This document shows positions 1-50,660 of a stretch of DNA of 50,660 bases, piece after piece. A program made the position numbers and the translations under genes. The stretch is from Candidatus Woesebacteria bacterium GW2011_GWA1_39_21 (lineage in GTDB: Bacteria; Patescibacteriota; Microgenomatia; UBA8517): positions 1 through 50,660 of the forward strand of contig LBWP01000005.1 of assembly GCA_000993685.1 (NCBI GenBank), given 5' to 3'. The notes beneath the pieces are model-generated. The model worked only from the letters and a program-made list of their open reading frames with translations, did no database searches and had not been told where the DNA came from. Each line of letters starts with the position of its first letter. Within the stretch, counting starts at the first letter, position 1.

Positions 1-93
1 GATAAATATCTTCCGATTTTGTCAAAGATTATTTACGAAAACTAATTTGATAGAAATTTCTTCGTTTAGTTATTGACAAGTTGGTGGGCATAT

Positions 94-142
94 GATAAAA
101 ACCCGTACTAGGCGTACTTAATTGTACGCTGGTGTTTTTATC
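94..142 (+). promoter_or_regulatory. Structured rpoB leader: nested hairpin / possible attenuator
   Basis: GATAAAAAC (94-102) pairs perfectly with GTTTTTATC (134-142); inner GCGTAC (112-117)/GTACGC (124-129); TTGACA at 73-78 just upstream. Confidence 0.55.
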
Positions 143-202
143 CCAAGATATTTCTATGGGGGTTTTTGGTGTTAAAAAACCTAATAGCCTTTTATTTTTC
201 AA

Positions 203-3200
203 ATGACGCCCAAATCTAACCGTCGCAATTTCGGCAAAGAGGAAAAAGATCTTCCCGAAATAAATTTAACTGCAGTTCAAAGAGAGTCGTGGGAGTGGTT
301 TTTAACTAAAGGAATTGCACAGGAATTGATCGACATCTCTCCAATTGAAGATTTTACTGGTAAAAACTGGAAGATTGTTTTGGGAAACCCCAGTTTGGGT
401 GTCCCGAAAATGTCTTCAAGGATTTGTCAGGAAAAGGGGTTAACGTATTCAGCTCCATTAAAAATTACAGCTACACTTGTTAATAAAAGATCCGGAAAAG
501 AAGTTGTTCAAGAAGTTTTTTTGGGTGACCTGCCGCAAATGACTTCAAGGGGAACCTTTGTTATCAACGGTATTGAGAGGGCGGTTATCAACCAGATTGT
601 CCGTAGTCCAGGTGTCTATTTTTCTGGAAATTTGGATGTCTCAACAGGCAGGATGCTTTACGTGGCAGAGGTCAGACCCCTACGTGGTTCTTGGCTCGAA
701 TTTGAAATATCGAAAAATGATGTTATTGCCGCGCGTATTGACAGAAGAAGAAAAGTTATCGGATCAGCTTTTTTGCGAGCAATGGGTCTTTCTTCGGATG
801 AGGAAATTATTAATGCTTTTAAGGAAGTGGATACAAACGAACATCACAAGTATGTTCAGTCAACACTTGCTAAAGATCCTTCGAAAAACAAAGACGAAGC
901 GTTTCTTGAAATCTATAGGAAATTAAGACCTGGTGAACCCGTCCTTTTGGAGAATGCAGAAAATCTCTTTACGGGTTTGTTTTTGGATTCGAAAAGATAC
1001 GATTTAGGTAGTGTTGGAAGGTACAAAATCAACAGGAGACTCTCCCTAAATATTCCAAATGTTAAGGAGAATCAGATTGTAACTAAACAGGATATTGTAG
1101 GCGCCTTGCGTTATCTAATTGGATTGCAAAACGGAAAAGGTAGAGTAGATGATATTGACCATCTTGCAAACAGAAGACTGCGTAGGGTCGGTGAGTTGGT
1201 GGCGGTGAACGCCTTTAGAATTGGACTTTTGAGATTAGAACGTGCTGTCAAAGAAAAGATGAGTTTGATTTCTCCCGATGATAAACCCGTACCATCGACG
1301 CTTATTAACGCACGTCCCTTAATTGCCTCGCTGAATGAATTTTTCAGATCGAATCAGCTTTCAACCATCCTGGATGATACAAATCCGCTGTCAGAGTTGG
1401 ATAATCTCAGAAGAGTCTCGGTTTTGGGTCTGGGTGGAATCAACCGTGAGAGGGCTTCATTTTCGATCAGAGATGTTAATTCTTCTCAGTATGGAAGAAT
1501 TGATCCTGTAAGAACTCCAGAGGGACCAAACATTGGTTTGGTTTCATATTTGGCTTTGTATGCTCGCGTAAACGAGTATGGTTTTATCGAGTCGCCATAT
1601 AGGAAAGTTGAGAAAGTTAAAAAAGGCAATAAAACAAAAATGAGAGTTACCAACGAGGTGATATATCTGGCTGCAGATGATGAAGAGTTGCACTATATTA
1701 CACACGCTGGAGTCAATGTTGATAATTATGGTTATATTACAGACAGTAGAGTCTCGTTCCGGTTTGGTGGAGTTGCAACGGAAGGACCGGTTTTACATGT
1801 GGAGTATATAGATCTTAGTCCACGTCAAGTAATCGGAACATCCGCTTCATTGATACCATTTTTGTCGCACGATGAGGGTAACCGCGCTTTGATGGGAAGC
1901 AATATGCAATGTCAGGCTGTTCCGTTGGTAAATCCCGAATCTCCTGTCGTTGGGACGGGTATGGAAAAAATTATTGCTAAGGGGATGTTGCGAGGAGTGT
2001 ATGCAATTCATCCAGGAAAGGTTGAATATGCCGATTCGGAAAAAATTATTGTCTCTTTAAACAAAAAGGTAGATGTATCAGAAGCGACAGAGGATGTTGA
2101 TGTTATTGCTGGTGGCAAGAAAGAAGTCTACCATGTTTCGAAATTTAAAAGGACGTCTCATTCGACTTGTTATAACCAGACAATTAAAGTTAAACCCGGA
2201 GACCGCGTTATCAAAGGTGATGTCCTGGCAGATGGGCCAGCATCAGAGTTTGGTGAGTTGGGTTTGGGGAGAAATTTGGTAATAGCCTATATGACACTCG
2301 ATGGATATGGTTTTGAAGATGCAATTTTAGTATCGGATCGGTTAGTCAGAGAAGATCTTTTGACCTCGATTCATGTTGAAGAGTATGAGTGCGACGTTGT
2401 CGACACAAAATTAGGGCCAGAAGAATTAACACGCGACATTCCTAACGTTTCCGAAACAGATTTAGCGAATTTAGCGGAAGACGGAATTGTAGTTGTAGGT
2501 GCTGAGGTTAACCCGGGAGACATTTTAGTCGGTAAGATTGCTCCGAAAGGGGAAACGGAGTTGACATCGGAAGAGAGACTTTTAAGGGCGATTTTTGGAG
2601 AAAAGGCGCGCGAGGTTCGCGACACTTCGCTTAAAGTTCCGCACGGAGAAAAAGGAATCGTTATCGGTGTGAACATTTTAGACCGCGACAAGGGTGACGA
2701 ACTCGGGCCCGGAGTGATCAAGCGGGTTTTGGTCAAGGTTGCCCAGATGAGGAAAATCACCGTTGGTGATAAAGTTGCTGGGAGGCACGGAAACAAAGGA
2801 GTGATTGCAAGGGTTATGCCGATTTCTGACATGCCTTATCTCCCCGATGGGAGGCCAATTGATATTATTATTTCACCGCTTTCCGTCCTTGCAAGAATGA
2901 ATCTGGGCCAGCTTTTAGAGTGTCATTTAGGTTGGGCTTTGAACAAGGCTAATATGAAAGGGGCGCTCCCTGTGTTTGATCGAGTAGGTGAGGATGACAT
3001 CTTGGCAGAGCTGCGAAAAGCGGGGCTCCCATTAACTGGAAAAACTAGGCTTATCGATAGTCGAACGGGGGAACCCTTTAAAGAGGATACGGTAGTTGGT
3101 TTGGGTTACATTTTGAAGTTGACACACATGGTCGAGGACAAGACCCATGCAAGATCAACTGGTCCGTATTCTCTTGTCACACAACAGCCACTTGGTGGAA

Positions 3201-3577
3201 AAGCGCAAATGGGGGGACAAAGACTGGGGGAGATGGAGGTTTGGGCTTTGGAAGCACATCAAGCTGCTTATATTTTGCAGGAAATGCTTACAATTAAATC
3301 AGACGACATTTCGGGAAGGGCAAGAGCTTTTGAGGCAATTGTAAAAGGTACGGATATTCCAGAAGCTACGGTTCCAGAGAGCTTTAGAGTGTTGGTACGA
3401 GAACTCAACTCGTTGGGGATGTCGATTGAAACAGTTGGCGGTGCTTATTTGGATATCAGTGCAGACGATTCGTCTGAAGCTAAAGAGTTGGCTGAGGCGT
3501 CTGGTAGTGAGGTTGTAGCAACTGATGAACTGCTCAATCCGAGTGGGCCAATGGAGGTTGAAGAACAAGTTAAGTAG
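203..3577 (+). CDS. rpoB: DNA-directed RNA polymerase subunit beta
   Basis: 1124 aa ORF with RpoB motifs (RTPEGPNIGL, GDKVAGRHGNKGV, PYLPDGRPIDI). Confidence 0.98.
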   Translation: MTPKSNRRNFGKEEKDLPEINLTAVQRESWEWFLTKGIAQELIDISPIEDFTGKNWKIVLGNPSLGVPKMSSRICQEKGLTYSAPLKITATLVNKRSGKEVVQEVFLGDLPQMTSRGTFVINGIERAVINQIVRSPGVYFSGNLDVSTGRMLYVAEVRPLRGSWLEFEISKNDVIAARIDRRRKVIGSAFLRAMGLSSDEEIINAFKEVDTNEHHKYVQSTLAKDPSKNKDEAFLEIYRKLRPGEPVLLENAENLFTGLFLDSKRYDLGSVGRYKINRRLSLNIPNVKENQIVTKQDIVGALRYLIGLQNGKGRVDDIDHLANRRLRRVGELVAVNAFRIGLLRLERAVKEKMSLISPDDKPVPSTLINARPLIASLNEFFRSNQLSTILDDTNPLSELDNLRRVSVLGLGGINRERASFSIRDVNSSQYGRIDPVRTPEGPNIGLVSYLALYARVNEYGFIESPYRKVEKVKKGNKTKMRVTNEVIYLAADDEELHYITHAGVNVDNYGYITDSRVSFRFGGVATEGPVLHVEYIDLSPRQVIGTSASLIPFLSHDEGNRALMGSNMQCQAVPLVNPESPVVGTGMEKIIAKGMLRGVYAIHPGKVEYADSEKIIVSLNKKVDVSEATEDVDVIAGGKKEVYHVSKFKRTSHSTCYNQTIKVKPGDRVIKGDVLADGPASEFGELGLGRNLVIAYMTLDGYGFEDAILVSDRLVREDLLTSIHVEEYECDVVDTKLGPEELTRDIPNVSETDLANLAEDGIVVVGAEVNPGDILVGKIAPKGETELTSEERLLRAIFGEKAREVRDTSLKVPHGEKGIVIGVNILDRDKGDELGPGVIKRVLVKVAQMRKITVGDKVAGRHGNKGVIARVMPISDMPYLPDGRPIDIIISPLSVLARMNLGQLLECHLGWALNKANMKGALPVFDRVGEDDILAELRKAGLPLTGKTRLIDSRTGEPFKEDTVVGLGYILKLTHMVEDKTHARSTGPYSLVTQQPLGGKAQMGGQRLGEMEVWALEAHQAAYILQEMLTIKSDDISGRARAFEAIVKGTDIPEATVPESFRVLVRELNSLGMSIETVGGAYLDISADDSSEAKELAEASGSEVVATDELLNPSGPMEVEEQVK

Positions 3578-3607
3578 TTTCAAAAGAAAGAATATTAATA
3601 ATAAAAC

Positions 3608-6600
3608 ATGGACCCTTTAAATGAATTAAAAAATCTAAGTGATTTTAAATCTTTGATCATCAGGCTAGCGTCTTCCGATGACATCAGAAAATGGTCGCGT
3701 GGTGAGGTATTGAAACCCGAGACAATAAATTACAGGACGCTTAAGCCGGAGAAAGATGGTTTGTTCGACGAAAGAATTTTTGGTCCGACAAAAGACTGGG
3801 AGTGTTACTGTGGAAAGTACAAGAGGGTAAGGTACAAGGGTGTTATTTGTGACAAGTGTGGAGTTGAAGTTACACAGTCGCGCGTTAGAAGAGAGCGAAT
3901 GGGTCATATCAGCCTGGCTTCACCCGTGATTCATGTATGGTACTTTAAGGGTGCCCCCTCGCGTCTGTCTCTGGTTTTAGACGTTCCTCCGCGTGCGATT
4001 GAGCAAGTTATTTATTTTGCAAGGTACCTAGTTTTAAATGTTGAAGAGAAGAAAAAAGCTGAGGCTATTTTGCGGATTGAAAAGGCATGGGAGCAAAGAG
4101 AGAAAGAGCTGCAGGGTAGTTTTGATGAAAGAAGGGAACAGCTTAAAGCCAAGGCCGGAGAGGAAAAAACAAAAACTTCATCAAGGATAAAGAACAAGGA
4201 ACAAGTCTCTCTTGCCGTTTCCGAAATCGAACTTGATTATCGAAAAAAAGAAGCCGCACTTTCTAAAGAGGAAAAGACCGCAATTCAAAACACAAAAGAG
4301 TTGTTTGAAGGGATGTCTCAACTTATTAAGAATTTAACGCGTCTTTCCGTACTTTCTGAGGAAGAATACGAACAGCTTGCGTTGTATGAAGCCGTCGACT
4401 TTTTTGAAGCGAAGATGGGGGCGGATGCTATTTTAAGCGCGCTTTCGGGTGTAAATATTGAAGAAGCGGCCTCAAGTTTGAGAAAAGAACTCATTGAGCT
4501 AAAGAGTACAACCGCTTCCAGGTATGTCAAACTGGCAAAAAGGCTAAAAGTAATCGACGGAATGCGCCGCGCGAAAGTGAGTCCTTCTTGGATGGTGCTC
4601 AAAGTTATTCCAGTGCTTCCGCCAGATCTTAGACCAATGGTTCAGCTTTCCGGTGGAAGATTTGCAACAAGCGACTTGAATGATTTGTATCGAAGAGTGA
4701 TCAACCGAAATAATCGCCTGAAACATCTTATAAATCTCGGTGCTCCGGAAATCATTTTGCGAAATGAAAAAAGAATGTTGCAGGAGTCTGTTGACTCTTT
4801 GATTGATGCATCGCAAAGAAAGGCTACACGAAGAGGACGCGGAAGACAGCCTTTGAGATCCCTTTCTGACATGCTTAAAGGGAAGCAAGGGCGGTTTAGA
4901 CAGAACTTGTTGGGTAAAAGAGTTGATTATTCTGGGAGGTCGGTCATTGTTGTTGGGCCTGACTTAAAGCTAAATCAGTGTGGTCTGCCGAAAGAGATGG
5001 CGCTTGAGATGTTTAAGCCCTTTGTTTTGAGGGAAATGATACTCCGGGGAATTGCCCCTAATGTTAAAAGTGCGAAGAACATGCTTGAGAAAAGGCCGCC
5101 AGAGGTTTTTGATATTTTGGAGGAAATTACTAAAAAGCATCCGGTTTTATTAAATCGTGCTCCGACACTTCATAAACTCGGAATTCAAGCTTTTTATCCA
5201 ATTTTGATTGAAGGTAATGCCATAAGGCTTCATCCGGCTATTTGTAGCGGTTTTAATGCGGATTTTGATGGTGATCAGATGGCTGTTCATGTACCTTTGT
5301 CGAAAAAGGCAATTGAAGAGGCTGAAAAGTTGATGCTTCCCGAAAGCAACCTCTTACGACCTGCAGACGGAAGCCCAATTTCAACGCCTTCAAGCAAAGA
5401 GATGGCGCTTGGGGTTTATTTCTTGACAGTTGTTGATTCAAAAAAGGAGCCTTACAAAACGGTGTTTTCAGACCGTGTGGAAGCGATATTGGCTTATCAA
5501 GCGGGTAAGGTTGATTTGAGACAGTTGATTAACGTCAAGATTGAAAAGGAGATTTTGGAAACGACCGCTGGAAGGATACTCTTCAACGAAGCGCTTCCTG
5601 ACGGTTATGAGTTTGTCAATCAGTCAGTTACTTCATCTTTGATAAAACAACTTTTCGCAAAGGTTTATGCAACCAAGGACACTTCAACAGTAGTTGAGAT
5701 GATTGACGCAGTTAAGGACCTTGGTTTTTTTGGGGGTACAATTTCCGGTTTTTCGTTCAGTATTTTTGACGCCAAGATCTCTCCCGACAAAGCTAAAATA
5801 ATTGCCGATGCAGATAGGAAAATTGCTGAAAACGACACCAACTTCGCTCAAGGATTAATTACACTTGAGGAGAAAAAGAATTTGAATCAGAAGGTCTGGA
5901 TCGAAACAACAGAGGAACTTACAGACAAGACTTGGAATCTTCTCGACTCCGACAATCCGATAAAAATTGTAATTGACGCCAAGGTGGGTAGAACTTCCAG
6001 AGATCAGGTTAAACAACTTGCTGCAATAAGAGGGCTGGTTGTCGATCCTCTTGGAAAGATTGTTGAGATGCCAATTAAATCCAACTTTAGGGAAGGTCTC
6101 TCGATTTATGAGTATCTCACCTCATCTCGAGGTTCAAGGAAAGGTCTTACCGACACCGCATTAAAGACTGCTGATGCAGGATATCTAACCAGGCGTTTGG
6201 TTGATGTTTCCCACGACTGTATTATCAGAAGTGAGGATTGCGGTACGAAGGAAGGTCTGTTAATAAAAAGATCGGAGCGAGCAAAATCCTTTAGTGCAAG
6301 ATTGGTGGGAAGGGTGTTAGCAAAGGATGTAATTGACAAGAAAGGTAAAGTTTTACTGGCATCTGGAGTTTTGATTGGCGATTCCGAGACTAAAATCATT
6401 GAAGAAAATCAAGTTGATGAGGTTTCCATAAGGTCACCGCTCTCGTGTATTGAGCGACACGGTGTTTGTGCAGCCTGTTATGGGCGGGATCTCTCAAAGA
6501 AAGGTCTTGTAAAAATTGGTGTACCAGTTGGTGTTGTTGCGGCACAATCTATCGGTGAGCCGGGAACGCAGCTTACACTACGAACCAAACATTCAGGGGG

Positions 6601-7318
6601 AGTTGTTGGTGTCGATGTCACTCAAGGTCTACCACGTGTGGAGGAACTTTTCGAAGCAAGAACGCCAAAGGTTTTTTCGCCTCTTTCGGAAATTTCCGGT
6701 CGCGTCACTCTTGGTGAGACGGAGGAAGGTTGGAAAGTTACTGTAACATCAACTTCGAAACCAAAAGAAGAACGTGCATATTTGGTCCCGATGACGATTA
6801 AATTGGCGGTTGAAGACAAACAACTAATTGAGGCAGGTGGACCTTTGGCGTTTGGCTATCTTGATTTGAAAGAAGTTCTTCTTGTCCGTGGTTTGAAATC
6901 CGCGCAAGAATACTTGGTTAACGAAGTTCAGTCGGTTTACGAAAGCCAGGGTATTAACATTCACGATAAACACTTTGAGATTATCATCAAGAAAATGAGC
7001 GATGAGGTTAAACTTGTAACAAGCGGTGACACCTCTTTGATTCCCGGTGAAATAACAGAGAAAACGGTTTTTGAGGAAGAAAATGAAAAAACACTTGCAG
7101 CCGGTGGTGAGCCGGCGACGGCACAGCAAATAGTTCTTGGTATAACAAGACGGGCGCTTTATACGCAAAGCTGGTTGTCCGCTGCTTCATTTGAGCAAAC
7201 GACCGATGTTTTGACCAGCGCCTCGCTTTGTGGCAGTGAGGATAAACTTTTGGGACTTAAGGAAAATGTCATTATTGGTCGACTTATTCCGGTTACACCA
7301 GAACGGCTTGCCTTGTAA
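3608..7318 (+). CDS. rpoC: DNA-directed RNA polymerase subunit beta'
   Basis: 1236 aa ORF; CYCGKYK...CDKCGVEV zinc site; NADFDGDQMAVH catalytic motif. Confidence 0.98.
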   Translation: MDPLNELKNLSDFKSLIIRLASSDDIRKWSRGEVLKPETINYRTLKPEKDGLFDERIFGPTKDWECYCGKYKRVRYKGVICDKCGVEVTQSRVRRERMGHISLASPVIHVWYFKGAPSRLSLVLDVPPRAIEQVIYFARYLVLNVEEKKKAEAILRIEKAWEQREKELQGSFDERREQLKAKAGEEKTKTSSRIKNKEQVSLAVSEIELDYRKKEAALSKEEKTAIQNTKELFEGMSQLIKNLTRLSVLSEEEYEQLALYEAVDFFEAKMGADAILSALSGVNIEEAASSLRKELIELKSTTASRYVKLAKRLKVIDGMRRAKVSPSWMVLKVIPVLPPDLRPMVQLSGGRFATSDLNDLYRRVINRNNRLKHLINLGAPEIILRNEKRMLQESVDSLIDASQRKATRRGRGRQPLRSLSDMLKGKQGRFRQNLLGKRVDYSGRSVIVVGPDLKLNQCGLPKEMALEMFKPFVLREMILRGIAPNVKSAKNMLEKRPPEVFDILEEITKKHPVLLNRAPTLHKLGIQAFYPILIEGNAIRLHPAICSGFNADFDGDQMAVHVPLSKKAIEEAEKLMLPESNLLRPADGSPISTPSSKEMALGVYFLTVVDSKKEPYKTVFSDRVEAILAYQAGKVDLRQLINVKIEKEILETTAGRILFNEALPDGYEFVNQSVTSSLIKQLFAKVYATKDTSTVVEMIDAVKDLGFFGGTISGFSFSIFDAKISPDKAKIIADADRKIAENDTNFAQGLITLEEKKNLNQKVWIETTEELTDKTWNLLDSDNPIKIVIDAKVGRTSRDQVKQLAAIRGLVVDPLGKIVEMPIKSNFREGLSIYEYLTSSRGSRKGLTDTALKTADAGYLTRRLVDVSHDCIIRSEDCGTKEGLLIKRSERAKSFSARLVGRVLAKDVIDKKGKVLLASGVLIGDSETKIIEENQVDEVSIRSPLSCIERHGVCAACYGRDLSKKGLVKIGVPVGVVAAQSIGEPGTQLTLRTKHSGGVVGVDVTQGLPRVEELFEARTPKVFSPLSEISGRVTLGETEEGWKVTVTSTSKPKEERAYLVPMTIKLAVEDKQLIEAGGPLAFGYLDLKEVLLVRGLKSAQEYLVNEVQSVYESQGINIHDKHFEIIIKKMSDEVKLVTSGDTSLIPGEITEKTVFEEENEKTLAAGGEPATAQQIVLGITRRALYTQSWLSAASFEQTTDVLTSASLCGSEDKLLGLKENVIIGRLIPVTPERLAL

Positions 7319-7420
7319 TTTATCCCGATTACCTGTAAAATCGCATCTTGCAGTTTTGAAATAACAGATCCGGATTCAAAAAATAGCTGTTCCGACAAAT
7401 TTTGACGGATAATTAATAAT

Positions 7421-7867
7421 ATGCCAACAATAGCGCAACTTGTAAGAAAAGGTCGAAAGAGGATTGTTAAAAAAAGTAAAAAAGGTGCTCTAAGACGCTG
7501 GTTTAATGCCAAGGATCGAAAATTTGCTGAGAACCCGTCTCCCTTCAAGAGAGGTGTCGTTTTGCAAGTAAGGACAATGACTCCCAGAAAGCCAAATTCT
7601 GCCTTGAGGAAAGTTTGTAGAGTGCGTTTGTCGAATAAACAAGAAGTCACGGCTTACATCCCTGGCGAAGGACATGAGTTGGCAGAACACTCGATTGTTT
7701 TGGTTAGATACGGACGCGTTAAAGATCTCGCAGGCGTAAAGTACCAAGTCGTTAGGGGAAAATTTGACACAGGCGGTGTTGTTGGAAGAAAAAGATCCAG
7801 AAGTCGCTATGGCACGAAAAAATCGGAGAATATCACCGCTGGATCTCAAGCGGCTCCCGCAGCCTAA
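7421..7867 (+). CDS. rpsL: 30S ribosomal protein S12
   Basis: [12 protein letters not shown]...[19 protein letters not shown]. Confidence 0.97.
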
Positions 7868-7894
7868 GACAAAGCATTATAGAAAGTTGTAAAT

Positions 7895-8371
7895 ATGCCA
7901 AGAAGAGGATCAGTAAGATTAAGAAAAATAGAACCCGACCCGGTATATAAAAGCCGGCTGGTTTCCAAGCTAACAAATCGGGCGATGTTTGGTGGAAAAA
8001 AATCTGTAATTCAAAAGGAAGTTTATACGGCCCTTGAGCTTATCAAAAAAGAGAATGAAGATCCTATAAAAGTTTTTTCCCAGGCAATGGAGAATGTAAA
8101 ACCCTCAATGGAAGTACGACCGAGAAGAATAGGTGGCGCTGCATACCAAGTCCCGATGCAGGTTAGGGGTCCAAGGAAAGAATCGCTTGCGATCAGATGG
8201 ATTGTAGCGGCAGCCAGAATGCGATCGAATTCGGAGTACAAAACCTTTGCTCAAAAGTTGGCAGCAGAATTATCTGATGCCGCAAAAGGCGAAGGCGGGG
8301 CAGTGAAGAAGAAGACGGACATGGAGAAGGTTGCGGAGGCCAATCGCGCCTTTGCCCATTTCAAGTGGTAA
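7895..8371 (+). CDS. rpsG: 30S ribosomal protein S7
   Basis: MPRRGSVRLRKIEPDPVYKS...GGAAYQVPMQV. Confidence 0.97.
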   Translation: MPRRGSVRLRKIEPDPVYKSRLVSKLTNRAMFGGKKSVIQKEVYTALELIKKENEDPIKVFSQAMENVKPSMEVRPRRIGGAAYQVPMQVRGPRKESLAIRWIVAAARMRSNSEYKTFAQKLAAELSDAAKGEGGAVKKKTDMEKVAEANRAFAHFKW

Positions 8372-8372
8372 T

Positions 8373-8699
8373 ATGACAGGGGAGTTGGATCGGGATCTTT
8401 AAAATCTACTAAAGAAAATCTATAAAGTTTATGGAGAAGATTCTGAGAAGTGGGGATGGGATGTATTAGCAACGTTTCAATGTCGAGCTGCAAAGGCAAA
8501 AGGTCTAAAAGAGATGGAAGTGAATTCAAATTTAGCTTTAGGTAAAATTGAATGTCCATTAAAAGGTAATGTAGCAGGATTTGTTAAAACTCCACATCCG
8601 GCAGATAATATTGCAGGTGCTATCGCAGCCAGGAACTTTCCAGAAAAGTGTCCTATTTGCAGCATGAGACCTGGATGGCCCGACTTTGATATTGACTAA
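8373..8699 (+). pseudogene. Hypothetical protein with in-frame TAA at codon 10 (intact remainder 8514-8699, 61 aa)
   Basis: ATG 8373 directly follows the rpsG stop (TAATATG junction); reads MTGELDRDL*NLLKKIYKVYGEDSEKWGWDVLATFQCRAAKAKGLKEMEVNSN...CPICSMRPGWPDFDID; TAA at 8400-8402 in frame with ORF 8514-8699. Confidence 0.6.
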
Positions 8700-8733
8700 A
8701 ATTTGTTTTTTCTAGCGGAGGAAATCTTTGTTT

Positions 8734-10893
8734 ATGGTTACACCACCCAAAAAGAAAGCGAGTATGGTCATAACGGTTACAAAAGACCGTGCTGTCCCGA
8801 TGGAGAAAATTCGAAATATTGGGATTATTGCCCATATTGACGCCGGAAAAACAACCACGACAGAAAGAATACTTTTTGAAACCGGGAAAACTTATAAATT
8901 AGGTTCTGTTGACGAAGGAACAACAGTGACCGATTGGATGGCACAAGAACGCGAGCGTGGAATCACAATTGTTTCTGCCGCGATTACAACTTTTTGGGAT
9001 TTACAAACCGGGTCTGCGATTGAAAATGGCCACTACAGAGTCAACATTATTGACACTCCAGGACATATTGATTTTACGGCGGAGGTTGAGAGGTCGCTTC
9101 GCGTTTTGGATGGAGCAGTGATGGTTTTTGATGGACGGACAGGGGTCGAATCTCAATCTGAAACGGTTTGGCACCAGGCCGACAAGTATGGTGTTCCAAG
9201 AATTTGTATTTTAAACAAACTCAATCTGATTGGTGCTGATTTTGAAGGTTCCATTAAATCGATACGGGAAAAATTGGGTGCTAATACTGCGCCGATTGAA
9301 TATCCGATTGGGCTCGAACATACCCTTCATGGGGTTGTTGATCTGATCAAGATGAAGGCTTATACCTATTCCGGCCCAGAGGATAATAAATTGACAGAGG
9401 AAGAGATCCCTGCAGAACTGGTTGAAGTGGTTGGGAAATACAGAAGAGAATTAATTGAGTCTGTTGCGGAATTTGACGATGAAGCTTTGGCTTTGTATCT
9501 CGAGGGGAAGGATCCTGACGAAGAACAACTTAAAAGGGCAATAAGAAAAGGTGTTATCACTGGTAAATTCTTTCCGATCTTAGGTGGAGACAACAGGATG
9601 GCAACGGTTCAGCTTTTATTAGATGCTGTTGTGGAATACTTACCGTCGCCATTAGATGTTCCGCCGGTTGAAGGGGTGAATCCAAAAACAGGTGCAAAAG
9701 AAATTCGCGAAGCTAAAAACGACACCCCTTTTTCTGCTCTTGCTTTTAAGGTTGTGACCGACCCGCATGTTGGGAGACTTGTGTATATCAGAATCTATTC
9801 AGGTAAGATCAGAGCAGGTGACGTTATTTATAACGTTTCCAAGCAGAAGCAGGAAAGAATTGGGAAACTTGTACTTCTCCACGCCGATCAAAGAGAGTTG
9901 ATTGAGGAAGCTTACACGGGGGAAATTGTTGCTGTTGTTGGAATTCGTGACACTTCTACGGGAGACTCGCTAAGTGCTTTAAATAGTCCGATCTTTCTGG
10001 AATCCATCTCTTTTCCCGAGCCGGTTATTTCTTTGGCAATTGAGCCAGCAACAAAATCTGATCAGGAGAAAATGGGCCTCGCGATTCAGAAACTTGCGGA
10101 TGAAGACCCGACGTTTAAGGTCAAGACCAATTTTGAAACGGGACAAACAATTATTTCTGGAATGGGAGAGCTTCAGCTTGAGGTTTTAGTTGACAGGATG
10201 AAGCGCGAATTTAATGTCGTTGCTAATACGGGTTCGCCGCAGGTTGCATATAAAGAAACTGTCAAAAAGTTCGCCGAAGGGGAAGGCAAGTATATTCGAC
10301 AAACAGGTGGTCGTGGACAATATGGACATTGTTTTGTGAACGTAGAACCGAAAGGGAGGGGCGAGGGTTTTGAGTTTGAAAACAAAATCAGAGGTGGGGC
10401 CATCCCAGCTGAATTTATTTCTTCAATTGAAAAGGGTGTTAAGGAAAAACTTGAAAAGGGTATTATGGCGGGTTTTCCGATGACCGACATCAAAGTAGCG
10501 GTCTATGACGGTACCTACCACGATGTCGATTCTTCCGATATTGCTTTCCAGATTGCCGGTTCGATGGCGGTTGAGGCTGCAGCCAGAAGAGCTGATATGA
10601 CACTTCTCGAGCCGATAATGAAGGTCGAGGTTGCAACCCCAGACGAGTATATGGGAGATATTATCGGCGATCTTTCGAGCAAGCGTGCTCAAGTTCAAGG
10701 TACTGAAAAGAAGGGATTAGAAACATTTATTTATGCGCTTGCTCCGCTTTCTGAACTGTCGGGTTATGCGACAAAATTAAGATCAATTTCACAGGGTCGA
10801 GCTCGTGCCTTTGTCGAACCGTCGCATTACGAAGAGGTTCCGAAAAATATTGCCGACGCTATTGTTGCAAAAAGCGGTAAAACTCCAACTTAA
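8734..10893 (+). CDS. fusA: Elongation factor G (alternative TTG start at 8728)
   Basis: NIGIIAHIDAGKTTTTERILF, NIIDTPGHIDFTAEVERSLR; GGAGG Shine-Dalgarno-like at 8717-8721. Confidence 0.97.
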   Translation: MVTPPKKKASMVITVTKDRAVPMEKIRNIGIIAHIDAGKTTTTERILFETGKTYKLGSVDEGTTVTDWMAQERERGITIVSAAITTFWDLQTGSAIENGHYRVNIIDTPGHIDFTAEVERSLRVLDGAVMVFDGRTGVESQSETVWHQADKYGVPRICILNKLNLIGADFEGSIKSIREKLGANTAPIEYPIGLEHTLHGVVDLIKMKAYTYSGPEDNKLTEEEIPAELVEVVGKYRRELIESVAEFDDEALALYLEGKDPDEEQLKRAIRKGVITGKFFPILGGDNRMATVQLLLDAVVEYLPSPLDVPPVEGVNPKTGAKEIREAKNDTPFSALAFKVVTDPHVGRLVYIRIYSGKIRAGDVIYNVSKQKQERIGKLVLLHADQRELIEEAYTGEIVAVVGIRDTSTGDSLSALNSPIFLESISFPEPVISLAIEPATKSDQEKMGLAIQKLADEDPTFKVKTNFETGQTIISGMGELQLEVLVDRMKREFNVVANTGSPQVAYKETVKKFAEGEGKYIRQTGGRGQYGHCFVNVEPKGRGEGFEFENKIRGGAIPAEFISSIEKGVKEKLEKGIMAGFPMTDIKVAVYDGTYHDVDSSDIAFQIAGSMAVEAAARRADMTLLEPIMKVEVATPDEYMGDIIGDLSSKRAQVQGTEKKGLETFIYALAPLSELSGYATKLRSISQGRARAFVEPSHYEEVPKNIADAIVAKSGKTPT

Positions 10894-10947
10894 CAGATTT
10901 GTAGAAGTGTTTTACTTCCTCCTTTTTATTGGGTATAAAGTTGCCTA

Positions 10948-10977
10948 TTGACAGCTTTGTTTAGCCTTAATTATAAT
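10948..10977 (+). promoter_or_regulatory. tuf promoter (-35 TTGACA, 18 bp spacer, -10 TATAAT)
   Basis: TTGACA 10948-10953; TATAAT 10972-10977. Confidence 0.7.
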
Positions 10978-11041
10978 ACCAAACATTAGGACATTTATTG
11001 TCCTTGTTTTTTTGAAGAGTAATCTTTATACTAAAAAAACT

Positions 11042-12244
11042 ATGGCAGGTGACGCAAAACAAAAATTTGATAGAAGTAAACTGCATGTAAACATTGGAAC
11101 TATCGGCCATGTTGATCACGGTAAGACTACGCTGACTGCTGCAATCACTACAGTTTTAGCAAAAAAACTTCCAGGAGGAGTAAACAAAGCTTACAAATTT
11201 GACGAAATCGACAATGCCCCAGAAGAGAAGGAACGTGGAGTTACGATTAACATTACCCACGTTGAATACGAAACGGAAAAACGCCACTATGCCCATATTG
11301 ATGCTCCGGGACATGCCGATTACATCAAGAACATGATTACTGGTGCTGCGCAAATGGATGGAGCAATTCTGGTTATTTCCGCTCCCGATGGTCCGATGCC
11401 GCAAACAAGAGAGCACATCATTTTAGCTCGTCAAGTTAACGTTCCCGCTTTGGTTGTCGCCCTTAACAAGATTGACGCAATGGACGATGAGGAGCTGATT
11501 ACGCTTGTCGAAAGCGACATTAGGGAACTTCTTAAGAAATATCAATATCCCGGTGATGAAATTCCGATTGTTCGTGTTTCAGCTCTAAAAGCCATGGAAG
11601 GGGACGCCAAGGCCGAAGATCAAATTATGGAGCTAATGAAGCAGGTTGACAATTACATTCCCGATCCGGTCAGAGATGTTGATAAACCTTTTTTAATGCC
11701 GGTTGAGGACGTTTTCTCAATTAAAGGTCGCGGAACAGTAGCGACAGGTAGAGTTGAGCGAGGAAAGTTAAACCTTAATGAAGAAGTAGAGATTGTTGGA
11801 CTTAAGGCAACGCAAAAGACAGTTGCAACAGGCCTTGAGATGTTTAGAAAGAGTCTTGACTTCACTCAAGCAGGAGACAATGTAGGCATACTTTTGCGGG
11901 GGGTTGAAAAAGATCAAATAGAGCGAGGTCAAGTGCTTGCAAAATCTGGAACAATTACACCCCATACCGAATTTGAAGCTGAAGTTTATATCCTTTCGAA
12001 AGAAGAGGGTGGACGCCACACTCCATTCTTTACAGGTTATAAACCCCAGTTTTTTATCAGAACTGCAGATGTTACAGGTGAAGTAACTCTTCCGGAAGGC
12101 ATTGAAATGGTGATGCCGGGAGATTCTGCAAAAATGAAAGTGAAACTTATTCAGCCCGTTGCAATTGAAGAAGGGTTCAGATTTGCTATACGTGAGGGTG
12201 GCTCAACGGTCGGGGCCGGAGCCGTCACCAAAATTATCGCGTAA
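11042..12244 (+). CDS. tuf: Elongation factor Tu (ORF-track start 11012 is an upstream TTG)
   Basis: [36 protein letters not shown]; full EF-Tu motifs. Confidence 0.98.
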
Positions 12245-12257
12245 GAGCAAACTGATG

Positions 12258-12280
12258 CCCCGGAAACGGGGATTTTTTTT
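12258..12280 (+). terminator. Intrinsic terminator after tuf
   Basis: CCCCG-GAAA-CGGGG followed by ATTTTTTTT. Confidence 0.85.
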
Positions 12281-12308
12281 GGTTGGATATCTAGCACTTT
12301 AACGGTAT

Positions 12309-12620
12309 ATGGCATCTGGAAGATTACGAGTAAAGTTAAAAAGCTACGATCACCGCTTAATTGACGAAGCGGCGGCTAAGATTTTGGATGTTGCCATAGC
12401 AACCGGAGTTAAAATAATTGGCCCGATTCCACTTCCTACTAAAAGAACATTAATGTCAGTTATTCCGGCTTCAACTCGCGGAGTCAAAAACGCCCAAGAA
12501 CACTTTGAAATGCTTGTTCATAAAAGATTGATTGATATTATGGATCCTACACCAAGAACAATTGATTCCCTCTCCAACCTTGACCTCCCGGCAGGGGTAA
12601 GTATCGAGATAAAGATGTAG
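12309..12620 (+). CDS. rpsJ: 30S ribosomal protein S10
   Basis: LRVKLKSYDHRLIDEAAAKIL...GPIPLPTKR. Confidence 0.97.
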   Translation: MASGRLRVKLKSYDHRLIDEAAAKILDVAIATGVKIIGPIPLPTKRTLMSVIPASTRGVKNAQEHFEMLVHKRLIDIMDPTPRTIDSLSNLDLPAGVSIEIKM

Positions 12621-12624
12621 AAAC

Positions 12625-13008
12625 ATGGTGGAAAGATTGGCTTGTGATATTGAAGCCCAAATCGAAAGAACCTCACGATATCTTAGAATATTTCCAAAAA
12701 AAGGTGAAGACTATATTGGTATGGTGACAGCGGAGGCCACGGGAGAATATTGGACCATAACAGATTTTGTTCTAAGTCCGGAAGTTAGGAGAATTGGGTT
12801 GGGTAGCGATTTACTTCAATTGATGGAGCAAAATATTAAAGACGAGGGTGGTAAAAGTTTGAAAATTGATTTGACTGATTTTTCAGTCGATGGTATAAAA
12901 CTAAGTTCAGGGTTGACAGAATTAAAGAAATTTCTTTTGAGAAGGGGTTTTACAAATTCTGAGGAAAAACCTTTGTTACTGTCAAAAGGTCTAAACCTAG
13001 AGGTTTAA
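12625..13008 (+). CDS. GNAT-like N-acetyltransferase
   Basis: ITDFVLSPEVRRIGLGSDLLQLME resembles GNAT motif A; 4 bp after rpsJ. Confidence 0.6.
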   Translation: MVERLACDIEAQIERTSRYLRIFPKKGEDYIGMVTAEATGEYWTITDFVLSPEVRRIGLGSDLLQLMEQNIKDEGGKSLKIDLTDFSVDGIKLSSGLTELKKFLLRRGFTNSEEKPLLLSKGLNLEV

Positions 13009-13017
13009 AAGATAATT

Positions 13018-13554
13018 ATGAAATTTGTTTCCAGAGCTGGAGAAAAACTTCAGTTTGCATTAGAACAATTTGGAATATCAGTTAAAGATTTAGTTGTCGC
13101 TGATTTTGGAAGTTCCACCGGGGGATTTGTTGATTGTCTTTTGCAAAACGGTGCCAAGAAAGTTTATTCGGTTGATACGGCATATGGAGAGCTTGCGTGG
13201 AAACTTCGTAATGACACTAGGGTTGTGGTTATAGAGCGGACAAATGCGATGCATGTAGTGTTACCTGAAAAAGTTGATATGGTAACGGTTGATACTTCCT
13301 GGACAAAACAGAAAAACATTTTACCCAGCGCTTTTGCTAATTTAAAACCCGGAGGAGCGGTAATTTCTCTTATAAAACCTCACTATGAAGCAGGAAAAGG
13401 AAAGTTAAAGGTTGAAGAAGTGGAACAGGTATTACAAGTGGTAAAGGAAGATATAAAAAATGTTGGTGAGAAAATTGAAGTTTTGGTTGAGTCACCGATT
13501 TTGGGTGAAAAGGGGAAAAATCGCGAGTTTTTAGTCTTAATTACCTGTGTTTGA
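13018..13554 (+). CDS. TlyA/FtsJ-like RNA methyltransferase lacking an N-terminal S4 domain
   Basis: MKFVSRAGEKLQFALEQF...VVADFGSSTGGFVDCLLQNGAKKVYSVDTAYGELAWKLRND; GGAVISLIKPHYEA. Confidence 0.8.
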   Translation: MKFVSRAGEKLQFALEQFGISVKDLVVADFGSSTGGFVDCLLQNGAKKVYSVDTAYGELAWKLRNDTRVVVIERTNAMHVVLPEKVDMVTVDTSWTKQKNILPSAFANLKPGGAVISLIKPHYEAGKGKLKVEEVEQVLQVVKEDIKNVGEKIEVLVESPILGEKGKNREFLVLITCV

Positions 13555-14066
13555 TTATTTTATTACTTTGTAATGAAGCTGAATTAAATCTTCTTTTAAC
13601 TTTTTTACTCCCGATAGCTTTAGATTTATATCAAATTCTCCCAGATTAAAAATTTTTATCTCATCTCCAAGGATTTTAGGGTGTACACTAAAAAAGAGTT
13701 GTCGATTAAACCTTCTCTTAAAAAAGAGGCATTAGTCTTTCCACCTCCAATTATCAATAATTTGGTGAATCCCCTATCCTTCGCAAGTTTTATGATTTCT
13801 TTTGAACAGAAATTGGTAAAAAGCGATTCAGTTTCTCTCTTTTGCAGAAGAGCTTTATCTGAAGTAATTACAATGTTTAATTTGCAATTATATGGAAAAT
13901 CTTTTCCACTGGCTTCATATGTTCTTCTTCCCATAACTATGCACATTGTATTCTTAACTATTTTGGAAAAAACTCCCTAGTCTGTTTTGGTTACCCAATC
14001 TGTATCATCGTTGTTTTTGGCAATAAAACCGTCCGCTGATATTGCCATATACAAAATCACCTTCAT
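13555..14066 (-). pseudogene. Dihydrofolate reductase/RibD C-terminal domain-like protein with premature TAG and 1-nt frameshift
   Basis: Reverse strand: MKVILYMAISADGFIAKNNDDTDWVTKTD*GVFSKIVKNTMCIVMGRRTYE...KLLIIGGGKTNASFLREGLIDNSFLVYT, then frame shift into PKILGDEIKIFNLGEFDINLKLSGVKKLKEDLIQLHYKVIK*; total 512 nt (3n+2). Confidence 0.85.
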
Positions 14067-14136
14067 GGTGGAATTATAACATTTTAATTATTTTCTTCCT
14101 CCCCATATCGCAACGAGAAGCATGGTGGGCAGGGTC

Positions 14137-14165
14137 TTGCCTAAAATAAGCTCGTTTGATATACT
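14137..14165 (+). promoter_or_regulatory. Candidate promoter for rplC-led operon
   Basis: TTGCCT (14137-14142), 17 bp spacer, TATACT (14160-14165). Confidence 0.5.
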
Positions 14166-14236
14166 TGCCTTTGCTGTGGAGAAGTTCGTCAAAACATACT
14201 CGCAGTAAATGAAGCTGGATTAGGTGTAAAAGGACT

Positions 14237-14258
14237 GGCGCCCATCCGGCGCCTTTTT
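14237..14258 (+). terminator. GC-rich hairpin plus T-tract in rplC leader (terminator/attenuator)
   Basis: GGCGCC-CATCC-GGCGCC-TTTTT, 13 bp before the rplC ATG. Confidence 0.75.
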
Positions 14259-14271
14259 ATTGGTTGTTATC

Positions 14272-15117
14272 ATGCTAAATACAATTTTAGGATTTAAGCA
14301 AAAAATGGGTGCGGTTTATGTCAAAGACCGCAGATTTCCCGTGACTTGGATAAAGGTTGGACCGTGTGTAGTTACAAATGTTAAAAATATTGAGAAAGAT
14401 GGTTATATAGCAGTCCAGCTCGGAGCCGGAAGCAAAAAAAGCAAAAGCCTTACAAAACCACTTCAAAACCACCTCAAAAACGTTATAAAAGACAAAGAAG
14501 CACCAAGATATTTAAAAGAAATCAGAGTCGAAAGCGATACTGAACTGAAGGTTGGAGATCTAATTAAGGTCGGCGACGTTTTAAAAAGTGGTGACGTCGT
14601 TGCTATTACCGGAATTTCTAAAGGAAAAGGCTTTGCGGGTGTTGTTAAAAGATGGGGTTTTCATGGTGGACCAAAAACGCATGGTCAATCTGATCGTGAA
14701 CGCGCACCCGGGTCGATTGGCCAAAGAACGACACCAGGGCGTGTTTATAAGGGTAAAAAAATGGGTGGAAGAATGGGGTCAGATCAGGTTACGCTAAAGA
14801 ATTTGTCAGTAATCGATGTTGATGAGAAGGAAAATACGATAGCCGTTGTTGGAGCAGTTCCTGGTATTTTTGGAGGACTTCTTTTTATTAAAAAGATTGG
14901 CGAAGGTGGAGTAAAGGTGGAGAAGTCGGAAGTTGAAACTAAAAGTAGTGCAGATAACAAAGAGGAAATAAAAGAGGCAGAATCTCAAGAACTAACAAGT
15001 GAAACACCGAAGGAAGCGGCGGAGTCGGGCGTTAATAGTAATGAGGAAAAGAAAGAAAACCCACAAGTGCAGGTTGCAGCTGGTGAACAGAAAGAAAAAG
15101 TTGAAGATAAAAAGTAA
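14272..15117 (+). CDS. rplC: 50S ribosomal protein L3 with acidic C-terminal extension (ORF-track start 14260 is TTG)
   Basis: MLNTILGFKQKMGAVY...GFAGVVKRWGFHGGPKTHGQSD. Confidence 0.97.
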   Translation: MLNTILGFKQKMGAVYVKDRRFPVTWIKVGPCVVTNVKNIEKDGYIAVQLGAGSKKSKSLTKPLQNHLKNVIKDKEAPRYLKEIRVESDTELKVGDLIKVGDVLKSGDVVAITGISKGKGFAGVVKRWGFHGGPKTHGQSDRERAPGSIGQRTTPGRVYKGKKMGGRMGSDQVTLKNLSVIDVDEKENTIAVVGAVPGIFGGLLFIKKIGEGGVKVEKSEVETKSSADNKEEIKEAESQELTSETPKEAAESGVNSNEEKKENPQVQVAAGEQKEKVEDKK

Positions 15118-15127
15118 TTAAATAAAT

Positions 15128-15913
15128 ATGTTAAAAGTGGATTTATACGACCATCAAGGAAAGAAGAAAGAAAGCATTACCTTGCCTAAGGATTATGCTG
15201 TCAAAGCAAACTCAAAGCTGCTTTCACAAGCTGTGCGTGTTTACGAAGATAGGGCCCACCTTGGTTTATCGCGAACAAAAACCAGAGGCGAAGTTGCGAT
15301 ATCAACAAGAAAGATCTATCGACAAAAAGGAACGGGTGGGGCAAGGCATGGTGCCAAATCGGCGCCAATTTTTGTAGGTGGTGGAACAGCGCATGGCCCA
15401 AAGGGAATAAAGAGGACTCTCAAACTTTCCAAATCTATAAAAAATATGGCTTTCTTACAAGCCATCAATTATAAGGGAACGGATGCGCTTGCGTTGGTTG
15501 ATAACTTGGAAAAGATTGAAAAGACTAAGGATGCAGACAAATTGATAAAGAATATTGTAAAAGAAAAGAGTTGGGGCAATGGAAATGTGCTTGTAGCGCT
15601 GGCTGGTGAAAACGGATCGGTGGCAAAAGCGTTTAGGAATATTGAAGGAGTTGTTGTCGACAGTTTTAAAAATTTGAATGCATACAAAATTTATTTAGCA
15701 AACGCTTTGCTCGTTGATAACAAAGCTTTGACGGAAAAGACCGATAAAAATGCAAGCGGTGCTAACGCCAAAGAAGGTGCGCCCAAAAGGAAGGTTGGTT
15801 TCGACAACAAAAAGCCTCTTATTAGAAGAGATGTAAATTCCCAGGTACGAAAAACAGCGAGAGCTGTTAATGCTAAGGCTGGAACAAATAAAAGAAAGGC
15901 GGCTGGCAAGTAG
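15128..15913 (+). CDS. rplD: 50S ribosomal protein L4 with charged C-terminal extension
   Basis: RTKTRGEVAISTRKIYRQKGTGGARHGAKSAPIFVGGGTAHGPK. Confidence 0.96.
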   Translation: MLKVDLYDHQGKKKESITLPKDYAVKANSKLLSQAVRVYEDRAHLGLSRTKTRGEVAISTRKIYRQKGTGGARHGAKSAPIFVGGGTAHGPKGIKRTLKLSKSIKNMAFLQAINYKGTDALALVDNLEKIEKTKDADKLIKNIVKEKSWGNGNVLVALAGENGSVAKAFRNIEGVVVDSFKNLNAYKIYLANALLVDNKALTEKTDKNASGANAKEGAPKRKVGFDNKKPLIRRDVNSQVRKTARAVNAKAGTNKRKAAGK

Positions 15914-15915
15914 TT

Positions 15916-16188
15916 ATGATAAAACCAATATTAACTGAAAAAGGACTTAGTGAGGCCAAGAAAGGCAGGTTTAGTTTTTATGTTGATCCGAAATTGGGTA
16001 AGTTTCAGATTAAATCTTTGATTTCGCAAATGTTTGTGGTTCATGTAACCGGCGTAAAAACGGCAAATCTTAAAAAAGTTACTAAAAAAGATTACAAGGG
16101 TAAGATCAGGACTGTAAAAGCGAGGAAAAAAGCGACCGTTACCTTAAAGGAAAAAGAGACGATCGATCTTTTTGATACGAAAAAATAA
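15916..16188 (+). CDS. rplW: 50S ribosomal protein L23
   Basis: MIKPILTEKGLSEAKKGRFSFYVDPK; operon position. Confidence 0.93.
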   Translation: MIKPILTEKGLSEAKKGRFSFYVDPKLGKFQIKSLISQMFVVHVTGVKTANLKKVTKKDYKGKIRTVKARKKATVTLKEKETIDLFDTKK

Positions 16189-16194
16189 TAATTT

Positions 16195-16968
16195 ATGAGT
16201 AAAAGAAAATATATTCTAAAGAAAAAGTCAGGTAGGGGTGCAAAAGGCAGAATAAGCATTAGGCACCAAGGTGGAAGGGAAAAGCGCTACTATCGGATTA
16301 TTGATGACAAGCGTGATAAGCGGGAAATTTCGGCAAGGGTTACCGCTATCGAATACGACCCCAACAGAAACGCAATGTTAGCGGATTTGGTATATAGTGA
16401 CGGAGAAAAAAGATATATAATTGCACCTGTTGGATTGAAAGTTGGGGATAAAGTTGTGTCCTCTGATTCTGCACCAGTTGAAAAAGGCAATTATCTTTTG
16501 TTGGAAAAGATACCAGTCGGAACACAGATTCATAATGTTGAAATTGTTCCGGGAAAGGGTGGCCAGATGGTCAAAGGTGCAGGTTCATTTGCGGTTTTAC
16601 ATGGAAAGGAACTCGACAAAGTTTTAGTTAAGCTTCCCTCCGGTGAAATTAGAAGGTTTCGTAAAGATTGTCGCGCGTCCATCGGTCAGGTTGGTAACAT
16701 GGAGGCAAGGAATGTCACGCTTGGGAAAGCTGGAGTAAGAAGACACATGGGAATAAGACCGACCGTGCGCGGCGTTGCGATGCATCCAAACGCCCACCCG
16801 CATGGTGGTGGTGAAGGAAGAAGCCATATTGGACTGAAATATCCAAAAACACCCTGGGGAAAGAAAGCGGTTGGTAAAACGAGAAGGAAGAGAAAATATT
16901 CAAATTATTTGATAATTCAAAGAAGGAAGGCTGGCAAACACAGCAATCCGTCAAAAATAATAAGCTAA
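16195..16968 (+). CDS. rplB: 50S ribosomal protein L2
   Basis: [17 protein letters not shown]...[23 protein letters not shown]. Confidence 0.97.
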
Positions 16969-16969
16969 T

Positions 16970-17251
16970 ATGAGCAGAAGTACAAAAAAAGGACCATACA
17001 TCGATGAAAATCTCTTGAAGAAGATTCAGAAGGGCTTGGGTTCAAAAGAAAATCCTGTAAAAACCTGGGCCAGATCAAGTGTTATCCCCCCCGAGTTCGT
17101 GGGCAAGTATTTTCAGGTCCACAACGGGAAAGTCTTTATCAATATTTTTGCCACCGAAGACATGGTTGGCCACCGATTGGGTGAATTTTCACCCACACGG
17201 ACATTTAGAGGTCATGGACAAGTGGTCAAAAGAGTACTTGAGAAAACATAA
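16970..17251 (+). CDS. rpsS: 30S ribosomal protein S19
   Basis: [19 protein letters not shown]...[14 protein letters not shown]. Confidence 0.97.
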
Positions 17252-17257
17252 AGTTTT

Positions 17258-17734
17258 ATGGATATTATTGCAACTCAAAAATATGTCAGGGTTTCGCCAA
17301 AGAAAATGCGGGTTGTTGCAGATGCAACAAAAATATTGACTCCATTGGAAGCGGTTGAAAAATTACCTTTTTTACATAAGAGGGGTTCGGAAATCATTGT
17401 AAAAGTAGTAAAATCGGCTCTCGCAAACGCAAAGCAGAAGGGCGTTATCGACGACAGTTTGATCTTTAAAGAGATCCAAATTGGCGAAGGTCCGAGATTA
17501 AAAAGGGGGATGGCTGCTTCTCGAGGAAGGTGGCACCCCTATAAAAAACGGATGTCTCACATACGTGTAGTTTTAACATCTAAATTGGTTAAAGTTGACG
17601 ATCGTGGTAAGTCGGAGGGTAACACTAAAAAAGTGAAAGAAGATAAAACCGATACAAAAAAAGAAGGTGGCAAGCTGGGAATAAAAAGCAAATTGAAGAA
17701 AGTATTACCGAAAAAGGCAAAACGTCAAGAATAA
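17258..17734 (+). CDS. rplV: 50S ribosomal protein L22 with Lys-rich C-terminal extension
   Basis: KYVRVSPKKMRVVAD...ALANAKQKG...RGRWHPYKKRMSHI. Confidence 0.95.
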   Translation: MDIIATQKYVRVSPKKMRVVADATKILTPLEAVEKLPFLHKRGSEIIVKVVKSALANAKQKGVIDDSLIFKEIQIGEGPRLKRGMAASRGRWHPYKKRMSHIRVVLTSKLVKVDDRGKSEGNTKKVKEDKTDTKKEGGKLGIKSKLKKVLPKKAKRQE

Positions 17735-17744
17735 TAAAATTATT

Positions 17745-18395
17745 ATGGGACAGAAAGTTAATCCAGTGGGTTTTCGAGTCGGGACTTTTTCCCCTTGGAA
17801 ATCACGATGGTTCCAAGACGATAAAAATTACAGGACTAATCTGTTGGAAGATATTAACCTTAGGAAAACACTTTTTCGAAAATTGAAAACAGCCGGAGTA
17901 AGTCTTATCGAGATTGAAAGACTTCCAAAAAGCATAGTTTTAACATTAACTGTTGCAAGGCCGGGTGTTGTAATTGGGCGCGGAGGAACCGGGATTGAGG
18001 AGATCAAAAGGTTTATCGTTTCTGAAATTGAAAAGGTTGGAGGTAAAAACGTCAAAGATGTCAAAATTGACCTTAAAGTAAATGAAGTCAAAAACCCGGA
18101 GTTGTCAGCACATCTAGTCGCAGACAGAATCGCGTTGGATTTGGAGCGCAGAATGCCCTATCGTAAGGTTGTTTCCAAAACGCTCGACAGAGTGATGCAA
18201 TCAGGAGCTTTGGGGATCAAAGTCGTCCTTGCCGGAAGAATCCAGGGGGCGGAAATTTCCAGAACCGAGAAGTTTCATAAAGGGTCGGTACCTCTACAGT
18301 CGTTGAGGGAAGATATCGAGTACGCACAAGTGCCGGCTTTGACGAAGAGAGGTTACGTCGGAGTTAAGGTTTATATTCATCGAAAGCCAGAGTAA
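17745..18395 (+). CDS. rpsC: 30S ribosomal protein S3
   Basis: MGQKVNPVGFRVG...ARPGVVIGRGGTGIEEIK. Confidence 0.97.
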   Translation: MGQKVNPVGFRVGTFSPWKSRWFQDDKNYRTNLLEDINLRKTLFRKLKTAGVSLIEIERLPKSIVLTLTVARPGVVIGRGGTGIEEIKRFIVSEIEKVGGKNVKDVKIDLKVNEVKNPELSAHLVADRIALDLERRMPYRKVVSKTLDRVMQSGALGIKVVLAGRIQGAEISRTEKFHKGSVPLQSLREDIEYAQVPALTKRGYVGVKVYIHRKPE

Positions 18396-18435
18396 AATAC
18401 GATACGGACAATTTATCGGTAGCATTTAATAAAAT

Positions 18436-18843
18436 ATGTTAGAGCCAAAAAGGAGAAAATACAGAAAAGAGTTCAGAGGCAGGCGGCGCGGAAAGGCCCA
18501 GAGAGGGTTTGATCTCTCGTTTGGTGAGTTTGGATTAAAAGCTTTAGAAGTTGGTTGGGTTACCAGTAAACAGATAGAGGCGGGGAGAAGAACCATTACC
18601 CACGCTCTCAAAAGAGGTGGAAGGGTATGGATTCGGATCTTTCCCGACAAACCAGTGACGGCTAGGGCTGCTGGCCAAAGGATGGGAAGTGGAAAGGGTG
18701 AGATAGACCGTTATGTCTGCGTTGTGAAACCTGGAAGAGTGATGTATGAAGTCAGTGGTCCGTCGAAAGAGATAATTGTTGAAGCCCTTAAAAAGGCAGC
18801 AGATAAGATGCCGATCAAAACGACGACGGTAGCGAGAGATTAA
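18436..18843 (+). CDS. rplP: 50S ribosomal protein L16
   Basis: MLEPKRRKYRKEFRGR...RIFPDKPVTARAAGQRMGSGKG. Confidence 0.97.
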   Translation: MLEPKRRKYRKEFRGRRRGKAQRGFDLSFGEFGLKALEVGWVTSKQIEAGRRTITHALKRGGRVWIRIFPDKPVTARAAGQRMGSGKGEIDRYVCVVKPGRVMYEVSGPSKEIIVEALKKAADKMPIKTTTVARD

Positions 18844-18844
18844 T

Positions 18845-19084
18845 ATGAAGAAGAAAGAACTGAAAAGTTATTTTGTAAAATCTGCCGATGAGCTAAATAA
18901 AACATTGAGTATTTTGCAAATTGACTTGGCAAAAACAAAACTGACGATAGGTGTCGGACGCGAGAAGAATTTGAAAAAGGCCAAATTGTTAAGAAGAAGG
19001 CTTGCACAAATTGAAACTATTCTGAGCTTAAAAAAAATGAGTGATAGACCAGAAGCTGAAAGTGCTGGAACTAAGGACAAATAA
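18845..19084 (+). CDS. rpmC: 50S ribosomal protein L29
   Basis: Short helical ORF (KKKELKSYFVKSADEL...LRRRLAQIETIL) between L16 and S17. Confidence 0.85.
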   Translation: MKKKELKSYFVKSADELNKTLSILQIDLAKTKLTIGVGREKNLKKAKLLRRRLAQIETILSLKKMSDRPEAESAGTKDK

Positions 19085-19085
19085 T

Positions 19086-19376
19086 ATGAAAGTTTATACA
19101 GGTAAGGTGATATCAAAAAAGATGCAAAAAACCGCCACTGTTTTAGTGGAGAGTGTTTTTATGCATAAACTTTATGGGAAAAGGTTTAAGAAATCTAAAA
19201 AATATCATGTCCACGACGAATTTAACACGCAGGTTGGCGAGACGGTCAGCTTTGTGGATTCAAAACCATACAGCAAAATAAAAAAATGGAGAATAGTCAC
19301 GCCAAAAAAGACAAGCGGTTCTAAGAAAATAGTTGCACAGAAAAAATCTGCGAAGGTAAAGACCAAAAAGAAATAA
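19086..19376 (+). CDS. rpsQ: 30S ribosomal protein S17 with basic tail (ORF-track start 19041 is upstream alternative)
   Basis: [45 protein letters not shown]. Confidence 0.94.
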
Positions 19377-19381
19377 ATATT

Positions 19382-19747
19382 ATGATTCAATTACGAACAG
19401 TTTTGACACCGGCGGATAATTCGGGTGCAAAGAAATTAATGGTTTTTGGTGTCTCGCATAAGATTGGGAAATACGCCTCGTTAGGAGATGTTGTTAACTG
19501 TGTGGTTCACGGCGCAGACCCAAACGGCGTTGTTGCCAACAAAGAGAAGGTTAAGGTGCTAATTGTCAGAACCAGAAAAGAAGTCGGCAGAAAAGACGGG
19601 AGCTATTTACGCTTTGATGACAACGCCGGTGTTGTCATTGATAAGCAAGGTTTTCCCAGAGGTACAAGAATCCTAGGCCCAGTAGCACGAGAAGTTAAAG
19701 ATGCTGGTTTTACAAAAATTGCCTCTTTGGCGAGGGAAGTAGTTTAA
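19382..19747 (+). CDS. rplN: 50S ribosomal protein L14
   Basis: [24 protein letters not shown]...[12 protein letters not shown]. Confidence 0.97.
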
Positions 19748-19766
19748 AAAAGTAAAAAGAAGTTAT

Positions 19767-20084
19767 ATGTTGAAATTTAAGGTAGGAGACAAAATTAAAG
19801 TTATTTCAGGGAAAGATAAAGACAGAGACGGTACGATTGAAAAGATTTTACCTAACACTGCTGCGGCAGTCATTCCTGGACTTAATGAATATAAAAAGCA
19901 CATCAAGCCACAATCAAATCGTAAGGGGGGTATTTTTCCGATTCCTAGACCGATTCCTTTTTCAAAGTTGAGGTTAATTTGTCCAAACTGTTCAAAAGCC
20001 TCAAGGGTTGGTTTTAGATTTGCCGGAAAGGAAAAGGTTAGGTTTTGTAAGAAATGTAATAAAGAGATTTCAGGTAAGAAGTAA
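19767..20084 (+). CDS. rplX: 50S ribosomal protein L24
   Basis: FKVGDKIKVISGKDKDRDGTIEKILP KOW motif; four-Cys C-terminal part. Confidence 0.93.
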   Translation: MLKFKVGDKIKVISGKDKDRDGTIEKILPNTAAAVIPGLNEYKKHIKPQSNRKGGIFPIPRPIPFSKLRLICPNCSKASRVGFRFAGKEKVRFCKKCNKEISGKK

Positions 20085-20085
20085 T

Positions 20086-20658
20086 ATGCGCATACCAAGA
20101 CTAAAAGAAAAATATCAGAAAGAGGTTTCCAAAAAGTTGCTTGATGAATTCAAAGTTGGCAACTTCCTGGATGTCCCTAAAGTAGAAAAAGTCGTGATTA
20201 ATGCCGGAATTGGTGATACGCAGAAGAACAAAGAAAGTTTTGAAAAAATCAAAAATGATATCGCTGCAATTGCTGGACAGGCACCAAGTATAAGAAAAGC
20301 CAGGGTATCGGTTGCCAGTTTTTCCTTGAGAAAAGGTGCGGTAGTTGGACTAAAGGTGACCCTGCGGGGCAATAAGATGTACGACTTTTTGGATAAACTC
20401 TTTTCCGTCGTTTTGCCGCGTTTGCGTGATTTTAGGGGAGTAAAGAGGAATTCATTTGATAAAGATGGAAACTATACGCTGGGTATCGTTGAACACCACG
20501 TCTTTCCGGAAATCGATATTTCCAAGTCGCTTCCAAGAGGATTGGAAGTTACGATTGTTACCAAGTCAAACAATGTTTCTCAGGCATTTCGTTTACTTGA
20601 ACTACTCGGTATGCCGTTTGAAAAACAGAGAGAGGGACAAAATAGTCAGTTAATTTAA
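20086..20658 (+). CDS. rplE: 50S ribosomal protein L5
   Basis: [14 protein letters not shown]...[34 protein letters not shown]. Confidence 0.96.
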
Positions 20659-20668
20659 TCGAACAAGT

Positions 20669-20854
20669 ATGTCAACAAAAGCTAAAGAAGTTCGTGAGAG
20701 TAAAAAGTTGAAATATCAAACGAGATACACGAATCGTTGTGGCTTGTGTGGAAGATCAAGAGGTTATATGAGAAAATTCGGATTGTGCCGATTGTGTTTT
20801 CGTGACTATGCGCACCGAGGTGAAATTCCCGGTGTTAGAAAGGCTAGCTGGTAA
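20669..20854 (+). CDS. rpsZ: 30S ribosomal protein S14, zinc-binding type
   Basis: [44 protein letters not shown]. Confidence 0.96.
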
Positions 20855-20858
20855 AACT

Positions 20859-21236
20859 ATGACGAACTATCCTATTGGAGATTTTTTAATAAAAGTCAAA
20901 AACGCCGCGGCTGCAGGCAAAAAAGACGTCGTCGTTCCACAATCGAAGCTGATTCTTTCTGTTGCTGCGGTTCTTAAGAAAGAAAAGTATCTATCCGATG
21001 TTGGTATTTCCGACGGGCAAGTAACTGTAAAAATTTCTTATATGAAAAAGATGCCGGTGTTGGTTGAACTGAAACTGGTTTCAAAGCCAGGTAAAAGAGT
21101 ATATATCGGTGTGGAAGAGATAAGAGAACATAAGGGCCTATCATTTTTTATCCTATCAACTCCTATGGGAATTATGGCATCAAAGGATGCTTTAAAGAAG
21201 AATATTGGTGGTGAAGTAATTGCCGAAATTCATTAA
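20859..21236 (+). CDS. rpsH: 30S ribosomal protein S8
   Basis: MTNYPIGDFLIKVKNAAAAGKKDVVVPQSKL...STPMGIMASKDALKKNIGGEVIAEIH. Confidence 0.95.
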   Translation: MTNYPIGDFLIKVKNAAAAGKKDVVVPQSKLILSVAAVLKKEKYLSDVGISDGQVTVKISYMKKMPVLVELKLVSKPGKRVYIGVEEIREHKGLSFFILSTPMGIMASKDALKKNIGGEVIAEIH

Positions 21237-21240
21237 AAGT

Positions 21241-21789
21241 ATGAGCAGGATTGGGAAAAAAGCCATTGAGATACCACAGGGGGTTGAGGTTTCTGTGGAA
21301 AATGGCCAATTTATTGTTAAAGGTCGACTTGGCGAGATGAAAAGGGATTACCCTGCCAGAATGCTTTCCGTTAAGGTGGAGGACAATAAAGTTTTTGTTT
21401 CACCAGTTTCAAAAACGGAACAAACGGGTGTTTTTTGGGGAACGTTCAGGTCTCATTTTAACAATATGATCCAAGGTGTCTCAAAGGGTTGGCAAAAGTC
21501 GCTCGAGTTGGTCGGCGTAGGATACAGAGCGGAAGTTCAAGGAAACGATCTAGTCTTGACAGTTGGGTATTCCCATCCAGTAAAAGTTACTGCTCCCGAG
21601 GGGATTACTTTTAAAGTCGAGAAATCAATTATTACGGTTTCGGGGGCCAACAAAGAATCTGTCGGCGACGTCTCCGACAAAGTTAGATCGATTCGCCCAC
21701 CCGAACCTTATAAAGGTAAGGGTATCAAATACATAGACGAAGAGGTTAGGAGAAAAGCTGGTAAGGCGGCAAAGACGCAGACGGCGTAG
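21241..21789 (+). CDS. rplF: 50S ribosomal protein L6
   Basis: MSRIGKKAIEIPQGVEV...KSLELVGVGYRAEVQGNDLVL...PPEPYKGKGIKY. Confidence 0.97.
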   Translation: MSRIGKKAIEIPQGVEVSVENGQFIVKGRLGEMKRDYPARMLSVKVEDNKVFVSPVSKTEQTGVFWGTFRSHFNNMIQGVSKGWQKSLELVGVGYRAEVQGNDLVLTVGYSHPVKVTAPEGITFKVEKSIITVSGANKESVGDVSDKVRSIRPPEPYKGKGIKYIDEEVRRKAGKAAKTQTA

Positions 21790-21832
21790 GAACAACGCTG
21801 AATTTTGTGAGTAACTAAGAAAATCGAAGAAT

Positions 21833-22195
21833 ATGAATAAAAATAAGTTGTTTTTAAGAAGATTAAAAAGAGTCAGAAGTTCATTGAAGGGAAACGCTTC
21901 CATTCCGAGACTTTCTGTTTTTAGATCAAATAAGCACATTTATGCACAGGTGATTGATGATAAAAAAGGTGTAACGGTGTTGTTTGAAAACGATTTGAAA
22001 ATTGTTAAGAAAGGTGAAAACAAAGCAAAAGTTGCCACGAAACAGGAAGTGGCTTTTCAAGTTGGTGAAAAATTAGCCCAAAAAAGCATAAAGAAGGGGT
22101 TGGCGCGTGTGGTTTTTGATCGTGGTGGTTATAAGTATCACGGCAGAGTAAAAAATGTGGCAGAAGGTGCAAGAAAGGGTGGTTTAAAATTTTAA
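21833..22195 (+). CDS. rplR: 50S ribosomal protein L18
   Basis: PRLSVFRSNKHIYAQVIDDKKGVT...VVFDRGGYKYHGRVKNVAEGARKGGLKF. Confidence 0.95.
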   Translation: MNKNKLFLRRLKRVRSSLKGNASIPRLSVFRSNKHIYAQVIDDKKGVTVLFENDLKIVKKGENKAKVATKQEVAFQVGEKLAQKSIKKGLARVVFDRGGYKYHGRVKNVAEGARKGGLKF

Positions 22196-22205
22196 TTTAA
22201 AACAT

Positions 22206-22688
22206 ATGGAAAATAATTTAAGAGAATTTTCTGAAACAGTAATTGAAATTAAAAGGATTTCAAAGAAAACCAAGGGGGGAAACACGATTCGTTTTTCAGC
22301 ACTAGTTGTTGTTGGTGATAAAAAAGGTAGAGTTGGTTTAGGTTTGGCAAAGGCGGGGGATGTTTCGGGAGCGATACAAAAATCAATTGCGGCGGCAAAG
22401 AGGAAGATGTTTCGTGCACCTTTAAGGGGAACGACTCTACCGTATTCTGTTAACGAAAAGTTTTCTGCAGCGAGAGTGTTGATCAAACCGGCTCCGAAAG
22501 GTTCGGGAATAATTGCGGGTGGCGCGATTAGGGTTGTACTTGAAGCTGTTGGGGTTACGGATGCAGTTGGAAAAATATTGGGAACCAAGAATAAAGCATC
22601 AAATGTTTATGCAACATTAAATGCCTTAAAGAAGTTGGCGTATTTTGACATGATCAAAAATATGAAGGAGGGAATAAATGAACTTTAG
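22206..22688 (+). CDS. rpsE: 30S ribosomal protein S5
   Basis: VIEIKRISKKTKGGNTIRFSALVVVGDKKGRVGLGLAKAGDV. Confidence 0.97.
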   Translation: MENNLREFSETVIEIKRISKKTKGGNTIRFSALVVVGDKKGRVGLGLAKAGDVSGAIQKSIAAAKRKMFRAPLRGTTLPYSVNEKFSAARVLIKPAPKGSGIIAGGAIRVVLEAVGVTDAVGKILGTKNKASNVYATLNALKKLAYFDMIKNMKEGINEL

Positions 22689-23115
22689 ATCCGAAAAAGT
22701 TGTTTCGCCGCGAAAAAAAAGGTTGGGAAGAGGATATGGAAGCGGAAAAGGTGGACATACCTCTGGCCGTGGTCAGAAGGGTCAGAAAACGAGAAAGAAT
22801 CTAGGCATTCTTTTTGAGGGTGTAAAAGTTAAGAAATCTCTTATTAAAAGACTACCGTTTTTGCGAGGAAAAAATAAATTTAAAGCTAAAGTGAAGCCTG
22901 TGGAAATTGATCTTGCGCGGTTAAATGCCGTTTCTGCAGGAGCTAAGGTTGATCTTTCCCTTTTGATAAATTTGGGATTGGTTAGCAAAAAAGAAGCCGA
23001 CAGAGGTGTCAAGATTGTTGGTAATACCAAGTTAACAAAAAAACTTACGGTAGAATTGCCGACATCGAAAGGTGCCTCGAGTGAGATTGTCAAGGCGGGT
23101 GGAAAGGTTGTTTAA
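22678..23115 (+). CDS. rplO: 50S ribosomal protein L15
   Basis: KRLGRGYGSGKGGHTSGRGQKGQKTR; overlaps rpsE end; GGAGG upstream; no L30 gene between S5 and L15. Confidence 0.95.
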   Translation: MNFRSEKVVSPRKKRLGRGYGSGKGGHTSGRGQKGQKTRKNLGILFEGVKVKKSLIKRLPFLRGKNKFKAKVKPVEIDLARLNAVSAGAKVDLSLLINLGLVSKKEADRGVKIVGNTKLTKKLTVELPTSKGASSEIVKAGGKVV

Positions 23116-23193
23116 ACCCCCCCCAAATAACTTTTAGTTGTTTGCAACAACTACCTTTTAACCTGACACGCAGTTAAAATATATTGATAAGAT

Positions 23194-24477
23194 ATGCTTT
23201 CTGAAATTACCAGGTTTTTTATAAATCTGTTTCTATCTAAAGATTTAAGAAAGAAATTGATTATTACATTAATTGTGCTTGTTTTTTTCCGTCTCCTTGC
23301 CCACATTCCTGCAACCGGGATTGACAGGACTTCTTTACAGGCGCTTTTTTCGGGTAGTCCGCTACTATCTTTGTTGGATGTTTTTTCAGGTGGAACCTTG
23401 GCCAATTTTTCGATTCTAGCCCTTGGCCTTGGGCCATATATTAACGCCTCAATTATTATGCAACTTTTAACGTATGTGATCCCCAAGCTTGACGAACTCT
23501 CGAAGGAGGGGGAATATGGGCAAGAGAAAATTAACCAGTATACGCGCTTTATTACGGTTCCGCTTGCACTATTCCAGGCTTTTGGAATGTATTCACTTTT
23601 AAAAAGCCAACATGTTATACCACAGCTGGACATTCTGCGTTTGATTAGCCTTATTCTGACAATGACCGTTGGAGCGATGCTTGCCGTATGGTTGGGTGAA
23701 TTAATTACAGAGTATGGAGTCGGGAACGGAGTATCCTTTTTAATTTTTGCGGGGATTGTCTCAAGGCTACCGGTAATAATTGGGCAATCGGCTTCGATTG
23801 TTCAGGGCGAAGATGTTTTGAAGATTGTTATCTTTTTGATACTCGCAGTCTTAATTGTTGGTGCTATCGTTTTTATGAATGAGGCAACAAGGCAGATTCC
23901 CATCAACTATGCCAGAAGGGGGTCGCGGGTCAGTGTCGGTTCTTCATATCTTCCACTGCGCTTAAATCAGGCAGGAGTAATCCCGATAATTTTTGCGGTT
24001 TCTCTGGTTTTGCTTCCGTCACTACTTGGACAGTTTCTCTCCGGTGTGGCTAATGTGAGAGTTGCAAGATTTGCATCAGACCTTGCACAAACATTTACCC
24101 CCCAGTCAATGATTTATAACGTTGTTTATTTTCTTTTAGTTTTTGGTTTTACGTATTTTTACACTTCGGTTGTTTTTAATCCTGAAAAGATTGCCGAGAA
24201 TTTGCAAAAAAATGGCGGTTTTATTCCGGGGATTAGACCGGGAAAACAAACAGTGGAATATTTAAATAAAGTCCTAACGAGAATTACATTTTCCGGAGCA
24301 CTGTTTTTAGGAGTCGTTGCAGTCATGCCGTCATTTTTCCAGAGTTTTATCGGCGTTGCCAACTTGGCCGTTGGGGGAACTGGTGTTTTGATTGTTGTTT
24401 CTGTTGTTTTGGAATTAACGCGTGATTTGCAAGCTCAATTGGTAATGAAAAGGTACGACTCATTCTTGGGAAGGTAA
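23194..24477 (+). CDS. secY: Preprotein translocase subunit SecY
   Basis: [15 protein letters not shown]; 427 aa polytopic; operon position. Confidence 0.96.
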
Positions 24478-24479
24478 AT

Positions 24480-25139
24480 ATGAATATTGTAATATTAGGT
24501 GCTCCGGCGTCTGGAAAGGGAACACAGTCAGAGCTTCTTACTAAGAGGTACGGCTTGTATTACCTCCAAACGGGCGACCTCTCGAGAAAATTGGCAGAAA
24601 AAAATGAAAGATTGAAGGAAATTGTTAATTCCGGTAAATTAATTCCCCAAGAAGAAATGACTTTGTATGTTCTGGACTTTTTGAAAGATGAAAAGATTGA
24701 TTTAAACAATATTCTTTTTGAAGGGTTTCCAAGATTTGTTTCTCAGTACGAAGCTTTGGAAAATTTTTTAAAAATTAAAAACAGCACCATCAATTTGACG
24801 ATATCTATAGATGTTAGTAAAGAAGAGGCGATAACGAGGATGTCTGCGAGAAGGATTTGCACGGTATGTAAAAAGGTTTATAACCTCATAACAAACCCTC
24901 CACCTAAGGACGAAGAGTGTGGTTGCGGAGGAAAACTTGTGCAAAGGGAAGACGATAGCCCCAAGTCTATTGAAGTACGTTTTGATTATTATGAAAAAAA
25001 TACAAAAGTATTAATCGAATACCTGGAAAAAAGGGAAAAACTTGTGCACGTTAACGGAGAACGGCCGATTGAGGAGATCTTCAATGATATAGTTAACATT
25101 TTAGATAAAATCAATGGGAAAAATAACAATCAAAACTAA
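24480..25139 (+). CDS. adk: Adenylate kinase with Cys4 LID
   Basis: MNIVILGAPASGKGTQSELL; CTVCKKVYN...ECGCGGKL. Confidence 0.93.
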   Translation: MNIVILGAPASGKGTQSELLTKRYGLYYLQTGDLSRKLAEKNERLKEIVNSGKLIPQEEMTLYVLDFLKDEKIDLNNILFEGFPRFVSQYEALENFLKIKNSTINLTISIDVSKEEAITRMSARRICTVCKKVYNLITNPPPKDEECGCGGKLVQREDDSPKSIEVRFDYYEKNTKVLIEYLEKREKLVHVNGERPIEEIFNDIVNILDKINGKNNNQN

Positions 25140-25869
25140 ACAAGAGATCGACTCGATTATTGAAGGGGGGAAGCGTCTTGCCCAGGTAAAAAACAGTTTG
25201 TTTGAGGCTGTGAAAGTTGGTGTCAGCGCTTGGGAAATTGAACAGTTGGCAGTAGCGCTAATTAAGAAAAGCGGTGCTGAGGCATCCTTTAGCAAGGTTC
25301 CAAAGTACCATTGGGCGACGTGTATAAACATCAACGAGGGCGTTGTCCATGGAATTCCCAAGAAGGAAGTGGTATTTAAAAAGGGGGATGTTGTTAGTGT
25401 TGATGTTGGACTTTACTACAAGGGTTTCCATACAGACACATCTTTTTCAAAAGGGCTTGGTGTTGATGCAGTAGTCGAGAAATTTCTCAATGTAGGAAAA
25501 CAGACACTCAGTAACGCGATAGCGGCGGCCCTACCTGGTGCACGAATTTATGATATTTCGCAGAGGATTGAAACATCATTGAAAGAGGGTGGGTGTAATC
25601 CAGTAAAGGCCTTGGTTGGGCACGGTGTGGGTCGTCAGTTGCATGAGGATCCACTGATTCCGCAATTTGTGTATGGGAAGAGGGAGGATTCGGCGGAAGT
25701 TAAACCGGGTATGGTTCTTGCAATCGAGGTGATTTACACTTTAGGAGACGGAGAAATTGCGCACGATAAAGACGGGTGGACAATCGTAACCCGTGATGGT
25801 ACAATATCAGCGCTTTACGAGGATAGCTTAGTTATAACAGAAAAGGGCCATTTTGTTGTTACCAGATAA
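25114..25869 (+). CDS. map: Type I methionine aminopeptidase
   Basis: NINEGVVHGIPKKEVVFKKGDVVSVDVGLYYKGFHTDTSF; VGHGVGRQLHEDPLIPQF. Confidence 0.96.
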   Translation: MGKITIKTKQEIDSIIEGGKRLAQVKNSLFEAVKVGVSAWEIEQLAVALIKKSGAEASFSKVPKYHWATCININEGVVHGIPKKEVVFKKGDVVSVDVGLYYKGFHTDTSFSKGLGVDAVVEKFLNVGKQTLSNAIAAALPGARIYDISQRIETSLKEGGCNPVKALVGHGVGRQLHEDPLIPQFVYGKREDSAEVKPGMVLAIEVIYTLGDGEIAHDKDGWTIVTRDGTISALYEDSLVITEKGHFVVTR

Positions 25870-25908
25870 AGCCAGGCTGTTTGCCCGGTTTGTTTTGTTT
25901 TGCGGTCT

Positions 25909-26127
25909 ATGAAGAGAATTGATCCTGTAAGTGTTTTTAACGGAAAAGTGACGCAAGCCTTACCTAATACGATGTTTAGGGTTGAGTTAGATGACGGCAG
26001 AGTTATTTTAACGACATTGACAGGCAGAATGAGAAAAAACTATATCAGAATTTTTCCCGGTGATAAAGTTAAGATTGAAATGACAAAATATGATATAGAT
26101 CGGGGAAGAATAGTTTATAGATACTAG
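25909..26127 (+). CDS. infA: Translation initiation factor IF-1
   Basis: [61 protein letters not shown]. Confidence 0.96.
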
Positions 26128-26210
26128 AGTAGAAGAGTAAAAGAGTGTAAGAGTATAAGAAAAACTTAGCGCTTAACGTTGAGATCATAATACTCACGCT
26201 CTTATACTCT
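26128..26210 (+). repeat. Four tandem 8-mers AGT(A/G)NAAG-like plus distal inverted complement
   Basis: AGTAGAAG AGTAAAAG AGTGTAAG AGTATAAG at 26128-26159; AGAGTATAAG (26150-26159) pairs with CTTATACTCT (26201-26210). Confidence 0.65.
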
Positions 26211-26231
26211 CCCGCTCTATCAAATTAAAAT

Positions 26232-26345
26232 ATGAAAGTGCAATCGTCTATAAAACCAAGGTGTAAAGATTGTAAATACGTTAAAAGACATGGGGTTTTG
26301 TATATTATTTGCAAAAATCCAAAACATAAGCAACGTCAAGGATGA
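26232..26345 (+). CDS. rpmJ: 50S ribosomal protein L36 (absent from ORF track)
   Basis: [37 protein letters not shown]. Confidence 0.96.
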
Positions 26346-26352
26346 CGTTTAA

Positions 26353-26396
26353 AGCTTAAGACTTTGTCAAAAGCAAAGATAAGGATAGTTTAAGCT
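26353..26396 (+). promoter_or_regulatory. Nested hairpin in leader of rpsM-rpsK-rpsD-rpoA
   Basis: AGCTTAA (26353-26359)/TTAAGCT (26390-26396); inner CTTTG/CAAAG; 25 nt before rpsM. Confidence 0.4.
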
Positions 26397-26421
26397 GATT
26401 TCAAAAGTAGTTAAAAAAAAC

Positions 26422-26823
26422 ATGGCTAGAATAGCAGGGCAGGAACTTAGCGATAAAGACAGAGTTTTATATTCTTTGACGCGAATTAAAGGTATTGGAA
26501 TGCCTATGTCGCAGAGGATCATGTTGGAAGCGGGCCTTTCAGAGGCGAAACGCGTTAAAGACCTGACACCTGAAGATATCGCAAAGATAAATGAACAAAT
26601 TGAGAAGATTGCTGTTGAGGGTGATTTGATTAGACAAACAAGATCCAATCTAACACGTCTCCACCAGATCGGTTCGTATCGGGGTTTGAGGCATTCACAC
26701 AATCTTCCAGTTAGAGGTCAAAGGACACGACATAACGCTCGTACAAAAAGAGGGAAGAGAAAAACAATCGGAGCTTTTAAAAAGGATGCTTTGACGAAGG
26801 TTCAAAAAGATCAGAAAGAATAA
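26422..26823 (+). CDS. rpsM: 30S ribosomal protein S13
   Basis: MARIAGQELSDKDRVLYSLTRIKGIG...GLRHSHNLPVRGQRTRHNARTKRG. Confidence 0.97.
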   Translation: MARIAGQELSDKDRVLYSLTRIKGIGMPMSQRIMLEAGLSEAKRVKDLTPEDIAKINEQIEKIAVEGDLIRQTRSNLTRLHQIGSYRGLRHSHNLPVRGQRTRHNARTKRGKRKTIGAFKKDALTKVQKDQKE

Positions 26824-26827
26824 AAAA

Positions 26828-27211
26828 ATGGCCGAAAAAAAGAAGAAAAAAGTAACAAAACAGATAATAAAAGGTAGGCTCTATATCGCTGCGTCATTTA
26901 ATAATACCTTAGTTACGGTTACGGACGAGAAGGGTGAAGTTATTGGCTGGAGTTCGTCAGGTAACGCAGGTTTTAAAGGGACGAGAAAGTCAACTCCGTT
27001 TGCTGCAACTTCGGCAGTCGAAAAGGTTTTGGAAAAGGCAAAGTCTGAAAATGGGTTAAAGGAAGTTGAAATCTACGTAAAAGGTCCGGGGGCAGGAAGA
27101 GACGCTGCCTTAAGAGCTGTCAGAAGCGCGAACTTGAAGATATCGATGATTGCAGACGTTACGCCCATTCCGCACAACGGGCCAAGGCCTAAAAAGAAAA
27201 GACGTGCTTAA
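26828..27211 (+). CDS. rpsK: 30S ribosomal protein S11
   Basis: YIAASFNNTLVTVTDEKGEVIGWSSSGNAGFKGTRKSTPFAA. Confidence 0.97.
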   Translation: MAEKKKKKVTKQIIKGRLYIAASFNNTLVTVTDEKGEVIGWSSSGNAGFKGTRKSTPFAATSAVEKVLEKAKSENGLKEVEIYVKGPGAGRDAALRAVRSANLKISMIADVTPIPHNGPRPKKKRRA

Positions 27212-27216
27212 TTACT

Positions 27217-27819
27217 ATGGCTAGATATACAGGACCAAAAGACAGGTTATCAAGATCGGTTGGATTCGACCTTTTTGGAAAGGGTGGCAAATTGACACGT
27301 TTAAATGTACCCCCAGGTATGCATGGTGGTCGTGGTTCACGAAGATCACCTTCGGAATTTTCTAAACAATTAAAAGAAAAACAGAAAGTTAAAAGATTGT
27401 ACGGTGTTTTAGAAAGGCAGTTTTCCCGCTATGCCGGAAAAGCGTTGAAGTCCAAAGGAAATACGGGGGAACAGTTACTATCGCTTCTTGAACGAAGATT
27501 GGACAATGTGGTCTACCGTTTGGGTTTTGCTCCAACAAGAATGTCTGCGAGACAGTTTGTTTCTCATAGACATGTTTCTGTTAATTCTAAGAAAGTTAGT
27601 ATTCCGTCATATCAAGTAAAAACTGGTGATGTCGTTTCTTTGTCGGAGAAGGCTACAAAAATTCCCTCAGCCGCAAAGATGTTGGAGAATAAGAATTTGA
27701 AGTTTCCCAGCTGGCTTGAAAGAAAAGGTGGATTTGGGAAAGTTGTATCACTTCCCATAAGGGATGATATTACAGAACCAATATCCGAACAAGATGTGGT
27801 GGAATATTATTCAAGATGA
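27217..27819 (+). CDS. rpsD: 30S ribosomal protein S4
   Basis: MARYTGPKDRLSRSVGFDLFGK...LERRLDNVVYRLGFAPTRMSARQFVSHRHVSVNSKKV. Confidence 0.96.
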   Translation: MARYTGPKDRLSRSVGFDLFGKGGKLTRLNVPPGMHGGRGSRRSPSEFSKQLKEKQKVKRLYGVLERQFSRYAGKALKSKGNTGEQLLSLLERRLDNVVYRLGFAPTRMSARQFVSHRHVSVNSKKVSIPSYQVKTGDVVSLSEKATKIPSAAKMLENKNLKFPSWLERKGGFGKVVSLPIRDDITEPISEQDVVEYYSR

Positions 27820-27926
27820 TAAAATTACACGCTCTAAGGTTACTTTTTGGATATGCTATTAATACGATAGTTTATTATGCGAACCAAAGAGTGGATTTTT
27901 AAGTATTGTTGAAAGGCGGTGATAAA

Positions 27927-28841
27927 GTGAACGAACCAATATTTCAAATTATAGAAGAAGAGAAAAAGGCGGATTACGGAAAGTTTATTATTAGTCCTCT
28001 TGAGGCCGGATATGGAAATACGCTGGGTAATTCTCTAAGAAGGGTCTTATTAACAAGTTTGGCCGGAACTGCCATTACTAGAGTGAGAATTGCAGGTATC
28101 AGGCACCAGTTTTCTTCACTAAAGGGAATGAAAGAGGATGTTATCGAATTTTTACTAAATCTTAAGAAAGTCAGAATTTTTTACAACGATGAAAAACCGA
28201 TCAAGGCAACCTTGGAAGCTAAAGGACCTGGTGAGGTGAAGGCTAAAGATATTAAAATAGGCGCGCCGGCAAAAATAGCAAACCCGGATCTTGTTTTGGC
28301 ATATCTTAACAAAGACGCTTCCATAAATGCAAAAATGGATATTGAAACAGGTGTAGGTTATACGTCTTTTGAAGATAGGAAAACGGGAGAAGTTGGAGTA
28401 ATACCTATGGATGCCATTTTCACTCCAATTACGCGAGTCAACTACAAAGTTGAGGAGACACGTGTTGGTAGATTTACAAATTACGATCGCTTGGTTTTGG
28501 AGATTTGGACCGATGGAACAATCGAACCGAAACAAGCCCTACTAAAGGCTGCCAATATTATTGTCTCGTACTTTATGCAGATTGTTTCGCCAAAGAAGGT
28601 AGAAAAAACAGTTGGTGAAGATAAAAAAGATGATTTCGGGCCGGTTGGCAAACTGTCTGTTGAAGAGATAAATCTTCCGACAAGGGTAGCAAATGCCTTG
28701 ATAAAAGCTGGCTACGACACAGTAGAAGATCTTGCAAAAGCAGAAAAAGCAAAATTAGTAAAGGTCCGTAATTTAGGAGAAAAATCAGTTAAGATAATTG
28801 AGGCTGCGTTGGGTGAGAAGGGTTTAGCTATCGGTAAATAA
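27927..28841 (+). CDS. rpoA: DNA-directed RNA polymerase subunit alpha (probable GTG start after AAGGCGGTGAT)
   Basis: ISPLEAGYGNTLGNSLRRVLLTSLAGTAI; C-terminal LPTRVANALIKAGYDTVEDL. Confidence 0.96.
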   Translation: MNEPIFQIIEEEKKADYGKFIISPLEAGYGNTLGNSLRRVLLTSLAGTAITRVRIAGIRHQFSSLKGMKEDVIEFLLNLKKVRIFYNDEKPIKATLEAKGPGEVKAKDIKIGAPAKIANPDLVLAYLNKDASINAKMDIETGVGYTSFEDRKTGEVGVIPMDAIFTPITRVNYKVEETRVGRFTNYDRLVLEIWTDGTIEPKQALLKAANIIVSYFMQIVSPKKVEKTVGEDKKDDFGPVGKLSVEEINLPTRVANALIKAGYDTVEDLAKAEKAKLVKVRNLGEKSVKIIEAALGEKGLAIGK

Positions 28842-28892
28842 GCCGGAGAATCCTTTTTTGCCGTGGTTTGTTTGCTTTTCGCATATTTTTTT

Positions 28893-29447
28893 ATGAAAAA
28901 ACATGTTGCTGGAAGAAAGTTTTCGCGCGATACAACCTCTAGAAGGGCGATGTATCGTGCTTTGGTAAGAGACTTTTTTATGCATGACAGTCTTACGACC
29001 ACCAGTGCTAAGGCAATGACAATTCTTCCCATTATTGAGAGACTAATTGCCAGCGCCAAGAGCAGCACTTTGTCGCAGAGGCGGAGCGTTTATTCTTTTT
29101 TGGGAAATGATAGGAAAACAACTGATAAGATTTATGAGTTCTCAAAAAAAATGAAAACTACTGCTGGCGGATATCTTAAATATGTGAATCTGCCTTCCCG
29201 TAAAGGAGATAATGCACCTCTAACTAGAATTGAACTTTCCCAGAAATTAGAAAACAGTTTAGTAAAAAAGGGAGTTTCTGGAGGGAAAAAAGCCGACACG
29301 ACAAAAGTTGACGGTGCCAAAAAGTCCAATGTTACACTTTCAGAACCTGAGCAAAGCGCTCTGAAAAAGAATAGCGAAAGCGCGAAGAAGGGATCGATTT
29401 CAAACGTATTACAGAAGTTATCGTTAAAAAGAAAAGCACGAGATTAA
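28893..29447 (+). CDS. rplQ: 50S ribosomal protein L17 with C-terminal extension
   Basis: MKKHVAGRKFSRDTTSRRAMYRALVRDFFMHDSLTTTSAKA. Confidence 0.95.
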   Translation: MKKHVAGRKFSRDTTSRRAMYRALVRDFFMHDSLTTTSAKAMTILPIIERLIASAKSSTLSQRRSVYSFLGNDRKTTDKIYEFSKKMKTTAGGYLKYVNLPSRKGDNAPLTRIELSQKLENSLVKKGVSGGKKADTTKVDGAKKSNVTLSEPEQSALKKNSESAKKGSISNVLQKLSLKRKARD

Positions 29448-29452
29448 TAAAC

Positions 29453-29869
29453 ATGAAGACGTATATTTTGAGAAAGAAGAATATAAAAAGACAATGGCAT
29501 CTAATTGATGCAAAAGGGCAAGTACTTGGTAGGCTGACATCTCAAATTGCCATGAAGTTAACCGGAAAGACGAAGGTTGACTATACTCCCAATATCGATA
29601 ATGGTGATTATATAGTTGTTATTAACGCAAAAGACGTTAAAGTTACAGGCAATAAGGAAAAACAGAAAGTTTATCGAAGTCACTCTGGATACCCGGGGGG
29701 ATTTAAAGAGATCAAGTACGCCAAGATGAAGCTAGAAAATCCTGCACGGATAATACAGTTGGCTGTTTGGGGAATGCTTCCTGACAACCGATTAAGAGAT
29801 GGGAGAATGGCGCGTCTGAAGGTTTTTGTGGCAGACAAGCATCCTTATACAGATAAGTTTGATGTCTAA
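29453..29869 (+). CDS. rplM: 50S ribosomal protein L13
   Basis: RQWHLIDAKGQVLGRLTSQIAMKLTGKTKVDYTPNIDNGDYIVVINA. Confidence 0.97.
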   Translation: MKTYILRKKNIKRQWHLIDAKGQVLGRLTSQIAMKLTGKTKVDYTPNIDNGDYIVVINAKDVKVTGNKEKQKVYRSHSGYPGGFKEIKYAKMKLENPARIIQLAVWGMLPDNRLRDGRMARLKVFVADKHPYTDKFDV

Positions 29870-29889
29870 TTTCAGGCATCAAACTTTTT
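29855..29889 (+). terminator. Hairpin overlapping rplM 3' end (partial terminator)
   Basis: AAGTTTGATG (29855-29864)/CATCAAACTT (29877-29886), perfect 10 bp, followed by TTT. Confidence 0.65.
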
Positions 29890-29901
29890 GGCCTAAATAA
29901 T

Positions 29902-30312
29902 ATGGCAAAAATAAAAAAAATTGATTACACATATTCAGTAGGAAGACGTAAATCTGCATCCGCAAGAGTTAGGTTTTATAAGGGCGTGGGTGATTATCTC
30001 GTCAATGGACTTGTTATTGGTAAATATTTTTCAAATCCAGTTGACCGAAGTCTTTGGGCAAAAATGCTCAAGCAATATGAGGCTCTTGGTGAATATCATG
30101 CTTCAATTCGGGTGATTGGTGGGGGCAAGCATGGCCAGTTGGAGGCTGTTATCTCTGGAATTGCCAAATCGTTTGCTAAAGTTGAAAATGGAAAATTCAG
30201 ACAGGAGTTGAAGAAGGCGGGGCTTTTAACACGCGACGCGCGAACGCGGGAAAGACGAAAGGTTGGAACTGGCGGAAAAGCAAGAAGAAAGAAACAAAGT
30301 CCGAAGCGTTAA
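29902..30312 (+). CDS. rpsI: 30S ribosomal protein S9
   Basis: YSVGRRKSASARVRFYKG...LLTRDARTRERRKVGTGGKARRKKQSPKR. Confidence 0.96.
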   Translation: MAKIKKIDYTYSVGRRKSASARVRFYKGVGDYLVNGLVIGKYFSNPVDRSLWAKMLKQYEALGEYHASIRVIGGGKHGQLEAVISGIAKSFAKVENGKFRQELKKAGLLTRDARTRERRKVGTGGKARRKKQSPKR

Positions 30313-30404
30313 CTTTTTGTAGTCCGTCGGTTCGCACAAAACATGCTCCATATGAGTTTACTAGTCTTCTATGAGGATCTATTTGAGTGTTATAATTCTC
30401 ATTC

Positions 30405-31484
30405 ATGAATGTAAAAAGCTATCTTAAGGAATATATAGTAAGGGCTGATGCCTTTATGGCTTCATATATAGCTAGAAAGATTTTAGAGGTTCAGGATGTT
30501 GGCAAAAATAGCAAGGGAGGACTTGTCGCTGTTGATATGCTCGAAAGATACAAAAATTTTTGTTTGGGTGGAAAAAAATTAAGGGGAGGAATTATACAAC
30601 TGGGTTATGAACTCTCCGGAGGGAAAAAGGAAGATGTTTTAGGAGCGTCTTCATCCATAGAATTCATTCATTCATTCCTTCTTATGCATGACGATATCCA
30701 AGATATGGATTTTCTTCGTCGGGGGCAGCCTACTATCCACAAACAATACGAATCAAAACATGAAGAAATGAAGTTTAAAAAAGATTTTAAACTTTATGGT
30801 ACTTCAATGGGAATCAATATGGGGGATCTTGGTGCTTACATGGGAATGGAAGTAATTCTTTCTTCGTCATTAGATGAGTCGCGGAAATTAGAAGCATCAA
30901 TTTATTTTTCAAGACTTTTGCAGAGAGTTGCTTTTGGTCAGGGGCTTGATGTTACATACGAGCAGCTTCCCAAAGTTACTGAAGCGGATGTTATGGAATT
31001 ACATCTTCAAAAAACAAGTGTCTATACAGTTGGTGGCCCATTAAAAATCGGTGCTATTTTAGGTGGTCTACCTAAGAAAAATATTAATGCGATTGAAAAG
31101 TACGGAGAACCAATAGGTATAGCTTTTCAGCTGCGAGATGACGAACTCGGTCTCTTTTCAAGTGAACAAGAATTGGGAAAACCAATCGGAAGCGATATAA
31201 GAGAGGGAAAAAATACAATTCTGAAAATCAAAGCTATTGAGAAGACAAAAGGCAAAGACAGGGAATTTTTGATGAAAGCTTATGGAGATAGAAACATAAG
31301 CAAGAAAGCTGTTGATAAGGTTAGAGACTTAACTGTCAAAACCGGAGCCTATGATTATTCTAAGAAACTCGCTAAGAAGTTGGTTGCGGATGGGAAGAAA
31401 TTTATACCGCAAATTACAAAAGATTTATATTTTCAAGACGCACTTTCTTCGTTTGCTGACTTCATGATAGAGAGAGGATCTTAA
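30405..31484 (+). CDS. Polyprenyl (geranylgeranyl-type) diphosphate synthase
   Basis: GGKKLRGGI; FLLMHDDIQDMDFLRRGQPTIH (first Asp-rich motif); IAFQLRDDELGLF...LGKPIGSDIREGKNT. Confidence 0.9.
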   Translation: MNVKSYLKEYIVRADAFMASYIARKILEVQDVGKNSKGGLVAVDMLERYKNFCLGGKKLRGGIIQLGYELSGGKKEDVLGASSSIEFIHSFLLMHDDIQDMDFLRRGQPTIHKQYESKHEEMKFKKDFKLYGTSMGINMGDLGAYMGMEVILSSSLDESRKLEASIYFSRLLQRVAFGQGLDVTYEQLPKVTEADVMELHLQKTSVYTVGGPLKIGAILGGLPKKNINAIEKYGEPIGIAFQLRDDELGLFSSEQELGKPIGSDIREGKNTILKIKAIEKTKGKDREFLMKAYGDRNISKKAVDKVRDLTVKTGAYDYSKKLAKKLVADGKKFIPQITKDLYFQDALSSFADFMIERGS

Positions 31485-31502
31485 TGTGTTATAATCATTA
31501 AC

Positions 31503-32783
31503 ATGCCTTCGGATGACAAATCACCGTTTCCTCCCGGTACGATTGTTCCAAACCACATTGCTGTTATTCTTGATGGAAACGGAAGGTGGGCACGCTCAAG
31601 AGGGCTTCCTGTTACCAAGGGACATGAAGCCGGGGCGAAGGCAATAAAAAAAGTTATGGATGCGGCGCGTGGTTGGGGAGTTCACACCTTAACGATTTGG
31701 GGATGGTCGACAGAAAATTGGTCTCGCCCATACTGGGAGACTAAAAAAATTATGTCACTAGTTATGACATATCTTCAGAATGAATTAAAGACGGCGAAGA
31801 AAGACGGGATTAGATTTCATCACATAGGTAGAAAAGACAGGCTTCCAAAAGATGTTAGAGCGTGGATCACGAGAATAGAAAATGAAACAAGAAATAACAC
31901 CAAATATATTTTGAATGTAGCGTTAGATTACGGGGGACATGACGAGATAGTCAGAGCTGTAAAAAGAATAGTTGAAGACAAAATTCCATCAACAGAGATC
32001 GACGAGCAATTGTTCGAAAGCTATCTTGATACTTCCGGACAGCCGTATCCCTACCCCGATCTTTTTATCAGAACTTCCGGCGAACAACGAACAAGTGGAT
32101 TTTTGCCGTGGCAGCTGGCTTATACTGAATTCTATTTTGAACCCGACCATCTTCCCGACATGAACCCTGAAAAACTTAAAGCTGCGATACTGGATTTTAG
32201 CCGCAGAAGGAGGCGGTTTGGTGCGAAGGATAAGGTAATGCATTTTAAGTTCGAACCTGAAGCGGTTGCGAAACTTGAGGTTGCTTGGTGGCGGTTGAAG
32301 AAAATTCCGGCTGGCATAAGATTTCGTGATTATGCAATTGAACACATCAAAGAGCAGTTTGGAATTTCAAAAGATCTTGCCAAAAAAGCCGCGCAGTTGA
32401 TGGTCGAGGCGCTGGTTTGGGGTGAAGAGAAAAAGTGGGAAGAAGCGAAGAATCCACTAAAGAAGTTTTATGAGCTGCTCAAAGGCGAACTAAAATTGGC
32501 ATTTGAACCATCAATTGCTGCGTCATTGGAAGTTAAACTCTGGCAGGATATCGGTGATAAGAAAAATATCGGGAGTGTTTTAGATGTGGAAGAGGTTGCA
32601 CGTCAATATTATTCTGAAGTCTATCGTATTTCCGATTTTCAGGCGGCCAAAATTGCGCATTTGAGGATATTGGCTAATCTTGAGAGAAATTTAGCCGAAG
32701 ATGGGGAAGGTGATGATCATTGGAATAAGGCTCGGGATTATCTGCAGAAATATTACGTCGCACTAAAAGACCGCGTTGCTTAA
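31503..32783 (+). CDS. uppS: Undecaprenyl diphosphate synthase fused to C-terminal helical tandem-repeat extension
   Basis: HIAVILDGNGRWARSRGLPVTKGHEAG; DLFIRTSGEQRTSGFLPWQLAYTEFYF; domain ends near RRRRFG, then ~180 aa extension. Confidence 0.93.
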   Translation: MPSDDKSPFPPGTIVPNHIAVILDGNGRWARSRGLPVTKGHEAGAKAIKKVMDAARGWGVHTLTIWGWSTENWSRPYWETKKIMSLVMTYLQNELKTAKKDGIRFHHIGRKDRLPKDVRAWITRIENETRNNTKYILNVALDYGGHDEIVRAVKRIVEDKIPSTEIDEQLFESYLDTSGQPYPYPDLFIRTSGEQRTSGFLPWQLAYTEFYFEPDHLPDMNPEKLKAAILDFSRRRRRFGAKDKVMHFKFEPEAVAKLEVAWWRLKKIPAGIRFRDYAIEHIKEQFGISKDLAKKAAQLMVEALVWGEEKKWEEAKNPLKKFYELLKGELKLAFEPSIAASLEVKLWQDIGDKKNIGSVLDVEEVARQYYSEVYRISDFQAAKIAHLRILANLERNLAEDGEGDDHWNKARDYLQKYYVALKDRVA

Positions 32784-33436
32784 TCAACTTTTATTTCAAA
32801 ACTTCTTAATTTTTCGATAAATGGTTTAACTTTTTCCTCTGTAATATCTTCAGATTTTATTATGCAATGAGAGAATATTTGTTTTTCATTTTCATAATTT
32901 TTCTTTTTAAGAAACTCAAATTTCTCGATTGTATATTTTTTGTCTATTTTACCGGCATACCGTTTCCACGCTTCTTTATATCTTGCTTCCATTGAAACAA
33001 CACCATATGGCGAAACTCGCTGGTCGGCATAAGATAATATTTTAAGATTATAGTTGGACGAACCCGAAATTTTTTCGGATTCGGAAAAACCGATTTGATC
33101 GATGAGATTTATAACATCTTGCAAAACTCCGATTTCTTTTAATATCTTGATTGTTACTTTATGATCGTCGCTGCCGTATTTTTTTGTAAATTCCCTGTAG
33201 ACATCTTTCCAGTAATCAACACCTTGAGGTAGAAACCATGTTTTACTGAAATGTTCAAAATCAAACTTAACAATGTTACCCAAATCATGGAGCAGTCCGG
33301 CGCCTATAATGAAATCTTTATTAATTGGAATTTTGACACTATCGCAGATAAAAGCAGCAACTGAAGCAACGTGGAGCATGTGGAGTTGAAGATTAGGTAA
33401 AATGTAATATTTCTCGTAAATTTCTTGTATTTTCAT
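32780..33436 (-). CDS. HD-domain hydrolase
   Basis: LHMLHVASVAAFICDSV...IIGAGLLHDLGNIVKFD. Confidence 0.8.
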   Translation of the reverse strand: MKIQEIYEKYYILPNLQLHMLHVASVAAFICDSVKIPINKDFIIGAGLLHDLGNIVKFDFEHFSKTWFLPQGVDYWKDVYREFTKKYGSDDHKVTIKILKEIGVLQDVINLIDQIGFSESEKISGSSNYNLKILSYADQRVSPYGVVSMEARYKEAWKRYAGKIDKKYTIEKFEFLKKKNYENEKQIFSHCIIKSEDITEEKVKPFIEKLRSFEIKVD

Positions 33437-33766
33437 TTAGCCTCCGACCATAAAAGAAGAAACGATAACTAGTAAGACGAAAAAGAGATTTAAATAGACT
33501 ATTTTTTTAGATTGTTGCGATTTGTTTTTAAAATAGCTTATCAAGGCTAAATTTAAAGCAATAAATGGTACAACTAAAAGCAGAAAAAGTTGTCCGGAAG
33601 ATGTCAACCTAGAGATTGTAAATTTGTAAATAAAACTCCAGAGGTAGCTTATCCCTCCGCTCAACCAAATCAGGATGGACGGGAGAGTGAAGATAATTGA
33701 CAAAAATAAGACTTTATCTTTCTTGAGAAGCAGGAATACTCTTTTGAACATCAAAACAATCTTCAT
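33437..33766 (-). CDS. Small multi-pass membrane protein (ORF-track start 33790 is a TTG at the mobile-element boundary)
   Basis: Three hydrophobic segments; ATG at residue 9 of ORF track. Confidence 0.55.
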   Translation of the reverse strand: MKIVLMFKRVFLLLKKDKVLFLSIIFTLPSILIWLSGGISYLWSFIYKFTISRLTSSGQLFLLLVVPFIALNLALISYFKNKSQQSKKIVYLNLFFVLLVIVSSFMVGG

Positions 33767-33781
33767 ATTGTCGGTGCAGTT

Positions 33782-33946
33782 TTTATTCAAACCCCCTGAA
33801 AACCGTGGACTTCTTAGTCCACGGATGAAAAGGAGGAATGATCAAATGGTTCGGCCAGCTCACCATCCTGAGTAAAACTGAAGGACTTGTTGAGCCCAAA
33901 GGACCGAGAATACCGACGGCTTCTAGCCCTCGGTAGTTTATTCAAC
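33782..33946 (+). mobile_element. IS200/IS605-like non-autonomous element / orphan TnpB omega-RNA (reRNA)-like sequence
   Basis: Direct repeat TTTATTCAA at 33782-33790 and 33937-33945; hairpin CCGTGGAC-TTCTTA-GTCCACGG (33803-33824); right-end hairpin TACCGAcGGC-TTCTA-GCCcTCGGTA (33911-33935) followed by TTTATTCAAC; GCTCA...TGAGTAAAACTGAAGGACTTGTTGAGCCCAAAGGACCGAGAATACCGACGG resembles IS605 3'-end RNA scaffolds. Confidence 0.65.
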
Positions 33947-33953
33947 CTTCTTG

Positions 33954-34024
33954 TCGGGGTGGGCAGAATTGAACTGCCGCCGGACGCACCCCATGCGCCC
34001 ATTCTACCGTTAAACTACACCCCG
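33954..34024 (-). tRNA. tRNA-Pro(GGG), no encoded CCA
   Basis: Reverse strand: CGGGGTG acceptor/CACCCCG; anticodon stem GGCGC/GCGTC with loop ATGGGGT; T-arm GGCAG TTCAATT CTGCC; discriminator A; C1-G72. Confidence 0.9.
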
Positions 34025-34137
34025 TAGAGCTTCTAACTTGTACCTTGGTATTTTAACAAAACGTAGCGTTTATAGTAAGAGACTTTGTTCTTCAATATAG
34101 AATGTTGAACTTCTAATATGTTAATATCAAACAGGTT

Positions 34138-35310
34138 ATGTATTTTTATACTACGCTTCTAGCACAAGTCAGAAACCCTCTTTTTTCATCAGATTATAGT
34201 GGTTACAACAGTGGTGGATGGGGGTACTTTAACATAACTATCCAAAACATCATAAATGTTGGTTTTATAATTGCCGCCGTTATTTTTGTTATTATTTTTA
34301 TTGTCGGTGCTTTCCAGTGGATTACTGCTGGGGGTGATAAGGGGAAATTATCTGAAGCAAAAGGGAAGATCACACATGTGATTATTGGACTTATTGTCCT
34401 TCTTTTAATTTTCTTGATTATCCAGTTTGTGAATTATGTTTTAGGAATTAATATTGGGATGTTTGGAGCGCCGCCGGGAAATAACCGTACGGCATACGAT
34501 TTTACTCCGGGCGCAACCCTACCGATTGCAACTAGTACTTTAACGGTTGTGTTAACAAATACACCAGTTCCAACATCTACTCCAACGGGAACCCCAGTTC
34601 CAACCAGGGTTCCAACATCCACTCCAACCAATGTACCAATTCCGACATCAACCAACACTCCAATTCCTACCTCAACAAATACCCCAGTTCCAACCAGGGT
34701 TCCAACATCCACTCCAACCAATGTACCAATTCCGACATCAACTCCGCTTCCCACAGTAACTCCGATATTGGCGTTTTGTTCTGACACTGATACCGGGGTA
34801 GATTCCGAGAATATCGGTACGGTTGCAGAAAATTCATCTTCAGGTGTCGTCCAATACCACACCGATTTTTGTTATTCGCTTTCATCCCTGAATGAATACT
34901 TCTGTAGTTCATCAACGAACTACTCTTCAACTTTGATTAGTTGTTCTGATATAAGAGCTAATTCAGCCTGTCAAAACGGTGAGTGTTGCTCTGTTCCAAA
35001 CACAGCCTGTTTGACGGACTCTGATTGTTGCTTGCCATACGTTTGTAATTCCGGGAGGTGTCAAAGCTCAGGTAACATATTGTTAAATCAAGCGGCGAGC
35101 GTAAGCTGCAGAAATTATTGTCTGGACAGTGGCTTTTCCGGTTGTTCTAGCATTGGAACAGACACTGCAGGAACGAACGGTATGGCAACTCTTTACCAGT
35201 CTGGAAGTTGTGTAACCACAAATACTTATGACTGCTTTACCGTCTTATACAACCAAGGTGTTGTTTGTAGTGGATTTTTGGCTAATTGGACATACTGTCG
35301 GTGTTTTTAA
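34138..35310 (+). CDS. Pilin-like two-TM protein (T4SS_pilin-like) with P/T-rich repeats and Cys-rich extracellular domain
   Basis: TM segments around IINVGFIIAAVIFVIIFIVGAFQWITAGGDKGKLSEAKGKITHVIIGLIVLLLIFLIIQFV; PTSTPTNVPIPTSTNTP repeats; CLTDSDCCLPYVCNSGRC. Confidence 0.7.
   Translation: MYFYTTLLAQVRNPLFSSDYSGYNSGGWGYFNITIQNIINVGFIIAAVIFVIIFIVGAFQWITAGGDKGKLSEAKGKITHVIIGLIVLLLIFLIIQFVNYVLGINIGMFGAPPGNNRTAYDFTPGATLPIATSTLTVVLTNTPVPTSTPTGTPVPTRVPTSTPTNVPIPTSTNTPIPTSTNTPVPTRVPTSTPTNVPIPTSTPLPTVTPILAFCSDTDTGVDSENIGTVAENSSSGVVQYHTDFCYSLSSLNEYFCSSSTNYSSTLISCSDIRANSACQNGECCSVPNTACLTDSDCCLPYVCNSGRCQSSGNILLNQAASVSCRNYCLDSGFSGCSSIGTDTAGTNGMATLYQSGSCVTTNTYDCFTVLYNQGVVCSGFLANWTYCRCF
34591..34742 (+). 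repeat. 62-bp direct repeat with 90-bp period inside the P/T-rich linker
   Basis: ACCCCAGTTCCAACCAGGGTTCCAACATCCACTCCAACCAATGTACCAATTCCGACATCAAC at 34591-34652 and 34681-34742, identical. Confidence 0.95.
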
Positions 35311-35322
35311 AGTTATAACTTT

Positions 35323-35853
35323 ATGGAGTTACGAGATCTTAATCCGGCTAATAAACTACCGTTTATAAAATCTAGCAATAAAAAAATAATTATCTTGCTG
35401 TCTGTTGTTGCTGTGCTTTTTGGAGTCGGACTTTATGCAAACCTGTATGGTGCTTCAAAAAGAAATAGTACAGTTCAACAGTCGGAAACGACGCAAGCTG
35501 TGACTCCAGTGGTAACGGGTTCGATGGGTAGTACCATAACGGAAGATGGTAAAAAAGAAGCGCCAACAGTTTTGAATGGTTTTTTAAATCTGCTAAAACA
35601 GGGACAGATAGATGAAGCAAATCAATTTGTTTCTAGCTACTCGTCGATTGAATATTTCACAGACCTTAAGAATAATTTGTATAATCCCAGTCAGCAAGTT
35701 TTGCTTAGCACTTTGGAGACTAAATATTCAGAATCGGGAAAATTTGCATTCGTTACCCTTGAGATTGCAACAGTAGAAAAAAAGACATATTACAAATTTG
35801 TTTTGATGAAAGAGAATTCTGGGTGGAAAGCAATGTCTGCTTGGTTGTTATAA
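35323..35853 (+). CDS. Single-pass membrane-anchored protein with extracytoplasmic domain
   Basis: N-terminal TM (KKIIILLSVVAVLFGVGLYA); C-terminus TYYKFVLMKENSGWKAMSAWLL. Confidence 0.6.
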   Translation: MELRDLNPANKLPFIKSSNKKIIILLSVVAVLFGVGLYANLYGASKRNSTVQQSETTQAVTPVVTGSMGSTITEDGKKEAPTVLNGFLNLLKQGQIDEANQFVSSYSSIEYFTDLKNNLYNPSQQVLLSTLETKYSESGKFAFVTLEIATVEKKTYYKFVLMKENSGWKAMSAWLL

Positions 35854-35857
35854 AACT

Positions 35858-37069
35858 ATGTTGAATTTAATTGTTACCAGGTTAATAAACCCACAGATAG
35901 TTTCGCCAATTAACACCTATATTGGCGGTAATTATGCCAACAGAATTGTCACGATTGCGATTGACGTTGGTTTAATAATCTGTGTCATCGCTTTTATCAT
36001 TTTATTCTTGATTGGCGGCGCGCAGTGGGTGATGTCGGGTGGCAACAAACAATCTTTGGAAAACGCACGCAATAAAATCGTCAATGCGATCATTGGTCTT
36101 TTAATTCTTCTACTTTTGTGGATACTTTTGCAGGTAATTAATCAAATATTTGGTGTTAATATTGGTGGTCTTGGGGTTCCACAACTGAGTGCCCCGGCAC
36201 CGACGCCAATGCCGGTTACTACCGGGATATGTCAAACTTCTGGTGTGTCATGTTCATGTTCTTGTTTGTCCGGTTATGTTCCAGCATCAATTTGTAATGC
36301 AGCGTGCTCTGGAACTTGTCAATGTGTTTCAACAGGTGTAAATCCCGGAACGTGTGGCTGTGATCTGGGGGTCCCGCTATCAAACTCCTGTAACAGTCCA
36401 TACAGCCCCGTATGTTTTGGTCAGCTTGCATGCCAGTGTTTGCTTCCACCTTATCCCAATGGTGCTCGTTGTCAAAGTGGAAGCGAGTGTCAGTCTGGGG
36501 CTTGTGTCACGAGTTCCGATACTGACGGTGATGGATATTTTGTTGCAGGTGCAGGCGTCTGTGCAGTAGCCGCTGATTGTAACGATAACAACACTTTGGT
36601 CAATCCTGGACAAACGCAGTATTTCCAAGATCCGATTGCGGGAACGTTAAACGATTTCAACTACGATTGTGCTGACGGTGACAACAACGGTGACCCGAAT
36701 GATAAGCCCCCACAATTAAATTGTCTATCACAGCCACCTCAGAATCTTAGTTGTAATAATAGTCCGTTGGATATGTCTGTATACGGATCGCAAATTGGAT
36801 GGGCCAATTCTGTACCAGTATGTGGTGCGACTTTTAATAATGCAACAGATACTTTTTATGTTTGTTTGGCAAGTGAGTCAATTACAGCTAACTGTTCCGG
36901 AGGGGGGACCTTTGAAGGAATAATATGTAATCAACAGTGTGTGACAGGAAACAATTGTGGATCGGGCGCTCAACAATGTGTTAGATGGGCGCTTCGAAGT
37001 GTGCTGCCTTTCCCGTCGTATTTTGATGCGGCCGGGTTTTCAAGTTTGACACGAATGCCATGCAAATAA
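35858..37069 (+). CDS. Second pilin-like two-TM protein with Cys-rich and MopE-like domain
   Basis: VGLIICVIAFIILFLIGGAQWVMSGGNKQSLENARNKIVNAIIGLLILLLLWILLQVINQIFGVNIGGLG; DTDGDGYFVAGAGVCAVAADCNDNNTLVNPGQ. Confidence 0.7.
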   Translation: MLNLIVTRLINPQIVSPINTYIGGNYANRIVTIAIDVGLIICVIAFIILFLIGGAQWVMSGGNKQSLENARNKIVNAIIGLLILLLLWILLQVINQIFGVNIGGLGVPQLSAPAPTPMPVTTGICQTSGVSCSCSCLSGYVPASICNAACSGTCQCVSTGVNPGTCGCDLGVPLSNSCNSPYSPVCFGQLACQCLLPPYPNGARCQSGSECQSGACVTSSDTDGDGYFVAGAGVCAVAADCNDNNTLVNPGQTQYFQDPIAGTLNDFNYDCADGDNNGDPNDKPPQLNCLSQPPQNLSCNNSPLDMSVYGSQIGWANSVPVCGATFNNATDTFYVCLASESITANCSGGGTFEGIICNQQCVTGNNCGSGAQQCVRWALRSVLPFPSYFDAAGFSSLTRMPCK

Positions 37070-37578
37070 AAATACTAGGAAACAGAAAATTGTTAATGAT
37101 TCTACCTCTTGTTATTGTGTTTTTGTTGGTTGTCGGTTTAATTACATATAGACCTTCGGTGACGGGGAATATTTCAGATAATAATCTTGTTTCACTCAAG
37201 CCCCAAGCGGACGGTGAAAATGATGCTATTTTTTCAGCTAATTTAGAAACAGAGGATTTTTTATATGAAAAGAGTGTTTCGTTAATTATCCAGATTTCAA
37301 AAGCAGACAATAGTTATCTTGAAAACCCTGTTTATCAAGGTGTCAAGGAAAGTTTGTTGAATAGAGTGAGCGGGGAGATTTCACCGCTAGGATCGGATAT
37401 TAAAATAAGGGTTTTAAAAGTTTTTGTAAACTCGGATAAATTATCGGGGACAGTTTATTTGGGTTTGGATGGCGGGCCGCAGAAAATAGCACGCGTTACG
37501 ATATCATATTATAAGAATTCACAAGGTGAGTGGAAACTTTCTGATTTTCATTTAGGTAGGCCAGTTTCAGGAGGTTGA
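37060..37578 (+). CDS. Single-pass membrane-anchored protein, architecture like 35323-35853
   Basis: N-terminal TM; C-terminus ARVTISYYKNSQGEWKLSDFHLG; overlaps preceding ORF by 10 bp. Confidence 0.6.
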   Translation: MQIKILGNRKLLMILPLVIVFLLVVGLITYRPSVTGNISDNNLVSLKPQADGENDAIFSANLETEDFLYEKSVSLIIQISKADNSYLENPVYQGVKESLLNRVSGEISPLGSDIKIRVLKVFVNSDKLSGTVYLGLDGGPQKIARVTISYYKNSQGEWKLSDFHLGRPVSGG

Positions 37579-37615
37579 GCCAGCATTTCCGATCTCTTCT
37601 GATAAGCCTCACAGG

Positions 37616-37648
37616 CAATAAACCCTATCAGATTGACAGGGTTTATTG
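37616..37648. terminator. Probable bidirectional terminator hairpin between convergent genes
   Basis: CAATAAACCCT (37616-37626)/AGGGTTTATTG (37638-37648), 11 bp stem. Confidence 0.6.
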
Positions 37649-37667
37649 GAAGATAAATTTGGTTTTT

Positions 37668-38071
37668 TTATTTTCCCTTCGTCCGGACGGCGATTTTTTT
37701 AGTTTTTGCTGCTTCAGTTTTTGGAATTTTGATGGTTATTACACCATCTTCCACTTCAGCATCAGTTTTGTCCCATTGTCCCCGGTTAACGCACAGGTGT
37801 AATAATATTGGAATGACGAAGAGATATAGGAATCCTTTTTCTTACTCTCTTCGCTTTTTTCAGCCTTAATTGTCAAAACTCCGTCATCGATGTGAACATC
37901 AACATCCGATGCTGGAACACCAGCGACAACCGCCTCGACGATAATATGCTTGTCGGTTTCATGAACTTTCAAGCCTCTTTGTGAGGAGAATGATAGGTCA
38001 TCAAAATCCTCCATCCATCTTGGCAAAGATAAAAAGCTTCTTAGAGGATCTCGTTTTACGATATCTGCCAT
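37668..38071 (-). pseudogene. Hsp20/alpha-crystallin small heat-shock protein with 1-nt frameshift
   Basis: MADIVKRDPLRSFLSLPRWMEDF...FQYYYTCALTGDN then other frame WDKTDAEVEDGVITIKIPKTEAAKTKKIAVRTKGK*; 404 nt (3n+2). Confidence 0.85.
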
Positions 38072-38099
38072 AATTATTTTCACCACCTTTCTATAAACG

Positions 38100-38126
38100 T
38101 TAGCACTCATAGTAGACGAGTGCTAA
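38100..38126 (-). promoter_or_regulatory. CIRCE operator (HrcA-binding inverted repeat)
   Basis: TTAGCACTC-ATAGTAGAC-GAGTGCTAA, exact match to CIRCE consensus with N9 spacer. Confidence 0.95.
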
Positions 38127-38130
38127 CATG

Positions 38131-38159
38131 ATCATATAAATTTCTTTTTCGGTTGTCAA
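38131..38159 (-). promoter_or_regulatory. hsp20 promoter (TTGACA-17-TATGAT)
   Basis: Reverse strand TTGACA (38159-38154), 17 bp, TATGAT (38136-38131), directly upstream of CIRCE. Confidence 0.85.
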
Positions 38160-38176
38160 GAGTAATTTCTTTTGTT

Positions 38177-38217
38177 AAACTTCTTTACCGAACCCCCAAA
38201 AGGGGACCAAGAAGTTT
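38177..38217. other. Strong nested hairpin in intergenic region
   Basis: AAACTTCTT (38177-38185)/AAGAAGTTT (38209-38217) with inner CCCC-AAAA-GGGG. Confidence 0.6.
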
Positions 38218-38280
38218 TAATCCGAGGAAAGTATACTGCCGGAAACTTACAAAGAGCTTAGAAAATTTCTGCCTAAGTTT

Positions 38281-39159
38281 ATGAAGAAACTGCGCACACT
38301 ACTGATTGTACTAATTGTAATATTTGTTCTTGCCGGGTTTGGATTGGCTACCTTTAATTTTATTGTGCCGAAGGCAAGCGGGTTATTAATTGAGACAACT
38401 CCAGCGTCAATGGTCTATATCAATGGCGAGGACGTTGGCAGAACTCCATTTACCAGTTTACGTAAAACCGGTGAAATTAGCTTGCGTTTAGTTCCAGAAT
38501 CCTTTGGTCAACCTCTGGCTCCTTTTGAAGAAAAAATTAATCTAGTGTCGGGAGTTGAGACGGTTGTTCGGCAATATTTTGGTAGTAGTGATAAATTTAC
38601 AGAAGGGGAAATTCTCTCGTTCGAGAAATTATCATCGGCGAAGAGCGCCGGAATCACAATTTTAACCGATCCGGAAAATGTTCAAATTTTAATCAACGGT
38701 ATTAGTAAAGGCTCGTCACCTTACACAAGCAGTGCTGTCGATAGTGGAGTAAACGAAATCCAATTAATGGCAAATGGTTATAAAAGTCGCACAATTGAGG
38801 TAACACCGATTAGCGGTTATAAATTGATAGCTTTTGTAAAGCTGGCACAAGTTGATATTCCTGCAGCAGCCGAGCCAACGCCGAGCGAGGAAAGTCAGAA
38901 AATGGTTAAAATTCTTAAAACGCCAACAGGTTTTTTGAGGGTTCGTGATGAAGCTTCAACATCAGCGAAGGAAATTGGACAAGTAAAACCTGGAAACGAG
39001 TATAAATATCTCGGTGAGGATGAAAAGGGGCAGTGGTATAAGATTAATTTCTCACAAAACCTTGACGGTTGGATAACCAGTGCCTACTCCGAAATTATCT
39101 CGAGCGCCGATGCAACCATCACAATCACACCAACAGTCACACCTGCGCGGATTAATTAA
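38281..39159 (+). CDS. Membrane-anchored protein with two PEGA-like domains and a C-terminal SH3b-like domain
   Basis: GLLIETTPASMVYINGEDVGRTPF; GITILTDPENVQILINGISKGSSPY; TGFLRVRDEASTSAKEIGQVKPGNEYKYLGEDEKGQWYKINF. Confidence 0.8.
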   Translation: MKKLRTLLIVLIVIFVLAGFGLATFNFIVPKASGLLIETTPASMVYINGEDVGRTPFTSLRKTGEISLRLVPESFGQPLAPFEEKINLVSGVETVVRQYFGSSDKFTEGEILSFEKLSSAKSAGITILTDPENVQILINGISKGSSPYTSSAVDSGVNEIQLMANGYKSRTIEVTPISGYKLIAFVKLAQVDIPAAAEPTPSEESQKMVKILKTPTGFLRVRDEASTSAKEIGQVKPGNEYKYLGEDEKGQWYKINFSQNLDGWITSAYSEIISSADATITITPTVTPARIN

Positions 39160-40079
39160 ACGGCGACGGAGTAAAGAACCCAATACACAACAAGAAGCCA
39201 TAAAACAACTGAAGTAATCAAGCCATTATCGGTAAGAAGTATTTTTTCAGGAGCTTCGCTTTTACCTTCAAAAATTATACTTTCATAACGCATGATGCCA
39301 TAAATTGTTATCGGAATTGTCGCCATTAACATCTTGTCTATGGTCGTTGTTTTTGAAATTTCAGCCAGGAAAAGCCAAACATTAAGAGACGCCCGCGGTG
39401 ATTCGAAGAAGGAATATAAAGCCCAGCTAAGCCAGGCGGCGTTGCCGAACATTGTTACATACGAGTTAAGAAGCTCACGACTGTATTTGGAAAGACTTTT
39501 TCGCGTAATTCCGCTTGTATTGGTAACGTTTAATTCCGATCTTCTTTTTCCCGATGCAAGAAACAGTGCCGTTGATATTACGCAAAGTAAAAACCACACC
39601 GAGAGATGTGCATTTATGACGAATGCACCTGCGTAAATTCTAATCACAAAGCCGAAGGCGATAGAAAGAATATCCAGGCCCAAGATATTTTTCAAAAACA
39701 AGCTATAGAGAATTTGTAAAACGAGGTAGCCGATAAGTGAAAGGTGAAAAAGAAAATTCAATTTCGCTGAGAGAATAAAGGTCAAGGCAAGAAGGGCGAC
39801 GATTTCAATTAAAGCGATAGATATCGGTAGTTTTCCGGATGCAATTGGCCGGTTTCTCTTTACTGGGTGGTTTTTGTCTCTTTCGGCGTCGATGATGTCG
39901 TTGAAAACATAGGATGCTGATGACAAAAGGTTGAACGCGACGAATGCCCAAAAGACCGTTCTAAAGAGGGTCGGATTAAAGAGATTTGATGTAAAGAAAA
40001 GTGCGGCAAAGAGCGAAAGGTTTTTTATCCAATGAATTGGACGAGCAACTTTTATAATTTGGATCGATAGGTCAACCAT
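39156..40079 (-). CDS. UbiA-family prenyltransferase, decaprenyl-phosphate phosphoribosyltransferase-like
   Basis: RPIHWIKNLSLFAALFF...ASYVFNDIIDAERDKNHPVKRNRPIASGKL; internal ATG at 40079. Confidence 0.82.
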   Translation of the reverse strand: MVDLSIQIIKVARPIHWIKNLSLFAALFFTSNLFNPTLFRTVFWAFVAFNLLSSASYVFNDIIDAERDKNHPVKRNRPIASGKLPISIALIEIVALLALTFILSAKLNFLFHLSLIGYLVLQILYSLFLKNILGLDILSIAFGFVIRIYAGAFVINAHLSVWFLLCVISTALFLASGKRRSELNVTNTSGITRKSLSKYSRELLNSYVTMFGNAAWLSWALYSFFESPRASLNVWLFLAEISKTTTIDKMLMATIPITIYGIMRYESIIFEGKSEAPEKILLTDNGLITSVVLWLLVVYWVLYSVAV

Positions 40080-41119
40080 AACAAAAATCCACCTAAAAGG
40101 ACTGCAACACCTACGATAGTATACAACTTGAACGTGCTTGTTAGGAATAAGGACAATACGCCCAAAATTATTGTTGCAATCCAATAGAAATATGTCACCT
40201 GTTTTTTACTTAGACCCATTTCCAGCAGCCTGTGATGTAGGTGTCCACGATCACCCCAAACAGGCGACTTGCCTGAGAGGACCCTTCTAATAACGGTGTA
40301 TCCGGTATCGATTAAAGGAATTCCCAAAACTACCAAAAGTGTACCAACCTTTGTTGTTGAAAGAATTGATAAAATTCCAAGTAGGTAACCAGCGAGTGTT
40401 GATCCTGAAAAGCCTGGCATTATTTTTTGTGGAAAAAAGTTATATGGCAAAAAACCTAAGTATGCGCCAGTTGTAATTACGGCTAGAATTGTTACAGGCC
40501 ATTCTGTAATGTCGGCTGAAAATTTTAAGGAGAGAACTGCGATCGTTGCACCTGCGACCGCAACAACTCCAGGTAGCTGTCCATCGACACCTTTTGCTCC
40601 CATATTGAGAAAATTCATTAAAAGTACAATCCACAAGATAGCAAACAGATCTGCAATCAGCCAAAGACTGTGGTTGCCAAGGAAATTAAGCGCAAGTTGA
40701 TTTTGCGAAAGATCGATAATTCCAGTTCCTAATGGATTATTGATATAAGCAATACCGATTCCTGCAAGAACGGGGACTGTCGCGCAGACAAACTGGATGG
40801 CAAGGCGTAGGTAGGGATTGAGGTTGTATTTATCATCGACCAAACCCAAGACACAGAGAATCAAAGCCCCCGATAAAATTCCGATTAGGTGTTTATCAAA
40901 TGGAAGAAACATTATGCCCGCAACCAGAATTGCAAGAAATATTGCCAGGCCTCCACCCCTGGGAACTGGGTAGGTGTGCACGACTTTCGGGTGCTTGTTT
41001 TTTTTAGGGTCGTCGACGAGATTAAACTTGTAAGCAAATTTGATTGCCAAAGGAGTCAATAAAAAAGCTGACAAAAAAGCAGCAATAAAAGAAGCAATGA
41101 CTAACGATAGAATACTCAT
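40052..41119 (-). CDS. MraY/WecA-like polyprenyl-phosphate HexNAc-1-phosphate transferase
   Basis: FNLVDDPKKNKHPKVVHTYPVPRGGGLAIFLA; VLGLVDDKYNLNPYLRLAIQF; GDRGHLHHRLLEMGLSKKQV. Confidence 0.88.
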   Translation of the reverse strand: MSILSLVIASFIAAFLSAFLLTPLAIKFAYKFNLVDDPKKNKHPKVVHTYPVPRGGGLAIFLAILVAGIMFLPFDKHLIGILSGALILCVLGLVDDKYNLNPYLRLAIQFVCATVPVLAGIGIAYINNPLGTGIIDLSQNQLALNFLGNHSLWLIADLFAILWIVLLMNFLNMGAKGVDGQLPGVVAVAGATIAVLSLKFSADITEWPVTILAVITTGAYLGFLPYNFFPQKIMPGFSGSTLAGYLLGILSILSTTKVGTLLVVLGIPLIDTGYTVIRRVLSGKSPVWGDRGHLHHRLLEMGLSKKQVTYFYWIATIILGVLSLFLTSTFKLYTIVGVAVLLGGFLLWLTYRSKL

Positions 41120-41524
41120 TTAAAGTACGAGAAAAATAATCTTTACAATTGTAATAATTGCCAATAGTGCTGTAAAAAAACCACCCACAACGAGGACATT
41201 TTTTAAGAAATTCGTTTTCGTAAAATATGCAATGATAGTGTTCGTTGTTATAAAAAGTGAAGCAAGTGATACTGGTAAAATAAGTAAAACAGGATTGGCA
41301 AGTTGGCGTTCACCTCTTGGTAGCCCGTAATACAGTGGGACCTGAGGCGGTAGTTTTGCGGATATAAAGACAATAATTGCGACGACAATCAGGATGTTAA
41401 TCGAAATTATGGCTAATGTTGGATAAAGATAGATAACACCCCTTTTTTCTGGATCTGTCTTTGTGTTTGCTGTTGATGAAATTTTTTTTTGCTGTGCGGA
41501 CGAACGCCTTTTTGTTTTGTACAT
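41120..41524 (-). CDS. Small membrane protein, DUF1648-like
   Basis: Three TM segments; LPPQVPLYYGLPRGERQLA. Confidence 0.5.
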   Translation of the reverse strand: MYKTKRRSSAQQKKISSTANTKTDPEKRGVIYLYPTLAIISINILIVVAIIVFISAKLPPQVPLYYGLPRGERQLANPVLLILPVSLASLFITTNTIIAYFTKTNFLKNVLVVGGFFTALLAIITIVKIIFLVL

Positions 41525-41669
41525 ATAATCTGCGATTTTAAAAACCAGTTATTTCCCTTTTCGTGCAATTTTATACTGAAAATGTGCCAATTGAAAATAT
41601 CTGATAGCCATTAAGGAGTAATTTTTTTGGGATAGAAAGAGTATAACATGGGTGGTTGGTGGGAAAAAG

Positions 41670-43172
41670 TTAGGGAATAACATAACGTGAGTGAGGTCCA
41701 GCCCACCTCCAGATTTGATAATCGGAAGTTTCTTTGTAGAGAAGATAGTTAAATCTGACAAATTGTGCCAGAAGAGGTTGTTCGTCTGAGTCAAAGAAGA
41801 TAACAATAATCTTTGGAGGAATTTCAGAAAAAAGCGAAACCGTCTCTTCGATAGAGAAGAAGTCACTGATATGGTATCCTGCGACGTATTTAAACGGTGG
41901 AAATCTTTTTGCCAGAGCGTGTATTTGTCCCGAGTCTTCCCAAACAAAAATTCTATCGTTTTTGTTTGTCATCCGGTCAATAATTGCGGCAATTTCATAG
42001 TTGTTGATTGTTCTTCCGCCAAAATAGTTCAGATACTCCCGGCGTGGTATTTTTTGTGTGACAAGCCCAAAAAAGTTGGAATAATAATTTATTGATCTAT
42101 AGTGCCAAAACTTGAAATACATCGGAATAAAGAAAATGAGCGTCAACGGAAGGATTGCGTAAACCTGTAGCATGCTGATGGATGTAAAAAGAAGAGTTGT
42201 CAGCATCGATAAGGAAGCTACAACTTGCAGCAGATAATGTGGGTAAGGTCTTTCAGATAAGGTAATTCCAAAGAGCGAGAAACTGGTCCAGGAGACAAGA
42301 AACAAGAATTTTTTGTTAACCCTTTTCCTAAGCAGAATGAGAACGAAGTTGATAACTACAACAACAAAGGCCCTCATTAGAAGCGGTGCGTTTTTTACAA
42401 GAAAAGGTTCCTTTTGAGCATAGGGTCTCCAACTCGAAATATAACCGAAGTTTTGTAAGTATGCTGCCGTTAAATACTCGTTAAAGGCCCCCTTGGCCGT
42501 GTAGTAGAGAAAACCGACAAAGATTGGCAGAAAGATACCGACGGTGAGAACTAATGTTTTACCAGCCAGTTTTTTCAAATTTTTCCTGTCGATTTTAGTA
42601 AGGAGTACCCAATAAATAAAAATTGCCGGAACGTCAAAGAGGGCTGGAATTTTGTACATCGAGGAAATAGAAAATAAGATTCCGGAGATAAAAATATTTT
42701 TATAAGAATTGTTTTTAAATAAAAGAATGTAAAAAGCAAGCAGTGTTGGAATGATCATGAAGTTTTCGGCGTTTACAATATTGCCTTCAAAGAATGGCAA
42801 CGTGGAAAGAATTGAAAAGATCAGTGTTGAGATAGACGAGAAATGTCTTATTTTTGGAAAGAGTTTCCGGCTAAAGCGGTAAAAAATGACAATTCCAATT
42901 AATGAGGAAATAAGAAGTAAACCCTTAAACCAGAAAAGGTTTCCTGCGATTGCCGCCGTGATATACAACAGAGGAGGTTTATTGTCGTGCAGATCCTTAT
43001 AAAGCGTAAACCCGTTTCTGACGCCGTTTCCAAGAGTCAGATAAATTGTTTCGTCGCCGTAAGAATACGGTTCAAAAAAATTTGGGATCCGCAGGATAAC
43101 TACCGAAAGCAGTATGAAAAATAGCCATGTTGGTATATGGAAAAACTCTTGTATTTTTTTAGAGAGGCCCAT
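41670..43172 (-). CDS. Polytopic glycosyltransferase (GT39/ArnT-like)
   Basis: YGDETIYLTLGNGVRNGFTLYKDLHDNKPPLLYITAA; multiple TM. Confidence 0.7.
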   Translation of the reverse strand: MGLSKKIQEFFHIPTWLFFILLSVVILRIPNFFEPYSYGDETIYLTLGNGVRNGFTLYKDLHDNKPPLLYITAAIAGNLFWFKGLLLISSLIGIVIFYRFSRKLFPKIRHFSSISTLIFSILSTLPFFEGNIVNAENFMIIPTLLAFYILLFKNNSYKNIFISGILFSISSMYKIPALFDVPAIFIYWVLLTKIDRKNLKKLAGKTLVLTVGIFLPIFVGFLYYTAKGAFNEYLTAAYLQNFGYISSWRPYAQKEPFLVKNAPLLMRAFVVVVINFVLILLRKRVNKKFLFLVSWTSFSLFGITLSERPYPHYLLQVVASLSMLTTLLFTSISMLQVYAILPLTLIFFIPMYFKFWHYRSINYYSNFFGLVTQKIPRREYLNYFGGRTINNYEIAAIIDRMTNKNDRIFVWEDSGQIHALAKRFPPFKYVAGYHISDFFSIEETVSLFSEIPPKIIVIFFDSDEQPLLAQFVRFNYLLYKETSDYQIWRWAGPHSRYVIP

Positions 43173-43187
43173 AACTTTTTAAGAAAA

Positions 43188-44552
43188 TTATTCTTGAGCG
43201 TCAAACCAGGCAAATTTCAAATCTCCGAGTTGCTTCTTTTCTTCCAAGACATAACCGTTTAGATGTATTTCGTCAAAAGATCCGTTTGTTATGACGCCGA
43301 CACGCTTGGTACCCTTTGGAATACTTCGTATAATATCCGTTTTTTCCATCAAGGCTGTGCCGACATAATAAGGTAGCTCAACCTCTCCCAGAACGTAAAT
43401 TGGTGCAGGAATCTTGTAGAATTTACTTTCCCATAAATGGTGTGCCGACGAGTTCCAATTGATCAAAAGGTCACCCCGTTTTTCCGTTGAAAGTACGTAT
43501 TGCGACATCTTTTTAAAAGGAAGCTTTTTAGGAGTGAGGAAGTAATTTGTATCGATGATTGCGAAAATAGATAGTGTGACAAAGAGGGGAATAAATGTAA
43601 TTTTGCTCCGGCATGATGTTAAGACAATCATTGCTGCGGGGATTGTGTAAAGCAGGTAACGGTTGAAAAAAATTGATGTGAATTTTTGTGATATGCCCCA
43701 GGTTATGAGAATCGGCAACAAAAACCAAAGAAGGAAAAAGACAGTTTTAGAAATACTTTTCCACCACTTGCGAGTAATTAGTGTAGCAAAAACTAAATAT
43801 GGGGCCAGTTCATAAATTTTTAAATTGACGTAGGGAATTTGAAAATTAAGATATTTAATAGCTTGCCCGAGGTAGTCATAAATAAGCACTTTAAGATCGT
43901 TGAAAGTTGGTTTCCCTAACCAGAAGCCGCCTTTGACCATTGTTACTTGATTGTACAGAGGAACGAGCCATGGAGCGTAAAGTAATCCAACAATAAGAAG
44001 CGACTTAAATACAGCGAACGACGTCCTTCGTTTTCCAGACAAAAACTCCTTAACTACCCACACTGCCTGGACAATGATTGCAAAGAAAGCAAAGTGGTGC
44101 GAATAGATTGCCCACAAAGTGAAAAAGATGTAACCGATATAGTTTACAATTTGTTTTCCTTTGAACAAGAAAATGCGCAGGAAGAAATACATCGAGGCGG
44201 TGACACCAAATGCAAGTATCGAGTACATCCTGCCCTCAAACGCGTAGATAAAAAAGAATGGGTTTAGTGCTGTTGCGGCAACTGCAAAAATCCCCGTTTT
44301 TTTGCTCCAAATCATTGATGAGATCAGGTAAACAAATAAAAGACAAAGAAGAAAATAGAAAAACGAAAGGCTGCGGATTGTTATTTCACTGACGCCGAAG
44401 TATTGAAATGCGAAGTGTTCGGTGAGATTATAAAGAGGCGGTGAAGTGTCGTGCGAAATGATTTTGATAATATCGGGAACAGATTTCATTGAAAGGATCG
44501 CCGAAAAACCTTCATCGCCCCAAATGCTTTCGTTGAAAACTGTTTCTATCAT
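43188..44552 (-). CDS. Polytopic glycosyltransferase (GT39-like)
   Basis: NESIWGDEGFSAILSMKSVPDIIKIISHDTSPPLYNLTEHF; multiple TM. Confidence 0.72.
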   Translation of the reverse strand: MIETVFNESIWGDEGFSAILSMKSVPDIIKIISHDTSPPLYNLTEHFAFQYFGVSEITIRSLSFFYFLLCLLFVYLISSMIWSKKTGIFAVAATALNPFFFIYAFEGRMYSILAFGVTASMYFFLRIFLFKGKQIVNYIGYIFFTLWAIYSHHFAFFAIIVQAVWVVKEFLSGKRRTSFAVFKSLLIVGLLYAPWLVPLYNQVTMVKGGFWLGKPTFNDLKVLIYDYLGQAIKYLNFQIPYVNLKIYELAPYLVFATLITRKWWKSISKTVFFLLWFLLPILITWGISQKFTSIFFNRYLLYTIPAAMIVLTSCRSKITFIPLFVTLSIFAIIDTNYFLTPKKLPFKKMSQYVLSTEKRGDLLINWNSSAHHLWESKFYKIPAPIYVLGEVELPYYVGTALMEKTDIIRSIPKGTKRVGVITNGSFDEIHLNGYVLEEKKQLGDLKFAWFDAQE

Positions 44553-44745
44553 ATCAACTCTTTAAGTTTTTGTATCAATTTTTTGCCTAAGATACCAGAC
44601 GGTCTTGGATATTACTTGATAGTCTGGTCGCTAATTCAGTTTAGCATGAAATTAATCTTGGGGTTACAATGTGTTTTACGTTGGTGGTAATCGCCAAAGA
44701 ATACTGTTATTTATTAGTTGGTGGCGGTTTCGCGTATAATAAATT

Positions 44746-45201
44746 ATGAAGAAGTTTTTTCTAATAGCCGCCGCTTCATTTATTGTTGTTATAGCTTCCG
44801 TCTTGGTAGCCCGGTTTTTGCTTGGTGGAGACGAAGATGCGTGGATTTGTGTAAGCGGTCAATGGGTCAAACATGGCAACCCCAGTTCTGCAAAACCAGA
44901 AGATAGGTGTGGTCCGGCGATTGTCCAAAAAACCAAAGATCAGCTGGAAGACATGAGTGTTTGTTATTCTCCAAATGGTAACAGCATGAGTTACGCACAG
45001 GCGAAAGAAAAAGCGCCTGCTGGTTGTGACGGGGTCTTACAGGAGGATCATTATTGCGACGATACAACAGGAATGTGGTGGATTGACTTTGTCCCAACTA
45101 CGCCTCGAAAAGAATGCTATCCGGCGTGTATTGTTGATGTTGATACCGGAAGCGCGAAAGTTGACTGGCGCTGCGGTGAACCCCAAGAGCCAAGTGTGTA
45201 A
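44746..45201 (+). CDS. Hypothetical membrane-anchored Cys-containing protein
   Basis: N-terminal TM; 151 aa; TATAAT 5 nt upstream of ATG. Confidence 0.6.
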   Translation: MKKFFLIAAASFIVVIASVLVARFLLGGDEDAWICVSGQWVKHGNPSSAKPEDRCGPAIVQKTKDQLEDMSVCYSPNGNSMSYAQAKEKAPAGCDGVLQEDHYCDDTTGMWWIDFVPTTPRKECYPACIVDVDTGSAKVDWRCGEPQEPSV

Positions 45202-45217
45202 GCAATTATTTGCGGTT

Positions 45218-45556
45218 ATGATCAAACTTCTCAAAAGAGGAAAATATACATTAGTCGAAACCAGAGGTGATACTAAAGTTTTGACACTTGATGGAAAAAG
45301 TTTTGTTTGGATTTTTTCAAAAAGTATTGGCGAAATGCTGATTACAACTCGAACTGGCCATAAAACCGACCAAAAATTGGCCAAAGGGAAGTACCGGCTT
45401 TACCAAGTTGAAAACGAACCTGAATTTGTTGACACATTGCATTTGGAGCTTTCAATCGGAGAGAGTGAATGGCAAGGGTACCTTCTGATAACAGGCTTTC
45501 CGACAAATAAGAAAATGCGAAGTAGGATAATACCCACGAATGAGATCATCTCTTAA
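45218..45556 (+). CDS. Hypothetical protein, 112 aa (trimmed from ORF 45026-45556)
   Basis: ATG 45218, MIKLLKRGKYTLVETRGDTKVLTLDGKSFVWIFSKSIGEMLITT; upstream part of ORF overlaps preceding CDS. Confidence 0.6.
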   Translation: MIKLLKRGKYTLVETRGDTKVLTLDGKSFVWIFSKSIGEMLITTRTGHKTDQKLAKGKYRLYQVENEPEFVDTLHLELSIGESEWQGYLLITGFPTNKKMRSRIIPTNEIIS

Positions 45557-45639
45557 TTAGTGGACTTTTTTCAATTCTTTCCTGGATTCTTTGTTATACA
45601 AGAGGTATTGACACTCCTATTTTGTTATAATTTCCCCGT

Positions 45640-47118
45640 ATGTTAAAAGTTGCCGATCTTAGTTTTTCGTTTTCCGATACGCCTTTATACGAAAAGGTGA
45701 ATTTTATCGTGGGTAAAGGCCAGAAAATCGGACTTGTCGGGCCGAATGGTTCCGGTAAATCAACGCTTTTTAATATTTTATTGGGCCACGAAGACGGTTA
45801 TAAAGGAAAGGTTGAAGTTAATGGAAACACTGTCCTTGTTCCGCAGGAAGTTAAATATGATCCCGAAATGGAAAAATCTGATACGGTAAGAAGCTACGTT
45901 GATAGCAAAAATGATTATCAGGATTTTGAGATCTACAAAATTTTTGACGGGCTTGGGTTTTCTATCAATCTTTTCGATGATCCTAAAATTTTAAGCGGTG
46001 GGCAGAAAACAAAACTGGCACTTTCCAGAGCACTTTTACAAAAGTCAGACACTCTGCTTTTGGATGAACCGACGAATTTTATGGACGATACTGGAAAAAT
46101 TTGGTTGATGAATTTTCTCTCAAATTACGAAGGAACGTTGATTGTTGTTTCTCATGATTTGAAACTTTTGGATCGCGCCATCGATAAAGTTCTTGCGGTA
46201 AATCCTGTAACAAAAACTATCGATGAATATAAAGGTAATTATTCTGCATATCTAAAATTAAAAGCGGAAAAAGAAAAGCTGTTGGCAAAACAAATACTAA
46301 TAAAACAAAAACATATCAAACATCTTGAGGAGGGTTTGCGAAAAATGGCCAGATTTAATTCTAAAAAAGGCGTCAGAAAAAAGACACTGCAAAGAAAAAA
46401 GCTTGGTAGAGAAAAAATGGACTTGCCGGATCTTCCAAAAGAAGTGAGAGTCATCAGGATTAACCTTCCGGAGCCAAGCAGGGTTGGGGAGCTGCCGCTG
46501 AGAGCAACTAATATTTCAAAATCTTTTGGAAACGTGCAAGTTTTAGTTAATTTAACACTGACTTTAAGAAGGGGTGAAAGAATTGCTTTTATCGGTCCAA
46601 ACGGATCGGGTAAGAGTACGTTTATAAAAATTTTAATGGGACTTTTAAACCCGGATAGCGGTGAAGTTATTTTAGACGACCGAACGGACGTTGGTTACTA
46701 TTCGCAGGAGTTTGAACTATTTGATTTTAACAAAAACGTGATAGACACTTTTGTCGAAAAAACAAAAAGGGATACTGGGTTTGCACGCTCTTTTCTGGGA
46801 AGGTTTATGTTCAGCGGCGACAAGGTTTTTCAGAAGGTTTCGCTTCTTTCGGGTGGGGAAAAGACAAGATTGTCGATTGCGGTTTTGACTGGATGCAACC
46901 ACAACGTTCTTGTTTTGGACGAACCGACGACCTACCTCGATGTAATGTCTCAGCGTGTAATTTTAGAAGCTTTGAAGGATTATAAAGGAACGATAATTAT
47001 CGTTTCGCACACACCGGAATTTGTTCGAGAGCTTAATCCCCACAAAGCCCTTCTTTTTCCGGAAGAGAAATTGGTTTTTTGGGACAATGATTTGTTGGAG
47101 AAAGTCGGAGAGATATAA
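45640..47118 (+). CDS. ABC-F family ATP-binding protein
   Basis: Two Walker A motifs (GPNGSGKSTLFNIL, GPNGSGKSTFIKIL); LSGGQKTKLALSRALL, LSGGEKTRLSIAVL; no TM domain. Confidence 0.92.
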   Translation: MLKVADLSFSFSDTPLYEKVNFIVGKGQKIGLVGPNGSGKSTLFNILLGHEDGYKGKVEVNGNTVLVPQEVKYDPEMEKSDTVRSYVDSKNDYQDFEIYKIFDGLGFSINLFDDPKILSGGQKTKLALSRALLQKSDTLLLDEPTNFMDDTGKIWLMNFLSNYEGTLIVVSHDLKLLDRAIDKVLAVNPVTKTIDEYKGNYSAYLKLKAEKEKLLAKQILIKQKHIKHLEEGLRKMARFNSKKGVRKKTLQRKKLGREKMDLPDLPKEVRVIRINLPEPSRVGELPLRATNISKSFGNVQVLVNLTLTLRRGERIAFIGPNGSGKSTFIKILMGLLNPDSGEVILDDRTDVGYYSQEFELFDFNKNVIDTFVEKTKRDTGFARSFLGRFMFSGDKVFQKVSLLSGGEKTRLSIAVLTGCNHNVLVLDEPTTYLDVMSQRVILEALKDYKGTIIIVSHTPEFVRELNPHKALLFPEEKLVFWDNDLLEKVGEI

Positions 47119-47135
47119 TTTAGTTTTGTAAAAAG

Positions 47136-47582
47136 ATGAAATTAATTAAATATACAAATAGTTACCAAAAGGACGTAAAAGATTTTGTAATTGCGGCTCA
47201 CGACGAATTTAACTTCCCTTATGACCGGAAACTTGATTACGATTTAGACAACCCAGACAAATATTACAATAATAGGGGCGGAATGTTTTATCTGCTTCTG
47301 GATAATGAGAAGGTTATTGGAACAGCTGCTGTTAAAAAATTAGATGATAAAACTGCTGAGCTAAAAAGGTTATATGTAAACAAAAATTACAGAGGAAAAG
47401 GTTTAGGATTGCAACTTTTTACTGAAGCTCTGGATTTTTGTAGGGAAAATAAAATTGCGAAAGTTGTACTGGACACAAATATAAAACAAAAAGCTGCTCA
47501 AAAGTTATACGAGAAAAACGGATTTAAAATTGACAGAGTTGATAAAAACACTATTTTTATGTCAAAGATTTTGGAAAAATAA
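47136..47582 (+). CDS. GNAT N-acetyltransferase
   Basis: AELKRLYVNKNYRGKGLGLQLFTEALDFC; AAQKLYEKNGFK. Confidence 0.88.
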   Translation: MKLIKYTNSYQKDVKDFVIAAHDEFNFPYDRKLDYDLDNPDKYYNNRGGMFYLLLDNEKVIGTAAVKKLDDKTAELKRLYVNKNYRGKGLGLQLFTEALDFCRENKIAKVVLDTNIKQKAAQKLYEKNGFKIDRVDKNTIFMSKILEK

Positions 47583-47628
47583 CTTGTCTTCAAATTAGCT
47601 ACACTTACAATAATGTTAAAATGTATTC

Positions 47629-48561
47629 ATGAAGAAAATGTTAAAAATTGAATTATTGCGTTTTGATAAAGGTGATGACATACAAAGTTTACATGGACTT
47701 TGGGTGTCAACACTTGGAACGAATTGGCCAATAGGGAAAGATGTTTTTGAAAACTTAATACTTGATTCGCGGTATAAAAAACTAACAAGTATTTTGGTAG
47801 CAAGAATTGATAAGAAAATAGTTGGGGTTGCAGTTTTTCAGGAAAGGGAAGACAAGATTCTCGCAGAGATAATGTTGATTTTAGTATACAAAGATTATCA
47901 AAGAGAAGGTGTCGGAAGAAAATTATTAGAAAGTGTGGTCCAAAAGTTAAAAGCAGACAAAATAAAGAAAGTACAACTAGGCGGGGGAGGGTATTCTTAT
48001 TTTTGGCCTGGCGTTCCTTCAAATTTGCCAAACGTTTCAAACTTCTTTAAGAAGAATGACTGGGAATTTACGGAAACTTGTGTTGACATGGTTTTGGATC
48101 TTAGCGATTACAAAACGCCGAATCTGTACGATAACAAACTACCCAAAAATATAAAAATAGTTTCAGCTAGTATTTTGAGTAAAGATGAAATATTAACATT
48201 CGAAAAAAATAATTTCCCCAATTGGTTCAATTATTTTGAAAAGGAGATTGAACGAAAACATTTCGATAAAATCATTTTGGCAAAAGAAAATAACAGAATT
48301 GTTGGAACAACGCTGATTTCTGAAGATAAGAAATGGGATAAAATACTTTCATCTCCGATCGGTACAATAGGTGCAATCGGAGTTGAAGAAAAGAATCGCG
48401 GAAGAGGAATCGGATCGGCGATGATGAGTTATTCATTGGAAAAATTAAAACAAGAAAAATTTAAAACTGTTTATCTTGGTTGGACATATCTAAAAGACTG
48501 GTATGAAAAACTTGGATTTAAGATGTGGAGAAAATACCATATGGCATGGAAAGATATTTAA
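47629..48561 (+). CDS. Tandem-domain GNAT N-acetyltransferase
   Basis: Two motif A sites: LILVYKDYQREGVGRKLLE and IGVEEKNRGRGIGSAMMSYSLEKL. Confidence 0.87.
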   Translation: MKKMLKIELLRFDKGDDIQSLHGLWVSTLGTNWPIGKDVFENLILDSRYKKLTSILVARIDKKIVGVAVFQEREDKILAEIMLILVYKDYQREGVGRKLLESVVQKLKADKIKKVQLGGGGYSYFWPGVPSNLPNVSNFFKKNDWEFTETCVDMVLDLSDYKTPNLYDNKLPKNIKIVSASILSKDEILTFEKNNFPNWFNYFEKEIERKHFDKIILAKENNRIVGTTLISEDKKWDKILSSPIGTIGAIGVEEKNRGRGIGSAMMSYSLEKLKQEKFKTVYLGWTYLKDWYEKLGFKMWRKYHMAWKDI

Positions 48562-48618
48562 TAATTTGTCTTCAAATTAGCTTAAGAAGTTAATTAAAGA
48601 ACCGTTTGCGATCACTTT

Positions 48619-48909
48619 TTATTTACCTATACTTTTTAACCACATCTTTTTGAAAAAGGGAAGGGTGAGGGTTGAGAGGAGAAACCCAACAGATGGAACA
48701 ATTGCATTTAGCCAGGAGTCCTTAACTTGGATTGCACTTAAATAAAGTCCAATGGAAAGATAAGTAAAAAGAATTAATAAGCCTCTTCTTGTGAAACTTG
48801 TTTCCCACGCTTTGTCGCTTTCAACTTTTCCGTTTCTTTCTTCGATCTTTTCAATCCTTTGCTCGAGTTTTTGCAGACTATCCATCAATTGGATTTTAGC
48901 ACGAAACAT
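48619..48909 (-). CDS. Small membrane protein with N-terminal coiled-coil
   Basis: LQKLEQRIEKIEERNGKVESDKAWETSFTRRGLLILFTYLSIGLYLSAIQ; two TM. Confidence 0.55.
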   Translation of the reverse strand: MFRAKIQLMDSLQKLEQRIEKIEERNGKVESDKAWETSFTRRGLLILFTYLSIGLYLSAIQVKDSWLNAIVPSVGFLLSTLTLPFFKKMWLKSIGK

Positions 48910-48962
48910 TCTTTACCCGAAACAGTTTCCTCCACACTTTAATTTTGTGTTAAAATCGGCGC

Positions 48963-49448
48963 ATGAATAAGGACAATTCCATTTCAGTCAGGTTGATGCG
49001 GAAGGACGATTTGGAATGGGTAACCGATCTTGGACAAAATACCCCCGAATTTAAAACAGAAACGTCAGCCGCGCAGTTTTTTTCTGCTGAAACTTTACGC
49101 AATTGGATTAATGATCCAAACGGAGTGACACTTGTAGCGGAAATTGACGGACGAAAAGCAGGATTTTTACTTGGCTGTTACATTACTGGTCCAAATGATG
49201 GTTACATAAAATGTACTGTTATTGAAAATGTGCATAGGAGAAAAGGCGTCGGTCGAGAATTGCAGAGCAGCGCCTTAGAGGAATTCTCTCAAAAGGGTCT
49301 AGAGGGACACAAGTGCGATCATGTTTTTAGTTTAGTTAAGGATGATGATGGGCCGATGCTTAATTTGAAAAGGGAAATGGGTTTTGAAATCGGTGCAAAA
49401 GGCTACTATGTGGAAATTATGCTTCATCCGAAAGGGAAAGAATTTTAA
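48963..49448 (+). CDS. GNAT N-acetyltransferase
   Basis: SVRLMRKDDLEWVTDL; VIENVHRRKGVGRELQSSALEEF. Confidence 0.85.
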   Translation: MNKDNSISVRLMRKDDLEWVTDLGQNTPEFKTETSAAQFFSAETLRNWINDPNGVTLVAEIDGRKAGFLLGCYITGPNDGYIKCTVIENVHRRKGVGRELQSSALEEFSQKGLEGHKCDHVFSLVKDDDGPMLNLKREMGFEIGAKGYYVEIMLHPKGKEF

Positions 49449-49513
49449 AAATAGATCACTTTAATGAAACCCTGTAGTTGTCTTTGGAACATTTTAGACC
49501 TATAATAGTGGCT

Positions 49514-49744
49514 ATGTCAGAAATTGAACAAAGAACTTTGTATGAGGAATTTTTTGGTGGGAGAATGTTTGTATATCCTCTCGGAGAAGATGGAAAGCCC
49601 GATTATGGCTCGATTAGTTTTGGGAATAGAACAATCAGAGTTGTCAATGTGACAGTTTTTGACATTGATGGAAAGCGTGTCGAATCATTGGAATTGGAAA
49701 CGGGCAATTTTCTCCCCGGTAGGGAAATTTTCATCGATGGTTGA
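49514..49744 (+). CDS. Hypothetical protein, 76 aa
   Basis: MSEIEQRTLYEEFFGGRMFVYPLGEDGKPDYG; TTGTCT-17-TATAAT ends 7 nt before ATG. Confidence 0.5.
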   Translation: MSEIEQRTLYEEFFGGRMFVYPLGEDGKPDYGSISFGNRTIRVVNVTVFDIDGKRVESLELETGNFLPGREIFIDG

Positions 49745-49828
49745 TAAGAATGTTTATCAGAGTAAAAAACACTTCGTCTACCCTCCGTTTAAAAATATAT
49801 TAAATGTTGTTATACTTCGTTTGACAGT

Positions 49829-50176
49829 ATGCAAAATAGTGTTGTAAAAATTGTTGTCTTTGTTCCCGAAATGCACGCAGACGCCGTAAGAAATGCGATG
49901 GGGGAAGAAGGGGCGGGAGTAGTGGGCGAGTACAAATTTTGTAGCTTTTCAGTTAAGGGAATTGGGAGATTCATTCCGATGGCCAGAGCTCACCCAACAA
50001 TAGGGAAAGTGGGAAAACTTGAAGAGGTGAAAGAGGAAAGGATTGAGACCGTTTGCTATAAAAAAGATTTAGATAAAATTATTTCTGCGATCAAAAAAGT
50101 TCATCCTTATGAAGAGGTGGCGATTGATGTTTATCCTCTGGTTTTAAACCCCAATAAGACCACCTACAAAAAATGA
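49829..50176 (+). CDS. Stand-alone YqfO/NIF3-insert-like (CutA-fold) domain protein
   Basis: KIVVFVPEMHADAVRNAMGEEGAGVVGEYKFCSFSVKGIGRFIPM...VHPYEEVAIDVYPL. Confidence 0.75.
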   Translation: MQNSVVKIVVFVPEMHADAVRNAMGEEGAGVVGEYKFCSFSVKGIGRFIPMARAHPTIGKVGKLEEVKEERIETVCYKKDLDKIISAIKKVHPYEEVAIDVYPLVLNPNKTTYKK

Positions 50177-50210
50177 AGGCGCTTCGGTGGGGAATTAACT
50201 TTGATATAAT

Positions 50211-50660
50211 ATGAATAAACAAATGATAAGAGTACTTCTTTTTGATTTTGCCAGAGTGCTTCTTTTTCCGAAAGATAACAATTATTCCGGAAAGTTGAAT
50301 GACCTTTATAAAGCAGTTAAAGACAATAACAGTTTTGATTTTGAAAGTAATTTTCATTTTAATGAGGAACTTTTAGAATATCTAAGAAATATTAAAGGAG
50401 AATTTAGACTCGTGATGTTTACATCTGAGAATATACAAGAAGACCCGGTTGTTAAGGAAAAACTGAATGGAATATTTGAAGAAGTAATTTCGGCTAAAGA
50501 GCTTTTTTTATCAAAATCTGATCCGAAGGTATATGGGCTTATTACCAGTAAACTTGGTTGTAGTGCAGACGAAATATTATTCGTAGACGATTCAAAAGAA
50601 AACATAAGAAGTGCCGTAAGCGTTGGTATAAACACCCATCTTTTTAGTAACACCCACGAC
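50211..50660 (+). CDS. HAD-superfamily hydrolase, truncated by window end (start 50211 or 50223)
   Basis: MIRVLLFDFARVLLFP...FTSENIQE...KSDPKVYGLITSKLGCSADEILFVDDSKENIRSAVSVGINTHLF. Confidence 0.75.
   Translation, partial: MNKQMIRVLLFDFARVLLFPKDNNYSGKLNDLYKAVKDNNSFDFESNFHFNEELLEYLRNIKGEFRLVMFTSENIQEDPVVKEKLNGIFEEVISAKELFLSKSDPKVYGLITSKLGCSADEILFVDDSKENIRSAVSVGINTHLFSNTHD

Follow-up and report, generated by a model that had tools for sequence, protein, structure and literature searches.

UppS, the bacterial undecaprenyl diphosphate synthase, is a cis-prenyltransferase that forms undecaprenyl diphosphate (C55), the carrier lipid used to build the cell wall, from FPP and IPP. Most bacteria need this enzyme for their cell wall; it serves as a drug target and is usually described as a small homodimer. 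The DNA analysed here, a stretch of 50,660 nucleotides (the window), holds a UppS gene whose open frame runs on well past the end of the catalytic domain. What this extension is, where it came from and what it may do for the enzyme are the questions raised by the locus.

A complete UppS with a long C-terminal extension

By its residues and profile match, the window protein is a complete and catalytically competent UppS (Table 1). It matches PF01255 with 244.4 bits (cut-off 27) over the entire model (1-219 of 219) and TIGR00055 (uppS) with 228.3 bits (cut-off 109.55), and the catalytic and substrate-binding residues are all there (D24, N26, R28, H41, S69, N72, W73, R190, R196, S198, and E209). 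Solved UPPS structures can be overlaid on the catalytic part of the full-length AlphaFold2 model (44% identity and E 3e-19 for 5kh4 of S. pneumoniae), and a whole-protein search of genome contigs returned an ordinary Clostridia UppS as its sole match. The original prediction had put the end of the UppS domain near RRRRFG, followed by about 180 further amino acids; the PF01255 match does end at this motif, and 186 residues follow it in the same open frame. RRRRFG is invariant across 27/27 fused homologues. It contains the RxG motif, which in the human complex is known to complete the active site from the other side of the dimer interface (PMC7573591).

Table 1. Features of the fused gene and its neighbours, with positions in the window.
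Feature	Position	Strand	Evidence or remark
Trans-polyprenyl synthetase gene, upstream neighbour	30405..31484	+	PF00348 E 8.2e-52
Fused gene, UppS (cis-prenyltransferase) followed by the two-unit helical domain	31503..32783	+	ORF, 426 aa; PF01255, TIGR00055
Catalytic UppS domain, residues 22-240	31566..32222	+	PF01255 E 1.2e-72
RRRRFG (residues 235-240), contains C-terminal RxG motif	32205..32222	+	extension begins right after
Unit 1 of extension, ~residues 248-330, four predicted helices	32244..32492	+	hhalign vs unit 2; AlphaFold2
Unit 2 of extension, ~residues 332-424, four predicted helices	32496..32774	+	hhalign vs unit 1; AlphaFold2
Fusion-specific stretch E372-x2-R375-x-S377-x2-Q380-x2-K383, unit 2	32616..32651	+	residue comparison
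HD-domain protein gene, convergent with fused gene	32780-33436	-	PF01966 E 4.7e-6; 3' end overlap 4 bases

The upstream trans-polyprenyl synthetase is a likely source of the allylic starter for UppS. An operon tie between this synthetase and the extension was considered and rejected, because only some of the relatives have the synthetase gene next to the fused UppS, where it may lie on either strand. In another genome of the same class (G081, L112:2219-4030, + strand), a 604-aa frame joins a UppS to a trans-polyprenyl synthetase related to the one upstream in the window, and this protein may possibly act as a one-chain starter-plus-elongation enzyme; this genome additionally encodes another UppS and a synthetase that is not fused to it. 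Genome G013 has a relative of the HD-domain protein some 3 kb downstream of its fused UppS.

The extension is a duplicated domain, predicted to be helical

Comparison of the two halves of the extension identifies it as an internal duplication of homologous units. The units start at F250 and F334, exactly 84 codons apart, which is the offset claimed originally. Their BLOSUM62 local alignment scores 81, compared with a maximum of 51 in 2000 shuffles, and hhalign pairs the unit-1 and unit-2 profiles with 98-99% probability (E 1.8e-13 to 1.4e-18, score 73-96), compared with a maximum score of 20 in 60 column-shuffles per alignment. The internal repeat is thus significant, with scores above those of all shuffles in both comparisons. 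The fold is predicted to be helical: modelled alone by AlphaFold2, the extension forms eight helices, four per unit and in the same order (pLDDT 86.8, pTM 0.81). In the full-length model, these helices span residues 252-264, 274-286, 290-308, and 312-330 in unit 1 and 336-350, 356-374, 378-399, and 405-425 in unit 2. Because the pTM of that model is moderate (0.67) and the linker 239-245 is poorly predicted, the placement of UppS and extension relative to each other is of low confidence.

In keeping with the original view that the domain was previously unrecognised, no known annotated domain was found in it. The extension and its relatives gave nothing above cut-off in Pfam, NCBIfam, PHROGs, or PADLOC, a profile search of PDB sequences gave nothing significant, and Foldseek with the extension against PDB and BFVD gave no match at E 0.001 or better. 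Two chains of the anti-CRISPR protein AcrIIC5 were returned by the profile search (best E 0.02, 18 bits), and as the similarity covers a single helical stretch, it was taken as chance. Pfam TPR models produced weak, sub-threshold matches in 1-4 of 27 members per model (best E 0.0015) and none for the window protein itself, and TPR proteins were among the weak Foldseek matches. Since no library match reached threshold and those to TPR were weak, the extension is a helical repeat domain that the searched libraries do not classify. No description of a UppS fusion with this domain was found in the open-access literature searched.

The fusion recurs within the phylum

Ribosomal proteins L30 and L9 were not detected in the genome (92% complete, about 1.04 Mb). 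As the absence of both has been stated as general for CPR bacteria (PMC7143001), this fits a CPR (Patescibacteria) genome and makes a survey of UppS across CPR apt. UppS was found in 29 of the 33 sampled genomes of the window's family (f1), and every one of these 29 enzymes carries the extension. The fused frames of this family are single open frames of about 380-450 aa; the one of genome G004 is cut, with its last part in another frame. Retention of the full-length open frame in other genomes excludes a frameshift or assembly artefact in the window.

Survey of UppS length and architecture, proposed with the original prediction, showed that the extension recurs beyond the family. It is present in one genome of family f3, which belongs to the same order as f1, in families f15 and f23 of the same class, and in families f57 and f126 of other classes. 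In the six genomes of the sister family f2, UppS is ordinary (open frames 265-289 aa) and the domain is absent. The phylum sample contained UppS in 192 of 362 genomes and the fusion in nine sampled genomes; most other UppS listed there have open frames of about 222-290 aa, and the UppS of one f57 genome (G402) is unfused. Genome G092 has two nearby fused copies with a gene of unknown function between them (L066:2427-3716 and 5797-7095, - strand).

The extension evolves only slightly faster than the catalytic domain, with a mean pairwise identity of 56% vs 60%. In the window's family, its ALKxRxA C-terminus hardly varies, right up to the final residue. Some relatives have shortened loops in unit 2.

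Stand-alone relatives and the origin of the fusion

The two-unit domain is found, too, without any UppS part, in proteins of about 188 aa, a form that goes beyond what was originally seen. Stand-alone copies were found in genomes G153 (L062), G678 (L126), G241 (L063), G314 (L088), G332 (L089), and G641 (L090), and those measured align with the window domain over the full length at about 22-26% identity. That other members of the phylum encode the domain as a small protein of its own shows that it is real and conserved. Two of these genomes (G314 and G332) have a separate ordinary UppS as well. A further, divergent stand-alone copy is present in G009. In G013, a copy lies beside the fused UppS, in divergent orientation, and is split over two frames (L004:164-831, - strand), either as a broken gene or through an assembly error. 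The stand-alone form had no match in phage records or IMG/VR, and a phage origin was dismissed.

These alignments identify the whole two-unit domain as the unit of evolution. Since the stand-alone proteins already hold both units, the duplication is probably older than the fusion and so did not take place on UppS. Of the duplicated and previously unrecognised accessory domain proposed originally, the internal duplication, the lack of a curated family and the lack of a similar solved fold all stand.

A tree was built from 55 catalytic domains, 33 fused and 22 others, with one polyprenyl-synthetase fusion row counted as unfused. Because the fused UppS fall on one side of one branch, a single fusion event is likely, with moderate support for this branch (84/90, below the star threshold of the tool). 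The nearest unfused rows are those of G402, G049, and G045. Families f1 and f15 are intermixed in the tree, fusions occur in distant classes and none is present in f2, which makes horizontal transfer or repeated loss likely.

Two sets of conserved residues

Comparison of six stand-alone, three f57/f126 fused, and 46 other fused sequences revealed two sets of residues. The first one (G153 numbering) consists of E14, W18, H21, H62, R65, E98, W102, H105, D106, H150, D151, E154, and W167, each present in at least five of the six stand-alone proteins and in all three f57/f126 fusions. Most or all of the 46 other fusions have different residues in place of H21, H62, R65, H105, D106, H150, and D151, with D151 surviving in five; the window protein has K266, G307, K310, I350, G351, R395, and N396 at these positions. 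Glu and Tyr positions such as E259, Y323, and Y418 are retained nearly everywhere. The second set is specific to the fusions and lies in unit 2, where all 49 fused proteins have E372 and Q380 and 48 of them have S377; these positions are mixed in the six stand-alone copies.

Our reading of these patterns is that the stand-alone domain has a candidate polar site, which the larger fused clade would have lost, and that a new surface under constraint arose in unit 2 with the fusion. With six stand-alone sequences compared, the fusion-specific residues could instead reflect the common ancestry of one fused clade rather than a contact. The original prediction suggested membrane or partner binding; the conservation of these residues in the fusions makes a cis contact or a partner interface somewhat more likely.

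Possible functions of the extension

Our best guess is that the extension is a captured helical-repeat domain which is reused in cis as an assembly or docking module, a reading that we favour tentatively and would stop just short of calling probable. It draws on the helical-repeat character of the domain, its attachment beside RxG and the precedent of human DHDDS, whose C-terminal helices assemble a cis-prenyltransferase tetramer (PMC7573591). The donor would have been a stand-alone protein of about 188 aa, relatives of which are still in the phylum. The existing two-unit domain would have been fused to UppS directly after the RxG motif, probably once, and the fusion would then have spread, or been retained, in several lineages. 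We infer that the domain packs in cis on the UppS dimer, possibly through the unit-2 residues E372, S377, and Q380, and that it either links dimers to one another in a higher-order assembly or keeps a partner close to the mouth of the active site. Carrier-lipid synthesis might thereby be tuned or coupled to the next step. Two observations speak against the assembly role: family f2 manages without the domain, and the full-length model combines its moderate pTM with a low-confidence linker.

A broader account would start from a two-unit helical family with a His/Asp site, possibly a metal or ligand site, that was captured by UppS; the site would have been lost in the larger fused clade, leaving UppS with an integral subunit that regulates the synthesis of the carrier lipid in ultra-small bacteria. 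We regard this full chain as doubtful. A related and unlikely alternative takes the extension itself for a ligand- or metal-binding, possibly enzymatic, module, in which a pseudo-symmetric E...WWxxH plus H-D/N pattern per unit would sense or process a phosphorylated or prenyl compound and whose site would have degenerated in the window's lineage, where the domain would persist as a remnant sensor or scaffold. The retention of the His/Asp set in stand-alone copies and f57/f126 fusions is consistent with this, as is the position of several stand-alone genes among NUDIX hydrolase-, histidine phosphatase-, MazG-, and isochorismatase-like and other small-molecule enzyme genes. However, these neighbours (on L062, L063, L088, L089, L090, and L126) were judged by eye and include no constant partner, the domain has no likeness to any known enzyme fold, and the window protein carries K266, G307, I350, G351, R395, and N396 at the His/Asp positions. 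The loss of the set in the 46 fusions argues against an enzymatic role in domains of the window type.

It is decidedly unlikely, in our view, that the extension is a peripheral membrane or lipid-handling module, which would hold UppS at the membrane or release its very long, insoluble product. The product of UppS is indeed a membrane lipid, and two helices of the extension, 310-327 and 407-424, are amphipathic with a positive charge, but the amphipathicity index does not single out the extension because the catalytic domain has helices with equally high scores, and stand-alone copies are found away from UppS. That the extension is a passenger with hardly any functional importance, retained since a fused domain is hard to lose, is very improbable: many UppS of the phylum lack it and shortened unit-2 loops are tolerated, but its near-catalytic level of identity, many invariant residues, nearly invariant C-terminus, and retention on every f1 UppS argue otherwise.

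Returning to the assembly or docking module that we prefer, the conserved extra domain on every UppS of family f1 points to a control or assembly layer in minimal-genome bacteria that neither the libraries nor the papers searched describe. The stand-alone relatives are small, tractable proteins, and a structure would show whether their His/Asp residues form a site.

Comparison with known systems

A normal bacterial UppS (PF01255/TIGR00055) shares the whole catalytic domain, the catalytic residues and the RxG end with the window protein. However, it stops at or shortly after RxG, whereas the window protein continues with its conserved additional residues. The stand-alone proteins have the same two-unit domain over their full length but retain the His/Asp set that the window version has lost.

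The extension resembles TPR and other alpha-helical repeat domains in being built of all-helical tandem units, and the weak Pfam and Foldseek matches reflect this likeness. However, a TPR unit has 34 aa and two helices, in contrast to the ~84-94 aa and four helices of each extension unit, and this difference, together with the lack of a TPR match at cut-off level, sets the extension apart from TPR repeat proteins.

Human DHDDS, the catalytic subunit of the eukaryotic cis-prenyltransferase, resembles the window protein in carrying an additional all-helical domain at its C-terminus. The likeness is analogous, not homologous: the PDB profile search gave no DHDDS match to the extension, and no cis-prenyltransferase was among the best 50 Foldseek matches. 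The C-terminal domain of DHDDS is a single helix-turn-helix motif, whereas the window extension comprises eight predicted helices. Moreover, the DHDDS complex takes its RxG from the partner NgBR, whereas the window protein has RxG in the same chain.

Follow-up and report, generated by a model that had tools for sequence, protein, structure and literature searches.

Palindrome-associated transposable elements (PATEs) have been defined for Haloquadratum walsbyi (PMC3119063). Published work on the IS200/IS605 elements, of which PMC7290912 summarizes a part, describes the binding of hairpins, the pairing of guide bases, and the excision of a single strand; the single-strand circle is described in PMC6006769 as well. 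REPs and REPINs with their RAYT transposases (PMC2817692, PMC3116915) are a further described system. The locus compared with these systems lies in the window, a 50,660-nucleotide stretch of contig LBWP01000005.1 from Candidatus Woesebacteria bacterium GW2011_GWA1_39_21 (G000). It harbors a miniature element of 155 bp without coding capacity (33787–33941, plus strand) that has been delimited by a 41-copy alignment, junction analysis, and a covariance model. The element is very probably a non-autonomous IS200/IS605-type element of the PATE type that is moved in trans by a TnpA of the IS200 clade. A description of such elements in Patescibacteria was not found in the open-licence literature, and a literature search with the nucleotide string of the middle segment gave no match.

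Boundaries and anatomy of the element

The element is preceded by the pentanucleotide TTTAT (33782–33786), which is flanking DNA and represents the target and the putative left cleavage site, as indicated by the single TTTAT in restored genes and by nested insertions. TTTATTCAAA is read directly at 33782. The left subterminal hairpin SL1 (CCGTGGACT-TCTT-AGTCCACGG, 33803–33824) follows the guide-like bases GAAAA and is supported by covariation in the 41 copies. The right subterminal hairpin SL2 (GAGAATACC...GGTAG, 33911–33935) has a guide-like GAA upstream and is supported by covariation and by the right-end design of IS200-type elements; it is imperfect and followed by GTTTATTCAAC. The right end and putative right cleavage site is TTTAT (33937–33941), which is near-invariant in the copies and fits the right junction from restored reading frames. 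All of these features, including the middle hairpin (33858–33895), lie on the plus strand. The original prediction had described a non-coding module of about 155 bp with a left hairpin and an imperfect right hairpin, both of which are read directly in the sequence. Its interval (33782–33946) starts with the TTTAT target and runs too far at the other end, as the element stops at 33941 and the last five bases (TCAAC) are flank.

The element strand folds far better than shuffled sequences (DNA z −4.5, RNA z −5.1, 0/200 shuffles) and takes on three hairpins. GCTCA (33858–33862) and TGAGC (33891–33895), which had been proposed to form a pseudoknot, instead close the middle hairpin as a nested stem in both DNA and RNA folding. 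This hairpin is restricted to the long subfamily and is missing from shorter relatives. The covariance model, built from 41 copies that include the window copy, finds one site in the whole window (33782–33941, 91.8 bits). Near-terminal palindromes are present and terminal inverted repeats are absent in the 41-copy alignment and in folding. Family members measure about 100–180 bp and, as predicted, contain neither tnpA nor tnpB.

The core plan of the family begins after TTTAT and reads TCAAACTTCGC-GAA[A/T]ACC-hairpin 1-GGATGAA-GCGAAG-CAGTGAACAAACTTG-small stem-GAA[A/T]ACC-hairpin 2-GGT[A/T]GTTTAT. Core-form copies are mostly 100–118 bp long; the window copy belongs to a longer subfamily in which the GCTCA...TGAGC hairpin is an insertion relative to this form. 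Four helices covary strongly across the 41 aligned copies. Paired cells amount to 90.8% compared with 34–47% when the partners are slid, a control that somewhat favors the structure because it was drawn from the same sequences, which does not explain the double changes. Both sides have changed in 20 of 27 pairs, and the covariation score is 0.50 versus about 0.09 for the control. SL1 (94% of cells paired, changes on both sides in 6/8 pairs) and the main stem of SL2 (95%, 7/8 pairs) are individually well supported. In several copies (L232, L241, and L254 from G115 and G099, and L231 from G088), the left guide region recurs in the middle in reverse-complementary form (AGAAAACCC / GGGTTTTCT), and this pair appears to change together between copies in some subfamilies.

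The gene for tRNA-Pro(GGG) (33953–34024, minus strand), located by ARAGORN and Rfam, is only a neighbor. It is the sole match of the Rfam search, and a tRNA adjoins the element in 2 of 59 loci examined. The adjacency is incidental, and the 3' edge of the tRNA gene that had been proposed as a guide is without support. Elsewhere in the window, repeats at 34540–34740 encode a Pro/Thr-rich stretch in an ORF (34138–35310).

Dispersion, target, and insertion junctions

The search for related copies that had been suggested with the original prediction was productive. In its own genome, the element gives 23 BLAST matches, of which seven, all to other copies, are 80–87% identical over at least 96 bp. 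At least 18 left ends are found there, and the reversed control pattern has no match. The BLAST copies, this excess of left ends over the control, and the one covariance-model site show that the family is not a product of chance. Left ends occur in 8 of 52 family genomes. An exact degenerate scan of the GTDB representatives yields 22 loci, all from Patescibacteria (Woesebacteria, Levybacteria, Daviesbacteria, Blackburnbacteria, a Microgenomatus MAG, and one WWE3). The covariance model matches 17 of 294 phylum genomes (E <= 1e-4); in some of these matches the outer stem is wholly different while the plan is the same, and one weak match (L258) was not borne out on inspection, as the stretch examined there does not resemble an element. 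The family is missing from most relatives. In viral contigs and phages, neither an exact left end nor any phage match was obtained, a motif scan of three loose viral-contig matches found no matching left end, and a TnpA search of the viral contigs was likewise negative.

Removal of the element restores the reading frames of three unrelated genes in relatives, leaving a single TTTAT and no target duplication. The first gene encodes a four-helix-bundle protein that covers positions 1–106 of the 106 in profile PF05635 and aligns to a solved relative without a gap at the junction. The second is fpg/mutM, and the third is RAYT-like, although that fragment has no Pfam match. The same junction with one shared TTTAT is seen in nested insertions, and in G000 the ..GTTTAT of an older, related element is directly followed by family copies. 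Some copies are found at TCTAT, GTTAT, TTAAT, or TTTAG, and the target statistics are biased by searches that used TTTAT-containing patterns.

Two additional families are related to that of the window element (family A). The second has the same plan, with GAATTCATCTGCGAAAACCACGG...GTGGTAGTTTATT following TTTATT (L036 at about 55.9–56.1 kb of G000:C1, L039 on G000:C28, L043, and L044), and family A has inserted twice into its right end. The third (AACAGCGTTCAAGAAAACCCC-hairpin-GGGGATGAATTGAAC) begins directly after the GTTTAT of family A copies (L049 and L041, on G000:C17 and G000:C8).

Genome G011 contains five copies that are 96–100% identical and occupy different sites, from which it follows that the family moved recently. 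The copies in G000 are more diverged, with the window copy being 78–86% identical to its nearest relatives there. As no full-length IS200-type tnpA was found in G000, the family may now be inactive in this genome.

Candidate transposase and rival explanations

The mover of the family is most likely a separate IS200-type transposase. A complete IS200-type element resides inside a UPF0182 gene of one carrier (G042) and encodes a TnpA of 155 aa (PF01797, 123 bits) whose PDB relatives include ISHp608 TnpA (2a6m). It has TTTAT at the left and the right end GATACC-hairpin-GGTAGTTCATT, which is the design of the mini-element. The left ends match in the hairpin and TTTAT only. The junction of the G042 element is one base off perfect frame restoration if the cut is placed at TTCAT, which counts against the assignment to such a TnpA. 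The right-end design recurs next to TnpA homologs (44–58% identity for the closest, plasmid-borne ones) from Kovacikia, Chroococcidiopsis, Pantoea, Pseudanabaena, and Nitrosomonas, with partial versions in Megaera, Synechocystis, and Piscirickettsia; most of the close homologs in Cyanobacteria and Pseudomonadota have such right ends. The design is absent from three distant IS200/IS605 elements (ISEfa4, B. subtilis, and Klebsiella). No autonomous element was found whose two ends are both a close match to the subfamily of the window copy, a further point against this assignment. The dispersed copies, the restoration of empty sites with a single TTTAT, and the right end shared with an IS200-type element that encodes tnpA together support the non-autonomous IS200/IS605 reading, one of the two that the original prediction had offered.

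By analogy, a Y1 HUH transposase of the IS200 TnpA clade would be supplied in trans and would bind the left and right subterminal hairpins as single-stranded DNA. The guide-like bases may pair with the cleavage sites. Cleavage behind the TTTAT of either end would release a single-stranded circle, and its insertion 3' of a TTTAT elsewhere would leave the target unduplicated.

Several other partners were considered and rejected. The IS605 (tnpA plus tnpB) of carrier G062 has unrelated ends, the IS200 tnpA of G578 (L259) is associated with other hairpins, and the RAYT genes have other palindromes at their flanks. A Y1-SH3 gene is not convincing as a marker of the family (3 of 8 carriers versus about 9 of 52 genomes). 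It encodes the only Y1 match in G000, a RAYT-like protein (453 aa, 34 bits) that carries an SH3 domain at its C-terminus and is possibly a domesticated RAYT. The gene (L046:4066–6074, G000:C13) is followed by a 216-aa gene without a Pfam match, and similar genes are found in G011 and G019. Loci L081–L107 show Microgenomatia RAYT-like genes flanked by their own palindromes, which differ from gene to gene.

Movement as a REP/REPIN-like element by RAYT-like Y1 proteins, the common Y1 type in these genomes and including the Y1-SH3 protein, is improbable. The Y1 genes seen in G000, and also in G011 with its near-identical copies, are all RAYT-like, which speaks for this alternative and against movement by a TnpA. 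Completeness is 97% (G011) and 92% (G000), so that a tnpA may have been lost or may simply have escaped assembly. The different palindromes that flank the RAYT-like genes of carriers argue against the RAYT alternative, as do the hairpin order and right end, which fit IS200-type tnpA elements, and the limited overlap of the long Y1-SH3 form with the carriers. A guide RNA domesticated from TnpB (or IscB), or else an orphan omega-RNA, with the flanking DNA serving as guide, is extremely improbable. A structured right end beside flanking DNA is the general form of an IS605 right end, and covariation would fit an RNA too. The PF07282 profile, however, has no match in G000 and finds TnpB in no more than 14 of the 385 genomes of the class, with none of those loci bearing these ends or a matching scaffold. 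All elements found to share such ends encode tnpA without tnpB (IS200 type), the mini-element has no Rfam match, and its dispersed copies have many unrelated flanks; this part of the original prediction is not supported.

Conservation of the GAACAAACTTG segment between the hairpins in diverged subfamilies and deep compensatory change would also suit an element of benefit to the host, either a structured RNA or a transcription terminator, whose spread by transposition was secondary. This explanation is highly improbable, as copies interrupt genes and most relatives lack the family, which is as expected of a parasite. Within the preferred reading of a TnpA-mobilized element, both the GAACAAACTTG segment and P1, the outer stem, show more conservation than a plain deletion derivative needs, which counts against it. 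It is rather unlikely that the segment joins the covarying outer stem in a structure (DNA or RNA) dedicated to recognition or regulation, by which mini-elements would gain the advantage over the autonomous parents and survive in genomes that retain no IS200-type tnpA.

Comparison with known systems

The element represents a new PATE-type family in Patescibacteria, a mobile element of a kind already known. These reduced genomes thereby gain a mobile family that has no transposase of its own but a defined target and a plausible clade of transposases, and the structural family of 41 aligned copies with compensatory hairpin changes lends itself to the study of Y1 hairpin recognition. One candidate RNA-guided system is removed from consideration.

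REPs and REPINs resemble the family in being short palindromes that are dispersed and linked to Y1 proteins. In contrast to them, the mini-element inserts at a defined site (TTTAT) and has left and right ends in direct orientation with cleavage-like sites, and its ends do not match those of local RAYT genes. The IS200-type elements of the Kovacikia/Pantoea/G042 TnpA clade share the right end [GA]ATACC-hairpin-GG[T/A]NGTT[TC]ATT and, in the G042 copy, TTTAT at the left; they differ in that they encode tnpA, have left ends that diverge outside of the hairpin, and reach a total of about 575 bp in G042. PATEs likewise lack terminal inverted repeats, possess near-terminal palindromes related to IS605-type transposons, cause no target duplication, and are too short to hold a transposase. 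They belong to another domain of life and differ in sequence and target, and the patescibacterial element is distinguished from them by the extra outer stem (P1) around its left hairpin and by its conserved internal segment.
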